Part shown: positions 1 through 64,000 of the stretch, in pieces
How positions within the stretch are numbered: the first letter of the stretch is position 1
Layout of the letters: each line of letters starts with the position of its first letter
Program-made: the position numbers and the translations under genes
Notes under the pieces: model-generated
What the model saw: only the letters and a program-made list of their open reading frames with translations
Database searches by the model: none
Told to the model about the DNA's origin: nothing
NCBI GenBank assembly: GCA_021325275.1
Contig: JAJPHL010000068.1
Span: forward strand, 186,001-250,000
Reading direction: 5' to 3'
Source: Terriglobia bacterium
GTDB lineage: Bacteria > Acidobacteriota > Terriglobia > JAJPHL01
Length of the DNA: 64,000 nucleotides

Positions 1-312
1 GACCTGATCCTGCTTGATGAGCCGTTTTCCGGCCTTGACGTCAGCTCCGGCCTCGTGTTGCGCGGACTTATCCGGGAACTCGCAGCCCACGGAAAAGTGG
101 TGTTGTTCAGTTCGCACGAACTGGAAACGGTGGAGCGCGTTTCACATCGCATCGTCATCCTGCACAAAGGACGCGTCGTGGCCAACGATTCCATCGAGCA
201 GCTTCGCGAGCTCATGTCGCTGCCGACGCTCGAGGATATTTTTTCGCAACTCGCCGTGGAGCAGGATACTGCCAGCGTCACGCGTGAGATGCTCGAACTG
301 ATCGAGCGCTAA
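1..312 (+). CDS. ABC transporter ATP-binding protein (C-terminal part)
   Basis: The frame is open from the first base, so the gene begins upstream of the window and only its last 103 residues are visible. They start at a Walker B and D-loop (LILLDEPFSGLD) and continue with the switch histidine region (LFSSHELETVE). This is the C-terminal half of a cytoplasmic ABC ATPase domain that powers a membrane partner. Its stop codon lies one base before the ATG of the following polytopic protein, so the two very likely share a transcript and form one ABC-2-type transporter. The substrate cannot be read from the sequence. Confidence 0.9.
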   Translation, partial: DLILLDEPFSGLDVSSGLVLRGLIRELAAHGKVVLFSSHELETVERVSHRIVILHKGRVVANDSIEQLRELMSLPTLEDIFSQLAVEQDTASVTREMLELIER

Positions 313-313
313 C

Positions 314-3052
314 ATGCCGTCGCCGACTCACCTCGACGAGCCTCGTCAGTTCCGCATTCTCTACCGCGATTTCCTTGTCCGCCTCGTCGACCTTGAGATC
401 GTTTCCTCAGGCGGCGATCCCATGGACCTAGTCGTGAATGCCGCCGCGATCCTGAGTGCCGTCAGTTTCGTGTTTGGGATCATTGTAGTGAATTTGCGAA
501 GTGCGCCGCGCTTGGCGCTGTGGGGTTTCGAGGAATTTTTGTTCCGAGTGACCCTGGTCGTCGTCGGATTGCTCACGGTGCTCGCTTGGAACGCGTTGCT
601 GCCGGAGCGTCGCGACAGCTTGGTGCTTGGGCCGCTACCGATTCGCTTGCGGACGATCGTGGTCGCGAAATCGGCGGCCATTGCAACGGCGGTCGGTGGT
701 GCGGTGGTCGCGATGAACGTGTTTGTCGGCTTGGGATATCCGGTCGTCGTGGCCACGCCGTATACGCTCGTGGGCGTTGTTGCCTCCGTCGCGGCCTACT
801 GGATCGCGGCGTTTTCCGGCGCATTTTTCGTTTTCTGCGCGCTGCTCGCTGCGCAAGGCGTACTCGCGCAGATGGTGAGCTATCGAATCTTTCTGCGAAT
901 CTCCGCGGCGATGCAGCTCGCTGCTCTCGTGCTGATCCTGGGTTCGTTTTTTGTCGCGCCGCCGATGGCATCACCGAAGGGATTGAGCGCCCCCGAGAGT
1001 CAGCGATGGTTGCAGGTCTTGCCGTCCTATTGGTGCCTGGGACTCTTCGAGAAACTAATGGGATCGCCGCAGAGTTTCTTCGCGGTGCTAGCAGGGAGAG
1101 CGGTACGCAACACCGCGATCGCCATGATGGTCGCTGGCGTCGCGTATTTTCTGGCGTGGAGCCGAAGCTTGCGCCGTATTGTCGAGGAACCTGACATTCA
1201 ACCGGGCGATCGCACCCGCACCGCGGCGCGCTTGGGCCGCGCGTTAGCGAACCAGTTCCTCGATCGGCCGCTCGATCGCGCCATTTTCCTGTTCACCGGC
1301 CGCACGATGGCGCGCAGCCGGCAACATCGTTTGCTGTTTGCGATCTTCGGCGGCATCGGCATTCCTTTTGCGATCGCGTCGGTGCGCAGTTTCCTAATGG
1401 GAACGTACAAAGATCGCTGGGATTTACCGAATGCGCCGGTCGCCGCCGTCGGACTCCTGCTGTTGGCGATCGCCGTGGGCGGCTCGCGCGCCGTCTTCTC
1501 GATGCCACTGTCGCTCGCAGCGAATTGGATTTTCAAGATCACCGCGGTTTATCGACCGGCTAACTATTTCGCGGCGGTTCGAAAATCACTTTATCTACTC
1601 ATCGTGGGACCCGTGTGGGCGATATCGTCGGTGTTCTACCTGGCCGTGTGGCCCGCCGAGCCGGCGATAGAACATTGCTTGATCCTGGCGCTCGCCGCTG
1701 CGCTTTTAGTCGAAGGATTCTTCTATCAGTTTCGCAAGATTCCTTTTGCGTGCTCCTATCTGCCCGGTGGTTCCGACATGAAGTTCAAGATCGGCATCTA
1801 CGCCGGACTCTTTCTGATCGGCGTCAGTATGGTCTCGAGCATCGAGATTTGGGCGCTCCAGCAACCGGTGCGCGTGGTCGTGATCGTTGCGGCGTTGGCC
1901 GCGTGGACCGTGCGCTGGCATCGGCTCAACAAAGAGTTCGACGAATCGCCGTTCAACCGGGTGCAGTTCGAAGATTTGCCACAGGCGGAAGTTTCGCCCT
2001 TGGACTTGCGGCAGGATGGCCAGTGGTTGGGCGATCAAGCGTGGGTAGAATCGATCGACACCACGATGGGACGCACGCGCTGGCAGCGAGTCCGGCCTTT
2101 CGCCGCGGGTTTCGCGCTGCTGCTAATCGGTGGCATCATCTACGAGCAGATCGGCGAGTGGCGCGACCGCCGGAGATTCCCGCAGATCGGAAAGTCCGTG
2201 AACATCGGCGCGCGGTCACTCAACATTTCCTGTATTGGAGAGGGAAGTCCCACCGTAGTTTTCGAGAGCGATCAAGCCTCGGCATCGGTCATTTGGTCTT
2301 CGGTGCAGAACGAAGTCTCGCGATTCGCGCGCGCCTGCTGGTACGATCGCGCCGGCTACGGTTGGAGCGACGCCGGACCGTTTCCGAATCACGCCGACAC
2401 TGCGGCGCGCGACTTACATGCGCTGCTCGCTGCAGCGGGAGTCTCACCGCCCTACATTTTGGTCGGCGATCAGTTTGGAGCGTTTCACGTGCGAGTCTTC
2501 CGCGGATACTATCCGGCTGAGACCGCCGGAATGGTTCTGGTGGAGCCTTGGAATGAAGACACGACGGTATCGATCCACAACCACTTTGAACCGTTGCGCC
2601 CCGGCGTTGTTGCCTTCATGAAGACGCTGAGTTTGATCGGATTGTCGCGCTTCCTGGCCGATCCTCCGGGCAAGCATCCCGGAGCTTTCACGTCCGAGGA
2701 ATGGGAAGAGGCCAGGGCGCTCCTTCGTCAGCCAAAAACACTGGCCGCGCGCGTGAAGGAACCTCCGATCTGGATCAGCGGCGAGCTCGCGAGAAAAGCG
2801 GGGCGCTTCGGCGATCTGCCGGTGGTTGTTCTGACATCTGGGATTCCGAGCGACACTTGGTACGACGAGACGTACGAACGCAGAGTGACTTTGAACTCGA
2901 AGCTGGCCCAACTTTCAACGCGTGGCAAGCAAACGATCGTGACCAATAGCCAGCACCGCGTGTTGTTTGAGGCTCCCGAGGCAATCGTGGAAGCGGTGCG
3001 TGAAGTGATCGATGAAGCGCGAGGGAAATCTGGAGCCGACGACCGGACTTGA
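314..3052 (+). CDS. ABC-2-type permease fused to a C-terminal alpha/beta-hydrolase-like domain
   Basis: A 912-residue protein with two parts. Residues about 40-610 hold roughly a dozen hydrophobic segments (e.g. 41-60, 76-95, 113-140, 150-185, 340-358, 375-392, 425-447, 518-532, 597-612), as expected for a permease working with the ATPase just upstream. Residues about 625-905 align by pattern with alpha/beta hydrolases (GEGSPTVVFESD, CWYDRAGYGWSD, C-terminal SQHRVLFEAPEAIVEAV). The nucleophile elbow reads G718-D-Q720-F-G722, with Gln where Ser is expected, although a candidate acid (D847) and His (H881) remain. The soluble domain is therefore probably not a classical serine hydrolase. The last 20 or so bases overlap the convergent tRNA-Thr gene. 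Substrate unknown. Confidence 0.82.
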   Translation: MPSPTHLDEPRQFRILYRDFLVRLVDLEIVSSGGDPMDLVVNAAAILSAVSFVFGIIVVNLRSAPRLALWGFEEFLFRVTLVVVGLLTVLAWNALLPERRDSLVLGPLPIRLRTIVVAKSAAIATAVGGAVVAMNVFVGLGYPVVVATPYTLVGVVASVAAYWIAAFSGAFFVFCALLAAQGVLAQMVSYRIFLRISAAMQLAALVLILGSFFVAPPMASPKGLSAPESQRWLQVLPSYWCLGLFEKLMGSPQSFFAVLAGRAVRNTAIAMMVAGVAYFLAWSRSLRRIVEEPDIQPGDRTRTAARLGRALANQFLDRPLDRAIFLFTGRTMARSRQHRLLFAIFGGIGIPFAIASVRSFLMGTYKDRWDLPNAPVAAVGLLLLAIAVGGSRAVFSMPLSLAANWIFKITAVYRPANYFAAVRKSLYLLIVGPVWAISSVFYLAVWPAEPAIEHCLILALAAALLVEGFFYQFRKIPFACSYLPGGSDMKFKIGIYAGLFLIGVSMVSSIEIWALQQPVRVVVIVAALAAWTVRWHRLNKEFDESPFNRVQFEDLPQAEVSPLDLRQDGQWLGDQAWVESIDTTMGRTRWQRVRPFAAGFALLLIGGIIYEQIGEWRDRRRFPQIGKSVNIGARSLNISCIGEGSPTVVFESDQASASVIWSSVQNEVSRFARACWYDRAGYGWSDAGPFPNHADTAARDLHALLAAAGVSPPYILVGDQFGAFHVRVFRGYYPAETAGMVLVEPWNEDTTVSIHNHFEPLRPGVVAFMKTLSLIGLSRFLADPPGKHPGAFTSEEWEEARALLRQPKTLAARVKEPPIWISGELARKAGRFGDLPVVVLTSGIPSDTWYDETYERRVTLNSKLAQLSTRGKQTIVTNSQHRVLFEAPEAIVEAVREVIDEARGKSGADDRT

Positions 3053-3106
3053 ACCGGTAACCCTCGCTTTACGAAAGCGATGCTCTACCAATTGAGCTAC
3101 GTCGGC
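3031..3106 (-). tRNA. tRNA-Thr (anticodon CGT)
   Basis: On the minus strand this folds as a cloverleaf: acceptor GCCGACG/CGTCGGC, D stem GCTC/GAGC, anticodon stem TCGCT/AGCGA around loop TTCGTAA (anticodon CGT, reads ACG), T arm ACCGG/CCGGT with TTCAAGT, discriminator T. The CCA end is encoded (3031-3033). Its 3' end overlaps the last codons of the convergent upstream coding sequence, which stops at 3052. Confidence 0.96.
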
Positions 3107-3149
3107 TGAAACGTCTCTTCAGTATAACCCAAAAAATCTGAATCGAAGG

Positions 3150-3842
3150 TCACCACGTGACTGATTGGCCCGGCGACAACACCTGCATCTCGATGCCGGA
3201 ACCTTTCAGTTCTTGTTCCAGGCTCGCCGGAGTTCCCGTCAACGCGGAGAACGTTCCGAAGTGCATTGGGATAAGCTTTTTGATTCCGAGCAGACGGCAT
3301 GCCGTCGCCGCTTCCATCGGACCCATCGTGAAAAGATCGCCGATGGGCAGAAACGCAAGCTGCGGGTGGTACAACTCGCCGATCAATTTCATATCGCCAA
3401 ACACGTTCGTGTCGCCGGAGAAATAGAACGTGCGCCCATCGGCGTTCACGACGTAACCGACGGCCTCGCCGCCATAGATGATCTTGCCGTCGTCGAGGAT
3501 CCCGCAACTGTGGTCCGCGTGTACCATCGTGATTCGCGCGTCGCCCACCTGCTGCGATCCGCCTTTGTTCATAGCGCAGGTGTTTTCCACGCCTTTGCTC
3601 TGCAGCCACGCGCAAAGCTCGTAAATTCCCACGACTTTCGGTGAATGCTTTTTGGCAAGCTCTACCGCTTCGGCGATGTGATCGAAGTGTCCGTGGGTGA
3701 TCAGCAGCGTGTCGATGCGGCTGAACGTTTTGCAGTTTTCCGGGCAAGCGGGATTGCCGCCGACCCACGGGTCCACGAGAATTACTTGTCCGGATGAAAG
3801 CGTCAAGTGAAATGTACCGTGCCCAAGCCACTTAATCTGCAT
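3150..3842 (-). CDS. Metal-dependent hydrolase, UPF0173-type metallo-beta-lactamase fold
   Basis: A 230-residue cytoplasmic protein (no signal peptide) with the metallo-beta-lactamase motif THGHFDH near residues 49-55, the N-terminal strand IKWLGHGTFHLTL, a later MVHADHS and a C-terminal MHFGTFS. This matches the UPF0173/YtkL-type small metal-dependent hydrolases, whose physiological substrate is not established. It is transcribed divergently from the radical SAM gene with only 30 bases between starts; a shared TTATAA sits in that gap. On this strand the -10-like TATAAG lies 8 bases from the ATG, so the mRNA may be leaderless. Function beyond metal-dependent hydrolysis is unassigned. Confidence 0.88.
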   Translation of the reverse strand: MQIKWLGHGTFHLTLSSGQVILVDPWVGGNPACPENCKTFSRIDTLLITHGHFDHIAEAVELAKKHSPKVVGIYELCAWLQSKGVENTCAMNKGGSQQVGDARITMVHADHSCGILDDGKIIYGGEAVGYVVNADGRTFYFSGDTNVFGDMKLIGELYHPQLAFLPIGDLFTMGPMEAATACRLLGIKKLIPMHFGTFSALTGTPASLEQELKGSGIEMQVLSPGQSVTW

Positions 3843-3850
3843 GTTTCAAT

Positions 3851-3858
3851 CTTATAAT
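3851..3858. promoter_or_regulatory. Shared divergent -10 region (TTATAA core)
   Basis: The 30-base gap between two divergent starts contains CTTATAAT. Read on the plus strand it gives TATAAT 14 bases before the ATG at 3873; read on the minus strand it gives TATAAG 8 bases before the ATG at 3842. No strong -35 was recognised on either side. Inference from sequence only. Confidence 0.5.
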
Positions 3859-3872
3859 AGAGCTTCAGGGCC

Positions 3873-5171
3873 ATGGCAACCACCGCCGTAAGCACGCGCA
3901 CGCAGCTAGTGGACTCGCTCATCGAGCGCTATCCGCACATTCCCAAGGAAGCGATCGTCAAAGAGGATCTCCTCCGCGCCGGCGTGTGCTTTTCCGACGA
4001 AGCGCTGGAAGTCGCCGCGACGTTTCAAAGCAAGTCCTACTTCATTTTTTCCTTCGACCTGACGCCGTTCGAAAAAATGGAGGGCCAGGAATATCGCAAG
4101 GCTCCCGAGGAATTGTGCCTGGAAGGCGGGCCGCTGGGATTTCGCCGCACGATCGTCTCGGTGCGGTTGAATCCGAGCTCGCCGTATCGAGTTGTCGAAG
4201 ACGGCGGCCTATGCGCATTGGAGTTGGAAGGCGCGCGATTGTGCGGTGTAGGATTTCGCGATCAGCCGGCGTACTACGCGAAGCGTCTGGCGAACGGGAA
4301 GCCGCTGATTGAGGTCGCGCCGAACATCGAGTGGGGATATCTCATTTATCTCACCGTGTATCGCATCTGCCAGTATTTCGGCAAAGAAGAAGAATGCAAG
4401 TTTTGCGACATGAATGAGAACTACCGCCAGCAGATTCAAGCGGGGCGTCCGTACACCGCGGTGAAATCGGTGGACGACGTCGTGGAAGCGATGGGGATCA
4501 TCGCCGAGTCCGACACGGCGAGCAAAGCGTACACGATCACCGGGGGATCGGTCACCAGCCAACTCGCGGGACTCGCTGAAGTAGACTTTTACGCGCGCTA
4601 CGCAGCAGCGATCGAGGGTCGCTACGCCGGGCGCTGGATCAGCAAGATGGTGGTGCAAGCGCTGCCGAAGGAAGAAGCGCGCAAGTTCAAGGATGCTGGC
4701 ACGCAGATCTATCATCCGAATTTCGAGATTTGGGATTCCGGGAAATTCGCGGCGATTTGCCCAGGAAAAAATCGCTACGTAGGCCGCGACGAGTGGATCA
4801 AGCGCATCCTTGACGCCACCGAAATCTTCGGCGCGTCGAAGGTGATCCCGAATTTTGTCGGCGGCATTGAGATGGCCAAGCCGTATGGATTCGCAAACGT
4901 CGACGAGGCGATCAAATCCACCAGCGAGGGTCTGGAGTTCTTCATGTCCAAGGGTGTGACGCCACGATTCACCACATGGTGTCCCGAGCCGAACACCGAG
5001 TTGGGCGACGCGAATCCCGAAGGCGCGCCGCTCGAGTATCACGTGCGCTTGCTTGAAGCGTGGCGCGACACGCAAGCGAAATACAGACTCGCCGCGCCGC
5101 CCGGTTACGGTGATCCCGGTGCGGGCCGCGCGGTATTTTCGGTCAGCGCGTTCATGGACGTTGCGCAGTAG
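3873..5171 (+). CDS. Radical SAM protein with CX8CX2C cluster motif
   Basis: A 432-residue protein with a cysteine triad C166-x8-C175-x2-C178 (ICQYFGKEEECKFCDMN), placed after a 160-residue N-terminal domain, and a downstream AYTITGGSVTS resembling the SAM-binding GG motif. The spacing differs from the classical CX3CX2C, but position, the aromatic before the last Cys and the later TIM-barrel-like strands fit a radical SAM enzyme binding one 4Fe-4S cluster. I do not recognise the subfamily or reaction. The next gene, a molybdopterin oxidoreductase, begins 9 bases after this stop behind a GGGAGGA ribosome site, so the two are co-transcribed and may act in one pathway. Confidence 0.78.
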   Translation: MATTAVSTRTQLVDSLIERYPHIPKEAIVKEDLLRAGVCFSDEALEVAATFQSKSYFIFSFDLTPFEKMEGQEYRKAPEELCLEGGPLGFRRTIVSVRLNPSSPYRVVEDGGLCALELEGARLCGVGFRDQPAYYAKRLANGKPLIEVAPNIEWGYLIYLTVYRICQYFGKEEECKFCDMNENYRQQIQAGRPYTAVKSVDDVVEAMGIIAESDTASKAYTITGGSVTSQLAGLAEVDFYARYAAAIEGRYAGRWISKMVVQALPKEEARKFKDAGTQIYHPNFEIWDSGKFAAICPGKNRYVGRDEWIKRILDATEIFGASKVIPNFVGGIEMAKPYGFANVDEAIKSTSEGLEFFMSKGVTPRFTTWCPEPNTELGDANPEGAPLEYHVRLLEAWRDTQAKYRLAAPPGYGDPGAGRAVFSVSAFMDVAQ

Positions 5172-5180
5172 GGAGGAAGC

Positions 5181-7205
5181 ATGGCCACTACCGTTGTCTC
5201 GACCACATGCACGATGGATTGTCCGGACGCTTGCGCGTTGCAAGTCACGGTGACCGGCGGCCGGATCGCGAAAATTTCCGGCGGCACCGAGAGCAGCAAC
5301 GGCCACCCGAACACCAACGGATACATCTGCGACAAGATCCAACGCTTCGACCGCCGGGTCTATCACGCCGATCGTTTGTTGTATCCGATGCGCCGCTCGG
5401 GACCCAAGGGTTCGGGACGATTCACGCGCATTACGTGGGACGAGGCGTTTTCCGAAATCGTCGCGCGATTCCAAGACGTGATCGCGCGCTACGGAGCGGA
5501 AGCGATCTTGCCGTACCACTACGGCGGGTCGAACGGAATGCTGGGCAACGGATTTCTCGACAGCTTCTTCTTCGCGCGTTTGGGTGCGTCGCAGTTGGCG
5601 CGCACGTTGTGCGCGGCGCCGGCGTCGGAAGTGTCGATGGGCATGTACGGCAAGATGCCTGGAGTCGCTTACGAGGATTATCCGGCGGCGAAGTGCATCA
5701 TCATTTGGGGCGCGAATCCGAAAGTCGCAAACATTCACCTGATGCCGTATTTGCGGCAGGCCAAACGCAACGGCGCGTTCATCACGTCGGTGAATCCGGT
5801 GGACAATTTCAGTGCGCAGGAAATCGACTTGCACATTCCGGTTTATCCGGGCGCCGATCTTCCGTTGGCGCTGGCGATGATCAACTACTGGCGTGAGAAC
5901 GGCCAGCTTGCAAATGATTTTCTCGCGGCCCACACGGACGGCGCGGAGACGCTGCTCGAGGAAGCGGCGCGTTGGCCGATCGAACGGGCCGCTGCTGCGG
6001 CGCGCGTGAATGCCTCCGACATCGTCACGCTGGCGCGCCGCTACGCGGAGTTGTCGCCGGCGGTGGTGCGCGTCGGTTGGGGGCCGGAACGGAATTTGAA
6101 CGGCGGTCAAGCGATCGCGGCGATCATGGCGATGCCTGCGTTGATGGGCAAGTTCGGCCTGCGCGGCGGCGGATACACGTTCTCGAATTCCGGCGCGGCG
6201 AAGATCGACACCAAGCAAATCTTCGGCGATGTCCCGTGGACCACGCGCACGATCAACATGAGCCGCATCGGGCAGGTTTTGATGGATGATCCCGGTGATC
6301 GCATCAGTCCGCCGATCCGTGCGATGTTTGTCTACAACGTGAATCCAGTGGCGACCGCGCCCGATCAGAATCGCGTGATTGCGGGATTCTCACGCGAAGA
6401 GGTTTTTACCGTAGTGCATGAGCAGGTGATGACCGATACGTGTTTGTACGCAGACATTTTGTTGCCGTCGGTCACGTTCTTTGAACAATACGAAATCAAG
6501 CGCGGTTATGGCAGTTACATCGTCGGCGGCGTGCAGCCGGTGATCGAGCCGTGCGGCGAGGCGCGATCGAACGAACAAGTTTTCGCGGAACTCGGGCGCC
6601 GCATGGGATTCCGCGACGAGCCGTTCACGTGGGATACCGAAACGTGCATGAAGAAAGTCGCCGAGAGCTTTGTCATGCACGGACGTCCGGCCGATCCCGC
6701 GCCGCTATTCTCAGGTCAAGCGCAGACGTACGATTTTCCAGGGAAAACGCCAACGCAATTCGGCAACGCCATGCCGCAAAACGCCGAACGCAAGGCGCAC
6801 TTGACGCCCGCGGGGCTTGGACCGCATCCGTATGAATATCACCCCGTCGAGAGCGCGGAGTACCCGCTGGCGTTGATTAGTCCTTCGAACAGCAAGATGA
6901 TCAGCAGCACGATGGGCGAGTTCAACTACCCGGAATTGTTCGTGACGCTCAATCCCGCGGACGCGGCTTCTCGCCGAATACTCGAAGGCAGTCTCGTGCG
7001 CGTGTTCAACGAACTTGGGGAAGTGGTTTGCCGCGCCAATCTGAGCGAGCGCTTACGCGCAGGCGTGGCTGCGATCCCGAAGGGTGCGTGGCGGAAATCG
7101 TCGCGCAACGGGCAAACGTCGAACGCGCTTTCGCCGGCGCATGTGAACGTGGTCGCCGGAGGAGCGTGCTACAACGACGCGCGCGTGCAAGTCGAACTTG
7201 CTTAG
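5181..7205 (+). CDS. Molybdopterin-dependent oxidoreductase, DMSO reductase family
   Basis: A 674-residue protein with an N-terminal 4Fe-4S site C10-x3-C14-x3-C18-x31-C50 (CTMDCPDACAL ... YICDK), the Molybdop_Fe4S4 pattern, followed by the large bis-MGD-binding oxidoreductase domain (WGANPKVANIHL, RVGWGPERNLNGG) and a C-terminal dinucleotide-binding domain from about 560 (LALISPSNSKMISSTMG). No twin-arginine signal peptide is present, so it should be cytoplasmic. It directly follows the radical SAM gene. The family includes formate dehydrogenase-like, thiosulfate/polysulfide reductase-like and other enzymes; the substrate cannot be deduced. Its stop overlaps the convergent ydcF-like gene by four bases. 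Confidence 0.88.
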   Translation: MATTVVSTTCTMDCPDACALQVTVTGGRIAKISGGTESSNGHPNTNGYICDKIQRFDRRVYHADRLLYPMRRSGPKGSGRFTRITWDEAFSEIVARFQDVIARYGAEAILPYHYGGSNGMLGNGFLDSFFFARLGASQLARTLCAAPASEVSMGMYGKMPGVAYEDYPAAKCIIIWGANPKVANIHLMPYLRQAKRNGAFITSVNPVDNFSAQEIDLHIPVYPGADLPLALAMINYWRENGQLANDFLAAHTDGAETLLEEAARWPIERAAAAARVNASDIVTLARRYAELSPAVVRVGWGPERNLNGGQAIAAIMAMPALMGKFGLRGGGYTFSNSGAAKIDTKQIFGDVPWTTRTINMSRIGQVLMDDPGDRISPPIRAMFVYNVNPVATAPDQNRVIAGFSREEVFTVVHEQVMTDTCLYADILLPSVTFFEQYEIKRGYGSYIVGGVQPVIEPCGEARSNEQVFAELGRRMGFRDEPFTWDTETCMKKVAESFVMHGRPADPAPLFSGQAQTYDFPGKTPTQFGNAMPQNAERKAHLTPAGLGPHPYEYHPVESAEYPLALISPSNSKMISSTMGEFNYPELFVTLNPADAASRRILEGSLVRVFNELGEVVCRANLSERLRAGVAAIPKGAWRKSSRNGQTSNALSPAHVNVVAGGACYNDARVQVELA

Positions 7206-7798
7206 ACGCGAATCCCCGCTTTCCACAGCAAATATGCGAACACTTGCTTCAGGAACGTCCACGGAGACGGTTCTTGCTGCGACGCGCGCGGACATCCGTA
7301 CGCCGTCACGCCTCCCGCGGCAAACTGGCGCTTGATTCGAAACAAGTGATAGCCATCGCTAACCACGATGCACGTGGAAATGCGATTGCGCGCCAGCAAC
7401 TCGACCACTTGCACGACGGACTGATCGGTGGTGGAGCTTTCCTTTTCCACCAACACGTCTTCCGGCGGTACGCCGTGTTCCACTAAGTAATTTCGCGACA
7501 CTTCCGCCTCGGTGAATCGCGGATCGCCACCAGGGCCGCCGGTCGTGACGATGGTCGGCGCAAACTTACGGCGATACAGCGTAAGCGCCTGGTCAAGCCG
7601 CGAGCGCAGCGTGGGCGAAGGACGCCCGGAATATTCCGCGGCGCCGAAGACCACGATGGCCTGCGCCGGCCGGCTCTCATCTTGAACTGACTCGGCGCGT
7701 ACTTCGCGATAAAGATATGTCACGGCGGCCGCCAACAACGCCAGCGCCACGAGGCACACGGTGAGCACTGGCACTTTCAGCTTGCGCGACGGTGTCAT
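7202..7798 (-). CDS. YdcF family (DUF218) membrane-anchored protein
   Basis: A 198-residue protein starting at MTPSRKLKV; a longer in-frame extension upstream is low-complexity and overlaps tsaC, so the ATG at 7798 is preferred. One N-terminal membrane segment (about residues 8-28) is followed by a DUF218 domain with AIVVFGAAEYSGRPS, TTGGPGG and VVSDGYHLFR, the characteristic YdcF/SanA-like motifs. The domain would face the periplasm. The family is linked to envelope functions but its reaction is not settled. It lies 16 bases downstream of tsaC on the same strand. Confidence 0.85.
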   Translation of the reverse strand: MTPSRKLKVPVLTVCLVALALLAAAVTYLYREVRAESVQDESRPAQAIVVFGAAEYSGRPSPTLRSRLDQALTLYRRKFAPTIVTTGGPGGDPRFTEAEVSRNYLVEHGVPPEDVLVEKESSTTDQSVVQVVELLARNRISTCIVVSDGYHLFRIKRQFAAGGVTAYGCPRASQQEPSPWTFLKQVFAYLLWKAGIRV

Positions 7799-7814
7799 TG
7801 TTTCGTTTGTGCCT

Positions 7815-8450
7815 CTACGTCTCGAAAAACTCGGCAATGTCCGCGGCGGCGATCGCGCCCTCACGCACGACCTTCCAGCCGGACGGTCCAAGATCAACAA
7901 TCGTCGACGGCACGCCAATGCCGGAATCACCCGCGTCGACGATCAGCGGCAACCGATCGCCGAGTTGAAGCTGCACATCGGCTGCGGTCGTGCACGCCTC
8001 GAGTCCCGCGAGATTCGCGCTCGTTCCCGTCAGCGGCGTGTCCAGTTCGTCCATCAACGCGCGTGGAATGCGGGCGTTCGGCAAGCGTAGCGCCACTTTC
8101 CCGGTATCGCTGGCGATCTTGCGCGGCATTTTTCGCGATGCCGGAACAACCAACGTCAACGGACCAGGCCAAAAGCGGCGCGCCAGTTTGTAGAAACTAT
8201 CGGGAACGTCGGTGGTGAGTTCTTCGGCTTGTTCCACCGAATTCACCATCAAAAGCAGCGGCTTGTGTCCGGGGCGTCCTTTGATGCGGAACACGGCGTC
8301 GACCGCGCTCAAATTGAACGGATCGGCGGCCAGTCCATAGAGCGTGTCGGTAGGAATCGCGATCACTTGACCGGAACGAATCAAGTGCGCGGCGTGCGCG
8401 ATGCGCTCGGGGTCGGGGCGATCGCGATTGATTTTGAGAAGCTCCGGCAC
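7815..8450 (-). CDS. tsaC: L-threonylcarbamoyladenylate synthase (Sua5/YwlC/YrdC)
   Basis: A 211-residue YrdC-domain protein. It makes threonylcarbamoyl-AMP from threonine, bicarbonate and ATP, the first step of t6A37 modification of ANN-decoding tRNAs. Diagnostic motifs are IPTDTLYGLAADPFN and RIKGRPGHKPL (ATP/threonine pocket) and SANLAG near residue 145. Length fits the single-domain TsaC form rather than full Sua5. The start is a GTG with a TAAAAT hexamer 6 bases upstream and no Shine-Dalgarno, suggesting a leaderless message. The ydcF-like gene follows. Confidence 0.94.
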   Translation of the reverse strand: MPELLKINRDRPDPERIAHAAHLIRSGQVIAIPTDTLYGLAADPFNLSAVDAVFRIKGRPGHKPLLLMVNSVEQAEELTTDVPDSFYKLARRFWPGPLTLVVPASRKMPRKIASDTGKVALRLPNARIPRALMDELDTPLTGTSANLAGLEACTTAADVQLQLGDRLPLIVDAGDSGIGVPSTIVDLGPSGWKVVREGAIAAADIAEFFET

Positions 8451-8456
8451 AGTTGG

Positions 8457-8462
8457 ATTTTA
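8457..8462 (-). promoter_or_regulatory. Candidate -10 for tsaC (leaderless arrangement)
   Basis: TAAAAT on the minus strand ends six bases before the GTG start of tsaC, so transcription would begin at or beside the start codon. No clear -35 was recognised. Confidence 0.4.
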
Positions 8463-8533
8463 TCAGAGCCGTTCGCAAGAGCATCGTTTCGTGACAGCCC
8501 GCCCGTTATCACCATGGTTAGAGTTAAGATGAT

Positions 8534-9358
8534 TTGGTGGCGATCCAATCGGCGGTCCGCGAGATTCACAGCTTGGACCATCCGCTGGTCAAGGAGATTC
8601 GCCGTGCGTTGAAGCGAGGCGAGCCGCTGGGCCGCGGCGATTTCGCGGGAGCGCTGGCGCTCGATTCGCCGCATTTGGTGGAAGAGGCGATCGCCGCGGG
8701 ACTCGCGATCGACGCGCTGCTTTTCACGGGAGAAGCCGAAGAAAGGGCCCTCGGGTTGCTTAGCGGCGTGCGAACGTCGCTGGCGCTGCATCGACTTTCG
8801 CAGGAAGCGTTCAAGAAAATCACGTCCACCGAAACGCCGCAAGGAATGCTCGCGCTGGTGCGACCAAAGGATTGGCTGGCGCACGACCTTTTTTCTCCGT
8901 CGCCGGCGATGGTGGTGATTCTCGCGGGCATTCAGGATCCCGGAAACGCCGGAACGCTCTTGCGATCGGCGGAAGCGTTCGGTGCAACGGGTGCGTTGCT
9001 GTTGCGCGGGGCCGTCCACGCGACGCATCCGAAAATGTTGCGCGCGGCTGCGGGATCAACCTTTCGATTGCCGCACCTCGGCGGAGTACAGCAGGACCAG
9101 GCGTTGGCGATGTGCGCCGCCAATCACACCACGGTGTACGCGCTCGACCCCGGCGCGCGAGATACGCTCGATCGCGCCGATCTGCGCGGGCCGTTGGCGT
9201 TCGCGATCGGCGCGGAAGGCGCGGGCTTGCCGCCGGACTTGCTCGACAACGCGCGCCCCGTGGCGATTCCGCGAACGCGCCGGGTGGAATCGCTGAACGC
9301 GGCGATCGCCGGAACGCTGGCGTTGTACGAAGCCGCGCGCCAGCGTCAGAGGACGTAA
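8534..9358 (+). CDS. TrmH/SpoU family RNA 2'-O-methyltransferase
   Basis: A 274-residue protein with an N-terminal substrate-binding region (about 1-110) and a SpoU methyltransferase domain (about 118-268) carrying all three knotted-SPOUT motifs: IQDPGNAGTLLRSAEAFGA, FAIGAEGAGL and RVESLNAAIAGTLALYEA. It should transfer a methyl group from SAM to a ribose 2'-OH in rRNA or tRNA; the exact nucleotide cannot be read. TTG at 8534 or GTG at 8537 are both possible starts. rarA begins three bases after its stop, suggesting one transcript. Confidence 0.9.
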   Translation: MVAIQSAVREIHSLDHPLVKEIRRALKRGEPLGRGDFAGALALDSPHLVEEAIAAGLAIDALLFTGEAEERALGLLSGVRTSLALHRLSQEAFKKITSTETPQGMLALVRPKDWLAHDLFSPSPAMVVILAGIQDPGNAGTLLRSAEAFGATGALLLRGAVHATHPKMLRAAAGSTFRLPHLGGVQQDQALAMCAANHTTVYALDPGARDTLDRADLRGPLAFAIGAEGAGLPPDLLDNARPVAIPRTRRVESLNAAIAGTLALYEAARQRQRT

Positions 9359-9361
9359 GTC

Positions 9362-10685
9362 ATGGGATTATTCAGCCAATTCGATGCGCAGTCGCTGAAG
9401 AACGCCGCGCCGCGTCCGCTGGCGGATCGCATGCGTCCCGAAACTCTTGAGGATTTCACTGGGCAGGAGCATATTCTGGCTCCCGGCAAACCGCTCCGAC
9501 GTCAGATTGAAGGCGACAAGGTGGCGTCGGTAATTCTGTGGGGACCGCCCGGAGCGGGGAAGACGACTCTCGCTCGCATCATCGCCAAACGCACCCACGG
9601 CGATTTCATTCCTTTCAGCGCGGTCACGAGTGGTATCAAAGAGATCAAAGCCGTGATGGCCGATGCCGAGCGCGCCGCGCAGTACGGACGCCGCACGATC
9701 CTGTTTGTCGACGAGATTCATCGCTTCAACAAGGCGCAGCAGGACGCGTTTCTGCCGTACATGGAGCGCGGCGACATCATCTTGATCGGCGCTACAACCG
9801 AAAATCCTTCGTTCGAAGTGAATTCGGCGTTGCTGTCGCGCAGCAAAGTCTATGTGCTGAAGCCGCTTTCGACGGAGCAGATCAGCGCACTGTTGAAGCG
9901 CGCGCTTTCCGATTCCGAACACGGCTTGGGCGCGTCGCGCGTTGAGATTTCCGACGACTTACTTCGTCAAATCGCTGTCTACAGCGGCGGCGATGCGCGC
10001 GCCGCGTACAACACGCTGGAGTCCGCGGTGTCGGCCGCGCCGGCTTCGGGCGAAGGCGCGGGCGTGGTGACCGAGGCGATGGTGGAATCGGCGATTAGCC
10101 GCAAGATTCTGCTATATGACAAGAGCGGCGAGCAGCATTTCAATCTGATTTCCGCGCTGCACAAATCCGTGCGCAATTCCGATCCCGACGCGGCGCTCTA
10201 CTGGCTGGCGCGCATGATCGAATCGGGCGAGGACGGCTTGTACATCGCACGTCGCCTGATCCGCATGGCGAGCGAAGATATTGGCTTGGCCGATCCGCAG
10301 GCGTTGCAGTTGTGCGTCGCGGCGATGCAAGCTGTGCATTTTGTGGGAATGCCTGAGGGAAATCTAGCGCTGGCGGAAGCAGCGATTTATTTGTCGCTGG
10401 CGCCGAAATCGAATGCGCTCTACACCGCGTACGCCGACGTGCAAACCGATATTGCCGCGACGGAAGCCGATCCCGTGCCGCTGCATTTGCGCAATGCCGT
10501 GACGCCGCTGATGAAGAAAGAAGGATATGGCGAAGGTTATCAGTACGCGCACGATTTGCCGGATCGCGTTGCCGATATGCAATGTCTGCCGGACAGTTTG
10601 GCCGGGCGCGAGTATTATCATCCCGTCAACGAAGGCCTCGAAGCGCAGTTCCGCGCGCGACTTGCCGAATTGAGAGGGAGACGGA

Positions 10686-10693
<8 letters not shown>
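9362..10693 (+). CDS. rarA: Replication-associated recombination protein A (AAA ATPase)
   Basis: A 443-residue RarA/MgsA/WRNIP1-family AAA+ ATPase that acts at stalled replication forks. Walker A is [11 protein letters not shown], Walker [12 protein letters not shown], sensor 1 GATTENPSF; the C-terminal half contains the tetramerisation region with [13 protein letters not shown] and EYYHPVNEG typical of the family. Full length. It lies three bases after the SpoU methyltransferase and overlaps the following methyltransferase by 8 bases. Confidence 0.95.
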
Positions 10694-13189
<2,496 letters not shown>

Positions 13190-13191
13190 CT

Positions 13192-13197
13192 ATTGTA
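13192..13197 (-). promoter_or_regulatory. Candidate -10 for guaB (leaderless arrangement)
   Basis: TACAAT on the minus strand is separated from the guaB ATG by only five bases, placing the expected transcription start at the start codon. Confidence 0.45.
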
Positions 13198-13277
13198 ACA
13201 GACAAGTTCGAGGTCCGCGCAAGCAAAGCGTCAGCAAGCCGCTTGAGTCGCCGCAATCTTGTGTGCGAAACTTTCTC

Positions 13278-14468
13278 ATGCCCAAACACAACGCAGCAAC
13301 CGCGGCGATTCACGCCGGAGAACGTCAAGCCCCCGCCGATTTCATCCCGGTCACGACACCGATCCACAGTTCGTCGGCGTTCGTCTACGATCGCCTCGAG
13401 ACAATCGACCAGATTGCCGGCGGCGAGCGCACCGGATTCACCTACAGCCGCCACGACAATCCCACGACGGCGTGTTTGGAAGCGGTGGTCGCGGCGCTTG
13501 AGGAAGCGGATCTCGCGGTCGCGTTCGCGAGCGGCATGACGGCGCTGCATCTCGCGATCATGGCGGCGGGCGCGCACGCGGGCAGCCGCATCATGGCGGC
13601 GCGCGACCTGTACGGCGTGACCTATAAGCTGCTGCTCGACGTTTGGGGTCCCGGCGGCGTGGAGACGCGCTTCACCGATACGCTCGATCTCGCGGTGCTC
13701 GAGAAGGAACTGGACGAGTTCCGCCCGAACGTGCTCTTGCTCGAGACGATTTCGAATCCCCTGCTACGCATTTGCGACCTCGAGGCGATCGCCAAACTTG
13801 CACGCGCGCGCGAGTGTCGAGTGATTGTCGACAGCACGTTCGCGACACCCACGCTCGTGCGTCCCCTTACGCTCGGCGCGGACTTTGTGGTTCACAGCGC
13901 AACAAAATATATGGGTGGACACGGCGATCTTGTGGGTGGCGTCGTGGCGACCCGCGAAGAATTTCGTCAGCCGCTGAAATACTTCTCTCGGCTGATCGGG
14001 CCGGTGCTGGGGCCATTTGAAGCGTGGCTCACGCGGCGCGGCATCAAGACGATGCCGCTTCGCATGGAGCGTCACTGCGCGAATGCCGCGAAACTCGCCG
14101 AATGGCTCGGCAGCCATCCTCGCGTCGCGCGTGTGAATTATCCAGGACTCGCGGCGCATCCCGATCACGCGCTGGCCGGCCGCATGTTCAACGGCTTGTA
14201 CGGGGGAAACGTCAGCTTTGAAATTCGCGACGCCGGCAAGCCCGACGTCTTCAAGTTTGTAAACGCGTTGAAAATGGTTGTGCCGGCGACGAGTCTCGGC
14301 GACGTTCACACCATGGTTTTGTATCCGGCGATTTCTTCGCACCGCGATCTCGCGCCGAAGACCCGTCAGCGCCTGGGGATCGGCGACAACTTGGTGCGCG
14401 TGTCGGCAGGCCTGGAAGATTTTGAAGATATTCGTGCGGACATCGAGCGGGCCCTAGCCGTTCTCTAG
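13278..14468 (+). CDS. Trans-sulfuration PLP enzyme (cystathionine gamma-synthase/lyase family)
   Basis: A 396-residue Cys/Met metabolism PLP-dependent enzyme. The start at MPKHNAATAAIHAGE was chosen because family homology begins there; an upstream in-frame extension crosses the guaB promoter. The PLP lysine is K210 in VHSATKYMGGHGD; GFTYSRHDNPTT and FASGMTALHLA are family motifs. It could be cystathionine gamma-synthase, cystathionine lyase, methionine gamma-lyase or O-acylhomoserine sulfhydrylase, which sequence reading cannot separate. The sulfite exporter-type genes just downstream fit a sulfur theme. Its 3' end overlaps the opposite-strand small ORF. Confidence 0.88.
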   Translation: MPKHNAATAAIHAGERQAPADFIPVTTPIHSSSAFVYDRLETIDQIAGGERTGFTYSRHDNPTTACLEAVVAALEEADLAVAFASGMTALHLAIMAAGAHAGSRIMAARDLYGVTYKLLLDVWGPGGVETRFTDTLDLAVLEKELDEFRPNVLLLETISNPLLRICDLEAIAKLARARECRVIVDSTFATPTLVRPLTLGADFVVHSATKYMGGHGDLVGGVVATREEFRQPLKYFSRLIGPVLGPFEAWLTRRGIKTMPLRMERHCANAAKLAEWLGSHPRVARVNYPGLAAHPDHALAGRMFNGLYGGNVSFEIRDAGKPDVFKFVNALKMVVPATSLGDVHTMVLYPAISSHRDLAPKTRQRLGIGDNLVRVSAGLEDFEDIRADIERALAVL

Positions 14469-14645
14469 TTTCTCGAGTTTCTCCAGTTTATCGAGCAGGG
14501 CGAAGGCCGACTTCATTTCTTTCGAGATGTTTTGCAGGTAACGCTCGCGATTCAGCGCGGACTGTGCGTTGGCCATCATCAGCGCGGCCGATCTCACTCG
14601 ACCGAGATGTTCGCGCATCTTCTGGGCAATCTCCGCAGGGGTCAT
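14454..14645 (-). CDS. Small helical hypothetical protein (63 aa)
   Basis: A 63-residue protein predicted to be almost entirely alpha-helical, with an A/M-rich middle and a C-terminal LDKLEKLEKLE heptad-like run suggesting a short coiled coil. I do not recognise a family. It overlaps the end of the preceding plus-strand gene by 15 bases and its start lies 22 bases from the divergent TauE start. Reality is moderately likely: the sequence is biased like a coiled coil rather than like a shadow frame. Confidence 0.5.
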   Translation of the reverse strand: MTPAEIAQKMREHLGRVRSAALMMANAQSALNRERYLQNISKEMKSAFALLDKLEKLEKLENG

Positions 14646-14654
14646 AGCGAGATT

Positions 14655-14660
14655 GTATAC
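14655..14660 (+). promoter_or_regulatory. Candidate -10 for the TauE/SafE gene
   Basis: TATACT ends seven bases before the ATG at 14668, with no Shine-Dalgarno between. This is the leaderless arrangement seen at several other genes here. Confidence 0.45.
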
Positions 14661-14667
14661 TCAATTG

Positions 14668-15519
14668 ATGGGCTTTTTCGCCGAGCTGTTCTTGTTCTCG
14701 ATCTTTGCGGGTGTGGCGGGAGCATTATTGGGGATCGGCGGCGGAATCATTCTTCTTCCATTTCTGACATTGGTGGCCGGCGTCGACATGCACTACGCCG
14801 CCGGCGCGAGCATTGTGAGCGTGGTGGCGACATCGAGCGGCGCGAGTGTCGCTTACTTGCGCGACAAGTTCGTCAACCTGCGCTTGGGGTTAATCCTGAA
14901 TATCTCTACGGTCGCCGGAGCGGTGTGCGGAACGTTTATCGCCGGCATGGTTTCGGTTCGCGTGCTCTACGCCGTGCTGGGAATCGTGTTGCTGTGGTCG
15001 GCGATCTTGATGCTTCGCGCGCGCGATCCCGCACCGGCGCCGCCGCCCGGCGATTCGGAGTCCGATCAATCCTTTTCTGATCCCTGGCGATTGCACAATT
15101 CCTACTTCGATACCGACTTGAAACGCGAAGTTCACTACCACGTTCAACGCTTCAAGCCGGCGTTCGCGTTGCTCTATGTGATCGGCGTGATCTCGGGGAT
15201 GCTGGGGATCGGCAGCGGGGCCTTCAAAGTGCTGGTGATGGACAAACTGATGCAGTTGCCGATCAAGGTGTCGACCACGACGAGCAATTTCATGGTGGGA
15301 TTGAACGCTGCGGCCAGCGCCGGTATCTTTTTCTCGCGCGGCGACGTTCATCCGTCCATCGCCGCGCCCGTTGCGTTGGGAATCCTGGTCGGCGCGCCGC
15401 TTGGAACGAAACTCTTGCGCGTGATTCCGAATCTGTTGCTGCGGCGGATTTTCTTTTTTGTGTTGCTAATCGGCGGATGGCAGATGTTGGCGAGAGCTTG
15501 GAATGGCGTTGCTCGATGA
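14668..15519 (+). CDS. Sulfite exporter TauE/SafE family membrane protein
   Basis: A 283-residue polytopic inner-membrane protein with the TauE/SafE N-terminal motif GALLGIGGGIILLPFL and the repeat motif GMLGIGSGAFKVLVMD in the second half, about eight membrane segments in two related halves and a soluble linker around residues 125-165. The family exports organosulfonates, sulfite or similar anions. The ATG at 14668 puts the first membrane helix at the N-terminus. The DUF1634 gene overlaps its 3' end, a pairing common for this family. Confidence 0.88.
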   Translation: MGFFAELFLFSIFAGVAGALLGIGGGIILLPFLTLVAGVDMHYAAGASIVSVVATSSGASVAYLRDKFVNLRLGLILNISTVAGAVCGTFIAGMVSVRVLYAVLGIVLLWSAILMLRARDPAPAPPPGDSESDQSFSDPWRLHNSYFDTDLKREVHYHVQRFKPAFALLYVIGVISGMLGIGSGAFKVLVMDKLMQLPIKVSTTTSNFMVGLNAAASAGIFFSRGDVHPSIAAPVALGILVGAPLGTKLLRVIPNLLLRRIFFFVLLIGGWQMLARAWNGVAR

Positions 15520-15943
15520 GGCTTGCGTGATGAAAGAACCGGCCTGGAACGAAGCAGGGGAAATCGAGATCGAAGACCGCATCGCGCTGGTGACGCGCGC
15601 GGGCGTGTGGTTGAGCGGGATTGTCGTTGTGGCCGGCGCGCTGCTGGAAATGGTGCGATCGAAAACGCCGTTCGCTGTTGGCGAAGGACCGTTTGTTCTA
15701 CACGCGGGACCCGCGGCGGCTCGCGAAACCTTGTGGAATATCTTGAGCGACGTGGCGCGGAGCGCGGCGCACGGCAATCCATTGGCGATCGTTCAAGCGG
15801 GCATCATTCTGCTGATCGCGACGCCCTGGGTTCGCGTGGCACTGTCGATTTGGCTCTACATCCGCCAACGCGATCCACGATACACGGCGGTCTGCGTGGT
15901 TTTGCTCGTGACGATGACAATTGGTCTATGGTTCGGCGCGTAA
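15503..15943 (+). CDS. DUF1634 domain-containing membrane protein
   Basis: A 146-residue protein with about three membrane segments (roughly 34-50, 95-112 and 125-143) and an N-terminal EIEDRIALVTRAGVW stretch, matching the DUF1634 pattern. Members are commonly encoded next to TauE/SafE transporters, as here, where the genes overlap by 17 bases; an accessory role in the same transport is inferred. Its 3' end overlaps the GNAT gene by 16 bases. An internal ATG at 15530 (MKEPAWNEAG) is an alternative start. Confidence 0.78.
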   Translation: MALLDEACVMKEPAWNEAGEIEIEDRIALVTRAGVWLSGIVVVAGALLEMVRSKTPFAVGEGPFVLHAGPAAARETLWNILSDVARSAAHGNPLAIVQAGIILLIATPWVRVALSIWLYIRQRDPRYTAVCVVLLVTMTIGLWFGA

Positions 15944-16518
15944 AATCCAATCTCGATTCCCTCACGGTTTGCCCGTTGACGCGGGACACGTGGCCTGCCC
16001 TGGAAGACCTCTTCGGCAAGCTCGGTGCGTGCAACGGATGCTGGTGCATGTACTGGAGGATTGGAAGCCAGTACAAGAAACAAACGCGCCAAGAGAACAA
16101 GGACGCGTTTTTGCAGATTGTGCGCGACGGTCCGCCGCCCGGACTACTGGCGTTCGACGGCGACCGGGCGGTCGGCTGGTGTCAACTGACGCCGCGTGAC
16201 GATTTGCCTTGGCTCAACCGGTCGTGGCGATTGCGAGCCGTGGATGCCACGCCCGTGTGGTCGATTTCCTGCTTTTACATCCGGATCGGTTATCGGCGGC
16301 GTGGTGTGACGACCGCGTTGATCCAAGCAGCCATCGACACGGCGCGGTCTCGCGGCGCGAAGGTGCTCGAAGCCTACCCACTCGACGCCAACCTGACGCC
16401 GTCGTCTTCCAGCACTGGTTATGTGTCGACGTTCTTGCGTCTTGGTTTCAAAATGGCCACGCGTCACGTTCCGCCGCGCCCGATTGTGCGCCTCGATTTA
16501 GTCAGGCGGCCGCGTTAG
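15928..16518 (+). CDS. GNAT family N-acetyltransferase
   Basis: A 196-residue cytoplasmic GNAT-fold protein. The acetyl-CoA-binding motif A is visible as IGYRRRGVTTALIQ around residue 120, after a strand ATPVWSISCFYI. The N-terminal part contains ACNGCWCMYWRIG, seen in a GNAT subgroup of unknown acceptor. The start at 15928 overlaps the upstream gene by 16 bases, consistent with translational coupling. The substrate is unknown. Confidence 0.85.
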   Translation: MVRRVKSNLDSLTVCPLTRDTWPALEDLFGKLGACNGCWCMYWRIGSQYKKQTRQENKDAFLQIVRDGPPPGLLAFDGDRAVGWCQLTPRDDLPWLNRSWRLRAVDATPVWSISCFYIRIGYRRRGVTTALIQAAIDTARSRGAKVLEAYPLDANLTPSSSSTGYVSTFLRLGFKMATRHVPPRPIVRLDLVRRPR

Positions 16519-16598
16519 CTAATTGTGGTGCGTAAGTCTCCGACTGAAATCCACTTTCATGAAACCCTCAGGTTGAAGCAATAGATTGTAGAAGCCCC

Positions 16599-19558
16599 AT
16601 GCGACTCTCTACTTTGGCACAATGCATTTTTCTCTTGTTGGTGCTCACCGCATCATTGTGGGCGCAAACGGCCGCGTTGCGCGGCGTCGTGACCGATCAG
16701 AGTGGCGCGATCGTTCCGAAAGCGACGGTCGGTATCAAAGGACCTGGCGGCACCAAGACCACGACCACCGGCAACGATGGTGGGTATGTCTTCACCGGAT
16801 TGCCGGCCGGCGAATATGCCGTCGACGCGAAGGCGCCGCAACTGGTTCTGGCGGAAGTGCAGAAAGTTTCTTTGGCCAGCACCACACAGACGCTCAACTT
16901 GGTGCTCACGGTCGCTCCGCAAAAGAGAACGTGACCGTGGAAGACAGCGCGGCGCCGGCAGTGAGCACGGAAGCCTCGTCGAACGCCAGCGCCGTGGTGC
17001 TGAAGGGCGCGGACCTCGACGCGCTATCCGACGATCCCGACGATCTTCTTGCCGATTTGCAAGCGCTGGCGGGACCCGCTGCCGGGCCCAATGGCGGTTC
17101 CATCTTCATCGATGGATTCAGCGGCGGCCAGTTGCCGCCGAAGCAGTCGATCCGCGAGATTCGCATCAACCAAAACCCTTTTTCGCCGGAGTACGACAAA
17201 CTCGGCCTCGGGCGCATCGAAATCTTCACCAAGCCAGGCACCGACAAGTTTCGCGGCACGCTCCAGTACAACTTCGCCAACGCCGTATGGAATTCGCGCA
17301 ACCCCTACACGGCGGAGAAAGGTCCTCTTCGTCTGAATGAATTCAGCGGGACGGTCAGCGGACCGGCGGGCAAGCGCGCGTCGTTCAGCTTGAATCTCAC
17401 TCGAGAAATCACGGACAACGGCAACCCCGTGAACGGAGTGATTCTCTCTCCGCAAACGCTGATCGCGACGCCTTTCACGGATACGCCGCTGGCCGAATTG
17501 CGGCGAACCCAGGCCACGCCGCGGTTCGACTATCAGATCGACGCGAACAATACGCTGGTGGTCCGCTACTCCTACGCCCGCGACGTGGTGCGCAACGCTG
17601 GCACGGGCAGCCTGAACCTCGCGTCGAATGGATATGAATTCAGCGCGCCGAATCAAACGGTTCAGGTAACGGAGACCGCCGTCGTGAATTCCTCCACGAT
17701 CAACGAAGTACGCTTCCAATACTTCCGGCCCCAGACTTTGTCGCAGGCCAACACGCCCGGATACTCCCTGCAAGTTGGGGGCGCGTTCAATGGCGGCGGA
17801 AATCCCATCGGGCGATCGACCGATACGCAGAACAGCTATGAATTCCAGGACTACATGTCGATCATCCACGGTAAGCACGCTTGGCGATTCGGAGTTCGTC
17901 TGAGAGAAGTGTCCGACGCGAGCGTGGCGCCGTACAATTTCGGCGGCACGTTTACGTTCAACGGTGGTCTCGCGCCGGAACTCGACGCCAACAACCGTCC
18001 GGTGCTCGATGCTTCCGGGAATTTCGTGATGGTGGACATCACGTCGATCGAGAGCTATCGGCGAACGCTGTTGAACTTGAGCCGGCCACTGGGTGGCGGA
18101 CCTTCGCAGTTCAGCATCAACGCGGGCAATCCGGCGATCTCCGGCCGGCAGTTCGATGCCGGCGCGTTCGTGGGCGACGACTGGCGCGTGCGTCCCAATG
18201 TCACGCTGAATCTCGGCCTGCGTTACGAGAATCAGACGAACATTTCCGATAGTCGCGATATTGCGCCGCGCATCGGCGTGGCGTGGGCGCCCGCAGCGCG
18301 CGCCGGAACGGTTCGCCCGAAAACGGTGATCCGCGCGGGCTTCGGCATGTTCTATGACCGCTTCAGCCTGGGGAATACGCTCGCGGCGCAGCGCTACAAC
18401 GGCGTCACACAACAGCAATACATCATCTCCAATCCAAGTTTCTTTCCCAACGTGCCCGCGATCGCGACGCTCTCGGGATCGGCGACGCCCAGCACGATTC
18501 AAGAAATCAGCTCGTCGTTGCGAGCGCCGTATTTGATGCAGTCGGCGGCGGCCATCGAGCGCCAACTGCCGCGCAACACCACCATCGCCGTGACGTTCGC
18601 GAGCTCGCACGGCTTGCACCTGCTGCGGTCCGCGGACATCAACGCGCCGTTGCCTGGCACGTACATGCCGTCGGTGTCCGGCAGCGGTGTGTACCCACTG
18701 GGACGGCCCGGCTTCGTGGGCCTCACGGAGTCGGCGGGCTTATACAACCAGAATCAGTTGATCGTCAACGTGAACACGCGCGCGACGAACAACATTTCGC
18801 TGAATAGTTCGTACATGTACAATCGCGCGTCCAGCAACACCGATGGTCTCGGCACGTTTTCAGCGAACCCTTACAGCATGGTGGGCGAATACGGTCCGGC
18901 GGCGACAGACATTCATCATCGCGTGACCCTCGCCGGTACGATCACAACGAAGTGGGGAATCCGCTTGAATCCTCTGTTGACGGCGAACACCGGACCACCC
19001 TTCGACATCACGGCGGGACAAGATCTTTACGGCGACACGCTTTTCAACGGCCGCCCGGGAATCGCCACGGATACGACCAAGCCCGGCGTGGTCAAGACGC
19101 CGTATGGCTTGCTCGATCCGAATCCGACAGCGGGCGAGAAGCTGCTTTCGCGGAACGCCGGCCGTGGACCAGGGCAAATTATGCTGAACACGCGTATCGG
19201 CAAGACGTTTTCGTTTGGCGGGGGCGAAGCCGGCGCGCCAACCGATCCTCGTGGAGGCGGCGGTGGTGGCGGTGGCGGCGGTGGCGGCGGTGGAGGCGGC
19301 GGACGCGGCGGGCCGACGAGTCCCTTCGCGACAGCAGGCAATCAGAGCCGCGACGCGGCGGCGACGAAGCGGTACGGCCTCACGATCGCCATGCAGATCC
19401 GCAACGTCACGAATCACAACAATCCGGGGCCAATCATCGGCAACATTGCATCGCCGCTGTTCGGACAAGCGAATCAGCCGGCGGGACAGGGCGGGGGAGT
19501 CTTTTCGGAGAGCGCCAATAACCGGCGGCTGGAGCTGCAGTTGCGGTTCACATTCTGA
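16599..19558 (+). CDS. TonB-dependent receptor-like protein with carboxypeptidase-regulatory domain (single-base frameshift)
   Basis: An outer-membrane protein of about 986 residues once one frameshift is repaired. The first frame gives a signal peptide (MRLSTLAQCIFLLLVLTASLWAQ, about 1-22; quoted in part) and a carboxypeptidase-regulatory-like domain (RGVVTDQSGAIVP, GEYAVDAKAP), then stops at 16932-16934. The remainder continues in the -1 frame from about 16925 as VTVEDSAAP ... IFIDGFSGGQLPPKQSI (plug-like) and a long beta-barrel region ending in an aromatic residue (LQLRFTF). CAAAAGAG at 16920-16927 appears to lack one A. A 17-glycine run lies near residues 884-901. Such receptors are abundant in Acidobacteriota; the ligand is unknown. 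The shift may be an assembly error, a mutation or, less likely, programmed. Confidence 0.85.
19253..19303 (+). repeat. GGN trinucleotide repeat encoding 17 consecutive glycines
   Basis: Seventeen consecutive GGN codons (mostly GGC/GGT, some GGA) inside the barrel-end region of the TonB-like receptor, followed by Arg-Gly-Gly. Because codons vary, it is an imperfect microsatellite; it lies in a predicted extracellular loop or periplasmic turn. Confidence 0.9.
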
Positions 19559-19560
19559 CG

Positions 19561-19968
19561 TCAGGAGATCGGGACGCCCCACGCGTGCAGCGCTTGATCC
19601 TCGGTCTCATAAACTTCCAGGATTCGGTGAAGCGCCAGGCGGAAAAGGATTCGCGTCACGAAGCTGGGACAATTGCAAACGCGCACGTCGCCCATGTGGT
19701 GCAGGGCGTGCGCCTTTAACTCAACGAGAACGCCGATCCCAGACGAGTCCATGAAGGTCACGTCTTCCAGATCCAGCAGAATTCGGCTGGACACGGTGTC
19801 GCACCGCTCGCGAAGCGTGTCGCGCAACAGGACCGATTCCTTGCCGAGGGTCACCGTTCCCTCCAGCGACACAACGACGATGTCGCCATACGCGGATTTC
19901 ACCGTGTGCTCTCGGAGCTTGAGTTTTCCCGATTGGATCATGGCTCGCGTCGCTGCAAAAGCAAGCAT
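19561..19968 (-). CDS. STAS-domain protein (anti-sigma factor antagonist type)
   Basis: A 135-residue single-domain STAS protein. Core strand GDIVVVSLEGTVTLG, RILLDLEDVTFMDSSGIGVLVEL carries the conserved DSSGIG with the phosphorylatable serine of SpoIIAA/RsbV-type anti-anti-sigma factors. It would be phosphorylated by an anti-sigma kinase; no kinase or sigma factor is nearby. An internal ATG at 19941 would give a 126-residue protein closer to usual family length; neither start has a clear ribosome site. The gene ends two bases from the convergent receptor gene. Confidence 0.85.
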   Translation of the reverse strand: MLAFAATRAMIQSGKLKLREHTVKSAYGDIVVVSLEGTVTLGKESVLLRDTLRERCDTVSSRILLDLEDVTFMDSSGIGVLVELKAHALHHMGDVRVCNCPSFVTRILFRLALHRILEVYETEDQALHAWGVPIS

Positions 19969-20107
19969 CCAATATTACCCGGATTCGGACCACGATCCGT
20001 GATTTGCACGACCATTTGCCATTGCCTAGCTTGTGACTCTTTTTGAGCCGGGCTGACCTTGCGCCTCACCACCCGCCACGTAGGTATTGCGCTATCCATC
20101 GGATTAT

Positions 20108-20133
20108 GCTAGACTTACGGAATCTAGTCTAGC
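20108..20133. promoter_or_regulatory. 8-bp perfect inverted repeat (possible operator)
   Basis: GCTAGACT at 20108-20115 and AGTCTAGC at 20126-20133 are exact inverted copies separated by 10 bases. They lie in the 548-base gene-free stretch between the STAS gene and the DksA-type gene, upstream of the promoter at 20196. No T-run follows, so a protein-binding site is more likely than a terminator. Inference. Confidence 0.4.
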
Positions 20134-20195
20134 TTTCAGGGTTTGTCGTTTCATCCGGGAACGTTCCATTTTGGGTGGCTGGTACCGACGAAGGG

Positions 20196-20225
20196 TTGAC
20201 AAGAACTTCTTTCATGCCATATAAA
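20196..20225 (+). promoter_or_regulatory. Sigma-70-type promoter, TTGACA-N18-TATAAA
   Basis: A perfect -35 hexamer TTGACA (20196-20201) is followed after 18 bases by TATAAA (20220-20225). Expected start of transcription is near 20232, about 285 bases before the DksA-type ATG. This is the best sigma-70 match noticed in the window. Confidence 0.65.
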
Positions 20226-20231
20226 TGCGGC

Positions 20232-20516
20232 TTCAACCGAAGCCTCGCGTTTAACTTTGCGATGCGGTCGATTTCGGCGCCACGTAACGTTTCGGCGGCG
20301 AGGGCCGTCAAAGGCTCGGAAGGAAAAGGCCGCTAACGGCTGGATGTGTAAAGTGTTGTGAGACTTTAGATTATTTTGACGCCTTATTAACAGCTTCTGG
20401 CATCAAACTGTGGAGCATGTTGGAGGCGGTACGGTATGTTGGAGTCGGAAGGGCAGGTACGAGTGGGCGAGTTTCGTCCGGCCGAACCTAAACCGGCGAA
20501 CAGGAAGAGAGACTAT
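20232..20516 (+). other. Long structured leader of the DksA/TraR gene, or an unannotated small RNA
   Basis: No protein-coding gene is supported here. From the predicted start site the RNA would open with a perfect 6-bp hairpin GGCTTC-AACC-GAAGCC (20229-20244), then TCGC/GCGA with a 10-base loop, and a later GCCG-CTAA-CGGC hairpin near 20330. The segment 20300-20320 contains CTCGGAAGGAAAAGG, which recalls the SRP RNA tip but does not pair as such. No known riboswitch was recognised. The rest of the gene-free interval (19969-20195) holds only the inverted repeat noted separately. Confidence 0.35.
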
Positions 20517-20915
20517 ATGGCAAAGGCAGCAAGCGTAATGAAGAGCAACTCGATCGCATTGAAGAGCAATTCGAAGGTGAAGAATCAATCGAAGGAACTG
20601 CTCGAGCAGCGCGCCCGGCTACTGGCGGAAGGCCGCAGCACCTCCACAACCGCAGTCGTCGCGCGTCGCGACGAACCGAACGACTACGGCGATATGTCCG
20701 AACAGTCTCACGAAGAGTGGCTGTTTTTGAATCGCAACCGGGCCACTAACGACCAGTTGAAGCAAATCAACGAGGCGTTGCAGCGCATCAACGAAGGAAC
20801 CTACGGCGTCTGCGCGGAGTGCGAGAAGCCGATCTCACCGAAACGCCTGCAAGCGGTGCCGTGGGCCAAGTATTGCGTAGCGTGCCAGGAACAGCGCGGC
20901 AACTGGACTAACTAA
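20517..20915 (+). CDS. DksA/TraR-family C4 zinc-finger regulator
   Basis: A 132-residue protein with a lysine/serine-rich N-terminus, a helical central region (LKQINEALQRINEGTYG) and a C-terminal C4 zinc finger C99-x2-C102-x17-C120-x2-C123 (CAECEKPI ... CVACQ). DksA/TraR proteins bind RNA polymerase through the secondary channel. The ATG at 20517 is chosen because AGGAAGAG sits 7-8 bases upstream; an in-frame ATG at 20436 lacks one. A strong promoter lies about 300 bases upstream and a hairpin terminator follows. Confidence 0.87.
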   Translation: MAKAASVMKSNSIALKSNSKVKNQSKELLEQRARLLAEGRSTSTTAVVARRDEPNDYGDMSEQSHEEWLFLNRNRATNDQLKQINEALQRINEGTYGVCAECEKPISPKRLQAVPWAKYCVACQEQRGNWTN

Positions 20916-20942
20916 TAGCCGTAATCGGCTTTTGATTTGGCG

Positions 20943-20975
20943 AGCGGGCAGGAAATCCTGCCCGCTTTCGTTTTC
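20943..20975 (+). terminator. Rho-independent terminator after the DksA/TraR gene
   Basis: AGCGGGCAGG (20943-20952), loop AAAT, CCTGCCCGCT (20957-20966) form a perfect 10-bp GC-rich stem followed by TTCGTTTTC. It ends 25 bases before the next start codon. Confidence 0.85.
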
Positions 20976-20990
20976 TGCTATCCTCCCTCA

Positions 20991-22199
20991 ATGTCCGCAC
21001 CGCTTGAAGGTATCCGCGTTCTCGATTTTTCCCGCGTTCTCGCCGGACCCTACTGCACCATGATGATGGGCGACATGGGCGCCGAAATCATCAAGGTGGA
21101 AGATCCCGGCCAAGACGGCCGTAGCGGCGGAGACGATACGCGCTATTGGGGACCACCCTTTATTGGAACTGAGAGCACCTATTTTTTAGCCGTCAATCGG
21201 GGCAAGAAAAGCATCACCTTAAACTTGAAGTCTTCCGACGGACTGAAGATTGCAAAGAATTTGGCGTCGCGCGCCGATGTGCTCGTGGAGAACTTTCGAC
21301 CCGGCGCGATGGAGCGTCTGGGACTCGGCTATCCGGCGATGGCCGCGCTCAATCCCAAACTCGTGTATTGCTCGATTTCAGGCTTCGGACAAACGGGTCC
21401 CGAGCGTGAACGTCCCGGTTACGACGCGGTGGTCCAAGGCGAATCCGGAATCATGAGCGTTACTGGATTTCCGGACGGCCCGCCGACCAAGGTCGGCGTG
21501 TCGATGGCGGATCTTGTCGCGGGATTGCTTGCATTTCAGGGAATCTTACTGGCTTTGCGCGTGGCCGAGCGCACGGGGCGCGGGCAATGGGTGGATATCG
21601 CCTTGCTCGACGGCCAAGTGTCGCTGCTGACATTTCAAGCAGGCGCGTTCTTCGCCACGGGCAAGAGTCCCACGCGGAAGGGCAACCTGCATCCAATGAT
21701 CACGCCGTACGAAACATACAAGACCGCCGACGGCTATGTGATCATCGCGGTAGGGAACGACGGCATGTGGCGCAAGTTTTGTCCCATGGTGGGACTGCCG
21801 CTCTCAGGACCGGAAGCCGAAAAGTTTTCGACCAGCGCCAAGCGCGTGGAGCGTCGCGAAGAGCTCGCCGCGATTCTGATTCCGCAGATCGCGCGCCGCA
21901 CCACCGCCGAGTGGCTGGCCGACCTGCGCGCCGCGGAAATCCCGTGCGGCGAAGTGCGCAGCATCGGTGACGTGCTCGCCGATCCTCAGGTATTGTTCCG
22001 CGGCATGGTCCAGGAAGTGGATCATCCGACGCTGGGGCCGATCAAGACCACCGGGATTCCCGTAAAACTTTCCGAAACGCCTGGGCGAATCACCACGGCG
22101 CCGCCGTTGCTGGGTGCGAATACCGACGAAGTGCTGTCGCGAACACTTGGAATGTCAGCGGAGGAAATCGCCGAACTGCGCCGTAGTGGGGCGCTGTAG
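20991..22199 (+). CDS. CaiB/BaiF family CoA-transferase
   Basis: A 402-residue class III CoA-transferase that moves CoA between acyl-CoA and a carboxylate. The N-terminal LEGIRVLDFSRVLAGPYC is the family signature; the catalytic aspartate is expected in GVSMADLVAG near residue 170; GYVIIAVGNDGMWRKFC and the C-terminal TDEVLSR are typical. The start at 20991 begins at the family consensus; the region upstream is the terminator of the previous gene. The acyl substrate (e.g. formyl, succinyl, carnitine-type) is not determinable. Confidence 0.92.
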   Translation: MSAPLEGIRVLDFSRVLAGPYCTMMMGDMGAEIIKVEDPGQDGRSGGDDTRYWGPPFIGTESTYFLAVNRGKKSITLNLKSSDGLKIAKNLASRADVLVENFRPGAMERLGLGYPAMAALNPKLVYCSISGFGQTGPERERPGYDAVVQGESGIMSVTGFPDGPPTKVGVSMADLVAGLLAFQGILLALRVAERTGRGQWVDIALLDGQVSLLTFQAGAFFATGKSPTRKGNLHPMITPYETYKTADGYVIIAVGNDGMWRKFCPMVGLPLSGPEAEKFSTSAKRVERREELAAILIPQIARRTTAEWLADLRAAEIPCGEVRSIGDVLADPQVLFRGMVQEVDHPTLGPIKTTGIPVKLSETPGRITTAPPLLGANTDEVLSRTLGMSAEEIAELRRSGAL

Positions 22200-22242
22200 G
22201 TGTCCGGTATCGAGCCCCGGGCGTGTTCGTTCTTAAACATGC

Positions 22243-22248
22243 GATAAT
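22243..22248 (+). promoter_or_regulatory. Candidate -10 (GATAAT) five bases before a GTG start
   Basis: GATAAT ends five bases upstream of GTG at 22254. There is no Shine-Dalgarno between them, again a leaderless-type arrangement. Confidence 0.4.
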
Positions 22249-22253
22249 TCCTC

Positions 22254-23021
22254 GTGCTCCTCATTCAAGTCGACAATTTGATCATTCCGCCGGCGATCAC
22301 CGCCGTCGACTATATGGCGCAACTGGAGTCCGAAGGACTGAGCGAAGAAGACGCCGCGGTTCTCAAGCAAGTCCGTGAAGAGGGTGGCATTCCGGAGGAG
22401 GGCGAGGCCGAATCCGCGCCCGAATCTCAAGGTGGCGCGCCGCCGCAGCTTCAGCACTTATTCAAGAAACACTTTCGGCAGGGACGTTTTTTGATCGCCA
22501 CTAGTTCCGAGGGCGCGGCCGCGCGTGTGATTCGCGATCTCGGTTTCGCGGCGTTCCTCAACGCGCCGGCGGCGTTTGTTTGCCGCATCGACGTGCGCGA
22601 CGTCGACCAGATGGTGGTGATGCAAACCTCCGCGCTGACCGATTGGTTCGCGGAAGTCGACACGCCGGTGGGAAAGATTTACGGATTGCACTATCCTTCC
22701 AGCTGGATCAACATGCCGGCCCCGGTGGAAGACCAGAGCGAGCACGGCGTCAGCGCGATTCTGAAAAAAGTGATGCTGCACAGCGCGCCGTTGGTGATCG
22801 CGGAGCGCCACTTTCCGGAGATTCATCCAGAGATTCGTTGGATCACGCCGAAGACCGAGTTGCGAATTCAGTTCAGCGACGGCACGGCGGTGTCGAATCA
22901 AGAGGTGGTAGAACTGGCCAACTCCGTCACCGACCGGCTGCTGGCGATCCGGCGCATTTCCGGCGGCGATCTTTTTTTAGCGGAGACGTGTCGTCCTTTG
23001 TTCCCCGATTTCTTCATCTAA
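22254..23021 (+). CDS. Conserved-looking hypothetical protein (255 aa)
   Basis: I do not recognise a family. The protein is soluble, with an acidic N-terminal stretch (EEDAAVLKQVREEGGIPEEGE, residues about 35-55, low complexity), then an alternating alpha/beta domain from about 70 (GRFLIATSSEGAAARVIRDL, VCRIDVRDVDQMVVMQ) to the C-terminus. No catalytic or metal motif is obvious. Start is GTG at 22254 with a GATAAT just upstream. Codon use resembles its neighbours, and no other frame competes, so it is a real gene. Confidence 0.7.
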   Translation: MLLIQVDNLIIPPAITAVDYMAQLESEGLSEEDAAVLKQVREEGGIPEEGEAESAPESQGGAPPQLQHLFKKHFRQGRFLIATSSEGAAARVIRDLGFAAFLNAPAAFVCRIDVRDVDQMVVMQTSALTDWFAEVDTPVGKIYGLHYPSSWINMPAPVEDQSEHGVSAILKKVMLHSAPLVIAERHFPEIHPEIRWITPKTELRIQFSDGTAVSNQEVVELANSVTDRLLAIRRISGGDLFLAETCRPLFPDFFI

Positions 23022-23135
23022 ATTTTAAGAACGGCACGCGGCAAATAAACCTTGCCTCACGCGCGATTCTCGCGATATCTTCGTTCGATCCGGGAGCAAT
23101 GCACGGTCAAATTCAGGCCGCTCCCTCTTTCCAAT

Positions 23136-26100
23136 ATGTCGATTCCTCAACATTCGAAGTCTCTCTTTGTGGCATTTGTCTCGCTGGTTTTCGCGAATCT
23201 TCCGGCCGCCGCCGCGCCCAATCGCATTTTGACCACCGTGGATCCCGCTCAAACCAAGGTCATCGCCGGAAACGTGCATCGCTTGGCGCAATCCCGCTTC
23301 GACCGCGGCGCAGTGGATCCGGCGATGTCGATGAATCGCGTGCTGATCCTGTACAAGCCATCGGCGGCGCAGCAAACAGACCTCGACCAGTTGTTGCAGG
23401 ACTTGCAGAATCCGTCGTCGCCGCAATTTCATCGATGGCTGACGCCCGAGCAATTCGGCGATCGCTTCGGTCTCAGCCCCAGCGATCACTCCAAGGTCGT
23501 CGCGTGGCTGGCGTCGCAGGGATTGAAGATCGAGCAATCGGGACGCTCCCGGAATTGGGTGGCGTTCAGCGGAACGGCGGAGCGAGTGTCGAAGGCTTTG
23601 CGCACGACATTTCGGCGTTTGGATGTGAACGGAGAAAGCCACTTCGCCAACATGACGGATCCCGAAGTGCCGGCTGCATTGGCCGATGTCGTGGGCGGAT
23701 TCATGGGCCTCGACGATTTTAAGCCCCGGCCCCTGTTTATTCAGGCGCCGCAATTCAATAGCGGCTCGAACCACTTTCTTTCGCCCGAAGACTTTGCCAC
23801 CATCTACGACATCACTCCACTCTATACGGCCGGGATCAACGGGACGGGCCAAAGTATCGTGGTGGTCGGACAATCGGATATTTCCACGACCGACATCCGC
23901 AATTTCCGTTCGCAATTCAAGCTTTCAACTACCAATCTTCCGCACCCGTTCCTGTTCGGCCCCGATCCCGGCGGCTTGGGCAGCGGCAGCAACGTAGAGG
24001 CGAACTTGGATCTGGAGTGGTCGGGCGCGGTTGCGCCCAATGCCACCATCAATTTTGTGTACAGCACCAGCGCGTTCCAATCGTTGATCTTCGCGATCGA
24101 CTTGAACATTTCGCCGATCATTACCGTTAGCTATGGGAGTTGCGAGATCGACTTCTCTCCGGGCTATCGTCCGTTGTTACAGCAGGGAAATGCGCAGGGC
24201 ATCACGATCATGGTGGCGTCGGGAGATTCCGGCGCCGCCGGCTGCGATGCGCAAGGCTCGCAACCGCTGGCAACTCTCGGCGAATGGGCCACGTTCCCAT
24301 CAGCGATGCCGGAGGTCACCAGCGTCGGCGGGACGATGTTCCTCGACACGCCGGCGAGCACGTATTGGGCGACCACGAACGATGCCGCCTCCGGCTCGGC
24401 GCTCTCCTACATCCCCGAGGCGGCGTGGAACGAATCGAGCACCGCGAATGGATTGGGAGCGTCGGGCGGCGGAGTCAGCCAGTTCTTCGAACGGCCGACG
24501 TGGCAAACCGGACCCGGCGTGCCCAACGATAACTTCCGTCATGTTCCCGATATCGCGTTCAGCGCGGCGGTTCACGACTCGTATCTCATTATTACCGGCG
24601 GCAACTTGGGTGGCGTCGGGGGAACGTCGGCCTCGTCGCCGTCATTTGCGGGAATCGTTGCGCTGCTAGAACAATCCTTGGCTCCCCCAGGACAAACGAC
24701 GCAAATGGCCCTGGGGAACATCAATCCACAACTCTACCGATTGGCGCAGGCCGCGCCTTCGGTGTTTCACGACATTACTACGGGCAGCAATGTGGTTCCG
24801 TGTTCGGAATTGAGTCCATCGTGCACCTCCGGAAGCTACGGCTATCAAGCCGGTGCCGGATACGACATGGCGACCGGCTTAGGATCGCTCGACGTGAACG
24901 CCTTCGTGACCCAATGGAGCACCGCGACCAACGCGGTCACTGTAAAACTCACTTCCAGCGCGGTGACCGGCACGATCAATTCCACCGTGACGCTCACCGC
25001 GACCGTCGCGGCGGCCACGGGATCGGCGACCCCCACGGGAACGGTGTCGTTCGTCGCGGGAACGAACGCACTCGGCACGGCGACGCTATCGTCCGGTACC
25101 GCGACGTTCACTTTGCCTTTGGGATCGCTGGCCACTTCCGGACTCGTCACGTACACTTTGGCGGCGAATTACTCCGGCGACGCTTCGTTTAGCGCGGGTG
25201 GCGCGACCACCACCATCAAGGTGACCGCTCCGCAGGGCGGTGCTGCGGTTGTTCTTACCGGACCGACGATTGTTTGGCCGGGCTTCCCAGACGCGCAAGG
25301 ACCCACGTGGATCGCCAACTTGACGTTAGCGGAATTTGGCGGCGTGCCGGCGTTGGTGACGGGTTTTACCATGGACGGTTCGCCACTGACGCTAGCGCAG
25401 TATTTCCCGTCGAACGCGCTTCCTGCCAATGGTTCGCTCGCCGTTGCGGTGACGCTTCGCGGCGTTTCGGCGCCGGTGACGCACACCTTCGGTGTCAGTG
25501 GCACTGATGCGGCGGGAAATACTTGGTCTCGACAGTTGTCGATTCCGTTCTATCCGCAGCAGGTCGGGACCAATTTCACTCTGGCGGCCACGCCGTTGGT
25601 GATTGCTCAGAATCCCTCGGCGCCCGCGTCGTGCCAATGGTCGACGCAAGTGAACTTGGACGATCAGGGCGGTACGTTGAACGTGATTTCGTCGTTCACC
25701 GAAGGCGGCGGTATTGCTCCAGGCATCTCGCTGAGTCCGGCGTCGATTCTCGGCACCAAGCGTGTGGGCGCGTGGGCCGGCCTGCAAGGAACGGTCTGCT
25801 TCTCCAATGTCACGCCCGGAGGAGTCAGCAATGTCGAGACGTTCTACTCCAACGGAGACGGCGAGCAAGTCACAGTTTCGTTCACCGGACCGCTCGCCAA
25901 TCCCACGACGATCACGGCGACGCCCGCAACGTTAAGCTTGTCCACAGCTGGCACCGCGCAATCCGTTACCGGGACGCTCAACGTCGATCCGGGCGCCGGA
26001 CAGTCATGGTCCGCAGTGGTGTATCCGACGAATCGAACTACTTCGTGGCTTACGTTGTCGCAAACGTCGGGAACGGGTTCGGCGCAAGTCACGCTGACCG

Positions 26101-26891
26101 CGAATCGCGGACAGTTTGAGAGCGGGGCTTATCGTGCGACCATCGTGATTCAATCGCCGAATGCGATGCCGCGGAACGTGAATGTGCCGGTGATGTTCGT
26201 GATCGGTGGCGGCGCCTCGGCGCCGAACGTAGCGGCAGTCGTGAACGCTGCTAGTTCGCAGCCGGGCGTGAGTCCCGGCGGTTTGGTTACAGTGTACGGC
26301 ACGAATCTCGCGGGCGGCGTGACCGCCTCGACCGGCTCGCCGCTGCCGTACACGCTGGGCGGCGTGACCGCGACGGTGAATGGTGTGGCCGCGCCGTTGC
26401 TTTACGTGTCGCCGACGCAAATCAACTTGCAAGTTCCCTACGCGGCGGGCGCGGGCGCGGGAACAGTCGGAGTCACGTACAACGGACAGGGTGGCGGCGC
26501 GCAAGTGCAGGTGCTCCCGGCCAACCCCGGCATTTTCGTGGATGGCAGCAACAATCTGGCGGGGAATCCGAATTCTTCCGTCGCTCCGGGCGGCTTCGCG
26601 ACGATGTTTGTCACCGGTATCGGCGAAATCTCCGTGTCTCTCTCCACAGCCTTTGCGCCTTCAGCGAGCACTCCCTTGGCCAGCTTGCCGAGACCGCTGC
26701 TTCCGGTGACGGTGACGGTAGGAGGAGTGGAAGCCTTCATCTCGTTCATCGGAATCACACCCGGGTTGATCGGCACGGCGCAGATCAACATCGAGATTCC
26801 GCCCGGCGTTCCCACAGGCGTGCAGCCCGTGATCGTCACAGTGAATGGAGTCGCGAGCGCAGCAGGGAATCTGACGATCACTTCCCAGTAG
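23136..26891 (+). CDS. Secreted S53 family serine-carboxyl peptidase with Ig-like repeats and TIGR03437 C-terminal domain
   Basis: A 1251-residue secreted protein. Signal peptide about 1-27 (start at MSIPQHSKSLFVAF; preceding in-frame codons lack signal character), pro-kumamolisin activation domain about 30-190, S53 catalytic domain about 195-590 with E288, D292 (EANLD) and S498 (GTSASSP), and the calcium-site region YDMATGLGSLDVN. Then an Ig-like Big_3_5-type repeat (about 600-690, SSGTATFTLPLG), two further beta-rich segments including a BACON-like part (about 920-1020, TTSWLTLSQTSGTG), and about 1030-1250 the TIGR03437 domain (VVNAASSQPGVSPGGLVTVY). It should be an acid-active extracellular endopeptidase that matures by removing its propeptide. 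Confidence 0.92.
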   Translation: MSIPQHSKSLFVAFVSLVFANLPAAAAPNRILTTVDPAQTKVIAGNVHRLAQSRFDRGAVDPAMSMNRVLILYKPSAAQQTDLDQLLQDLQNPSSPQFHRWLTPEQFGDRFGLSPSDHSKVVAWLASQGLKIEQSGRSRNWVAFSGTAERVSKALRTTFRRLDVNGESHFANMTDPEVPAALADVVGGFMGLDDFKPRPLFIQAPQFNSGSNHFLSPEDFATIYDITPLYTAGINGTGQSIVVVGQSDISTTDIRNFRSQFKLSTTNLPHPFLFGPDPGGLGSGSNVEANLDLEWSGAVAPNATINFVYSTSAFQSLIFAIDLNISPIITVSYGSCEIDFSPGYRPLLQQGNAQGITIMVASGDSGAAGCDAQGSQPLATLGEWATFPSAMPEVTSVGGTMFLDTPASTYWATTNDAASGSALSYIPEAAWNESSTANGLGASGGGVSQFFERPTWQTGPGVPNDNFRHVPDIAFSAAVHDSYLIITGGNLGGVGGTSASSPSFAGIVALLEQSLAPPGQTTQMALGNINPQLYRLAQAAPSVFHDITTGSNVVPCSELSPSCTSGSYGYQAGAGYDMATGLGSLDVNAFVTQWSTATNAVTVKLTSSAVTGTINSTVTLTATVAAATGSATPTGTVSFVAGTNALGTATLSSGTATFTLPLGSLATSGLVTYTLAANYSGDASFSAGGATTTIKVTAPQGGAAVVLTGPTIVWPGFPDAQGPTWIANLTLAEFGGVPALVTGFTMDGSPLTLAQYFPSNALPANGSLAVAVTLRGVSAPVTHTFGVSGTDAAGNTWSRQLSIPFYPQQVGTNFTLAATPLVIAQNPSAPASCQWSTQVNLDDQGGTLNVISSFTEGGGIAPGISLSPASILGTKRVGAWAGLQGTVCFSNVTPGGVSNVETFYSNGDGEQVTVSFTGPLANPTTITATPATLSLSTAGTAQSVTGTLNVDPGAGQSWSAVVYPTNRTTSWLTLSQTSGTGSAQVTLTANRGQFESGAYRATIVIQSPNAMPRNVNVPVMFVIGGGASAPNVAAVVNAASSQPGVSPGGLVTVYGTNLAGGVTASTGSPLPYTLGGVTATVNGVAAPLLYVSPTQINLQVPYAAGAGAGTVGVTYNGQGGGAQVQVLPANPGIFVDGSNNLAGNPNSSVAPGGFATMFVTGIGEISVSLSTAFAPSASTPLASLPRPLLPVTVTVGGVEAFISFIGITPGLIGTAQINIEIPPGVPTGVQPVIVTVNGVASAAGNLTITSQ

Positions 26892-26924
26892 CGTTTGAAA
26901 TGGTGGGAGAGATTCTTGAAAAGG

Positions 26925-27001
26925 TGGCGGGGACGACGGGACTCGAACCCGCGGCCTCTGCCGTGACAGGGCAGCGTTCTAACCAACTGAACTACGTCCC
27001 C
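26925..27001 (-). tRNA. tRNA-Asp (anticodon GTC)
   Basis: Minus-strand cloverleaf: acceptor GGGGACG/CGTCCCC, D stem GTTC/GAAC, anticodon stem CTGCC/GGCAG around CTGTCAC (anticodon GTC), T arm GCGGG/CCCGT with TTCGAGT, discriminator G and encoded CCA (26925-26927). It lies 94 bases upstream in plus coordinates of tRNA-Val on the same strand; the pair may be co-transcribed. Confidence 0.97.
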
Positions 27002-27095
27002 ACGCCGTTGAAAATCAGAGACTTTCTGGTTGGGACGCCGCCGGCGGTGTTCCTGGCGGCTCATGACCTACCGCAAGCGTCATGTGTCACGAAAA

Positions 27096-27172
27096 TGGTG
27101 GGCGATCACAGGCTCGAACTGTGGACCTCCTGCTTGTAAGGCAGGCGCTCTAACCGGCTGAGCTAATCGCCC
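27096..27172 (-). tRNA. tRNA-Val (anticodon TAC)
   Basis: Minus-strand cloverleaf: acceptor GGGCGAT/ATCGCCC, D stem GCTC/GAGC, anticodon stem CCTGC/GCAGG around CTTACAA (anticodon TAC), T arm ACAGT... TTCGAGC, discriminator A, encoded CCA (27096-27098). Confidence 0.97.
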
Positions 27173-27441
27173 GGGCGAATAGCAACCTTCGCACCGGTCT
27201 AGACATACTATCATCGGTTTCGAAGTTTGCCAAGCGACCCACGCAGCTACATCTACGGTAGCAAATGGATTGAAGTTGCACCACTCGCGACCGCCAGCGG
27301 TCCTGACAACGGCAATCGCTGTCAGTCGGCCCGCAAAAACTGACCTCACTAGCCACGCGCGCAGGCCCACGACGAAAGTTTCGAAAAAAAAGCTTGCATT
27401 CATTTCGCATATAGGAGTACAAATGAATTACCCACCAAGCG

Positions 27442-27490
27442 GGGGGGCAGGCTATCTCGCCTAGCTAGACTTGACCGCAGCCTGCTCCCC
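27442..27490. repeat. Imperfect inverted repeat, 12-bp arms
   Basis: GGGGGGCAGGCT (27442-27453) pairs with AGCCTGCTCCCC (27479-27490) with one G-T wobble across a 25-base loop containing the palindrome CTAGCTAG. No T-run follows on the plus strand. It may be a regulatory or transcript-stabilising hairpin. Confidence 0.4.
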
Positions 27491-27555
27491 GCCCTATAAA
27501 AACTTTCCTGGGAACGTGGTGTGTCTGGTGTGCAGCGCAAAATGAGTTTTGCGAG

Positions 27556-27561
27556 TATACT
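27556..27561 (+). promoter_or_regulatory. Candidate -10 (TATACT) for the 65-aa gene
   Basis: TATACT ends eight bases before the ATG at 27570; the following bases (GAATTGAC) hold no ribosome-binding site. Same layout as at 14655. Confidence 0.45.
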
Positions 27562-27569
27562 GAATTGAC

Positions 27570-27767
27570 ATGATAAGCGGCGATTTGATTCGCATTCGAA
27601 ACATGGTTGATGATTGCGTGCGCCTTGCGCGATCGATTCATCGAGAAGCCGAGCGGCTGACTCCCGAGGAGCGCGCCCAATTGTCCACTCACTTGGCGGC
27701 CAACGCCAGCCATTTGAACTATTTAGTGGACCTGGTCGGGCAGGGCGACTCGCCATCAAAAACCTAG
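27570..27767 (+). CDS. Small helical hypothetical protein (65 aa)
   Basis: A 65-residue, mostly helical, soluble protein (RSIHREAERLTPEERAQLSTHL) with no recognised domain. It has a TATACT just upstream and precedes the prepilin gene by 64 bases on the same strand. The amphipathic pattern and clean promoter-like context favour a real gene; function unknown. Confidence 0.55.
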   Translation: MISGDLIRIRNMVDDCVRLARSIHREAERLTPEERAQLSTHLAANASHLNYLVDLVGQGDSPSKT

Positions 27768-27831
27768 CGGTCTGGAAAGCTGGCTTACCCACTAGACACG
27801 AAAGGCCTATTGGGATAGAGTCAGTACTCGA

Positions 27832-28350
27832 ATGCCCCTTTGGTTCCATCGCCGCCGAGGCGATCATCGTGGGTTCAGTCTCGTTGAACTCATGATGGTT
27901 GTCGCGATCATCCTGGTGATCGTTACCTTCGCGATTCCCACCTTGCTGCGATCGCGCTACACGGCCAACGAAACCAGCGCCGTTTCCACTTTGCGCGTCC
28001 TCTATGGCGCGGAAACGCAATTCGCATCCAACTACAACAGTTTTTCCGGCGATCTCAACACGCTGGGACCGCCGCCCGCCAACACCCTCCCGAGCGCCAC
28101 CAGCGCGGATCTAGTGGATCAGGTCTTGAGTGGACGAATCAGCGGACAACTCGCACAATTTCAAAAGGCCGGGTACAGATTCACGTACACGCCGGCGGGA
28201 ACCTACCCAGGCGTGCAGCAATACACCTTCACCGCCGACCCGTTGGTGCGCGGCAACACGGGGCAGCGATCGTTTTTCATGGATCAAACTGGAATTGTGC
28301 GATCCAACGGAACTACCACCGCGACGGTGAACGACAATCCCATCGGCTAG
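27832..28350 (+). CDS. Type IV pilin/pseudopilin-like protein
   Basis: A 172-residue protein with a basic leader and prepilin cleavage motif: G14|FSLVELMMVVAIILVIV, with glutamate at mature position 5 and a hydrophobic helix, cut by a PilD-type peptidase. The remaining 130 residues form a polar globular part (ADPLVRGNTGQRSFFMDQTG resembles the C-terminal region of GspG/PilA-like subunits; two Cys for a disulfide are absent). It could be a type IV pilus or type II secretion subunit; no assembly genes are nearby, so it is an orphan in this window. Confidence 0.88.
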   Translation: MPLWFHRRRGDHRGFSLVELMMVVAIILVIVTFAIPTLLRSRYTANETSAVSTLRVLYGAETQFASNYNSFSGDLNTLGPPPANTLPSATSADLVDQVLSGRISGQLAQFQKAGYRFTYTPAGTYPGVQQYTFTADPLVRGNTGQRSFFMDQTGIVRSNGTTTATVNDNPIG

Positions 28351-28357
28351 CGCGCAT

Positions 28358-29164
28358 TTACTTCGGCACCAGCCATCCGTGAATCTTCAGCCAGTCGGCG
28401 AGCCGCGCGGTCCACGTGCTTAACACTGGATCGTTCGGAGCCATGCCCACGCCGTGCGGTCCCCGCTCGTAAATGTGGATCTCGGCGGGAACTCCGGCGC
28501 GTCGCAGCGCCGCGTAGTAGCTCAAGCTGTTTTCCGCGGGCACTCCGGTGTCGGCGTTGGTGGTAAACAGAAACGTCGGCGGCGTGTTGGCGGTGACGTG
28601 CTTTTCCATCGACATCTCTTCGATCAGCTTAGGATCGGGATCCTTGCCGAGCAGCATTTCCTGCGATCCTTTGTGCGTGTACGGCTGACCAAACGCGATC
28701 ACCGGATAGCAAAGGATCGCGAAGTCCGGCCGGGAATCAGGCGTGTAGTGCGTAGACGCCGTCGCCGCGAGATGTCCGCCCGCGGAAAATCCCATGATGC
28801 CAATGCGATTCGGCGCGATTCCATATTTGTCCGCTTGCCTGCGTACCAAACGGATTGCTTGCTGCACGTCTTCCATTTGCGCCGGATGATGAAATGTGGG
28901 ACCCAGGCGATACTTCAAAACGAACGCCGCTACTCCCAACGTGTTTAGCCATTTCGCCACGTCGCTGCCTTCCTTTTCCATCGAGAGGTGTGCGTAGGCG
29001 CCGCCGGGGCAAATGATGATGCCCGTTCCCACGGCGTTGGCCGACGGTAAATACGGCGTGATCGTGGAAGGGTTGGGATCTTTGTCGTCCGGGCGCAACA
29101 ATTGTGGCGTTTGTGTTACGGCGAGCGTTGCAAACAGGGACGCTGCGGCAATCAGCATTCTCAT
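28358..29164 (-). CDS. Secreted alpha/beta hydrolase, BD-FAE/acetyl-esterase type
   Basis: A 268-residue protein with an N-terminal signal peptide (MRMLIAAASLFATLAV), chosen as the start over a 9-residue longer form that lacks one. The alpha/beta-hydrolase core shows IICPGGAYAHLS (oxyanion loop), nucleophile elbow GFSAGGHLAA and C-terminal GPHGVG with the catalytic histidine. The pattern is that of BD-FAE-like esterases and carbohydrate deacetylases. It is probably a periplasmic or secreted carbohydrate esterase; the exact substrate is unknown. Divergent from asnB with 26 bases between starts. Confidence 0.88.
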   Translation of the reverse strand: MRMLIAAASLFATLAVTQTPQLLRPDDKDPNPSTITPYLPSANAVGTGIIICPGGAYAHLSMEKEGSDVAKWLNTLGVAAFVLKYRLGPTFHHPAQMEDVQQAIRLVRRQADKYGIAPNRIGIMGFSAGGHLAATASTHYTPDSRPDFAILCYPVIAFGQPYTHKGSQEMLLGKDPDPKLIEEMSMEKHVTANTPPTFLFTTNADTGVPAENSLSYYAALRRAGVPAEIHIYERGPHGVGMAPNDPVLSTWTARLADWLKIHGWLVPK

Positions 29165-29190
29165 TTCGCAATGATAAACTGAAACGCACA

Positions 29191-31050
29191 ATGTGCGGAA
29201 TCTGCGGTGGATGGATGCCCGACGGCGCGCCCGGCTTCGACGAAGCTCAGGCGATTGCCATGCGCGATGCCATGTACCATCGCGGTCCCGACGATGGCGG
29301 ACATTGGGTTTCCGGCGACGGCCGCACCTTGCTCGGCAGCCGGCGTCTTGCCATCATCGACGTTTCGCCAGCCGGTCACATGCCGATGTGGAACGCCGAC
29401 CAGTCGGCGGCGATCGTCTTCAACGGAGAGTGCTACAACTACACGGAACTGCGCCGGTCGCTCGAGGCGAAAGGGCATCGTTTCCGTTCGCAGACCGACA
29501 CCGAGTCGGTGCTCGAAATGTTTTCCGCCGCGCCGCCCGAAGAAATGCTCTCGCAAGTGCGCGGCATGTTCGCGCTGGCGATTTGGGATCGCAAACGCCG
29601 CCGCTTGCTTCTGGCGCGCGATCGCTTGGGCATCAAGCCGATCTATTACTCGCGACAGAACGGCGGAATCTTGTTCGCATCCGAAGTGCGATCGCTTTTG
29701 GCGAGCGGGCGCGTCTCGCGCCAGTTGAATCCCACGGGAACGCAAGGGTATTTTGCGATGGGATCGGCGCAAACGCCCGAGACTCCGCTGGCGGAAGTCC
29801 GCGCGCTGCCACCGGGGCATTATCTGCTGATCGAAGACGGTCGCGAGACGCTGCGTCCTTACTGGACACTGCGTTTTGACGAGGAGGAACAGACCGAAGC
29901 CGAGTGGCGTGAGCGTGTTCGCGACGCCTTGCTCGATTCCGTGAAGCGACACTTGGTGGCGGATCGTCCCGTCGGCATTTTCTTGAGCGGGGGCATCGAC
30001 TCAAGCGCGACCGTGGCGTTAGCGCGGCACGTCGAGCACTCCAAATTGCGCACCTACTCGGTGGTCTTCGGCGAAGCCGCCTACAACGAAGCGTCGTACT
30101 CGCGGAGAATCGCGCAACAGTTTGAAACGGATCATCACGAGTACGTGGTGACCGGCGCCGACGCTCTCAGGCAAATCGACCGGATGATCGGGAGCGTCGA
30201 CTTGCCGAGCGTCGACGGCCTGAACACATATCTGGTGTCGCAAGTTACGCGCGGCGACGGAACGATCGTGGCACTCTCCGGCCTTGGCAGCGACGAAATC
30301 TTTTTCGGCTATTCCGGCTTTACCTGGATTCCTCGCATGGCGCGGCTCGCCGCCGCCGGCGGGGCATTGATCCGGTCGGGTGCGCGATTGTCGCGCGATT
30401 CCAGCGTGCCGGGATCGCGCGCCGCGCGACTAATGGATCTTTCCGGCGACGCGCCGCTCGCCAGCGCCTACTTCGCCTATCGCGGATTGCTGGATTCGCG
30501 TTCGCTGCACGCGATGTTTCGCCCGGAATTTGCGAATGGTCACGGATTCGACGCCACACGTTACCTCGCCGGTTTCGACGGTGGGCCGGGTCCGAACGGC
30601 GTTTCTGCTCTCGAACTGCGCGCCTACATGCACAATCAACTGTTGCGCGACAGCGACGTGATGAGCATGGCGCATTCGCTCGAACTGCGTGTTCCGTTCC
30701 TCGATCATCCCTTGGTGGAATTGTTGGCGCGCGTTCCGGCGCGCTTGAAACGATCGCCGGCCGCGGAGCCCAAACGCCTTTTGGTCACTTCGCTTCCGGC
30801 GCCCTTGCCGCCGGAAATCTGGCAGCGTCCCAAGAAAGGATTCACGCTGCCGTTCGCCGTGTGGCTCAACAAGGAATTGCGTCCGCTGGCGGAAGAAGTG
30901 ATGATCTCCGGCGATTCGCCGTTGCGCGAATTCTGCCGCATGGAATTGTTGCAGCAAATGTGGGAGGGATTCCTCGCCCAGCGCGTGCACTGGTCGAGGA
31001 TCTGGTGCGCGGTGGTGTTCGCGCGCTGGTATCGGCAACTCCGCGCTTAG
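29191..31050 (+). CDS. asnB: Asparagine synthase (glutamine-hydrolysing)
   Basis: A 619-residue class II glutamine amidotransferase/asparagine synthetase. Processing to expose C2 (MCGICGG) fixes the start at 29191. N-terminal Ntn-glutaminase about 2-200 (YHRGPDDGG, SRRLAIID), C-terminal ATP-pyrophosphatase domain with PP-loop FLSGGIDSS near residue 265. It converts aspartate, ATP and glutamine to asparagine. Because amidotransferases of this type also occur in exopolysaccharide clusters, a biosynthetic role on glycans cannot be excluded. Ends on the convergent next gene with a 4-base overlap. Confidence 0.93.
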   Translation: MCGICGGWMPDGAPGFDEAQAIAMRDAMYHRGPDDGGHWVSGDGRTLLGSRRLAIIDVSPAGHMPMWNADQSAAIVFNGECYNYTELRRSLEAKGHRFRSQTDTESVLEMFSAAPPEEMLSQVRGMFALAIWDRKRRRLLLARDRLGIKPIYYSRQNGGILFASEVRSLLASGRVSRQLNPTGTQGYFAMGSAQTPETPLAEVRALPPGHYLLIEDGRETLRPYWTLRFDEEEQTEAEWRERVRDALLDSVKRHLVADRPVGIFLSGGIDSSATVALARHVEHSKLRTYSVVFGEAAYNEASYSRRIAQQFETDHHEYVVTGADALRQIDRMIGSVDLPSVDGLNTYLVSQVTRGDGTIVALSGLGSDEIFFGYSGFTWIPRMARLAAAGGALIRSGARLSRDSSVPGSRAARLMDLSGDAPLASAYFAYRGLLDSRSLHAMFRPEFANGHGFDATRYLAGFDGGPGPNGVSALELRAYMHNQLLRDSDVMSMAHSLELRVPFLDHPLVELLARVPARLKRSPAAEPKRLLVTSLPAPLPPEIWQRPKKGFTLPFAVWLNKELRPLAEEVMISGDSPLREFCRMELLQQMWEGFLAQRVHWSRIWCAVVFARWYRQLRA

Positions 31051-31997
31051 TCTTCAAACTCAGCCAAATAAGCGGCCAGCAACGGCACCATGATTTCGTG
31101 GTGTCCTGTAAGCGCGAAACCATGACCGCCGCCCGCCACGGGTCTTTCCACGACGTTGCGCGTCGGCCGGTAATGCTGGATGAAGTCCAAGTTCGCAGTG
31201 TCGAATCGGCTCAAAGGATTTCCCAGATTGCGCACCACCGACACCGCTTTCAAGAAAATTTCCGGCAACAGCACGGCGGATCCAACATTTAAGTACACGC
31301 CGCCTTCGTCGAGTCCGCGAACCAGGGACGCGAACAGGCGAAAATCGTGATAGCTCGTCGTGCCCAGCGCGGCTGCATCCATGCGCGGATCGTTGTGCGG
31401 CGTGTCGGTGCCGAGCGCGACGTGTACGGTTGCCGGGATTTTGCGCGACCATGCCGCTGCCAGCAAACTTTTCTCCGCATTGGTCGCGCCTGCGAGCGAT
31501 CGCCCAAGAGCCTCACCGAGCCCGATGCCGTTGCGCGCGGCGGCCGTCGCCGCGCCGTGGAATGTCGCGGCTGTTTCGTCGGAAACGCCGAACCGTCCGT
31601 CCTTGAGAACGTCGTCCACTTCCTCCGATGTCGCGCCGCTCAGCGCGATCTCAAGATCGTGGATCGCCGCCGCGCCGTTCATGGCCAGCGCCGTCAAAAG
31701 CTCTCGATCCATCAAGTCGATCAGCACAGGCGCGAGACCGCACTTCACCACGTGTCCGCCGATTCCCCAAAGGATCGCGCGGCCCGCCACGCGCGCGTGC
31801 AAAATGGAGGCTGCCAATTCCCGAAATTGATCCGCGCCCAGCAGATGTGGTAAAGAATCAACGAAGTCGGTCATACTGGAGCCTTGCGGCCGGTAGGCGC
31901 GGCCGAAATGCGACAAGTTGACTTTCGCGGGCCGACCCGCGAGGGGAACGGTGCGCAGTTTGGAAAAATCGAGCGGCTTTATTTTGTATTCGCTCAT
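31047..31997 (-). CDS. Deoxyhypusine-synthase-like conserved protein
   Basis: A 316-residue soluble protein. The text GGHVVKCGLAPVLIDLM, TALAMNGAAAIHDLEIAL and LNVGSAVLLPEIFLKA resembles a group of bacterial proteins annotated as deoxyhypusine-synthase-like, which share the NAD-binding fold with archaeal/eukaryotic DHS but lack a known eIF5A substrate in bacteria. The function is therefore unassigned; a spermidine- or homospermidine-related NAD-dependent reaction is possible. The ATG at 31997 (MSEYKIKPLDF) is preferred over a 12-residue extension. Ends overlapping asnB. Confidence 0.65.
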   Translation of the reverse strand: MSEYKIKPLDFSKLRTVPLAGRPAKVNLSHFGRAYRPQGSSMTDFVDSLPHLLGADQFRELAASILHARVAGRAILWGIGGHVVKCGLAPVLIDLMDRELLTALAMNGAAAIHDLEIALSGATSEEVDDVLKDGRFGVSDETAATFHGAATAAARNGIGLGEALGRSLAGATNAEKSLLAAAWSRKIPATVHVALGTDTPHNDPRMDAAALGTTSYHDFRLFASLVRGLDEGGVYLNVGSAVLLPEIFLKAVSVVRNLGNPLSRFDTANLDFIQHYRPTRNVVERPVAGGGHGFALTGHHEIMVPLLAAYLAEFED

Positions 31998-32050
31998 CGC
32001 GGTCACAGTGTAGCAGAAGTCTGGAGAGAGCAAGGCGCCTTGACGAAAAC

Positions 32051-32389
32051 ATGGACAAAGGGATGAAGGAAGAGCCGCTTGACCGACCGAACGAAGCGGG
32101 ACCCGACGACGAAGAAGCGCGATTCCGCGCCAAAGTGCGCGACATGGTGCCGCGCTACCTGGCTGACATCCGCAAAGACGTCGCGCAATTCGCCACGCTT
32201 CTCGAAGCCGGCGATTTCAACCGCATTCGATCCATCGGTCACGTGCTGAAAGGCACCGGCAGCACCTTCGGATTTCCCGAAATCACGTATTGGGGTGCGG
32301 CGATCGAAGAGTCGGCGATGCGCGCCGACGTCGTAAAATTACGCGAACAAACCGAAGCCGTGGCGGCGTTTCTGGCGCGCCAAGCCTAG
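32051..32389 (+). CDS. Hpt (histidine phosphotransfer) domain protein
   Basis: A 112-residue single-domain Hpt protein. Helical throughout, with the phosphoryl-accepting motif GHVLKGTGSTFGF (His around residue 63, HxxKGxxxxxG). It would shuttle phosphate between a hybrid histidine kinase and a response regulator, neither of which is nearby. The start could instead be the internal ATG four codons later. Confidence 0.88.
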   Translation: MDKGMKEEPLDRPNEAGPDDEEARFRAKVRDMVPRYLADIRKDVAQFATLLEAGDFNRIRSIGHVLKGTGSTFGFPEITYWGAAIEESAMRADVVKLREQTEAVAAFLARQA

Positions 32390-32468
32390 TGGCGCGTGCA
32401 CAATTTGAGTCACTGGCAGCCTGCGCACTCCTCGCGCAGTCACGATATGATAGAACCTTACACCGATC

Positions 32469-34196
32469 ATGTATATTCTTGGAATTAACGCCTATCACGG
32501 CGACGCCGCCGTTGTTTTGCTCAAGGACGGTCAAATCGCTTTCGCTCTCGAGGAAGAGCGGCTGAACCGCGTCAAACACTCCGCTGGATTTCCGAGCATG
32601 GCGCTGCGCGGCGCGCTCGAGTACGCCGGAATCGGGATCGACGCGGTCGATCACATCGCCATCGCGCGTTCTCCGCGCGCGCATCTGCTTGAGAAAATGC
32701 AATTCGTGTTGAAGCAGGGCTTGGTGTTTTCTCGACTCACGCAAGAGCGCCTGAAGAACGCCGCGAAAGTTCGCAGCCTGAAAGCTGAAGTGGCCGACGC
32801 GCTCGGCGTCGACGAAAAATCCGTGCGCGCTAAGATTCACAACGTGGAGCATCATCAGGCGCACATGGCCAGTTCGTTCCTGGTTTCCGATTTCGAGGAC
32901 GCCGCGATTCTTTCGGTCGACGGCTTCGGCGATTTCCGCAGCACCATGACCGGGTACGGAAAGGGAACCAACATCAAGGTGCTCGACAGCGTGGGTTTTC
33001 CGCATTCGCTCGGGCTGATGTATACGATGGTCGCGCAATATCTCGGATTCCCGCACTACGGCGATGAAGGCAAGGTGATGGGCCTCGCTCCCTATGGCGA
33101 TCCCAAGGATTATCTCCAACGTATGCGCCAAATCGTGCACTTCAAGAGCGATGGGGCATTCGAACTAAACCTCGACTACTTCTGCCATCACGCCGGCGGC
33201 GTCTCGATGGTTTGGGACAAAGGCTATCCGGTGATCGAACGCGTTTTCTCCGACAAAGTGGTGGAGGTGTTCGGTCCCGCGCGGCAGAAGGGCGAAAAAC
33301 TCGAGCAGAAACACTCCGATCTCGCCGCCGCGCTGCAGATTGTCCTCGAAGAAGGCATTCTCCATGTGCTCGGCCGTTTGTGGGAACGGACCAAGTGTCC
33401 TCGATTGACGCTCGCCGGTGGCGTGGGATTCAATTCCGTGGCCAATGGAAAAATTCTCGATCGCACGCCGTTCAAGGACCTCTACGTTCAACCGGCCGCG
33501 GGCGACGCCGGCACGGCGCTCGGCGCCGCATTTCACGTGCAGCACGTGGAATTAGGTCAGCCGCGGCAATGCCGTATGCGTACGGCGTACCTCGGACCCG
33601 AATACACCGATGAGCAAATGACCTCGACGATGGACCGTCTTGGCGTGAAATACACAAAGCCCAAAGATTTGCTGCAACAAGTCGCGAAGCACTTGGCCGA
33701 CGGCAAAGTGATCGGTTGGTTCGAAGGGCGCGCCGAGTTTGGTCCGCGTGCGCTCGGCCATCGCAGCATTTTGGCCGATCCGCGCCGCGCCGATATGAAG
33801 GACACGTTGAACGCGCGCGTGAAACGCCGCGAGTCATTCCGGCCTTTTGCTCCATCGATCTTGGAGGAGCACGTCGCCGAGTGGTTCGAGAACACGTATC
33901 CCTCGCCGTTCATGCTGCTGGTCTACAAATTCAAGGAAGACAAACGCGCGCTCGTCCCTGCGGTCTGCCACGTCGATCAAACCGGGCGTTTGCAAACCGT
34001 GTCGCGCGAGATTCAACCGCGCTACTGGGAAATCATCGACGAATTCCGTAAGATCACCGGCGTGCCGATTCTCCTGAACACTTCGTTCAACGAAGACGAG
34101 CCGATGGTCTGCTCGCCGGAGGATGCCGTCGAGTGTTTTCAATCGACGCACATGGACGTGTTGGTAATGGGAGATTTTCTGGCGGTCAATCCCTAG
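32469..34196 (+). CDS. Carbamoyltransferase, NodU/TobZ family
   Basis: A 575-residue two-domain carbamoyltransferase. The N-terminal YrdC-like/Kae1-type ATPase region shows LGINAYHGDAAVVL, EEERLNRVKHSAGFP, NVEHHQAHMASSF and SVDGFGD; the C-terminal domain has GWFEGRAEFGPRALGHRS and ILLNTSFNEDEPMVC. It uses carbamoyl phosphate and ATP to carbamoylate a hydroxyl, typically on a sugar or antibiotic. It is followed 12 bases later by a CpsB/CapC-type phosphatase, suggesting exopolysaccharide modification. A TATGAT lies 17 bases before the ATG. Confidence 0.93.
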   Translation: MYILGINAYHGDAAVVLLKDGQIAFALEEERLNRVKHSAGFPSMALRGALEYAGIGIDAVDHIAIARSPRAHLLEKMQFVLKQGLVFSRLTQERLKNAAKVRSLKAEVADALGVDEKSVRAKIHNVEHHQAHMASSFLVSDFEDAAILSVDGFGDFRSTMTGYGKGTNIKVLDSVGFPHSLGLMYTMVAQYLGFPHYGDEGKVMGLAPYGDPKDYLQRMRQIVHFKSDGAFELNLDYFCHHAGGVSMVWDKGYPVIERVFSDKVVEVFGPARQKGEKLEQKHSDLAAALQIVLEEGILHVLGRLWERTKCPRLTLAGGVGFNSVANGKILDRTPFKDLYVQPAAGDAGTALGAAFHVQHVELGQPRQCRMRTAYLGPEYTDEQMTSTMDRLGVKYTKPKDLLQQVAKHLADGKVIGWFEGRAEFGPRALGHRSILADPRRADMKDTLNARVKRRESFRPFAPSILEEHVAEWFENTYPSPFMLLVYKFKEDKRALVPAVCHVDQTGRLQTVSREIQPRYWEIIDEFRKITGVPILLNTSFNEDEPMVCSPEDAVECFQSTHMDVLVMGDFLAVNP

Positions 34197-34208
34197 TACG
34201 ATAACTAC

Positions 34209-34964
34209 ATGGTTGATATTCACTGTCACGTCCTGCCCGGAATCGATGACGGCTCGCCCGACTTGGAGACGTCGATCGGGATGTGTCAGTCCGCGGTTGC
34301 CGATGGTGTGACGCATGTCGTGGGAACGCCGCATTGCGACGACAACTACGAATTCAGTTGGGACGTGAACACGGCCAAGCGCGACGAATTGCAAAAAGCC
34401 GTGGGACCCAAGCCGCAACTCCTGCTGGGCTGCGATTTCCACTTGAACGACATCAACCTGGAATTGTTGCAGGTCAACGCCGATCCGTTTTTGATTGCCC
34501 AGCAGAATCATTTGCTCGTGGAAAACTCAAACTACAGTCTGCCGCCGGCGATGGAGCAGATGTTTTTCAATCTTCGCTGCCGCGGCATTATTCCCGTGCT
34601 GACCCATCCCGAGCGCAATCCTTTGTGGCAGCGCAAGCCGGACTTGCTAAAAAAACTTGCCCAGCAGGACTGCGTGGTGCAGATCACCGCCGGATCGATC
34701 ACCGGCCGCATGGGCAAAGGTCCACAGAAATACGCCATGGAGTGGTTGAAGCAGGGCATCGTGCACGTCGTGGCATCGGACGCGCACAACACCTCGAGCC
34801 GTCCGCTGAAGTTGAAGGAAGCGTTCGACGTCGTCGCGGAAGCAATCGACGCCGATACCGCCGACTTGCTTTTCACGCACAATCCCAAAGCGATCATCGA
34901 GGGCGGCGCGACGTTTCAGCCGCGCCCGCCGAAGAAGCGTCTCTGGGGATTCCTCGGCTTCTAA
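34209..34964 (+). CDS. CpsB/CapC (YwqE) family tyrosine-protein phosphatase, PHP fold
   Basis: A 251-residue PHP-fold metal-dependent phosphatase. Metal-binding motifs are DIHCHVLPGIDDG (residues 3-15), TPHCDDNYEF, LTHPERN and SDAHNTSS. The family dephosphorylates tyrosine-rich tails of bacterial BY-kinases and so controls capsule or exopolysaccharide export. No BY-kinase is in the window. It follows the carbamoyltransferase by 12 bases. Confidence 0.92.
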   Translation: MVDIHCHVLPGIDDGSPDLETSIGMCQSAVADGVTHVVGTPHCDDNYEFSWDVNTAKRDELQKAVGPKPQLLLGCDFHLNDINLELLQVNADPFLIAQQNHLLVENSNYSLPPAMEQMFFNLRCRGIIPVLTHPERNPLWQRKPDLLKKLAQQDCVVQITAGSITGRMGKGPQKYAMEWLKQGIVHVVASDAHNTSSRPLKLKEAFDVVAEAIDADTADLLFTHNPKAIIEGGATFQPRPPKKRLWGFLGF

Positions 34965-34997
34965 ATTCGCCCCAAGAGTTTGGTAAGCTCTAGAGCC

Positions 34998-37427
34998 ATG
35001 ACCAAACGGCTCGCCTTCGTTCTCCTCGTTTTTTCCGCTGTCCTTTCCGCCGAAACCATCGCCGACAAGACAAAAGGCATGGACAAAGCCGCCGGATACT
35101 TCACCTATCACTGGGACGCGAAGGCCGGCAAGATCTGGCTGGAAATCGATCGCTGGGATTCCGAGTTTCTCTACGTCGATTCGATGCCCGCCGGCATGGG
35201 ATCGAACGACATCGGCCTCGACCGCGGGCAACTCGGCGGCGAGCGCATCGTGAAGTTCACGCGCTCGGGACCGAAAGTTCTGCTCGTACAACCGAACTAC
35301 ATGTTTCGTGCGACGTCGGACAGCGCCGATGAACGCCGCGCGGTCGAGCAATCGTTTTCGCAGTCGGTGATTTGGGGATTCGATGTGGCCGCCGAGGAAG
35401 GATCGCGCGTGCTCGTCGATGCCACGGCGTTTTACCTCCGCGACGCGCACGATATTCCGGGTGCGATGCGCCGCGCCGGTCCAGGAGGAGGAACGTTCCG
35501 TCTCGATCCGTCACGTAGCGCGTTCTATCTGCCGCGCACCAAGAATTTTCCGAAGAACACTGAAGTGGAGACAACGCTTACGTTCCTGAGCGACGATCCG
35601 GGCTTCTGGGTTCGCGGCGTCGCGCCCACGCCGGGCGCGATCACCGTTCGCGAGCATCATTCTTTCTTCGAACTGCCGCCGCCGGGATTTCACATGCGTG
35701 AAGAAGACCCGCGCGCCGGATTCTTCGGCATGCGCTACTTGGATTATTCGACGCCGATCGGCGATCCCATCGTGCATCGATTCGCCGCGCGTCACCGGCT
35801 GCAGAAGAAAGATCCGAGCGCTGCGATGAGCGATCCCGTGAAGCCGATCGTCTACTATCTCGATCGCGGGACTCCCGAGCCGATCCGCTCGGCGTTACTT
35901 GAAGGTGCGCGTTGGTGGAATCAAGCATTCACGGCCGCCGGATATCGCGACGCGTTTCGCGTGGAGATGCTGCCCGAGGACGCCGACCCGATGGACGCGC
36001 GTTACAACATCATCCAATGGGTGCATCGTGCGACCCGCGGATGGTCGTACGGCGCGAGCGTCAGCGATCCGCGCACCGGCGAGATCATCAAGGGCCATGT
36101 GACGCTTGGATCGTTGCGCGTCCGCCAGGATTATTTGATCGCCGAAGGATTGGTGGCGGACTACGCCGACGGCAAGCCGGTGAATCCCGCGATGTTGCAA
36201 ATGTCGCTGGCGCGATTGCGCCAACTGGCCGCGCACGAAGTCGGGCACACGCTCGGGCTTCAGCACAATTACATCGCCAGCACTGAAGGCCGCGCTTCAG
36301 TGATGGATTATCCGCCGCCGACCGTGAAACTCTTGCCGTCGGGCGAAATTGATTTGAGCGACGCCTACGCCGTTGGCATCGGCGAGTGGGACAAAGTTTC
36401 CATCACTTGGGGATATTCCGATTTTCCAGCCGGAACAAATGAGCGAAAGCAACTCGACGACATTCTGGACAAGGCCCGCGGCCGCGGCCTGATTTTTCTC
36501 ACCGATCAGGACGCGCGACCGCCGGGCAGCGCGCATCCATCGACGCATTTGTGGGACAGCGGAACGAATGCCGTGGACGAACTGAATCGCTTGCTGAAAG
36601 TTCGCGCCGCGGCGCTGGCGCGCTTCGGCGAGCGCAACATTCGTGAGCACGAACCGCTCGCGACGCTCGAAGAAGTGCTCGTGCCGGTTTATCTTTATCA
36701 TCGCTATCAAACCGAAGCCGTGTCGAAAGTGCTAGGCGGCCAGGATTATCGCTACGCGCTGAAGGGCGACGGCCAAGTTCCCGCGGCGATTGTCGCGCCG
36801 GCCGAACAGCGGCGCGCGCTTGACGCGCTTTTATTGACGATCAAACCGGAAACGCTGCGCCTGCCTGAAAGCATCATCAAGCTGATTCCGCCGCATCCGT
36901 CGGGATACGAACGCACGCGCGAAGATTTTCGTTTGCACACCGGAATGACATTCGACGCGCTCGGCGCGGCGGAAACGGCGGCGCACCAGACCATCGGACT
37001 AATGCTCAATCCCGAACGCGCCGCGCGACTGGTGGAGTTTCATGCGCGCGACGCGAAGAATCCCGGGCTCGAGGAAGTGCTGAACCGCTTGCTGGCCGCG
37101 ACGTGGGAAGCTCCGCGCGCTGCAGCGGCACTTGACGCCGCGATTCAGGACACAGTGAAGGACGTCGCGCTCTATCACTTGATGATGCTGGCGGCGAACG
37201 ATCAAGCTTCCAGCGGCGCGCGAGCCGGCGCGTGGTCGGGGCTCGAAAAACTAAAAGCGTCGCTCGGGAAGCAACGCGCCGCACGACCGTTTGACGGCCA
37301 AGTAATTGAAGCACTCGCGCGCATCAAGCGCTTCCAGGACGATCCACGTCCGGCGAATCTGCCGAAACCACTTGAGCCGCCAGATGGAATGCCGATCGGC
37401 AGCGATGACTGCGCATGGATTCCATAA
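34998..37427 (+). CDS. Secreted zinc metalloprotease, DUF5117/DUF5118 type
   Basis: An 809-residue protein with a signal peptide (MTKRLAFVLLVFSAVLSAE). An N-terminal DUF5118/5117-type region (about 20-270; YFTYHWDAKAGKIWLEID) precedes a metzincin-like catalytic site HEVGHTLGLQHN near residues 413-424, with a possible Met-turn SVMDYPPP. The C-terminal 350 residues are helical. It should act in the periplasm or outside. Such proteins are common in Acidobacteriota and Bacteroidota; substrates are not defined. The ATG at 34998 is chosen because the signal peptide begins there. Confidence 0.9.
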   Translation: MTKRLAFVLLVFSAVLSAETIADKTKGMDKAAGYFTYHWDAKAGKIWLEIDRWDSEFLYVDSMPAGMGSNDIGLDRGQLGGERIVKFTRSGPKVLLVQPNYMFRATSDSADERRAVEQSFSQSVIWGFDVAAEEGSRVLVDATAFYLRDAHDIPGAMRRAGPGGGTFRLDPSRSAFYLPRTKNFPKNTEVETTLTFLSDDPGFWVRGVAPTPGAITVREHHSFFELPPPGFHMREEDPRAGFFGMRYLDYSTPIGDPIVHRFAARHRLQKKDPSAAMSDPVKPIVYYLDRGTPEPIRSALLEGARWWNQAFTAAGYRDAFRVEMLPEDADPMDARYNIIQWVHRATRGWSYGASVSDPRTGEIIKGHVTLGSLRVRQDYLIAEGLVADYADGKPVNPAMLQMSLARLRQLAAHEVGHTLGLQHNYIASTEGRASVMDYPPPTVKLLPSGEIDLSDAYAVGIGEWDKVSITWGYSDFPAGTNERKQLDDILDKARGRGLIFLTDQDARPPGSAHPSTHLWDSGTNAVDELNRLLKVRAAALARFGERNIREHEPLATLEEVLVPVYLYHRYQTEAVSKVLGGQDYRYALKGDGQVPAAIVAPAEQRRALDALLLTIKPETLRLPESIIKLIPPHPSGYERTREDFRLHTGMTFDALGAAETAAHQTIGLMLNPERAARLVEFHARDAKNPGLEEVLNRLLAATWEAPRAAAALDAAIQDTVKDVALYHLMMLAANDQASSGARAGAWSGLEKLKASLGKQRAARPFDGQVIEALARIKRFQDDPRPANLPKPLEPPDGMPIGSDDCAWIP

Positions 37428-37502
37428 GTTTTCGTATGCCTTAATCGCGCCTATAAGGACAATTGATTGGACGCCGACAGATGCAAGCGATACGCTTGAT
37501 AG

Positions 37503-38294
37503 GTGGTTGAAAAAAAGCTTCGACACTATCTATTCGCCAGCGATTTCGATCAGACGCTGAGTTTTCACGATTCCGGCCGCGTCCTGAGCGAATTGCTCGG
37601 CACGTCCGGATTCGAGGAGAAAATCGCCGGACTGTCCCGCATCCACTTCGTTCAACAGGGCGGGGAACTGGCATATCTACTGTTACATGATCCCGAATAT
37701 CGACGCGTGCGCCGCGAGCATCTGATCGAAGCGGGGAAGCGGATTCGCCTGAAGCACAACATCGCGACGCTCGAGCCGCTGCTGAATTCCGTCGACGGTT
37801 ATCGTTTCTCGCTTTACGTGATTTCCGCCGCGCCCGAAGAAGTGATCCAGTCGGCTCTCGAGGGAATTGTCCCGGCCGATCACATTTACGGCACCCGATT
37901 TCACTACGACGATTCGGGAGAAATCCAGTCGATCGTGCGCGTGCCCGCCGGTTACGGAAAAGTCGCGGTGCTCGAGGAGATTCGCGAGCAATTGGAGGTC
38001 AGCCCGGATCGCGTGATCTACGTCGGTGACGGCAGTTCCGACGTGCACGTGATGCTGCACGTGAATCATCGCGAGGGATTGACGATCGCCGTGTCCGAAA
38101 ACAAATACATCACGCCCATCGCGCGGCGCACAGTGTTGAGCGAAGACGCGCTGAGCGTTGTGGTGCCGGTGTTGGAAGAAGTCGCCGGTTGGGAATCGCC
38201 GCGGATTCGCAGCTTCTTTGACGCGCATGGATTCGTGGTGCGCGAGTGGGACAAAGTTCAAACCGATTCGCTGACCATCTCCGCGGCGGGCTAA
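37503..38294 (+). CDS. HAD superfamily (HAD-IB-like) phosphatase
   Basis: A 263-residue soluble HAD hydrolase. Motif [11 protein letters not shown] (nucleophile Asp in DFDQT), motif II VISAAPE, lysine in [11 protein letters not shown] and motif [17 protein letters not shown] are all present, so it should be an active phosphatase on a small phosphorylated metabolite (phosphoserine phosphatase-like length and layout). GTG start at 37503. No gene context helps to choose a substrate. Confidence 0.87.
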
Positions 38295-38425
38295 CTGCGC
38301 GAAATCGGGCAGGCCGGTTCGAAAGCGGACACTCGAAACGCTCGTTTGCCCCTCCCGAGCACTGCCCTGCAATAGTTTCCGTTTGGTTCGACGCCTGCGT
38401 GTCACTCTGCGGGAGGACTCCGTCT

Positions 38426-40927
38426 ATGTGGCAGGATTTCCGCTATGCCTGGCGTCGGCTGCGCAACAGTCCGGGATTCACCGTGGCCGTCGTTTTGTCG
38501 CTGACCTTGGGAATCGGCGCGAATACCGCGATCTTTTCGGTGATCAACGCGGTGTTGTTGCGCACTCTGCCGGTGGCGAAACCGGCCGAGCTCTCCCTGG
38601 TGCAAATCGATTCAAAACTGGCCGTCTCGCAGCGCTTTTCTTATCCCGCGTTCCAGCTTTTGCGTAACGCGCTGCCTGCGCCCTCCACGATAGCCGCTTC
38701 CACCAAGATCCAACGCGCGTATGCAACTCTGGAGACGGGCCGCGAAACAGAAATGCTTTGGGACCAACTTGTCTCCGGCGAGTTCTTTTCGGTGATCGCG
38801 CTATCTCCGTCGCTCGGCCGCCTGCTCGGCCCCGAGGACAACGTTACGCCCGGCGCACATCCCGTGGCCGTGCTCAGCGAAGGATTCTGGCGGCGGCGCT
38901 TCGGCGGCGCTCGCGATGTGTTGGGCCGCGACATTGTCCTCAACGGCACGCATTTCACGATCGTTGGCGTCGGTCCTGCGGGATTCACCGGAACACAGCT
39001 TGAGTTCCCAGCGGACGTGTGGATTCCGGTCATGATGCAGTCCGACGTTCGCTACATGCAGAATTACAGCTCCAGCAACGCGCAGGATTCCAAGCCCTGG
39101 GCGACGCAGCAGGGGATTCGTTGGCTCGACTTGACCGTTCGCAACGAAAACGGTGCGGCGGCGGAGGCCGCGATGCAATTGGCGTTTCACCGGCAGGTGG
39201 AAGAGTTGGCTCAAACCATCGGCAACGCCGAGCGGCGCAAGCTGGTGCTGGAACAGAAACTCGCGTTCCAGCCTTTTAGCCGCGGATTCTCATCGTTGCG
39301 TCAGAAATTCGAATCGCCGTTGTACGCGCTGATGGTCATGGTGGGTCTGGTGCTGCTGATCGCCTGCGCCAACACCGCGAACCTGTTGTTGGCGCGAGCT
39401 TCCGCTCGTCAGCGCGAGATTGCGGTGCGACTTTCGATGGGCGCGACGCGTTCGAGACTCGTCCGCCAACTGCTCACCGAAAGCTTGCTCATCGTCGCGA
39501 TGGCTGCGGGGCTCGGCATACTGACGGCGTGGTGGGCCGGCGATCTTCTGGTTCGCGCGACGCTCGACCTCGCCGCGCAAGGCATCACCGCCGCACCGTT
39601 CTCCGTGGCGCCGGACGGCCGAGTGCTCGCGTTTACCGTGCTGCTCTCCGCTTTCACGGCGCTGCTGTTCGGCTTGGCGCCGGCACTCAGAGCCACGAGC
39701 GTAGATCTAAACAGTTCGCTGAAGCAATCCGGCCGCGGCGTCTATAGCGGATCGCGATTCAGCGTCGCGAAACTGCTGGTGGCCGCGCAAGTGGCGTTGT
39801 CGCTGCTGTTGGCAGTGGGCGCGGGACTCTTCGTGCGCAGCTTGCAAAACTTGATGAACCTGGACACCGGTTTTCAGCGCGAGCATTTGCTGGAAGCGAG
39901 AATCGATCCGCAAACCGCGGGAGTGCCGTCGTCGCAGTGGCTGGCGCTGCAGCGCGGAGTCGTCGAGCGTCTCGAGGCAACGCCCGGCGTGCGCACGGCG
40001 TCGGTGGCAATGTGTGGACTCGCCGTGGGTTGCAGTTCGTACTCCGACGGCATCGCGGTGGAAGGGTATCAAAGCCGGCCCGACGAGCAAATGTTGATCG
40101 AAATCAACGTTGTCGGCCCCAACTATTTGCAAACCGTCGGAATGCAACTCGTCGCTGGGCGCGATTTAGATGCCCGCGACACCGAAACTTCACCGCGCGT
40201 GGCCGTCGTGAACGAAGCGATGGTGCGGCGATATTTCTCCGGCCGAAACGCCATCGGTTTGCGCTTCGGCAACAAGCAGCCCGACACGCAGATCGTGGGA
40301 ATCGTGCGCGACGCCCGAGTCAATCGCGTTCAGGAAGCCGCCGAGCCAATGGTGTGGCTGGCGTTGCGCCAAGCGAGTGTCGGCACTCCCGCGGCGAGCA
40401 TCGAGATACGGGCCGCGGGCGATCCGGCGGCGTTGGCGGACCTGGTGCGCCGCGCGATCCACGACGTGAATCCGGAAGTTCCCGTTGTGCGCGTCCGGGC
40501 CATGACGGAGCAAATCGAATCCGGCGTCGTGCAAGAGCGGCTGGTGGCGCGACTGGCCTCCGTGTTCGGCGTGCTGGCCCTGGCGCTGGCGTGTTTCGGA
40601 CTCTACGGCGTGATGTCGTACGCCGTTTCGCGCCGCACGCCGGAACTGGGCATTCGCATGGCGCTGGGCGCCACGCCCGGGCGCGTCCTGGTTGCCGTGT
40701 TTCGCGAGTCGCTGGGACTGGTCGCGCTTGGTTTGGGCGTGGGACTGCCGTTGGCGCTGGTGGCGGCGCGTTCCATATCGTCGATGCTGTTCAACGTAAA
40801 TGCGCGCGATCCCCTAACGTTGCTTCTAGCAACGTCGGCGCTGGTGGCGGCTGCGGCCCTCGCCGGGTATGTGCCCGCGCGGCGAGCCTCGCGCGTCGAT
40901 CCCTTGGTGGCGTTGCGTTACGAATAG
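38426..40927 (+). CDS. ADOP-type permease: duplicated MacB-like/FtsX membrane protein
   Basis: An 833-residue protein beginning MWQDFRYAWRRLRNSPGFT, the usual N-terminus of acidobacterial duplicated orphan permeases. Layout: membrane helix (about 20-42), MacB periplasmic core domain (about 50-270), three-helix FtsX unit (about 300-450), second periplasmic domain (about 460-680) and second FtsX unit (about 700-830) ending YVPARRASRVDPLVALRYE. The ATG has GGGAGGA eight bases upstream. No ABC ATPase gene adjoins, hence orphan. It may serve export or lipoprotein handling with an ATPase encoded elsewhere. Confidence 0.9.
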   Translation: MWQDFRYAWRRLRNSPGFTVAVVLSLTLGIGANTAIFSVINAVLLRTLPVAKPAELSLVQIDSKLAVSQRFSYPAFQLLRNALPAPSTIAASTKIQRAYATLETGRETEMLWDQLVSGEFFSVIALSPSLGRLLGPEDNVTPGAHPVAVLSEGFWRRRFGGARDVLGRDIVLNGTHFTIVGVGPAGFTGTQLEFPADVWIPVMMQSDVRYMQNYSSSNAQDSKPWATQQGIRWLDLTVRNENGAAAEAAMQLAFHRQVEELAQTIGNAERRKLVLEQKLAFQPFSRGFSSLRQKFESPLYALMVMVGLVLLIACANTANLLLARASARQREIAVRLSMGATRSRLVRQLLTESLLIVAMAAGLGILTAWWAGDLLVRATLDLAAQGITAAPFSVAPDGRVLAFTVLLSAFTALLFGLAPALRATSVDLNSSLKQSGRGVYSGSRFSVAKLLVAAQVALSLLLAVGAGLFVRSLQNLMNLDTGFQREHLLEARIDPQTAGVPSSQWLALQRGVVERLEATPGVRTASVAMCGLAVGCSSYSDGIAVEGYQSRPDEQMLIEINVVGPNYLQTVGMQLVAGRDLDARDTETSPRVAVVNEAMVRRYFSGRNAIGLRFGNKQPDTQIVGIVRDARVNRVQEAAEPMVWLALRQASVGTPAASIEIRAAGDPAALADLVRRAIHDVNPEVPVVRVRAMTEQIESGVVQERLVARLASVFGVLALALACFGLYGVMSYAVSRRTPELGIRMALGATPGRVLVAVFRESLGLVALGLGVGLPLALVAARSISSMLFNVNARDPLTLLLATSALVAAAALAGYVPARRASRVDPLVALRYE

Positions 40928-40931
40928 ATTG

Positions 40932-41648
40932 TTAGCCGGCCACGCGAGTGCCCGAGTGCAGGGCCGCGATGCCGAAAGTGAATCGCCGGTAACGGACGTC
41001 GCTGAATCCGGCGGCGCGCATGTCTTCGGCCAGTTCGTCCGCTTCTGGAAATCGCTCCACGGTTTTCGCGAAATACCCGTACGCCATCGCATCTCCGGAG
41101 ATCAGAGCTCCGATGCGTGGCAACACTTCCGATAAATAAAATCGGTACGCGGGCCCGAGAATTCCCGTGACGTGCGACGCTTCGAGAATTCCCAGGCGGC
41201 CGCCCGGGCGCAAGAGGCGCAGCATTTCACGCAAACCGCCCGGGTAGTCGGCGAGATTGCGATATCCAAATGCAATCGTCACCAAATCGAAGCTCGCGTC
41301 GGCGAAAGGGAGTTGCAACGCGTCGGCTTCCACGAAACCGGACTTGCGTTTCAGTTTTTCCTGCGCCAGCACGAGCATGGGATGGCAGAAATCCGCGCCG
41401 ATTACTTCGAGCGGTCCCGATTCTTCGAGCGTCAGCGTCAAGTCGCCGGTACCGCAGCACAGATCGAGCGCGCGCGCGCCGGGACGCGACAGAATATCGC
41501 GAAACTCGCGAGCGACGGCGTGACGCCACAAGCGGTCGATGTTCATCGAGAGAAGATGATTCAGGAAATCGTAGCGCGGAGCGACCCGGCCGAACATCTC
41601 TCGCACGCGTGCGGCCGATTGATACGTTCCTGTGACGTGTCCGCTCAT
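40932..41648 (-). CDS. ubiE: Demethylmenaquinone/ubiquinone methyltransferase
   Basis: A 238-residue UbiE/MenG-family SAM methyltransferase. N-terminal signature YDFLNHLLSMNIDRLWR, motif I ALDLCCGTGDLT, FDLVTIAFGYRNL and LRLLRPGGRLGILEASH are diagnostic. It C-methylates demethylmenaquinone (or a ubiquinone precursor). The GTG/ATG context: ATG at 41648 overlaps the aroB stop (ATGA), indicating translational coupling. It is the last gene of the tat-aroB operon. Confidence 0.94.
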   Translation of the reverse strand: MSGHVTGTYQSAARVREMFGRVAPRYDFLNHLLSMNIDRLWRHAVAREFRDILSRPGARALDLCCGTGDLTLTLEESGPLEVIGADFCHPMLVLAQEKLKRKSGFVEADALQLPFADASFDLVTIAFGYRNLADYPGGLREMLRLLRPGGRLGILEASHVTGILGPAYRFYLSEVLPRIGALISGDAMAYGYFAKTVERFPEADELAEDMRAAGFSDVRYRRFTFGIAALHSGTRVAG

Positions 41649-42712
41649 GAGAGCAGGCCGGCAATGGCGCGCGTGGCTTGGTGGAGAGTGATGTCGGGGA
41701 CGATTTTCACCGCGCCGATTTTGGTGGGCAGCACGAAGTGCACAACTCCCTGGCGCGTCTTCTTGTCGGCTTGCAGGCGCGACGCCAGATCCTGCGGCTG
41801 AATTTCGACGATCGGCGGCACGGGACCGTAGCGCAAGATCAGCGCGTGGATCCGCGCGGCGGCACTTCCATGCAACGTGCCGCGCGCTTCCGCAATGTTG
41901 GTGGCCGCGCGCATTCCCCACGCCACCGCCTCGCCGTGCAGGAAATAGCGATACGAAGTTTCCGCCTCCAGCGCGTGACCAATCGTATGGCCGAAGTTCA
42001 GAATGCGCCGCAAGCCGTTTTCCTTTTCGTCGGCTGAAACCACGCGAGCCTTCAGGGCCAGGCAATCGTGGATCACACGCGTGAGCGCCGGCAGTTTACC
42101 ATCGAGCACGTCGCCGGCTTTCTTTTCGAGAAAATTGAAGAGCGGTTGGTCGCCGATCACGCCGCACTTGATCGCTTCAAACAATCCCGCGCGCAGTTCG
42201 CGCTCGGGAAGTGTGCTCAAGACGCTCGGGTCCACCAGCACCATCTTAGGATGATGAAAACTCCCGACGAGATTCTTCCCGGCGCGCAGATTCACTCCGG
42301 TTTTCCCACCGACCGAGCTGTCGACTTGTGCGAGAAGCGTCGTGGGGATGTGCACATAATCGACGCCGCGCAGATAAATCGCGGCGACAAATCCCGCAAT
42401 GTCGCCGATCACGCCGCCGCCGAGACTGACGATCAACGCTCCCCGATCAGCCCGCGCTCGCACGAGTTCCTCGGCGATGGTCTCCACAGTGGAAAGTGTC
42501 TTGTTCTGCTCGCCGTCAGGAACGCGAATCACGGTCGCCTGTGCGCCCAATCCTTTTTCGAGTGTCGCGCCCCAGTGATGCCAAACGACATCGTTGGTGA
42601 CCACGCACACCCGGCTGGCGCCAAGCTTCTTGAGCGTTTTTCCGGCGCGCGACAACAAGCCGGGTTCCAGGATCACCGGATAACTACCGCCGGGTACGCG
42701 CACGCGAATCAT
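41645..42712 (-). CDS. aroB: 3-dehydroquinate synthase
   Basis: A 355-residue AroB, cyclising DAHP to 3-dehydroquinate with NAD+ and a divalent metal in the shikimate pathway. Motifs: IVSLGGGVIGDIAGFVAA, VGGKTGVN, and metal-binding LNFGHTIGHALE. Full length. Its stop overlaps the ubiE start, and the M28 peptidase stop lies five bases upstream. Confidence 0.97.
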   Translation of the reverse strand: MIRVRVPGGSYPVILEPGLLSRAGKTLKKLGASRVCVVTNDVVWHHWGATLEKGLGAQATVIRVPDGEQNKTLSTVETIAEELVRARADRGALIVSLGGGVIGDIAGFVAAIYLRGVDYVHIPTTLLAQVDSSVGGKTGVNLRAGKNLVGSFHHPKMVLVDPSVLSTLPERELRAGLFEAIKCGVIGDQPLFNFLEKKAGDVLDGKLPALTRVIHDCLALKARVVSADEKENGLRRILNFGHTIGHALEAETSYRYFLHGEAVAWGMRAATNIAEARGTLHGSAAARIHALILRYGPVPPIVEIQPQDLASRLQADKKTRQGVVHFVLPTKIGAVKIVPDITLHQATRAIAGLLS

Positions 42713-42717
42713 GTGGG

Positions 42718-43608
42718 TTATTTTCTCGCAGCAATCGCGTCGATCGACGCGAGCACGACCACGCCGATTTGCTGCAGGCTGGCGGCGCTCAACTTGTCCA
42801 TGGTGTCTTTTTCGTTATGCCAAAACGTGTCGCCGGACGTGAAATCGATCAAGTCGACACACGGCACGCCGGCGGCAAGGTAGGGGAGATGATCGTCCTC
42901 GATGTCGGTGGTTTGATCGTTGAACACCGCGGCCATACCGACGCTGGCGGCGCTCTGGCGCACCAAATCGTTTAGCCAGCTCGTGGAGTACGTGTCGCGC
43001 AGCATGCTCAAGTTCCTGTTGCCGATCATATCGATGTTGATCAGCGCGCGAACTTTCTTGATCTCGCCGGATTTTTGCAATTTCGCGACTAGATGTTTCG
43101 CGCCCCACGTCGAATCCGCCGCCGTCCAAGGACCTTCCTGTGCTTCCTCGCCGTCGTGGAAGACAATCCACACGCTCACGTCTTTCCGCGGCGCGGCGGC
43201 CAGCACGTGGGCCAGTTCGAGCAGCGCGCCCATCGACGATCCGCCGTCGTTGGCACCGACAAACTTGATGTCCTTGAAGCGTTTCGTATCGTAATGTCCC
43301 GCGACGATCACCACGCGATCCACCGCCGACGCGTTCGACGCGGGAATTTTCACGATGTAGTTGTACATCTTGATTGGTCCAATGGGCGTGGACGCGGTGA
43401 ACTGGTCGACTTCCGGCTTCAGCTTCCAGGATTCGAGTTTCGTCTCGATGAATTTGCGCGTTTGATCGAGCGCCGGACTTCCGGACGGCCGCGGACCGAA
43501 GTCGACGGCGGTCTTTGTATACGCCAGGGCGTCGCGGCCGGAAAATGTGGGCGCGGTTTGCGCGGCTGCCAGCGACGCTGCGAATACTACGATCGCCAGC
43601 GCCCTCAT
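42718..43608 (-). CDS. M28 family peptidase, glutaminyl-cyclase-like
   Basis: A 296-residue secreted protein with a signal peptide (MRALAIVVFAASLAAAQ). Zinc ligands of the M28 fold appear as GHYDT, GANDGGSS, FHDGEEA, DMIGN and DDHLPY. The DGEEA followed by DSTWGAKHL, and the C-terminal WHNEKDT, resemble glutaminyl-peptide cyclotransferases more than aminopeptidases, so it may form N-terminal pyroglutamate on exported proteins; peptidase activity is the alternative. It overlaps tatC by four bases. No twin arginine in its signal, so export is probably through Sec. Confidence 0.83.
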   Translation of the reverse strand: MRALAIVVFAASLAAAQTAPTFSGRDALAYTKTAVDFGPRPSGSPALDQTRKFIETKLESWKLKPEVDQFTASTPIGPIKMYNYIVKIPASNASAVDRVVIVAGHYDTKRFKDIKFVGANDGGSSMGALLELAHVLAAAPRKDVSVWIVFHDGEEAQEGPWTAADSTWGAKHLVAKLQKSGEIKKVRALINIDMIGNRNLSMLRDTYSTSWLNDLVRQSAASVGMAAVFNDQTTDIEDDHLPYLAAGVPCVDLIDFTSGDTFWHNEKDTMDKLSAASLQQIGVVVLASIDAIAARK

Positions 43609-44627
43609 GCGCGCGCCGCTTTCTTTTTCTCTCGATTCATGACCACGAGCTTCGAGAAAAGCACGCCGAGGAGATACAGCGCCACCATCGGAAGGCCCAT
43701 CATCATCATGTTGGGAATGTCGGTAGTGGGCGTGAGCACGGCGGCTAAAATCGTGATCACCAGAATCGCGTAGCGAAAATTGTCGAGCAGGAACTTCGGC
43801 GTCACGATGTGCAGTGCCGTCAGGACCATAATCAGCACAGGTATTTCGAACACAATGCCCAGGCCGAGGATCAACATCGTGAAAAGGTTCAGGTACTCCT
43901 CGGCGACGATCAGCGGTTGGAATTGCGCATCGCCCAGACCGAGCAGGAATTTCAGCGCGAAAGGAATCGCAAAGAAGTAGGCGAATGCCACGCCGCACAA
44001 GAAGAGTCCTGTGCAGACAACCACAAAGGGGATCGCGTACCGCTTTTCTTTCTTGTAGAGACCCGGAGAAATAAATCCCCAAACTTGCCACATCACATAG
44101 GGCAGCACCAGGATCAGCCCGCACACCAGGCCGATTTGCAGATAGATGTCGAAGCCATCGGTGGGGTGCGTGAAGAACAGCTTGGGATCTTGGTGATTTG
44201 CGATCAGCGCTTTGTACACCGGCGCCGCTAGAAAGAGGAAGATCTTCTTGGCAAACGAAAAGCACGCGAAGAAACCGACGGCGATGGCGATCAAGCAGCG
44301 AATGATGCGCTGGCGCAACTCGACCAGGTGGTCGAGGAACGACATCTTGACCATCTCTTCGTCGTCACCGCCACCGCCTTCATCGTCGCCGCCACCGCCG
44401 AATCCCGGCGGACGATTGTTGCCCCCGCCACCGCCGGATACTTCCACTGACGTGGGTGTCAGGACGGGCGTCGGAGCCGGCGTTTCCGGCGTGGCACTTT
44501 CCGGCGTATCGGGCGTTACGGTGGATTGTGATTCGTGATTTTCCGATTCGACGTTGGCAGACTCGTCCGACGACCGGGGAACAGACCCAGCAGGGGCGGA
44601 GTACGAAGGTCCGTTCGAATCGCTCAT
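43605..44627 (-). CDS. tatC: Sec-independent translocase subunit TatC
   Basis: A 340-residue TatC. The six-helix core starts at about residue 94 (MSFLDHLVELRQRIIRC), with WGFISPGLYKKEKRY and LTPTTDIPNMMMMGLPM. TatC binds twin-arginine signal peptides in the inner membrane. Unusual is a 93-residue N-terminal extension that is Ser/Thr/Pro-rich (about 1-63) and then Gly/Asp/Glu-rich (about 64-92); no clear alternative start precedes the core with a ribosome site. It lies six bases after the TatA/B gene and overlaps the M28 gene by four. Confidence 0.95.
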   Translation of the reverse strand: MSDSNGPSYSAPAGSVPRSSDESANVESENHESQSTVTPDTPESATPETPAPTPVLTPTSVEVSGGGGGNNRPPGFGGGGDDEGGGGDDEEMVKMSFLDHLVELRQRIIRCLIAIAVGFFACFSFAKKIFLFLAAPVYKALIANHQDPKLFFTHPTDGFDIYLQIGLVCGLILVLPYVMWQVWGFISPGLYKKEKRYAIPFVVVCTGLFLCGVAFAYFFAIPFALKFLLGLGDAQFQPLIVAEEYLNLFTMLILGLGIVFEIPVLIMVLTALHIVTPKFLLDNFRYAILVITILAAVLTPTTDIPNMMMMGLPMVALYLLGVLFSKLVVMNREKKKAARA

Positions 44628-44633
44628 TTGGCT

Positions 44634-44960
44634 TTACGGAAGGTACTGCTGTTCGTGGGATTCGCTGTGCACTTCCGGGTGCGAGTCGTAAGGCAGCTCC
44701 GAGCTATGTTCGCCTTCATGCAAAGCAGCGGTTTCCACGGGCGTTGTCACAGCGTCCTTCACGGTCTCGCGCATTTTGGCTTCTTGTTCGATGTTCTGCA
44801 TCTCGCGCTCCAGGGATCCACGCAACTCCGCGGAGGCGCGCCGGAATTCCGCTAATCCTTTGCCGATGGCGCGGCCCAATCCCGGGAGTTTTTCGGGTCC
44901 CAAGACCACGAGAGCCACCACGAAGATTACAATCATCTCCTGTGGTCCGATGTTGAACAT
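44634..44960 (-). CDS. Twin-arginine translocase subunit TatA/TatB family
   Basis: A 108-residue protein with the N-terminal MFNIGPQEMIVIFVVALVVL membrane segment, the LGPEKLPGLG hinge and an amphipathic helix, then an acidic tail. MFNIG and VVLGP resemble TatB, while the GKGLAEFRRA helix resembles TatA, so a bifunctional TatA/B cannot be excluded. The ATG at 44960 fits the family N-terminus better than the upstream codons. First gene of the operon. Confidence 0.9.
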   Translation of the reverse strand: MFNIGPQEMIVIFVVALVVLGPEKLPGLGRAIGKGLAEFRRASAELRGSLEREMQNIEQEAKMRETVKDAVTTPVETAALHEGEHSSELPYDSHPEVHSESHEQQYLP

Positions 44961-45009
44961 GCGGTAAGCATAGCACACACGAATTCACAAGTTCCACTGG
45001 GCTTTCCAC

Positions 45010-45039
45010 TTCAACAGGCCATTGCGCAGGTGCTATACT
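45010..45039 (+). promoter_or_regulatory. Candidate promoter TTCAAC-N18-TATACT for the S41 peptidase
   Basis: TTCAAC (45010-45015) and TATACT (45034-45039) are spaced 18 bases; start of transcription is expected near 45046, giving a leader of about 46 bases with a hairpin and a good ribosome site. Confidence 0.5.
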
Positions 45040-45051
45040 TCTCAGTAGGGA

Positions 45052-45077
45052 CACGTAATCCTCGTTATGGATACGTG
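45052..45077 (+). promoter_or_regulatory. Leader hairpin before the S41 peptidase
   Basis: CACGTAATCC (45052-45061) pairs with GGATACGTG (45069-45077) with one bulged A and a 7-base loop, directly before the AAGGAGA ribosome site. It could tune translation. Confidence 0.4.
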
Positions 45078-45091
45078 AAGGAGAACGTGCA

Positions 45092-46708
45092 ATGCGCAAA
45101 TTCCGTTCGCTGTTGGCCGCGTTGGTGGTCATCGCTGGCTGCGCGTTTCTTGGAGGGTTCTACGGGGCCGGCGCACAGGGCCGCGGCGCCGCTGCCGTCA
45201 TCACCGGCGAAACCGAACTCACCGAAAGCAATCAGGTGTTCACGCGCGTCTACAGCGCCGTGGAAGAGAACTACGCCGATCCGGTCAGCGCCGACAAGGC
45301 CATCTATCAAGGCGCGATCCCCGGCATGTTGCGCACGCTCGATCCCCACTCCAGCTTTTTCGATCCCCGCAGTTACTCGGTGAATCGCGAAGAACAGCGC
45401 GGACGCTACTACGGCGTCGGCATGACGGTGCAGGCGCGCGAAGGCAAGACCGTCGTGATCGAGCCGTTCCTGGGATCGCCGGCCTACAAAGCGGGCATTC
45501 GTCCCGGCGACATCGTGTCCGCCGTCGATGCAAAATCGACGGACGGCTTGACCACCACCGATGTGGCGGACATGCTCAAGGGACAAAAGGGCACGCAAGT
45601 CAAAATCACGCTGATCCGCGAGGGCAGCGAGAGGCCGCTGGAAATCACGGTGACGCGCGACGAGATCAGGCGCTACTCGGTGGAGCAGGCGTTTGAAGTG
45701 GCGCCGCGCATCGCGTACATCAAGATCGCGGGATTTAGCAACGAGAACACCTACGACGAGATGGCGGAAGATCTGAAGAAGTTGAACGCGCCCACGTTGA
45801 AGGGCATGATCCTGGACCTGCGCGAGAATCCCGGCGGCTTGCTGAACGAAGGCATCGCCGTGGCCAGCATGTTCCTGCACAAAGGACAGCTCGTGGTGAG
45901 CCATCGCGGACGCAATTCTCCGTCGAAGCCGTATTACGCAGGCAACGAGAACAAAGGCTTCGATTTTCCGCTGGTCGTGATGATGAATCGCAACAGCGCC
46001 AGCGCTTCTGAAATCGTCGCCGGCGCGATTCAGGATCACGATCGCGGGTTGGTCGTGGGCGAACAGAGCTTCGGCAAGGGTTTGGTGCAGACGGTTTATC
46101 CGCTGAGCGAAAACGCGGGTCTCGCGTTGACCACGGCGAAGTACTACACCCCCAGCGGCCGCCTGATTCAGCGCGACTACACCGGCCTTTCGCTGTTCGA
46201 CTATTACTACTCGAATCGGGATCAGGCTCGAGCCAACACGTCGCATGAGGGTCAGGAAGTGAAGACCACCGACAGTGGGCGGTTGGTTTACGGTGGCGGC
46301 GGAATCACGCCCGACGTGAAACTCGATCCGATCAAGTTGAATCGCTTCCAGTCGATCTTGGCGTACAAGGACGCATTCTTCAATTTCGGCAAATACTACT
46401 TGGGAATCCACAACAGCGTGTCGCGCGACTTCAAGTTGGACGACGCCGCGCTGAACGATTTCCGGGAGTATCTGAAGAAAGACAAAATCCCGTTCACCGA
46501 AGACGATCTCAAGGAGAATCACGATTACTTGGCGCTCGGGATTCGCGCCAACTTGATCAGCGCGATCTACGGGCGCGGCGAGGGCGATCGCATCTACATC
46601 AACAACGATCCCTGGGTGAAGAGCGCGATCGATGCGATCCCGCAGGCGGATGAGTTGGCCAAGAAAGTCCGCCGGATTTCGGCGCAACTCCATCCTCCGA
46701 CCGACTAA
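45092..46708 (+). CDS. S41 family C-terminal processing peptidase
   Basis: A 538-residue CtpA-like protease. N-terminal signal or anchor (about 7-29), PDZ domain about 100-190 (GVGMTVQAREGKTVVIEPF, IRPGDIVSAVD), then the S41 core with the Ser-Lys dyad S304 (NSASASEIVAGA) and K329 (SFGKGLVQT). Periplasmic proteolysis of C-terminal tails is the expected role. About 130 extra C-terminal residues (FLRE... DDLKENHDYLALGIRANLIS) are typical of the longer acidobacterial forms. AAGGAGA lies upstream of the ATG. Confidence 0.93.
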   Translation: MRKFRSLLAALVVIAGCAFLGGFYGAGAQGRGAAAVITGETELTESNQVFTRVYSAVEENYADPVSADKAIYQGAIPGMLRTLDPHSSFFDPRSYSVNREEQRGRYYGVGMTVQAREGKTVVIEPFLGSPAYKAGIRPGDIVSAVDAKSTDGLTTTDVADMLKGQKGTQVKITLIREGSERPLEITVTRDEIRRYSVEQAFEVAPRIAYIKIAGFSNENTYDEMAEDLKKLNAPTLKGMILDLRENPGGLLNEGIAVASMFLHKGQLVVSHRGRNSPSKPYYAGNENKGFDFPLVVMMNRNSASASEIVAGAIQDHDRGLVVGEQSFGKGLVQTVYPLSENAGLALTTAKYYTPSGRLIQRDYTGLSLFDYYYSNRDQARANTSHEGQEVKTTDSGRLVYGGGGITPDVKLDPIKLNRFQSILAYKDAFFNFGKYYLGIHNSVSRDFKLDDAALNDFREYLKKDKIPFTEDDLKENHDYLALGIRANLISAIYGRGEGDRIYINNDPWVKSAIDAIPQADELAKKVRRISAQLHPPTD

Positions 46709-46726
46709 GCGCACGCGGCAGAAATA

Positions 46727-46764
46727 AAAAGGCCCGGGAGCAATCGCTTGCTTCCGGGCCTTTT
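46727..46764. terminator. Bidirectional rho-independent terminator
   Basis: AAAAGGCCCGGGAGCAA (46727-46743) and TTGCTTCCGGGCCTTTT (46748-46764) form a 17-bp stem with one wobble around TCGC. It ends in T4 on the plus strand and in T4 on the minus strand, so it can stop both the S41 gene and the convergent tRNA-Ala transcript. Confidence 0.88.
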
Positions 46765-46771
46765 GATCTCT

Positions 46772-46847
46772 TGGTGGACGGCGCGGGGATCGAACCCGCG
46801 GCCTCGGCGTTGCGAACGCCGCGCTCTCCCAGCTGAGCTAGCCGCCC
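46772..46847 (-). tRNA. tRNA-Ala (anticodon CGC)
   Basis: Minus-strand cloverleaf: acceptor GGGCGGC/GCCGTCC containing the G3-U70 alanine identity pair, D stem GCTC/GAGC, anticodon stem CGGCG/CGCCG around TTCGCAA (anticodon CGC), T arm with TTCGATC, discriminator A and encoded CCA (46772-46774). Confidence 0.97.
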
Positions 46848-46872
46848 AACTTGTTCAGTATAACATAGCGAA

Positions 46873-48054
46873 TTAGCTGAGCAGCAGCTTGCCGATGGTG
46901 GAGAGCTGCATGTTCGTAGTTCCCTCGTAGATGCGCCCGATTTTGGAATCGCGCCACAGTTTTTCCACCGGATAGTCTTTGGTGAAGCCCACGCCGCCGA
47001 AAATTTCAATCGCCATCGACGACACCTTTTCGGCGATCTGCGAGACGAAATACTTGGTCATGGCGGCTTCCTTTAAGAACGGCATGCCCGCGTCTTTCAA
47101 GCGTGCGGCATTGTAGGTGAGCAGTCGCGCCGCTTCCACGTCGGTGGCCATGCGCGCCAAATCAAACTGCACCGCTTGAAATTCCGCGATCGGCTTGCCG
47201 AATTGCTTGCGTTCCTTCGCGTACGCCAGCGCATAGTCGAGCGCCGCGCGCGCCAGTCCCGACATTTGCGCGCCGATTCCGATGCGTCCCTCGTTGAGTG
47301 TTTCGATGGCGATTTTGTACCCCTTGTCGACTTAGCCCATCACGTTTTCGCGCGGCACATGGCAATCCTCGAAGAGCAGCTCGCACGTCGACGACGCGCG
47401 AATGCCGAGCTTGTCTTCCTTCTTGCCGACGCGGAATCCCGGCGCGCCTTTCTCGACGACGAACGCGGTGATGCCCTTGTATCCCACCGACGGATTGGCG
47501 TTCGCAAAAACGATGAACAGCCCCGCTTCGTTGCCGTTGGTGATCCAAAGTTTTTGTCCGTTCAGGACGAAGCCATCGCTTGTTTCAGTCGCCCGGCAGG
47601 CCATCGCGAAGGCGTCCGATCCAGACCCGGCTTCGGAGAGCGCGAAAGCGCCGAGCGTGTCCTTAACCAGGCGCGGAAAGTAGCGGCGCTTGAGGTCTTC
47701 GCTCGCCCAACGCATGAAGATGTTGCTGACCAGCGTGTTCTGCACGTCCACGATCACGCCCGCCGACGCGTCGGCGTAGGAGATTTCTTCGATCGCCAGA
47801 ATGCTTTGGAAAAACGATCCGCCCGCGCCGCCGTATTCTTCAGGAATCTCGATGCCCATCAGTCCCAGGTCGAAAAACTCGCGCAACAGAGCCGAGTCGA
47901 AGTGCGCTTCCTCATCCATCTTGCGCGCTAGAGGCTGAACTTTTTCGCGCGCGAAGTCGCGAACGCTGCGCCGAAACATTTCTTCTTCTTCGGTGAGAAC
48001 GGTGAGAGGAGCGGGACGATCCTGCTGTAAGAGTGCAGTACTTGTTTCCGGCAT
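46873..48054 (-). pseudogene. Acyl-CoA dehydrogenase interrupted by an in-frame TAA
   Basis: Two halves lie in one frame, separated by TAA at 47332-47334. The 5' half (240 residues) has the acyl-CoA dehydrogenase N-terminal and middle domains (IEIPEEYGGAGG, ALSEAGSGSDAF, KLWITNGNEA). The 3' half continues as [20 protein letters not shown] and carries the flavin/C-terminal domain with the catalytic-base region IYEGTTNMQ. The stop sits where relatives have Glu or Gly-Glu (NV-G-E-x-x-KGY), one base from GAA. Repaired length is 393 residues. An internal start at 47265 could make the C-terminal half alone. It would oxidise acyl-CoA with FAD. Real mutation or consensus error is undecided. Confidence 0.88.
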
Positions 48055-48086
48055 TTTCCAATTCTAACGCGGATCGGCGATGCGGT

Positions 48087-48147
48087 TGTCAGAACCATTC
48101 GTGGTAGCGAATGGGGTACCCATCTGCTGCCGCAGACGGTTCTGACA
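48087..48147. repeat. 61-bp imperfect palindrome in the divergent region
   Basis: Two 29-base arms around a GTA centre: outer 10 bases exact (TGTCAGAACC/GGTTCTGACA), inner arm mostly paired with wobbles and a few mismatches (GGTAGC/GCTGCC, ATGGG/CCCAT). It lies between the divergent acyl-CoA dehydrogenase and CNNM genes and contains the first ATG in the latter frame. Only one copy was seen here. It resembles REP/palindromic intergenic elements. Confidence 0.7.
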
Positions 48148-49526
48148 GAATCGTCGCTTGCGTTACAATCACCAAAGGACCGCATCTGGACACCGGCATC
48201 ATCCTTCGTCTTTTGCTGGCCGTTGCGCTGATAGCCGCCAACGCCTTTTGCGTTGTGGCGGAGTTCGCCTTGGTGCGGGTGCGTCCCACGCGATTGCGCG
48301 AACTTGCCGCGGGCGGCGAAGCGGCGGCCGCCGTGGCGCTGCGCCTCGTCGGTCGCATGGACGCATTGCTCTCGACCGTGCAGTTAGGCGTTACGATGTC
48401 AAGCTTGGGTCTTGGCTGGGCGGGAGAGGAGACGGTCGCCACAATTCTTCAACCGCTGCTCGGTGGACTCGCCGGGCGATTGATCGCGCTCAGCTTCGCG
48501 TTTCTTCTCATCAGCGGAATGCACATTGTCTTCGGCGAACTCGTCCCGAAGCGCTTGGCGCTGGCGCGCGCCGACCGCCTAGCGTTGCTCGTCGCGCGGC
48601 CCATGGATTTGCTGGTCGTCGCGACTTGGCCGGTGATGCGCTTCGTGAACGAGGCGGCGCGCCGCGTCGCGCGCGTCTTCGGTGCGTCGGATCAGAAGAC
48701 CGCCGGCCAGCATTCCGTGCATTCACCCGAGGAATTGAAGATGCTGATCGCCGCCGGACGCGAAGTAGGATTGCTACCCGCCGCGCAAGAAGCGATCATC
48801 CAACGATTGTTCGATCTCGACGAGGTGCTGGTGCGCGAGGTGATGGTGCCGCGCCAGGAAATGGTGAGCATTCCGGTGACCGCAACGCTCGACGAGATTG
48901 TCCGCAAAGTGCAAGCAACGAATTTGTCGCGGTTGCCGGTCTACGAGGACACGCGGGAGAAAATCGTCGGCATTCTTTTTACGAAGGAATTGTTCCGCGC
49001 GTGGGCCGCGCAGTTTCGCTCGGGCGGCGAACTGCGGCCGGTGGATTTTCGATTGCGTCAATGGATTCATCCGCCGTTGATCGTGCCCGACACGAAACCG
49101 CTCGACCGTTTGTTCGCGCAATTTCGCCAGGAACGCCGGCAAATCGCCTTGGTGGTCGACGAATTCGGACGTATCGCCGGTCTCGTGACGATGGAGGACA
49201 TTCTCGAAGCCGTCGTCGGCGAGTTGGAGGACGAACTGGATAGCGAAGAGCGTCCGCGCATCTCGCCGGCGGACGCGCCCGTGGAGCTTGACGGCGCGAC
49301 GTCGTTGCTCGATCTCGAAAACATTTACGACGTCACGCTTCCGCGCGAGCATGGTTTCGAAACGCTCGGCGGATTCGTCTTGTGGCAGTTGGGAATCGTA
49401 CCGAAGGGCGGGGAAACGTTCGATTTTGGCGGCTGGCGATTCACCGTGCTGGCGATGGACCGCCGTCGCGTGGCGGAAGTGCGCGTGGAAAAAGCGGAGT
49501 CCCAGGCGGCATCGTCTCCAGTTTAG
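48111..49526 (+). CDS. CNNM/CorC-type (UPF0053, HlyC) membrane transporter
   Basis: A protein of up to 471 residues with DUF21/CNNM membrane domain (about 30-200; CVVAEFALVRVRPTRL, MHIVFGELVPKRLALARAD), paired CBS domains (about 235-360; REVMVPRQEMVSIPV, VVDEFGRIAGLVTMEDIL) and a C-terminal CorC_HlyC domain (LGGFVLWQLGIVPKGGETFDF). The family is linked to magnesium or cobalt efflux. The ATG at 48111 lies inside the palindrome; a likelier start is CTG at 48186, with AAAGGA six bases upstream and TACAAT at 48164-48169, or TTG at 48213. The start is therefore uncertain. Confidence 0.88.
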   Translation: MGYPSAAADGSDRIVACVTITKGPHLDTGIILRLLLAVALIAANAFCVVAEFALVRVRPTRLRELAAGGEAAAAVALRLVGRMDALLSTVQLGVTMSSLGLGWAGEETVATILQPLLGGLAGRLIALSFAFLLISGMHIVFGELVPKRLALARADRLALLVARPMDLLVVATWPVMRFVNEAARRVARVFGASDQKTAGQHSVHSPEELKMLIAAGREVGLLPAAQEAIIQRLFDLDEVLVREVMVPRQEMVSIPVTATLDEIVRKVQATNLSRLPVYEDTREKIVGILFTKELFRAWAAQFRSGGELRPVDFRLRQWIHPPLIVPDTKPLDRLFAQFRQERRQIALVVDEFGRIAGLVTMEDILEAVVGELEDELDSEERPRISPADAPVELDGATSLLDLENIYDVTLPREHGFETLGGFVLWQLGIVPKGGETFDFGGWRFTVLAMDRRRVAEVRVEKAESQAASSPV

Positions 49527-49544
49527 GCGGGTGGAGAGTGGGCT

Positions 49545-49550
49545 ATAATC
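49545..49550 (+). promoter_or_regulatory. -10 hexamer TATAAT for the toxin-antitoxin pair
   Basis: Perfect TATAAT 17 bases before the ATG at 49568, with weak TTTAGG 16 bases upstream that overlaps the stop of the previous gene. AGGAGA follows as ribosome site. Confidence 0.55.
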
Positions 49551-49567
49551 GCACTAGGAGATATTGC

Positions 49568-49780
49568 ATGTCCACGGCATACAGCGAAGTGCTTGCCAGA
49601 ATCCCGGCGCTGACCGACGCGGAACGCGAACAACTTCGCGAGTTCTTGGCGGCGCGGTCGGGGGACGCGACGCCGCGACGCCATAGCATCATGGATCTCG
49701 AAGGACTCGGCAAGGAAGTCTGGGAGGGGATGGACGCCCAGGTCTATGTGAAGCGGGAGCGCGATTCTTGGGATGGCTAG
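49568..49780 (+). CDS. Antitoxin-like protein of a PIN toxin-antitoxin pair
   Basis: A 70-residue protein (MSTAYSEVLARIPALTDAER) with helical N-terminus and a C-terminal tail RHSIMDLEGLGKEVWEGMD that resembles antitoxin tails which bind PIN toxins. AGGAGA lies seven bases before the ATG and TATAAT further upstream. It overlaps the downstream PIN gene by 13 bases, the usual order and coupling for type II pairs. The antitoxin family is not identified more closely. Confidence 0.68.
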   Translation: MSTAYSEVLARIPALTDAEREQLREFLAARSGDATPRRHSIMDLEGLGKEVWEGMDAQVYVKRERDSWDG

Positions 49781-50219
49781 ATCGATTCCGCGGTAAGACT
49801 GTGGCGCTCGACACCGCGCCCCTCATCTATTTCATTGAAAAGCATCCGGTGTTTGGCCCGCGCGTTCGACCGGTGTTCGCGGCGCTGGCAAGTGGCGAGA
49901 TTTCTGCCGTTACGTCCACCGTAACCTGATGGAAGTGCTGGTCCAGCCGATCCGACAATCGAAAACCGAATTGGTCCAGCAGTACCGAGAGATTCTCTCA
50001 TCTGGTCCTGGTCTGCGGATTGTCTCCGTGACGGCGGCTGTTGCTGAGGAAGCGGCAAGCTTGCGCGCAACTTACGGTTTGCGGACGCCCGACGCTATCC
50101 AAGTCGCAACCGCCGTTCATTTCGGCGCGGTCGCCTTCGTCACCAACGACCTTACCTTTTCGAGGCTGCGCTTGCCCGGATTGGAAATCATTGTGCTCGA
50201 TCACCTCGAACCGGAGTAA
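49768..50219 (+). pseudogene. PIN-domain (VapC-like) toxin with a -1 frameshift
   Basis: Repaired, this is a PIN-domain ribonuclease of about 150 residues. The first frame begins at TTG 49768 (or GTG 49801) and gives VALDTAPLIYFIEKHP then stops at TGA 49927-49929; the second frame begins at ATG 49929 with MEVLVQPIRQ and continues through TPDAIQVATA and TNDLTFSRL. All four acidic positions (D, E, D, D) are kept. The DNA GTAACCTGATGG seems to lack one C (ACC-CTG-ATG expected). The overlapping TGATG could allow re-initiation. Whether the toxin is dead or this is a consensus error is open. Confidence 0.78.
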
Positions 50220-50220
50220 C

Positions 50221-51330
50221 TCAGGCGCCGAAGAAATCCTTCACCTTGTCGAAGACTCCCTTGGGTGACGGTTGATTGTCGGCTGGCGTGATCGCGGCCA
50301 GTTCGTTCAGAATGCGCCGCTGCTCCTTGGTGAGTCGCGTGGGCACCTGCAATTTGACTGTAACGTACAGATCGCCGCGCCCGTGACCATTCACTACGGG
50401 GATACCCTTGCCGCGCAACCGAAACACGGTGTCGGGCTGCGTGCCTTCGGGAATGTGGAGTTTCTCCTGACCTTCGAGCGTCGGCACGAGCACGTCGTCG
50501 CCGAGCGCCGCTTGCCACACGGTGACAGGAATCACGCAGGCGATGTGCTGTTCGTGGCGTTCGAATACGGGATGTTCGCGCACGCGCAGCACCACGTACA
50601 AATCGCCAGAGGGACCGCCGCGATGTCCCGCTTCGCCTTCGCCTTCGAAACGCAAGCGCGTGCCGTTATCGACACCCGCGGGGATCGCGACCTCCAAAGT
50701 TTTTTCGCGCTTCACGCGGCCCTCACCGCGGCACTTCTGGCAATACGCGGCGATCGTGCGTCCCGCGCCGCGGCACTCGCCGCACGTTCGCGTGACGCTG
50801 AAGAAGCCTTGCTGATAACGCACTTGGCCGGTTCCTCGGCAAGTCCGGCACGTTTCCGGCTGCGTTCCTTTGCGCGCACCAGTGCCGTCGCACTCCGAGC
50901 AGGTTTCGGGACGCGGCACTTTGATGCGCGTCTTCATCCCGAAGGCCGCTTCTTCGAAGGAGATTTCGAGATCGTAGCGCAGATCCGATCCGCGATTGTT
51001 GCGCCGGCCCTGCCGTTGGCCGAACAAATCGCCGAGTCCGAACATTTCGCCAAAATCGCCGAAGAGATCGCCGAGATCCTGGAAATTTCCGTCGAACTGC
51101 TGGCCCGCGAGTCCGGCATGGCCGAAGCGATCGTATTGGGCGCGCTTCTGCTGATCGCTCAACACGCTGTACGCTTCCGCCGCTTCCTTGAAGTGCTCGG
51201 CGGCTTCGTGATTGTCCGGATTGCGATCGGGATGATACTGCATCGCCTTTTTGCGATAGGCGCTCTTGATCTCCTGTTCGGAGGCTTCCCGAGTCACTTC
51301 CAGGACTTCGTAATAGTCGCGCTTGCTCAC
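50221..51330 (-). CDS. dnaJ: Molecular chaperone DnaJ
   Basis: A 369-residue type I DnaJ co-chaperone of DnaK. J domain about 1-70 with YHPDRNPDN (HPD), Gly/Phe-rich region ([12 protein letters not shown]), zinc-binding domain with four CxxCxGxG-type repeats about 140-205 ([12 protein letters not shown] ... [10 protein letters not shown]) and C-terminal substrate domains. GTG start overlaps the grpE stop (GTGA). Full length. Confidence 0.97.
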
Positions 51331-51929
51331 TTCTTCTCCGTTCCCTCGCGAGAAGCCACGCGAACCATGGCCGGCCGCATCAAGCGGTCTTGGAACAAAT
51401 AACCTTGCTGGAAGACGCCGATTACCGTGTGATCCTCATGTTCCGTTGTCGGAACCATCTCGACGGCGTGATGCAATTGCGGATCAAACGGTTTGCCCAT
51501 GGCATCGACGCGCTTCATGCCCATTTTTTCAAGAATCTCGCGCATTTGCTTTTCGACCAGCTCGACACCTTTGCGCATTTCCGCGCCGTTGGAGTTCACC
51601 GGCGCTTTCAGCGCGGCTTCCAGGCCGTCGAGCACCGGCAGCATCGCGGCGACTACGTCCATCGTCGCGGTTACGCGAAACTCGGCGCGTTAGCGCTCGG
51701 TGCGCTTGCGGAAATTCTCGAACTCTGCTTGGCGGCGCAAGAGACTCTCGCGGTGTTCGGCGATTTCTTTTCCCATGCGCGCGCACTCCGCGTTGACGGC
51801 CGCGAACGCGGCGTCCTGCGCGGCGCCGGAATCGCCGGCGGGCGTCGGGTCGGGCGCGCCGCCGGAGGAGTTAGGCGAAGGATTCTCCTGCGGGTCTTTG
51901 TCAGGTTTCTGCGGAAACATACTCATCAT
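51327..51929 (-). pseudogene. grpE: GrpE nucleotide exchange factor interrupted by an in-frame TAA
   Basis: One frame of 201 codons broken by TAA at 51690-51692. The first 79 residues hold an acidic/proline-rich leader and the start of the long coiled-coil helix (AEFENFRKRTER); the remainder continues RAEFRVTATMDVVAAMLPVLDGLE through the four-helix bundle and beta wing ([22 protein letters not shown]). Relatives read ENYRKRTERE-RAEF, so Glu (GAA) is expected at the stop. GrpE releases ADP from DnaK and is normally essential. An internal ATG at 51662 would yield a 111-residue head-domain form. Upstream of dnaJ in an operon. Confidence 0.9.
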
Positions 51930-51968
51930 TTTGGCGATCAGTGGAGAAGAGCCCGAGCGGGATCCTCA

Positions 51969-51974
51969 TATAAT
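51969..51974 (+). promoter_or_regulatory. -10 hexamer TATAAT six bases before an ATG
   Basis: TATAAT ends six bases upstream of ATG 51981, so the start of transcription should coincide with the start codon. No ribosome site. Divergent from grpE. Confidence 0.55.
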
Positions 51975-51980
51975 CTTAGC

Positions 51981-53015
51981 ATGGCGCGCGCACTGCGAGA
52001 AGCTCACATGTATCCCGCTTTGAAACGTCACTTCGAGCGCCAGGGATATCGCGTGTACGCGGAACTTCCCGCGCCGCACGGGGGATACATGGATCTGGTG
52101 GCGGTGAAGAACGGCGCGGCAACATCTCACAGCGCCGCGCGCACGGTCGCGGTGGAAATGAAGCTGCGATTCTCGCGGCTCGCGCTTACCCAAGCTGTGC
52201 GGAATCGCGCGTTCGTGTGGCAATCGGTGATCGCCGTGAAAGAGCCATTCGCCTTGGATCGCCGCTTGCGAACGTTGATGGTGCGGCGGCGCGTGGGATT
52301 GGTCGCCGTGGGCGAAGGCGGCGTGCGATCAGTGATCGCGGCGAAGGAAGAAGCGCCAGCCTATTCTGTGAAGGAAGTTTTCGGGCGTCATCTGGAAGGC
52401 CGCATGGCGGCGTTGTACGCGGGAGCACTCGGCGGCGTGCCGACGGCCGAACGGGTGAGCGCATTTCGCGAATTTGCATTGCGTGTACGCTCGGCGATTC
52501 TGGCGCGCGGCGGCACGGCGCCCACTGAGCAAATCCTTGAGGACACGCTCGGCTGGAATTATTTTCGCGCGCGGCGCGCGGGATTGCTGTTCGTGCTCGG
52601 CCGGCAATTCCGTCAAGTCGCAGAGGATTTGTGGGCTACGGCCGATCGCGCGCGGCCGGCGATCCATGTGGTGCGAAGCGAAAGCGTGGTGAAGGCGCGA
52701 GATTCGCTGCACGTCGTTCTCGATGAGTCGACGGAGTTGGCGGCGCACCCTGGTGACATTGTGTGGTTCGTCGATCGCGGCGCGATCCGCGCGCGCGCGT
52801 TGCTGAAGTTTGCGTCGCGATATCCGGTGAAGCAGACACCGCAGCGCGATTTCCGGGCGGGCCCGGCGATATTTTTCCCTTGGCGGCTGACGGGCGCGCC
52901 ACCGCGCGAAGTCATTGTGATCGGACTAACGGCGTATCGTGAACTGCGCCGGCCGCGCCCCCTCGACAGCGCCGCCCAATCACCTTGGAGCACTCTTAGA
53001 ATTCGGCGGACCTGA
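51981..53015 (+). CDS. Hypothetical protein with a PD-(D/E)XK-like N-terminus
   Basis: A 344-residue soluble protein. The N-terminal 100 residues contain GYRVYAELPAP, GGYMDLVAV and VAVEMKLRFSRLALTQAV, an arrangement (D ... ExK followed by a helix with Q) typical of PD-(D/E)XK nuclease folds. The C-terminal part (about 130-344) is helical then beta-rich and not recognised. No operon partner; grpE is divergent. Start at ATG 51981 with TATAAT six bases upstream. A nuclease role is inference from motif reading only. Confidence 0.6.
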   Translation: MARALREAHMYPALKRHFERQGYRVYAELPAPHGGYMDLVAVKNGAATSHSAARTVAVEMKLRFSRLALTQAVRNRAFVWQSVIAVKEPFALDRRLRTLMVRRRVGLVAVGEGGVRSVIAAKEEAPAYSVKEVFGRHLEGRMAALYAGALGGVPTAERVSAFREFALRVRSAILARGGTAPTEQILEDTLGWNYFRARRAGLLFVLGRQFRQVAEDLWATADRARPAIHVVRSESVVKARDSLHVVLDESTELAAHPGDIVWFVDRGAIRARALLKFASRYPVKQTPQRDFRAGPAIFFPWRLTGAPPREVIVIGLTAYRELRRPRPLDSAAQSPWSTLRIRRT

Positions 53016-53066
53016 GAGTTTCAGTCTGGAACCCGAGTTGCAAGGATTTCACTTGGGATTCCTCTT

Positions 53067-54569
53067 ATGGTCCTAACCGATCGCTCCATCGCCAACCCGG
53101 CGCAGCCGGTAAACAGAATTGTCTTTACCGGCGACCACCTGCGCTTGGAAGGCGGCGGTCGCACTTCGGCGACACTCGAAACGCGCTGGCTTGCGAATCT
53201 GTTGGAATATCAGATTTCGCTAACTTGCCCCGACGCAGGAAGCCCGCCACCAATCGAAGTGCAGATTTGGGATGATCCCGATCCGTCGCATTTCTCCGGG
53301 GACAAGTTCTACGCCCTGAACGGCATGACGCCGTGTCTGGGCGATTGGGCACGACTGGTCGACGCCACCGAAATCACCGATGCTGCCGCCGAGTATCTGC
53401 GGCAAGCGCTTGAAGGCAGCGTTGTCATCGGCCACAACTTCACGAACTGGCAATTGCGTTTTCTCAACGCCGCAGGGATTCCGTACCTCGACTTCCTGCT
53501 GCATCCCGCGCGCTTCATGGACGACATTTTCTTCGCCGTTCGTACGAACGTGCCCGCGATGCACAACGTCCTGCGCACGTACGCGTGCCCAGAGGAAATG
53601 ATCCGTTTGCAGGCCGCGATTCATCGCGCCAGCTTGTTGCGCGGCGCGCCGCGCGACATTCCGGAAAACTCAGGATTGTTCGCGGCGCAGCAAGGTGTGG
53701 ATAAGTCGCTGGTGGAGGGCGGCCGCTTCCAGGAGATCGAGGACTATCGCGAGGGAATCGCCGCTTTCGTCGAGCGCCATCCTTACATATATGTGAAGCC
53801 GCATCCTTACGCGCGGTTGACCGCGCCGGTGATCGCATTCTTGCGCGCACTGGCGGGCGACTCCGATCGCGTTCGCGTGGTTCACGACAATATCTACTCG
53901 CTGGTCGTCGAGAAAAATATCAGCGAAGTATGCGGCATCAGCTCCTGCGCGATCTACGAAGCGGAGTATTTCGGCAAAAACGTCACCTATCTCTCGCCGG
54001 CCCGGCCAATGCTCTATGGTTCGAGCGACGAGCCGACTGATGCGTTCAAGTGCGACCCGTTCAAGTACGTTGCGATTTACGATGCGTTTTTCAATCCCAC
54101 GTTTTGGGCGAAACTGCTGGCGCCGGTGATGAACGTACGCGCGTGTCCGGATTTGCAACTAGCGCCAAAGACGAATCGACTGCGTAATAACCTCCATGTC
54201 TATTGGGGATACAGCTATCTCGATTGGGAAGTCCCGCTGCGATCGATTGGCATTCATCCGCCTCCGCCGGCCACCGCAACGCCCGCACGCGAAAGCCATC
54301 AACAGGGCTTGCGTCTTTATCTGCAAGGATCATTTAATGACGCCGTCGAGTGCTTTGCCGCCGCCGTTGTCGAGGAGCCGACAGCCGAGCGATGGAACGA
54401 TTGGGGCGTCGCGCAACTGGCGCGCGGACGAAAGCGAGAGGCCGCCGACGGATTTCGTATCGCGCTGGCGCTTGATCCCGGCGATCAAATGGCACGCGAG
54501 AATCTCGAGGCAATGAGCCGCGACAGTAATGGAGCGGCGGAACTTCAGCTATGCGGACCTTCTGAATGA
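53067..54569 (+). CDS. Capsule-type glycosyltransferase-like protein with C-terminal TPR
   Basis: A 500-residue soluble protein. The middle (about 220-370) shows EERHPYIYVKPHPYA-like text (here VERHPYIYVKPHPYARLT) and ISEVCGISSCAIYEAEYFGK, the pattern of GT-B capsule polysaccharide/Kdo or sialyl-type transferases (KpsC/KpsS-like). Residues about 410-485 form a TPR-like pair (GLRLYLQGSFNDAVECF, GVAQLARGRKREAADGF). The acceptor and sugar are unknown. It lies next to the heptose genes on the opposite strand and near the flagellin, so flagellar or capsule glycosylation is plausible. No membrane segment. Confidence 0.65.
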   Translation: MVLTDRSIANPAQPVNRIVFTGDHLRLEGGGRTSATLETRWLANLLEYQISLTCPDAGSPPPIEVQIWDDPDPSHFSGDKFYALNGMTPCLGDWARLVDATEITDAAAEYLRQALEGSVVIGHNFTNWQLRFLNAAGIPYLDFLLHPARFMDDIFFAVRTNVPAMHNVLRTYACPEEMIRLQAAIHRASLLRGAPRDIPENSGLFAAQQGVDKSLVEGGRFQEIEDYREGIAAFVERHPYIYVKPHPYARLTAPVIAFLRALAGDSDRVRVVHDNIYSLVVEKNISEVCGISSCAIYEAEYFGKNVTYLSPARPMLYGSSDEPTDAFKCDPFKYVAIYDAFFNPTFWAKLLAPVMNVRACPDLQLAPKTNRLRNNLHVYWGYSYLDWEVPLRSIGIHPPPPATATPARESHQQGLRLYLQGSFNDAVECFAAAVVEEPTAERWNDWGVAQLARGRKREAADGFRIALALDPGDQMARENLEAMSRDSNGAAELQLCGPSE

Positions 54570-54652
54570 AGACGCGAGACGCCTAGCGCTGCGTGTTTCG
54601 TGCCGGACCTCACGCCAAGGCTGAGGCCGCGTCGCTTCATAACTGTTGCGGT

Positions 54653-55156
54653 TTATGGTGCGCTCGAGGCGCGTAACAGTTGATCGGCGGCATCGTCGAT
54701 GGACGCGGCATCGTGGCCGATCCAGATTTTCTGGCAACCGAGGCGCGTGGCGGCGGCCATGTCGCTCAGGGAATCGCCGATCACGACGGAATCGAGGAAA
54801 TCGATCTCCGGCCAATCGCGGCGCGCCTGATGAAACAGGCCGGTTTCCGGTTTGCGGCAGCAGCAAATGCCCTTGTCGTGGGGACAGGCATAAACGCCAT
54901 CCACGTCGGCGTCAAGATCTTTCAATTCGCGACGCATCTTGGCATGGATCGCGGACAGATCGTCGGCGGACATGCGGCCCAGCGCTACTCCGCGCTGATT
55001 GGTGACCACGATCAATCGCCAGCCGTGTTCTTTGAGTTTGCGGATGCCGTCGGCGGCGCCGGGAAGCAACTGGAACTCAGGGGGGCGCGTGATGTAGCTG
55101 CCTTCGGGAGCTTTCCGATTAATCACGCCGTCGCGATCGAGGAAAGCCGTTGGCAT
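54653..55156 (-). CDS. gmhB: D-glycero-manno-heptose-1,7-bisphosphate 7-phosphatase
   Basis: A 167-residue HAD-family phosphatase. Motif I AFLDRDGVINRK, motif II VVTNQRGV, and the zinc loop CPHDKGICCCRKP with GDSLSDMAAA match GmhB. It removes the 7-phosphate from heptose-1,7-bisphosphate. Last gene of the four-gene minus-strand operon, three bases after gmhA. Length is slightly short but complete. Confidence 0.93.
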   Translation of the reverse strand: MPTAFLDRDGVINRKAPEGSYITRPPEFQLLPGAADGIRKLKEHGWRLIVVTNQRGVALGRMSADDLSAIHAKMRRELKDLDADVDGVYACPHDKGICCCRKPETGLFHQARRDWPEIDFLDSVVIGDSLSDMAAATRLGCQKIWIGHDAASIDDAADQLLRASSAP

Positions 55157-55159
55157 GGA

Positions 55160-55744
55160 TCACGCCTTAGGAAAGAGTTCCTTCTCGACAATTTCGCAGA
55201 GAATGTGGCCGACCAGAGTATGACCTTCTTGGATGCGCGGCGTCTCCCGCGACGGCACCGCGATCAAGAACTCGGCCGTGCCGGCCATGCGGCCGGGATT
55301 TTCTCCGGTCATGCCGACCGTGATCATGCCCTTCGAGCGTGCAGCCTTCAGTGCCGCGACCACGTTGGCGGAGTTTCCACTCGTCGAAATGCCCACCGCG
55401 ACGTCGCCCGATGCGCCGTGCGCTTCGATTTGCCGCGAGAATGTTTGATCGTATCCGTAGTCGTTGCCGATCGCGGTGACGCACGACGTGTTCACGCACA
55501 GCGCCAGGGCCGGCAGCGCGGGACGATCGTAGTAATACTTGCCAACAAGTTCCGCGGCTAGGTGTTGGGCGTCGGCGGCGGATCCGCCGTTGCCGAAAAA
55601 CACGATCTTGTGTCCGGCGCGTAGTGCTTTCACCATCGCGCCGGCCGCTCGGTCGATGACACTGGCGTGACGGATAAGCGCAAGCTTGACGCGTGCGCTC
55701 TCACGGATTCTTTTTCGGATTCCAGAGGCGTGTTTAGACCGCAA
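55160..55744 (-). CDS. gmhA: Sedoheptulose-7-phosphate isomerase (SIS domain)
   Basis: A 194-residue SIS-domain isomerase. VFFGNGGSAADAQHLAAELVG and GISTSGNSANVVAAL are the sugar-phosphate binding motifs; TPRIQEGHTLVGHILCE carries the catalytic region. It converts sedoheptulose-7-phosphate to D-glycero-D-manno-heptose-7-phosphate. TTG start at 55744 overlaps the hddA 3' end by 11 bases; a downstream start would lose part of the first helix. Confidence 0.92.
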   Translation of the reverse strand: MRSKHASGIRKRIRESARVKLALIRHASVIDRAAGAMVKALRAGHKIVFFGNGGSAADAQHLAAELVGKYYYDRPALPALALCVNTSCVTAIGNDYGYDQTFSRQIEAHGASGDVAVGISTSGNSANVVAALKAARSKGMITVGMTGENPGRMAGTAEFLIAVPSRETPRIQEGHTLVGHILCEIVEKELFPKA

Positions 55745-56813
55745 TGGGCAGCACCCCGCTTTCGGAAACTCGCGCCAGGTTACATCCTTGGCCTTCTCCG
55801 TTCACTCGCCACGTTTCGAGACCCTTTTGGGTGAACGCAAACGGCGTTGGCACGGCGCCCAGTCGAGCGAGCGCGCGCGACACGCGGCGTTTCGTCTCGA
55901 AGGGGCAGTAGAAAATCATGTAGCCGCCGCCGCCCGCGCCCATCACCTTGCCGCCCAAGGCGCCATGGCGCCGGGCTTCAGCGTAAAAGCTCTCGATAGC
56001 CGGCGTCGAGATTTTCGGCGACATGTTTTTCTTGGCGTTCCACGCGACATCGAGCAGTTCGCCGAATTCGTTGAAGCGGTGGCGGAGCAGGGAATCCTTC
56101 ATGATCACGGCCAGCTCTTTCTGCTTGCGCAGAGCCTCGACCGTTTCCTTCTGACTGCGTTCGAAGCGCTCGGTTTGATCCTGAATGATGCCCGCCGACT
56201 GCCGCGTGGCTCCGATGTAGCACAGCAGCAAGTTGTGCTCGAGTTCGTTGATCGAATGCCGCGGAATGCGCAGCGGGTTGACGATCACGCGATCGCTCGA
56301 GAACTCGATGAAGTTGAATCCGCCGAATGCCGTCGCATATTGATCCTGCAACCCGCCTTTGATCCCCAGTTCCACGCGCTCGATCAGGTACGCGGCGTGC
56401 GCGACGTCGTAATCGGTGAGCGGGAGCGCTTGGCGATCTTTTAGAAGACCCACTAAAGTCACCATCATCGAAGAAGACGATCCGAGGCCCGAGCCGGGAG
56501 GCGCATCGCTCTCGAGATAGAGGGAAAAACCGGATTGCGCAGCGCCTTCACGGCCAAATTGCCGAATGGCGGCTTTGGCCAGATCCATCTTGCCGTCGTA
56601 GTGCAGATTGTCGTGATCGAACTCCAGCAGCATTTCGAAATCTGCGGAATCGATTTGAATGCGCGAATCGTTGCGCGGCCGAAGCGTGCCGTAGGTGTGC
56701 ATGTTGATCGTGGCGCTGAGCACGCATCCGCCTTCTTGTTGCGGAAACGGCGGGACATCGGTGCCGCCGCCCGCAAAACTCACACGCAGCGGCGCTTTAG
56801 CGCGTATTAACAT
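55734..56813 (-). CDS. hddA: D-glycero-alpha-D-manno-heptose 7-phosphate kinase (GHMP family)
   Basis: A 359-residue GHMP kinase. N-terminal LIRAKAPLRVSFAGGGTDVP, ATP loop APPGSGLGSSSSMMV and C-terminal GGKVMGAGGGGYMIFYCP are the three GHMP motifs; the GGGTD and length fit HddA-type heptose kinases that phosphorylate the anomeric 1-position (alpha). ATG at 56813 is preferred because GGGAGG lies five bases upstream; a codon four residues earlier is also in frame. Overlaps hddC by 17 bases. Confidence 0.92.
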   Translation of the reverse strand: MLIRAKAPLRVSFAGGGTDVPPFPQQEGGCVLSATINMHTYGTLRPRNDSRIQIDSADFEMLLEFDHDNLHYDGKMDLAKAAIRQFGREGAAQSGFSLYLESDAPPGSGLGSSSSMMVTLVGLLKDRQALPLTDYDVAHAAYLIERVELGIKGGLQDQYATAFGGFNFIEFSSDRVIVNPLRIPRHSINELEHNLLLCYIGATRQSAGIIQDQTERFERSQKETVEALRKQKELAVIMKDSLLRHRFNEFGELLDVAWNAKKNMSPKISTPAIESFYAEARRHGALGGKVMGAGGGGYMIFYCPFETKRRVSRALARLGAVPTPFAFTQKGLETWRVNGEGQGCNLARVSESGVLPIAV

Positions 56814-57546
56814 GCAGCCTCCCATCTCCTTCCATGCCGGGAGATAAGCACCCGGCGAGCCATTCCGGATGGTTAGCGAGTCTTAAGTAATCGTCGGGGA
56901 TTCCAATATCGATGAAGAAGCCCGGGAACGCACGGGCGTAAAGGTCATCGAGCGACGGGAAGACGTCCCGTTCAATCGAGCTCAGGCCAGCGGGCATCCC
57001 TTCGAGCACTTCCCGATTGATGACGTAAATTCCGCCGTTAATCGTTGCTGGGCCGGACTGTCCCTTTTCCGCGAATCGCTTGACGCGGCGGTCGGGTGCC
57101 GTCTCGACACCTCCGTAGCGCGCGGCGTCCGGAACTTGCGCCAATGCCATGGTCGCACGTGCGCGCTTTTCGCGATGGAATCGCACCAGCGACGCAAGAT
57201 CGGCTTCCAGGATCGAGTCGCCATTCGTAACTAAGTACTCTCGGGCCGCTACGGCGCTGGCGGCAAGTTTCAAAGCACCGCCCGTACCCAATGGCTGCGG
57301 CTCGCGCGAATAGCGGATCGATACGCTCCAGCGGCGGCCGTCCTCAAAATGTTTTTCGAGCGCCTGAGCGCGATATCCCGTGCAAAAGACGATGTCGCGG
57401 AATCCTTGGGCGCGAAGCTGCAGCACTAAGTACTCAAGGAACGGGCGCCCGTTGATTTCGACCATCGGTTTGGGGCGATCGCCCGCGATCGACGCGAGCC
57501 GCGTACCGAAACCGCCTGCGAGAATTAGACACGGAGTGTCCATCAT
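56797..57546 (-). CDS. hddC: D-glycero-alpha-D-manno-heptose 1-phosphate guanylyltransferase-like
   Basis: A 249-residue nucleotidyltransferase. LILAGGFGTRLASIAGDRPKPM is the NDP-sugar pyrophosphorylase signature (quoted in part as LAGGFGTRL), then PLGTGGALKLA, LVTNGDSIL, INGGIYVINREVL and FIDIGIPDDYL. With the alpha-type kinase HddA beside it, GDP-heptose formation (HddC) is the best reading; ADP or CDP specificity is not excluded. First gene of the operon. Confidence 0.88.
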   Translation of the reverse strand: MMDTPCLILAGGFGTRLASIAGDRPKPMVEINGRPFLEYLVLQLRAQGFRDIVFCTGYRAQALEKHFEDGRRWSVSIRYSREPQPLGTGGALKLAASAVAAREYLVTNGDSILEADLASLVRFHREKRARATMALAQVPDAARYGGVETAPDRRVKRFAEKGQSGPATINGGIYVINREVLEGMPAGLSSIERDVFPSLDDLYARAFPGFFIDIGIPDDYLRLANHPEWLAGCLSPGMEGDGRLHVNTR

Positions 57547-57680
57547 TTAGCCAATCGGCACGTTTAGGGCCATCTTTAACGCGTTCCAAACCGGGAGATG
57601 GCATGACGCGTGCTAACTGAGCAGGTGTCGAGAAGTGAGACGGTAGGCCTTTATTAGAACGGCCTCATGAGGAGAATGAA

Positions 57681-58421
57681 ATGAGGGAATGCAGTAAATC
57701 GATTGTGCGGCGCTTGCTGAGCGCCAATTATGCCACGCGATATTTCCGTGGATCGGGGATCGACATTGGTGGCGCGCCCGACCCGCTGGCGCTCTACCGC
57801 TCGCTGTTTCCGCTGGTAGCGAACATCAAGACGTGGGACATGGCTGACGGCGACGCGCAGTTTATGGCCGGCGTAGCGGATGAAACCTACGATTTCGTAC
57901 ACTCGAGCCATTGCCTCGAGCACCTCAACGATGCGCGCGAAGGACTGAAGAACTGGTTCCGCATTCTGCGTCCCGGCGGCTATCTCACCATCACGTTTCC
58001 CGACGAAGATCTCTACGAGCAGGGCACGTTTCCCTCGACCTTCAATAAGACCCACAAGTGGACCTTCACGATCTTCAAGCCCGCGTCGTGGAGCGCGAAC
58101 TCGCTGAACGTCGTCGACCTTGCTTCTTCGCTCGGTCCCGCCGCGCATGTCATCAAGATCGAGCAAATCGACGTGGCGTATCGCTACGACTTGCCGCGTT
58201 TCGACCAAACGCTGACGCCGGTGTCGGAATCGTGCATCGAGTTGGTGCTGCGCAAGCGCTATCCCACGGAAGTCGATTCGCGCGGACGTTTCCCGCAGCG
58301 CATCCAACCGGAGAGTGACATTCGCATTCACTTGAACCAATACCTGGACGATCAACGCCTGCTGCGCGAAAGCAACGCTACGCGGCCGCCATTCCAAAAC
58401 TCTCGCGAGATTGGCCAGTGA
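57681..58421 (+). CDS. SAM-dependent methyltransferase
   Basis: A 246-residue class I methyltransferase. Motif I is SGIDIGGAPDPL, followed by FVHSSHCLEHLND and NWFRILRPGGYLTITFPDED. It lies in the glycosyltransferase cluster and overlaps the next gene by four bases; O-methylation of the glycan or sugar is inferred. GAGGAGAATGAA just before the ATG at 57681 serves as ribosome site. Substrate unknown. Confidence 0.85.
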   Translation: MRECSKSIVRRLLSANYATRYFRGSGIDIGGAPDPLALYRSLFPLVANIKTWDMADGDAQFMAGVADETYDFVHSSHCLEHLNDAREGLKNWFRILRPGGYLTITFPDEDLYEQGTFPSTFNKTHKWTFTIFKPASWSANSLNVVDLASSLGPAAHVIKIEQIDVAYRYDLPRFDQTLTPVSESCIELVLRKRYPTEVDSRGRFPQRIQPESDIRIHLNQYLDDQRLLRESNATRPPFQNSREIGQ

Positions 58422-59557
58422 GAATGCGCGACAATGCGGGCATCGTCTATCGCGCGCCGATCTACGGCGGCAGCGGGTACGCCGACGAATGCCTGGGCGT
58501 GTTGCTGGGCCTGCACGAAGCGGGATTGCCGGTGCAGACGCTGCCGCTCGGCGATCAGGAGGACAGCCGCAAACTGCTGCCCGCGGAATCGCGCGCGGTG
58601 CTCGATCGTATGAAGAACAATCGCGTCGATTTGTCGCGGAGCATCTTTTGCCAGGCGGGAACCGCCGACTGTTTCGACATTCAGATGCGCGGCCGCCTGC
58701 AAATCGGCCGCACGATGTTTGAAACGGATCGCTTGCCGGCCGGTTGGATCGACTACCTGCGTCCCATGGACGAAGTGTGGATTGCCTCGCGTTTCCTCGT
58801 GGACGTTTTTACGCGCGCCGGCGTACCGGAAAAGAAATTGCGCATCGTTTCGCGCGGCGTCGACACGAATGCTTATCGTCCCGGCACCGAGCCGATGAAA
58901 ATCCCCGGCGCGCGCAGCTTCAACTTTCTTTCCGTCTTCGATTGGCACTACCGCAAGGGTCCCGACGTTTTGCTGCGCGCGTATTTGAGCGAGTTCAAGG
59001 CCGATGAAGACGTCGCTCTCATCCTGAAGGTCTATCAAATCAACAATTCAACGTCGGACGTGGAAGCCGAAATCGCCGATTTCATCGAGCGCGAGATGGG
59101 CCTGACGCTCGAAGACACGCCGCCGATTATTTTAATCAACGGATTCCTGCCGAACTCCGACATGCCGAGCTTGTACGCCGCGTCGAACGCGTTTGTGCTG
59201 CCGACGCGCGGTGAAGGCTGGGGACAGCCGTTCATGGAAGCGCTGGCGTGCGAGTGTGCTGTGATCGCCACGCGGTGGAGCGGTCAAGTGGATTTCCTCG
59301 ACGACGAGAACAGCTACCTGATCGATATCGACGGCTTGGCTGTCGCGCCGCCCGACATCGATACGGAAATTGTCGCCGGTCATCGCTGGGCCGCGCCGAG
59401 CGTCGATCACTTGCGTGAACTGATGCGCCACGTTTTTCGCAACCCGCAAGAGGCGCACGCTCGCGCGCGCCGCGGCCGCGAACAGATGGTCGATTACTGG
59501 AGTTGGCCGGTGTGTGGCCGCCGCTGGGCCCGAGAATTTCAACGGCTGCTGGGGTAA
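58418..59557 (+). CDS. Glycosyltransferase, GT4-like
   Basis: A 379-residue GT-B fold protein. The N-terminal IVYRAPIYGGSGYADECL and the C-terminal donor-binding text LPTRGEGWGQPFMEALACE are typical GT4 group features. GTG 58418 overlaps the upstream stop; ATG 58424 is the alternative. Part of the transferase row between the heptose operon and flagellin. Donor sugar unknown, GDP-heptose being a candidate from context. Confidence 0.88.
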   Translation: MRMRDNAGIVYRAPIYGGSGYADECLGVLLGLHEAGLPVQTLPLGDQEDSRKLLPAESRAVLDRMKNNRVDLSRSIFCQAGTADCFDIQMRGRLQIGRTMFETDRLPAGWIDYLRPMDEVWIASRFLVDVFTRAGVPEKKLRIVSRGVDTNAYRPGTEPMKIPGARSFNFLSVFDWHYRKGPDVLLRAYLSEFKADEDVALILKVYQINNSTSDVEAEIADFIEREMGLTLEDTPPIILINGFLPNSDMPSLYAASNAFVLPTRGEGWGQPFMEALACECAVIATRWSGQVDFLDDENSYLIDIDGLAVAPPDIDTEIVAGHRWAAPSVDHLRELMRHVFRNPQEAHARARRGREQMVDYWSWPVCGRRWAREFQRLLG

Positions 59558-59573
59558 CAGAAGAGATAATCTC

Positions 59574-61781
59574 ATGTCACTTTCGACCATCGCTCCTCGA
59601 TCCCGCCGCGTTGTGACTTCGTATGCGCGCTCGCCGCGCATTGTCACGATCGACGCGCCGGAGTTTCATCGCCGGCGCCCGGCCGACGATGCGGACGCCG
59701 CGATTCTTCTTTTTCCGGGAGAGCGGATCGTTCAAGGATCACAGGCGATCTTGCGTCATCGCTTGCGGACGCCTGGATGCCAGTTGCAGATTCCCGTGCA
59801 CTATCCAGCGTTGCCAGAGTTAGGGCTCGATCTCATCGGGCTTGAGCCGCGCGCCTACGGTCAACCGCCGCATCGTGCGGAAATCGCAACGGGCATTCGC
59901 ATCGCTGCCGCATCGGAGCAAGCGCGGGCGATCGCATCGGCGCTGCGCGACAACACCGCGCCGTGGGCCGGCTTGTCGGTGGCGCTGGCGGAATCGCTGG
60001 TGGACCTTCCGTCGGCCACCGATCGTTTGCGCCGCTTGTGGCGCTGCGAGACAACGCCCGCGCCGCTGCGCTCACTGATCCTACGCAATTTGGTTGTGCT
60101 GCTGATCAAGCAGGGAAGCGCCGACAAGGCACGCGAGTTACTTGATCTCGGAATGAAGGCGTATCCCGAGTACGCCGAGTTGCGCTTCATTTCAGCGGTC
60201 GAATGGCTGCGGAATCGGAAGTACACCGCGGCGTTGAACGACGCGAAACGCGCCACTGCGATGGCCCCCAGTGCGTTGTGGATCGGCAGCGGCGGAGAGT
60301 CGACGTATCGCGCTGCGTGGATCATGGGCGTGTGCTCGGCCGTCGCTGGACGCCAGGAAATGGCGCTGAATTATTTCCTCGGCGGAGTTTGCGCGCGACC
60401 GGCCTTCGCGCCGGCGGTCGATGCGCTGCTCGATCTGCGGATACCGTCGCGAACAGTCGATCGGTTGTCGCTTGAATTGCGTGGCTTGGTCCGCCGCGAG
60501 CCGCAATATCTTCGCATGGTCGCCGAGTATTTGCTCTTGCATCGGTGCTTCGATGCGGTCCGTGCCATGATCGAGACGAATCCCATGCCTGCGGCGATGC
60601 GTGATGCGCTCGCCGCGCGCGTGGCAAGTGCGGAAGCGCCGTTTGTTGCCGGCGGTGCCGAGCAAGGGGATGGCGTGGTGATTCAAGCGCCGTTCTTCCA
60701 GCAATCGAGTCTCGGCGGCATCGCCAAGGCCCTGGCGCGCGGGCTTTCCGATGTAGAGCTGTGCCTGGAACCTCATGGATTCGCGACCGAAGCGGTGCGC
60801 GAAATTCCCGGCGGAGAATCGATCGCCCAGGCCATGCTGCGCCATCCCTCGAAACTCGGTCTGACGATTCGCATGTGTTGGCCTCCGGATTTCTCGCGTC
60901 CTTCTTGCGGCAAGCTCTGCGTGATTTTCCCGTGGGAGTTTCGAGGAGTTCCGCGCCATTGGATTCGCCAGATGCGCGAGAACGTCGACGAAGTGTGGAC
61001 ACCATCGCGCTGGATCGCCGGCGAGTTGGAGCGCGCCGGCCTGGAACGATCCAGAGTCCGCGTGATTCCCAACGGTATTGACCCGCAAGTTTTCACGCCG
61101 CAAGGTCCCGCGATCCAGAACGACGAGGCACGTGGTTGTGTTTTTCTCTTCGTCGGCGGCGCGATTCCGCGCAAGGGTTTCGATCTGCTGCTGAACGCCT
61201 ACGAAGAAGCGTTTACCTCGCGCGACGATGTGACGTTATGGATCAAGGAGTGTGGTTCAGCGAGTTTCTACGCGCACAACTCGCTTCTCGGGTTGACGCG
61301 GCGTTTTGCGCCGGGATCGCGGCTGCCTCATTTGATGCTCAACACCGAGCCCGTCGATGCGCCGACGCTCGCGGCGCTTTATCGCCGCGCCGATTGTTTG
61401 GTGCATCCGTATCGCGGCGAAGGTTTTGGCATGCCGCTCGCGGAAGCAATGGCTTGCGGAACGCCGGTCATCACCACGGCCGAAGGTCCTGCGCCGGAAT
61501 TCTGCTGCGAAGAAACCGGATGGCTGATTCCCGCCGTGCCGGCTGCGGTTCCGGACGATCCGCCGCCTGTCGGCGAGTTGAGCGAGCCGCTCACGTGGTT
61601 CGAACCGCGCTTCGACGAGCTCGTTCGTGCCATGCGCGCCATCTACGAAAATCGCCAAGAAGCGCAACGACGCGGCGCCGAAGCCGCGCGACGGATCCAT
61701 CACACCCATGCGTGGCCGCGAATCATGGAGCGATACGCACACGCCGTGCAAGAATTGACGGCCGCGCCGGTGACAGTATGA
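59574..61781 (+). CDS. TPR-containing glycosyltransferase, GT4-like
   Basis: A 735-residue protein. An N-terminal unassigned part, helical TPR-like repeats about 170-310 (NLVVLLIKQGSADKARELL, GVCSAVAGRQEMALNYF), then a GT4 domain about 380-720 (SSLGGIAKALARGL, VIPNGIDPQVF, FVGGAIPRKGFDLLL, HPYRGEGFGMPLAEAMACG). TPR plus transferase is the layout seen in protein-modifying transferases. ATG 59574 follows AGAAGAG; it overlaps the next gene with ATGA. Confidence 0.88.
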   Translation: MSLSTIAPRSRRVVTSYARSPRIVTIDAPEFHRRRPADDADAAILLFPGERIVQGSQAILRHRLRTPGCQLQIPVHYPALPELGLDLIGLEPRAYGQPPHRAEIATGIRIAAASEQARAIASALRDNTAPWAGLSVALAESLVDLPSATDRLRRLWRCETTPAPLRSLILRNLVVLLIKQGSADKARELLDLGMKAYPEYAELRFISAVEWLRNRKYTAALNDAKRATAMAPSALWIGSGGESTYRAAWIMGVCSAVAGRQEMALNYFLGGVCARPAFAPAVDALLDLRIPSRTVDRLSLELRGLVRREPQYLRMVAEYLLLHRCFDAVRAMIETNPMPAAMRDALAARVASAEAPFVAGGAEQGDGVVIQAPFFQQSSLGGIAKALARGLSDVELCLEPHGFATEAVREIPGGESIAQAMLRHPSKLGLTIRMCWPPDFSRPSCGKLCVIFPWEFRGVPRHWIRQMRENVDEVWTPSRWIAGELERAGLERSRVRVIPNGIDPQVFTPQGPAIQNDEARGCVFLFVGGAIPRKGFDLLLNAYEEAFTSRDDVTLWIKECGSASFYAHNSLLGLTRRFAPGSRLPHLMLNTEPVDAPTLAALYRRADCLVHPYRGEGFGMPLAEAMACGTPVITTAEGPAPEFCCEETGWLIPAVPAAVPDDPPPVGELSEPLTWFEPRFDELVRAMRAIYENRQEAQRRGAEAARRIHHTHAWPRIMERYAHAVQELTAAPVTV

Positions 61782-63094
61782 CGCTCGCGCTCTCCATGAT
61801 TGTTCGCAACGGCGGCGCGCAACTCAATGCGTGCTTGGCGAGCGCGCGGCCTTTTGTCGATGAGATCGTGGTCGCCGACACCGGATCGACGGACGACAGC
61901 ATCACGGTCGCGCGTGAATTCGGCGCGCACGTGATCGAAATCCCCTGGGAAGACGATTTCGCGAAGGCCCGCAACCTTGCGCTCGCGCCAGTGACGGCGA
62001 ATTGGGTGCTTTCCCTCGATGCCGACGAGCGTCTCGACCCCGAAGAAGCCCAACGCTTGCGGGAACTGATGGCCGGAAAGGCCGCCGCGTATCAAGTGAT
62101 TATCCGCAACTACGTGCGCAGCTTGAACGAGCGTCTCTGGGACCAGGCGGCGCAAGCGAATCCCGGAACCTTCGAGGAGTCGCGCGAATATCCCGCCTAC
62201 CTGGAACACAAAAACGTGCGACTCTTCCGCCGCGATCCGCGGATTCACTTCGTCCATCGCGTTCACGAAAGCGTCGGACCGCAGGTGCAGGCGCACGGCC
62301 TGATGCTCGGCGAGGCCGGCTTTCTCATTCATCACTTCGGACTTGCGGTGCAAGGCGACGAGCGCACGCGCAAGAACGAACTGTACCGGCGCATGGGAGA
62401 AGCGAAAGTCCGCGAGAATCCGCGCGACGCGCAGGCGCATTTTGAGCTCGGCCTCGAATTGTTCGAGCATTTCGGAGCGGCGCCAGATTTATTGAGAGAA
62501 GCGCTCCAGCATTTCACAGTCGCCGCCAAGCTCAATCCCAAACTTTCAGTCGCGTGGCTCTTTCAAGGACTGGCGTGTTTGAAGCTCGGCCACGATCGCC
62601 GCGCCGTCGACTGCTTGCATCGTGCGAAGCGCGCCATGCGCGACACGGCGATCATCGCGGAATCCGAAGGCGACGCGCAATTCAACCTCGGCGATCTCGC
62701 GGCCGCGGAGCAGGCGTATCGCCGCGCGTTGAAACTGTCGCCGGAATCGCCGACCGTCGAGAGCAAGCTCGGCCTCGCCTGCGTGCGCGCAGGGCGCGGC
62801 GACGCGGGAATCGCGCATCTGGTGCAGGCGTTGCAGCGCCAGCCCGAATGCGGCCACTTGTACGATCGTTTGGTCGCGGCGACCGTGAGTTTAAATCGCT
62901 TGGACGATGCGGCCGCCGCTGCCGAGTGCAAGATTCGCAATACTGCGCCCGATGCCGACGCCTATCTTCGCGCGGCCGTGTTGCGCCATCGCTCGGGCGG
63001 CGGCGCGCGCGCGGTGGAGTTGCTTCACGCCGGCATCACGCGATTTCCCGAGGCTCCAAAATTGCGCCAATGCCTTACCGAGTTGTCTCGCTAA
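61778..63094 (+). CDS. GT2 glycosyltransferase with C-terminal TPR region
   Basis: A 438-residue protein. GT2 domain about 1-225: LSMIVRNGGAQLNACL, VVADTGSTDDSITVAREF and VLSLDADERLDPEE (DxD-like). C-terminal TPR repeats about 225-430 (AHFELGLELFEHFGAAP, AQFNLGDLAAAEQAYRRAL). The start overlaps the previous stop (ATGA). It lies 180 bases before the flagellin gene. The combination fits flagellin or surface-protein glycosylation enzymes; specificity is inferred from context only. Confidence 0.9.
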   Translation: MTLALSMIVRNGGAQLNACLASARPFVDEIVVADTGSTDDSITVAREFGAHVIEIPWEDDFAKARNLALAPVTANWVLSLDADERLDPEEAQRLRELMAGKAAAYQVIIRNYVRSLNERLWDQAAQANPGTFEESREYPAYLEHKNVRLFRRDPRIHFVHRVHESVGPQVQAHGLMLGEAGFLIHHFGLAVQGDERTRKNELYRRMGEAKVRENPRDAQAHFELGLELFEHFGAAPDLLREALQHFTVAAKLNPKLSVAWLFQGLACLKLGHDRRAVDCLHRAKRAMRDTAIIAESEGDAQFNLGDLAAAEQAYRRALKLSPESPTVESKLGLACVRAGRGDAGIAHLVQALQRQPECGHLYDRLVAATVSLNRLDDAAAAAECKIRNTAPDADAYLRAAVLRHRSGGGARAVELLHAGITRFPEAPKLRQCLTELSR

Positions 63095-63139
63095 GCGACA
63101 GTCCTACAAGCACGCCTCTCTCCACAGTTTCCTCCTCGC

Positions 63140-63166
63140 TAAAGCCTTTCCGTTTCTTCCCGATCT
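63140..63166 (+). promoter_or_regulatory. Sigma-28 (FliA) type promoter of flagellin
   Basis: TAAA (63140-63143), 15 bases, then CCCGATCT (63159-63166), close to TAAA-N15-GCCGATAA with the CCGAT core conserved. Start expected near 63173, leaving a leader of about 100 bases. Confidence 0.7.
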
Positions 63167-63209
63167 AGTCTGTGTAACAAGAAAACAAACCGCGCAAACG
63201 GGTAATAAA

Positions 63210-63223
63210 GCCTCTCGTGAGGC
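63210..63223 (+). promoter_or_regulatory. Small hairpin in the flagellin leader
   Basis: GCCTC-TCGT-GAGGC within the 5' untranslated region, about 36 bases before the AAGGAG ribosome site. May affect mRNA stability or translation. Confidence 0.35.
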
Positions 63224-63273
63224 AAAAGCCTGAACGCGAATCACCCGACGCGGAAAAACAAGGAGCAACGTAT

Positions 63274-64000
63274 ATGGCTTTGAGTGTTCTCAATAACGTT
63301 TCCGCGCTTTCGGCCGAGCACCAACTCTCCGCGACGCAGAACAATCTTTCCAATGTCTTGAATCAATTGTCTTCGGGCAACCGCATCAACAGCGGCGCCG
63401 ACGATGCAGCCGGCTTGTCCATTGCAAATGGCTTGCAGGCGAACGTCATCGCGCTGAACCAGTCGGTGCAGAATGCCAACGGCGGCGTGGGTCAGTTGCA
63501 GGTCGCCGACGGCGCCCTCAGCCAGGTCACCACGCTGTTGAACCGCGCTGTCACGCTGGCCACTGAAGCCGCCAACGGCACGGTGACCTCGGCGCAACAG
63601 ACCTCGATCGACACCGAGTTCAGCTCGATCAAGAACGAAATCTCGCGCATCGGCACCGACACGACCTACAACGGTTCGTCGGTCTTCACCGGCAGCGCCA
63701 CGTCGATCTTCCTGAGCGACGCCAAGAGCCAGAGCACCATCGCGGTGACCATCGGCACGCTGTCGGCGACCACCTTGTCGCTGAACGGCAACAGCATGAC
63801 CAGTGCGTCGAATGCAGCCACGGCTCTGACGGCGATCAACACCGCCATCGGCACTGTCGCGTCCACGCGCGGCACGCTCGGCGCTACGATCAACCGCCTG
63901 AACTCCGCGGTCAACGTCATGAACACGCAGGTGACCAACCTGACTTCGGCGGAGGACGGCATCCAGGGCGCGAACATCGCGCAGGACGTGGCCGATATGT
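63274..64000 (+). CDS. fliC: Flagellin (3' end beyond the window)
   Basis: The visible 242 residues begin MALSVLNNVSALSAEHQLSA; the D0/D1 helices carry NLSNVLNQLSSGNRINSGAD and AAGLSIANGLQANVIALNQS. The C-terminal D1 helix starts near residue 205 (LGATINRLNSAVNVM) and leads into the conserved TSAEDGIQGANIAQDVADM, so the variable domain is short and the complete protein probably about 275-280 residues. AAGGAG lies nine bases before the ATG. A glycosyltransferase row and a heptose operon adjoin, suggesting a glycosylated filament. Confidence 0.95.
   Translation, partial: MALSVLNNVSALSAEHQLSATQNNLSNVLNQLSSGNRINSGADDAAGLSIANGLQANVIALNQSVQNANGGVGQLQVADGALSQVTTLLNRAVTLATEAANGTVTSAQQTSIDTEFSSIKNEISRIGTDTTYNGSSVFTGSATSIFLSDAKSQSTIAVTIGTLSATTLSLNGNSMTSASNAATALTAINTAIGTVASTRGTLGATINRLNSAVNVMNTQVTNLTSAEDGIQGANIAQDVADM

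Follow-up and report, generated by a model that had tools for sequence, protein, structure and literature searches.

GrpE and in-frame stops in bacterial genes

GrpE (PF01025) is the nucleotide exchange factor of DnaK. Its beta domain inserts into the nucleotide-binding cleft of DnaK (PMC8215388), and its N-terminal tail has been reported to be necessary for enhanced substrate release (PMC12915176). Two descriptions of interrupted bacterial genes come close to the case presented here. In Mycobacterium smegmatis, 28 out of 73 re-sequenced interrupted genes turned out to be sequencing errors (PMC1852416); these interrupted coding sequences (ICDS) are alike in that a lone in-frame stop is found in a conserved gene, with error or mutation as causes, while the present case differs in that it involves two lesions of one type less than 4.4 kb apart and is known from the assembly alone. 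The second description is a survey of many genomes, which revealed that in-frame stops surrounded by sequence under purifying selection are widespread in bacteria (PMC7918605). Also in those genes the coding sequence is conserved on either side of the stop; however, the survey compared close genomes, whereas the relatives available here are distant.

The grpE locus

The gene considered here is located on the minus strand of the window, this being the whole stretch of 64,000 nucleotides that was analysed, and is immediately followed by dnaJ. The features of the two genes are the following:

51327..51929, minus strand: reading frame of grpE with 200 codons before the TGA and one interruption; match to Pfam GrpE of 157 bits with X at the stop
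51690..51692, minus strand: in-frame TAA at codon 80 (TTA on the plus strand); Glu in 103 of 111 relatives
51693..51929, minus strand: 5' part of grpE, 79 residues, made up of the disordered tail together with the larger part of the long helix (from the translation and the alignment with 1dkg)
51327..51662, minus strand: possible re-initiation frame, 111 residues, corresponding approximately to residues 89-197 of E. coli GrpE
50221..51330, minus strand: dnaJ, intact, with 0 of 66 near-invariant columns violated

Translation of the minus strand from 51929 to 51327 gives 79 residues, the TAA and then 120 further residues that end at a normal TGA. With X in place of the stop, the product covers positions 8-164 of the 165 of the PF01025 profile, and its score exceeds the curated cut-off of 25.8 bits. 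The near full-length match and the position of dnaJ immediately downstream are those of a GrpE gene, the nearest solved structures being 4ani, 1dkg and 3a6m; the difference from known GrpE is the TAA at codon 80, which breaks the single uninterrupted frame that goes with the family. In the alignment with E. coli GrpE (1dkg), X80 falls at about residue 79. The genome copy (G000:C26:237690-237692) carries the same base as the window, and the whole-genome profile search flagged the grpE match as containing one TAA. An earlier note on this DNA had described the TAA as splitting an otherwise intact GrpE, and the translation, the profile score and the genome copy all agree with that description.

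The GTG start of dnaJ (51330) overlaps the TGA of grpE as GTGA, and the strong Shine-Dalgarno sequence of dnaJ sits within the end of grpE. Besides the adjacent dnaJ, the partner chaperone gene dnaK is found elsewhere in the genome, at C31:187811-189601, where a full and stop-free match of 877 bits represents the single full dnaK of the assembly. Normal family matches were obtained for the neighbours of grpE, namely dnaJ, a CNNM/CorC-type transporter, an S41 peptidase and an M28 peptidase. The 39-60 kb region was also profiled for coding potential in each frame, which revealed no frame-shift damage near the TAA, the frame changes falling between adjacent genes. A second grpE, for which the earlier note had proposed to search, was not found by whole-genome search in the assembly, a 75-contig draft that is 97.6% complete.

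Conservation of the site and of the gene

The site of codon 80 is occupied by Glu in 103 of the 111 relatives, by Asp in six, and by Ala and Gln in one each, in line with the Glu that the earlier note had expected there. Among the Glu codons, GAG is used 60 times and GAA 43 times, the latter differing from TAA by one base. The sole relative from the same order (L116) has an intact grpE with GAG at this position. Apart from the stop, none of the 24 other near-invariant GrpE columns is violated (25 columns at the 90% level when the stop is included). A search of the contig collection gave no close relative of this species, and the best GrpE matches are 46-52% identical.

GrpE is present in 58 of 61 genomes, i.e. 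the one under study and 60 relatives, with an internal stop in the window copy only. Likewise, in the phylum set of 247 genomes the window grpE is the sole copy with an internal stop among the matches listed, and it is the one such case in roughly 200 GrpE copies listed from related genomes. The internal stop in grpE is beyond chance.

Four drafts of the phylum (G144, G287, G073 and G056; 95-100% complete), two of which (G144 and G287) belong to the same family, have a full-length dnaK and no GrpE match above the cut-off; gaps in the drafts or a divergent exchanger are possible reasons.

A second interrupted gene and the genome-wide scan

A second in-frame TAA, omitted from the earlier note, bears on the interpretation of the first one:

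46873..48054, minus strand: acyl-CoA dehydrogenase gene, 393 codons, with an in-frame TAA inside
47332..47334, minus strand: the second in-frame TAA, codon 241 of the acyl-CoA dehydrogenase; the 18 orthologues have Glu, Gln or Lys here

The two stops are separated by 4.36 kb on the same contig. The terminator of the acyl-CoA dehydrogenase frame is itself a TAA. At 116 columns that are otherwise invariant, this gene carries five substitutions, more than any other of the 19 sequences (0-4), which hints at a real relaxation at that gene. Two codons downstream of the TAA at 47332-47334, an otherwise invariant Gly is replaced by Asp.

Same-frame stops with coding sequence on either side were also searched for in the rest of the genome, using a hexamer model trained on the genome's own long frames. 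The scan, which detects 71% of simulated stops, covered 2.08 Mb and another 0.40 Mb, for a total of 2.48 Mb or about 36% of the genome. It yielded two credible internal stops, those of grpE and of the acyl-CoA dehydrogenase, both TAA; nearly all candidates resemble ordinary gene ends with the next gene directly after. The other candidates, for instance the TAG codons at C26:76034, C26:50560, C26:153647 and C2:96514, were rejected because inspection by eye suggested that a gene ends naturally there and that the next gene or a non-coding frame comes after it. About 100 MFS and ABC transporter genes of this genome have no internal stop; since these genes are stop-free and the scan gave only two interruptions, the genome can be regarded as generally clean. 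Two lesions placed at random would be this near to each other with a probability of about 0.35% (2 x 4.36 kb / 2.48 Mb), a post hoc figure.

A search for 16S rRNA genes gave no hit in the assembly; it also misses 16S in 5 of 14 control genomes. A missing 16S is common in short-read metagenome bins. Together with the draft state of the assembly, this suggests that it is a metagenome bin, and the genome is probably metagenome-assembled.

Origin of the internal stop

We regard a base-call or consensus error in this draft acidobacterial genome as the most likely origin of the TAA, with moderate confidence. With the true base at codon 80, GrpE would then be an ordinary protein of full length, 200 residues, expected to work with DnaJ, encoded by the next gene, and with DnaK, encoded elsewhere in the genome. 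Because both GrpE halves are conserved and the other near-invariant columns are intact, the lesion, if real, must be very young. As would be the case for an ICDS due to error, the lone stop in grpE has conserved sequence to its left and right, and the finding of intact dnaK and dnaJ while the sole grpE is interrupted supports the same reading. That a draft which is clean elsewhere has two lesions within 4.4 kb also favours a local consensus error, and we infer a wrong base call rather than a mutation. With short reads, substitution errors in the consensus are rare, and this counts against an error. So do the substitutions in the acyl-CoA dehydrogenase (5 of 116) and the wide occurrence in bacterial genomes of in-frame stops with dN/dS below 1 (PMC7918605), the latter being also an argument for a real nonsense mutation that arose very recently in the population sequenced, by which GrpE would be lost or strongly reduced. 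Such a mutation is a possible, though clearly less probable, origin of the stop; the cells would have a slow or absent nucleotide exchanger, and readthrough or restart may give trace amounts of product. In its favour, the TAA is a single base off a Glu codon, the nearby acyl-CoA dehydrogenase bears the same kind of lesion, and the strong Shine-Dalgarno sequence that dnaJ has of its own would limit any polar effect; indeed, two recent real nonsense mutations, one in each gene, are possible. However, all other near-invariant columns of GrpE are conserved, the gene is uninterrupted in every other relative carrying one, among the matches listed, and a nonsense mutation in a conserved single-copy gene should face strong counterselection. 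The earlier note had proposed a consensus error as the simplest explanation, and this is supported by the conservation of the two halves and by the lack, in the searches described here, of a second grpE, of recoding, of a suppressor tRNA and of a ribosome-binding site for restart. Most likely, the stray stop in grpE is either an assembly error or a very recent mutation, and so it is ordinary and not new biology. An error here would be a reminder that pseudogenes called in drafts from one stop alone should be backed by reads, and that another such site in the vicinity is a useful warning sign; if the mutation is real, it would represent a natural loss of grpE in a bacterium with dnaK and dnaJ retained, and could be used to test to what extent the exchanger is dispensable.

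Translation could also stop at the TAA and restart at the ATG at 51662, leading to a GrpE in two pieces, in which the 111-residue exchanger would contain the dimer bundle and the beta domain and be devoid of the tail and the long helix. The ATG and the downstream product are as the earlier note had described them: this is the first ATG past the TAA, 10 codons downstream, and the 111-residue product by itself matches positions 63-164 of the GrpE profile with 115.8 bits and includes the beta domain in the alignment with 1dkg, while the N-terminal tail would be missing. Nevertheless, this arrangement is very unlikely. No Shine-Dalgarno sequence is found 5' of this ATG, as the duplex energy between the 20 bases upstream and the standard anti-Shine-Dalgarno sequence is +0.4 kcal/mol, a value equalled or surpassed in strength at 94% of 1534 internal in-frame ATGs; this test is of limited weight, since the annotated grpE start is likewise devoid of such a sequence (+0.6). 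Moreover, Met is present at this site in only 24 of the 111 relatives, so that it resembles any other residue of the helix rather than an evolved start, the upstream half of grpE is conserved too, and L116, from the same order, has an intact gene with GAG. That the TAA is real and that restart has made a 111-residue exchanger the GrpE of this lineage, with a DnaK that can do without the tail and the long helix of GrpE, appears even more improbable. Least credible is the decoding of UAA as an amino acid by reassignment, by a suppressor tRNA or by programmed readthrough. It could account for two genes with an in-frame TAA at Glu-compatible sites, and C6:223469-223539 encodes a degenerate tRNA whose anticodon loop, TTAACG, has only 6 bases; however, UUA could hardly be placed in the anticodon of this odd tRNA without breaking its stem, and ARAGORN assigned the anticodon TTA to none of the 47 tRNA places (Rfam RF00005). 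TAA terminates 212 of 643 gene-end-like frames (TAG 218, TGA 213), and beyond the two known cases there is no further credible internal TAA in the 2.48 Mb scanned. Reassignment of UAA was thus rejected, as the codon is still used as a terminator and is nearly absent in frame from the 2.48 Mb scanned, and ochre suppression was rejected on the basis of the tRNA set, no anticodon UUA having been called at the 47 places.

The tRNA-like gene mentioned above (G000:C6:223469-223539; L210:3469-3539) has no assignable anticodon, and its acceptor stem is mismatched.
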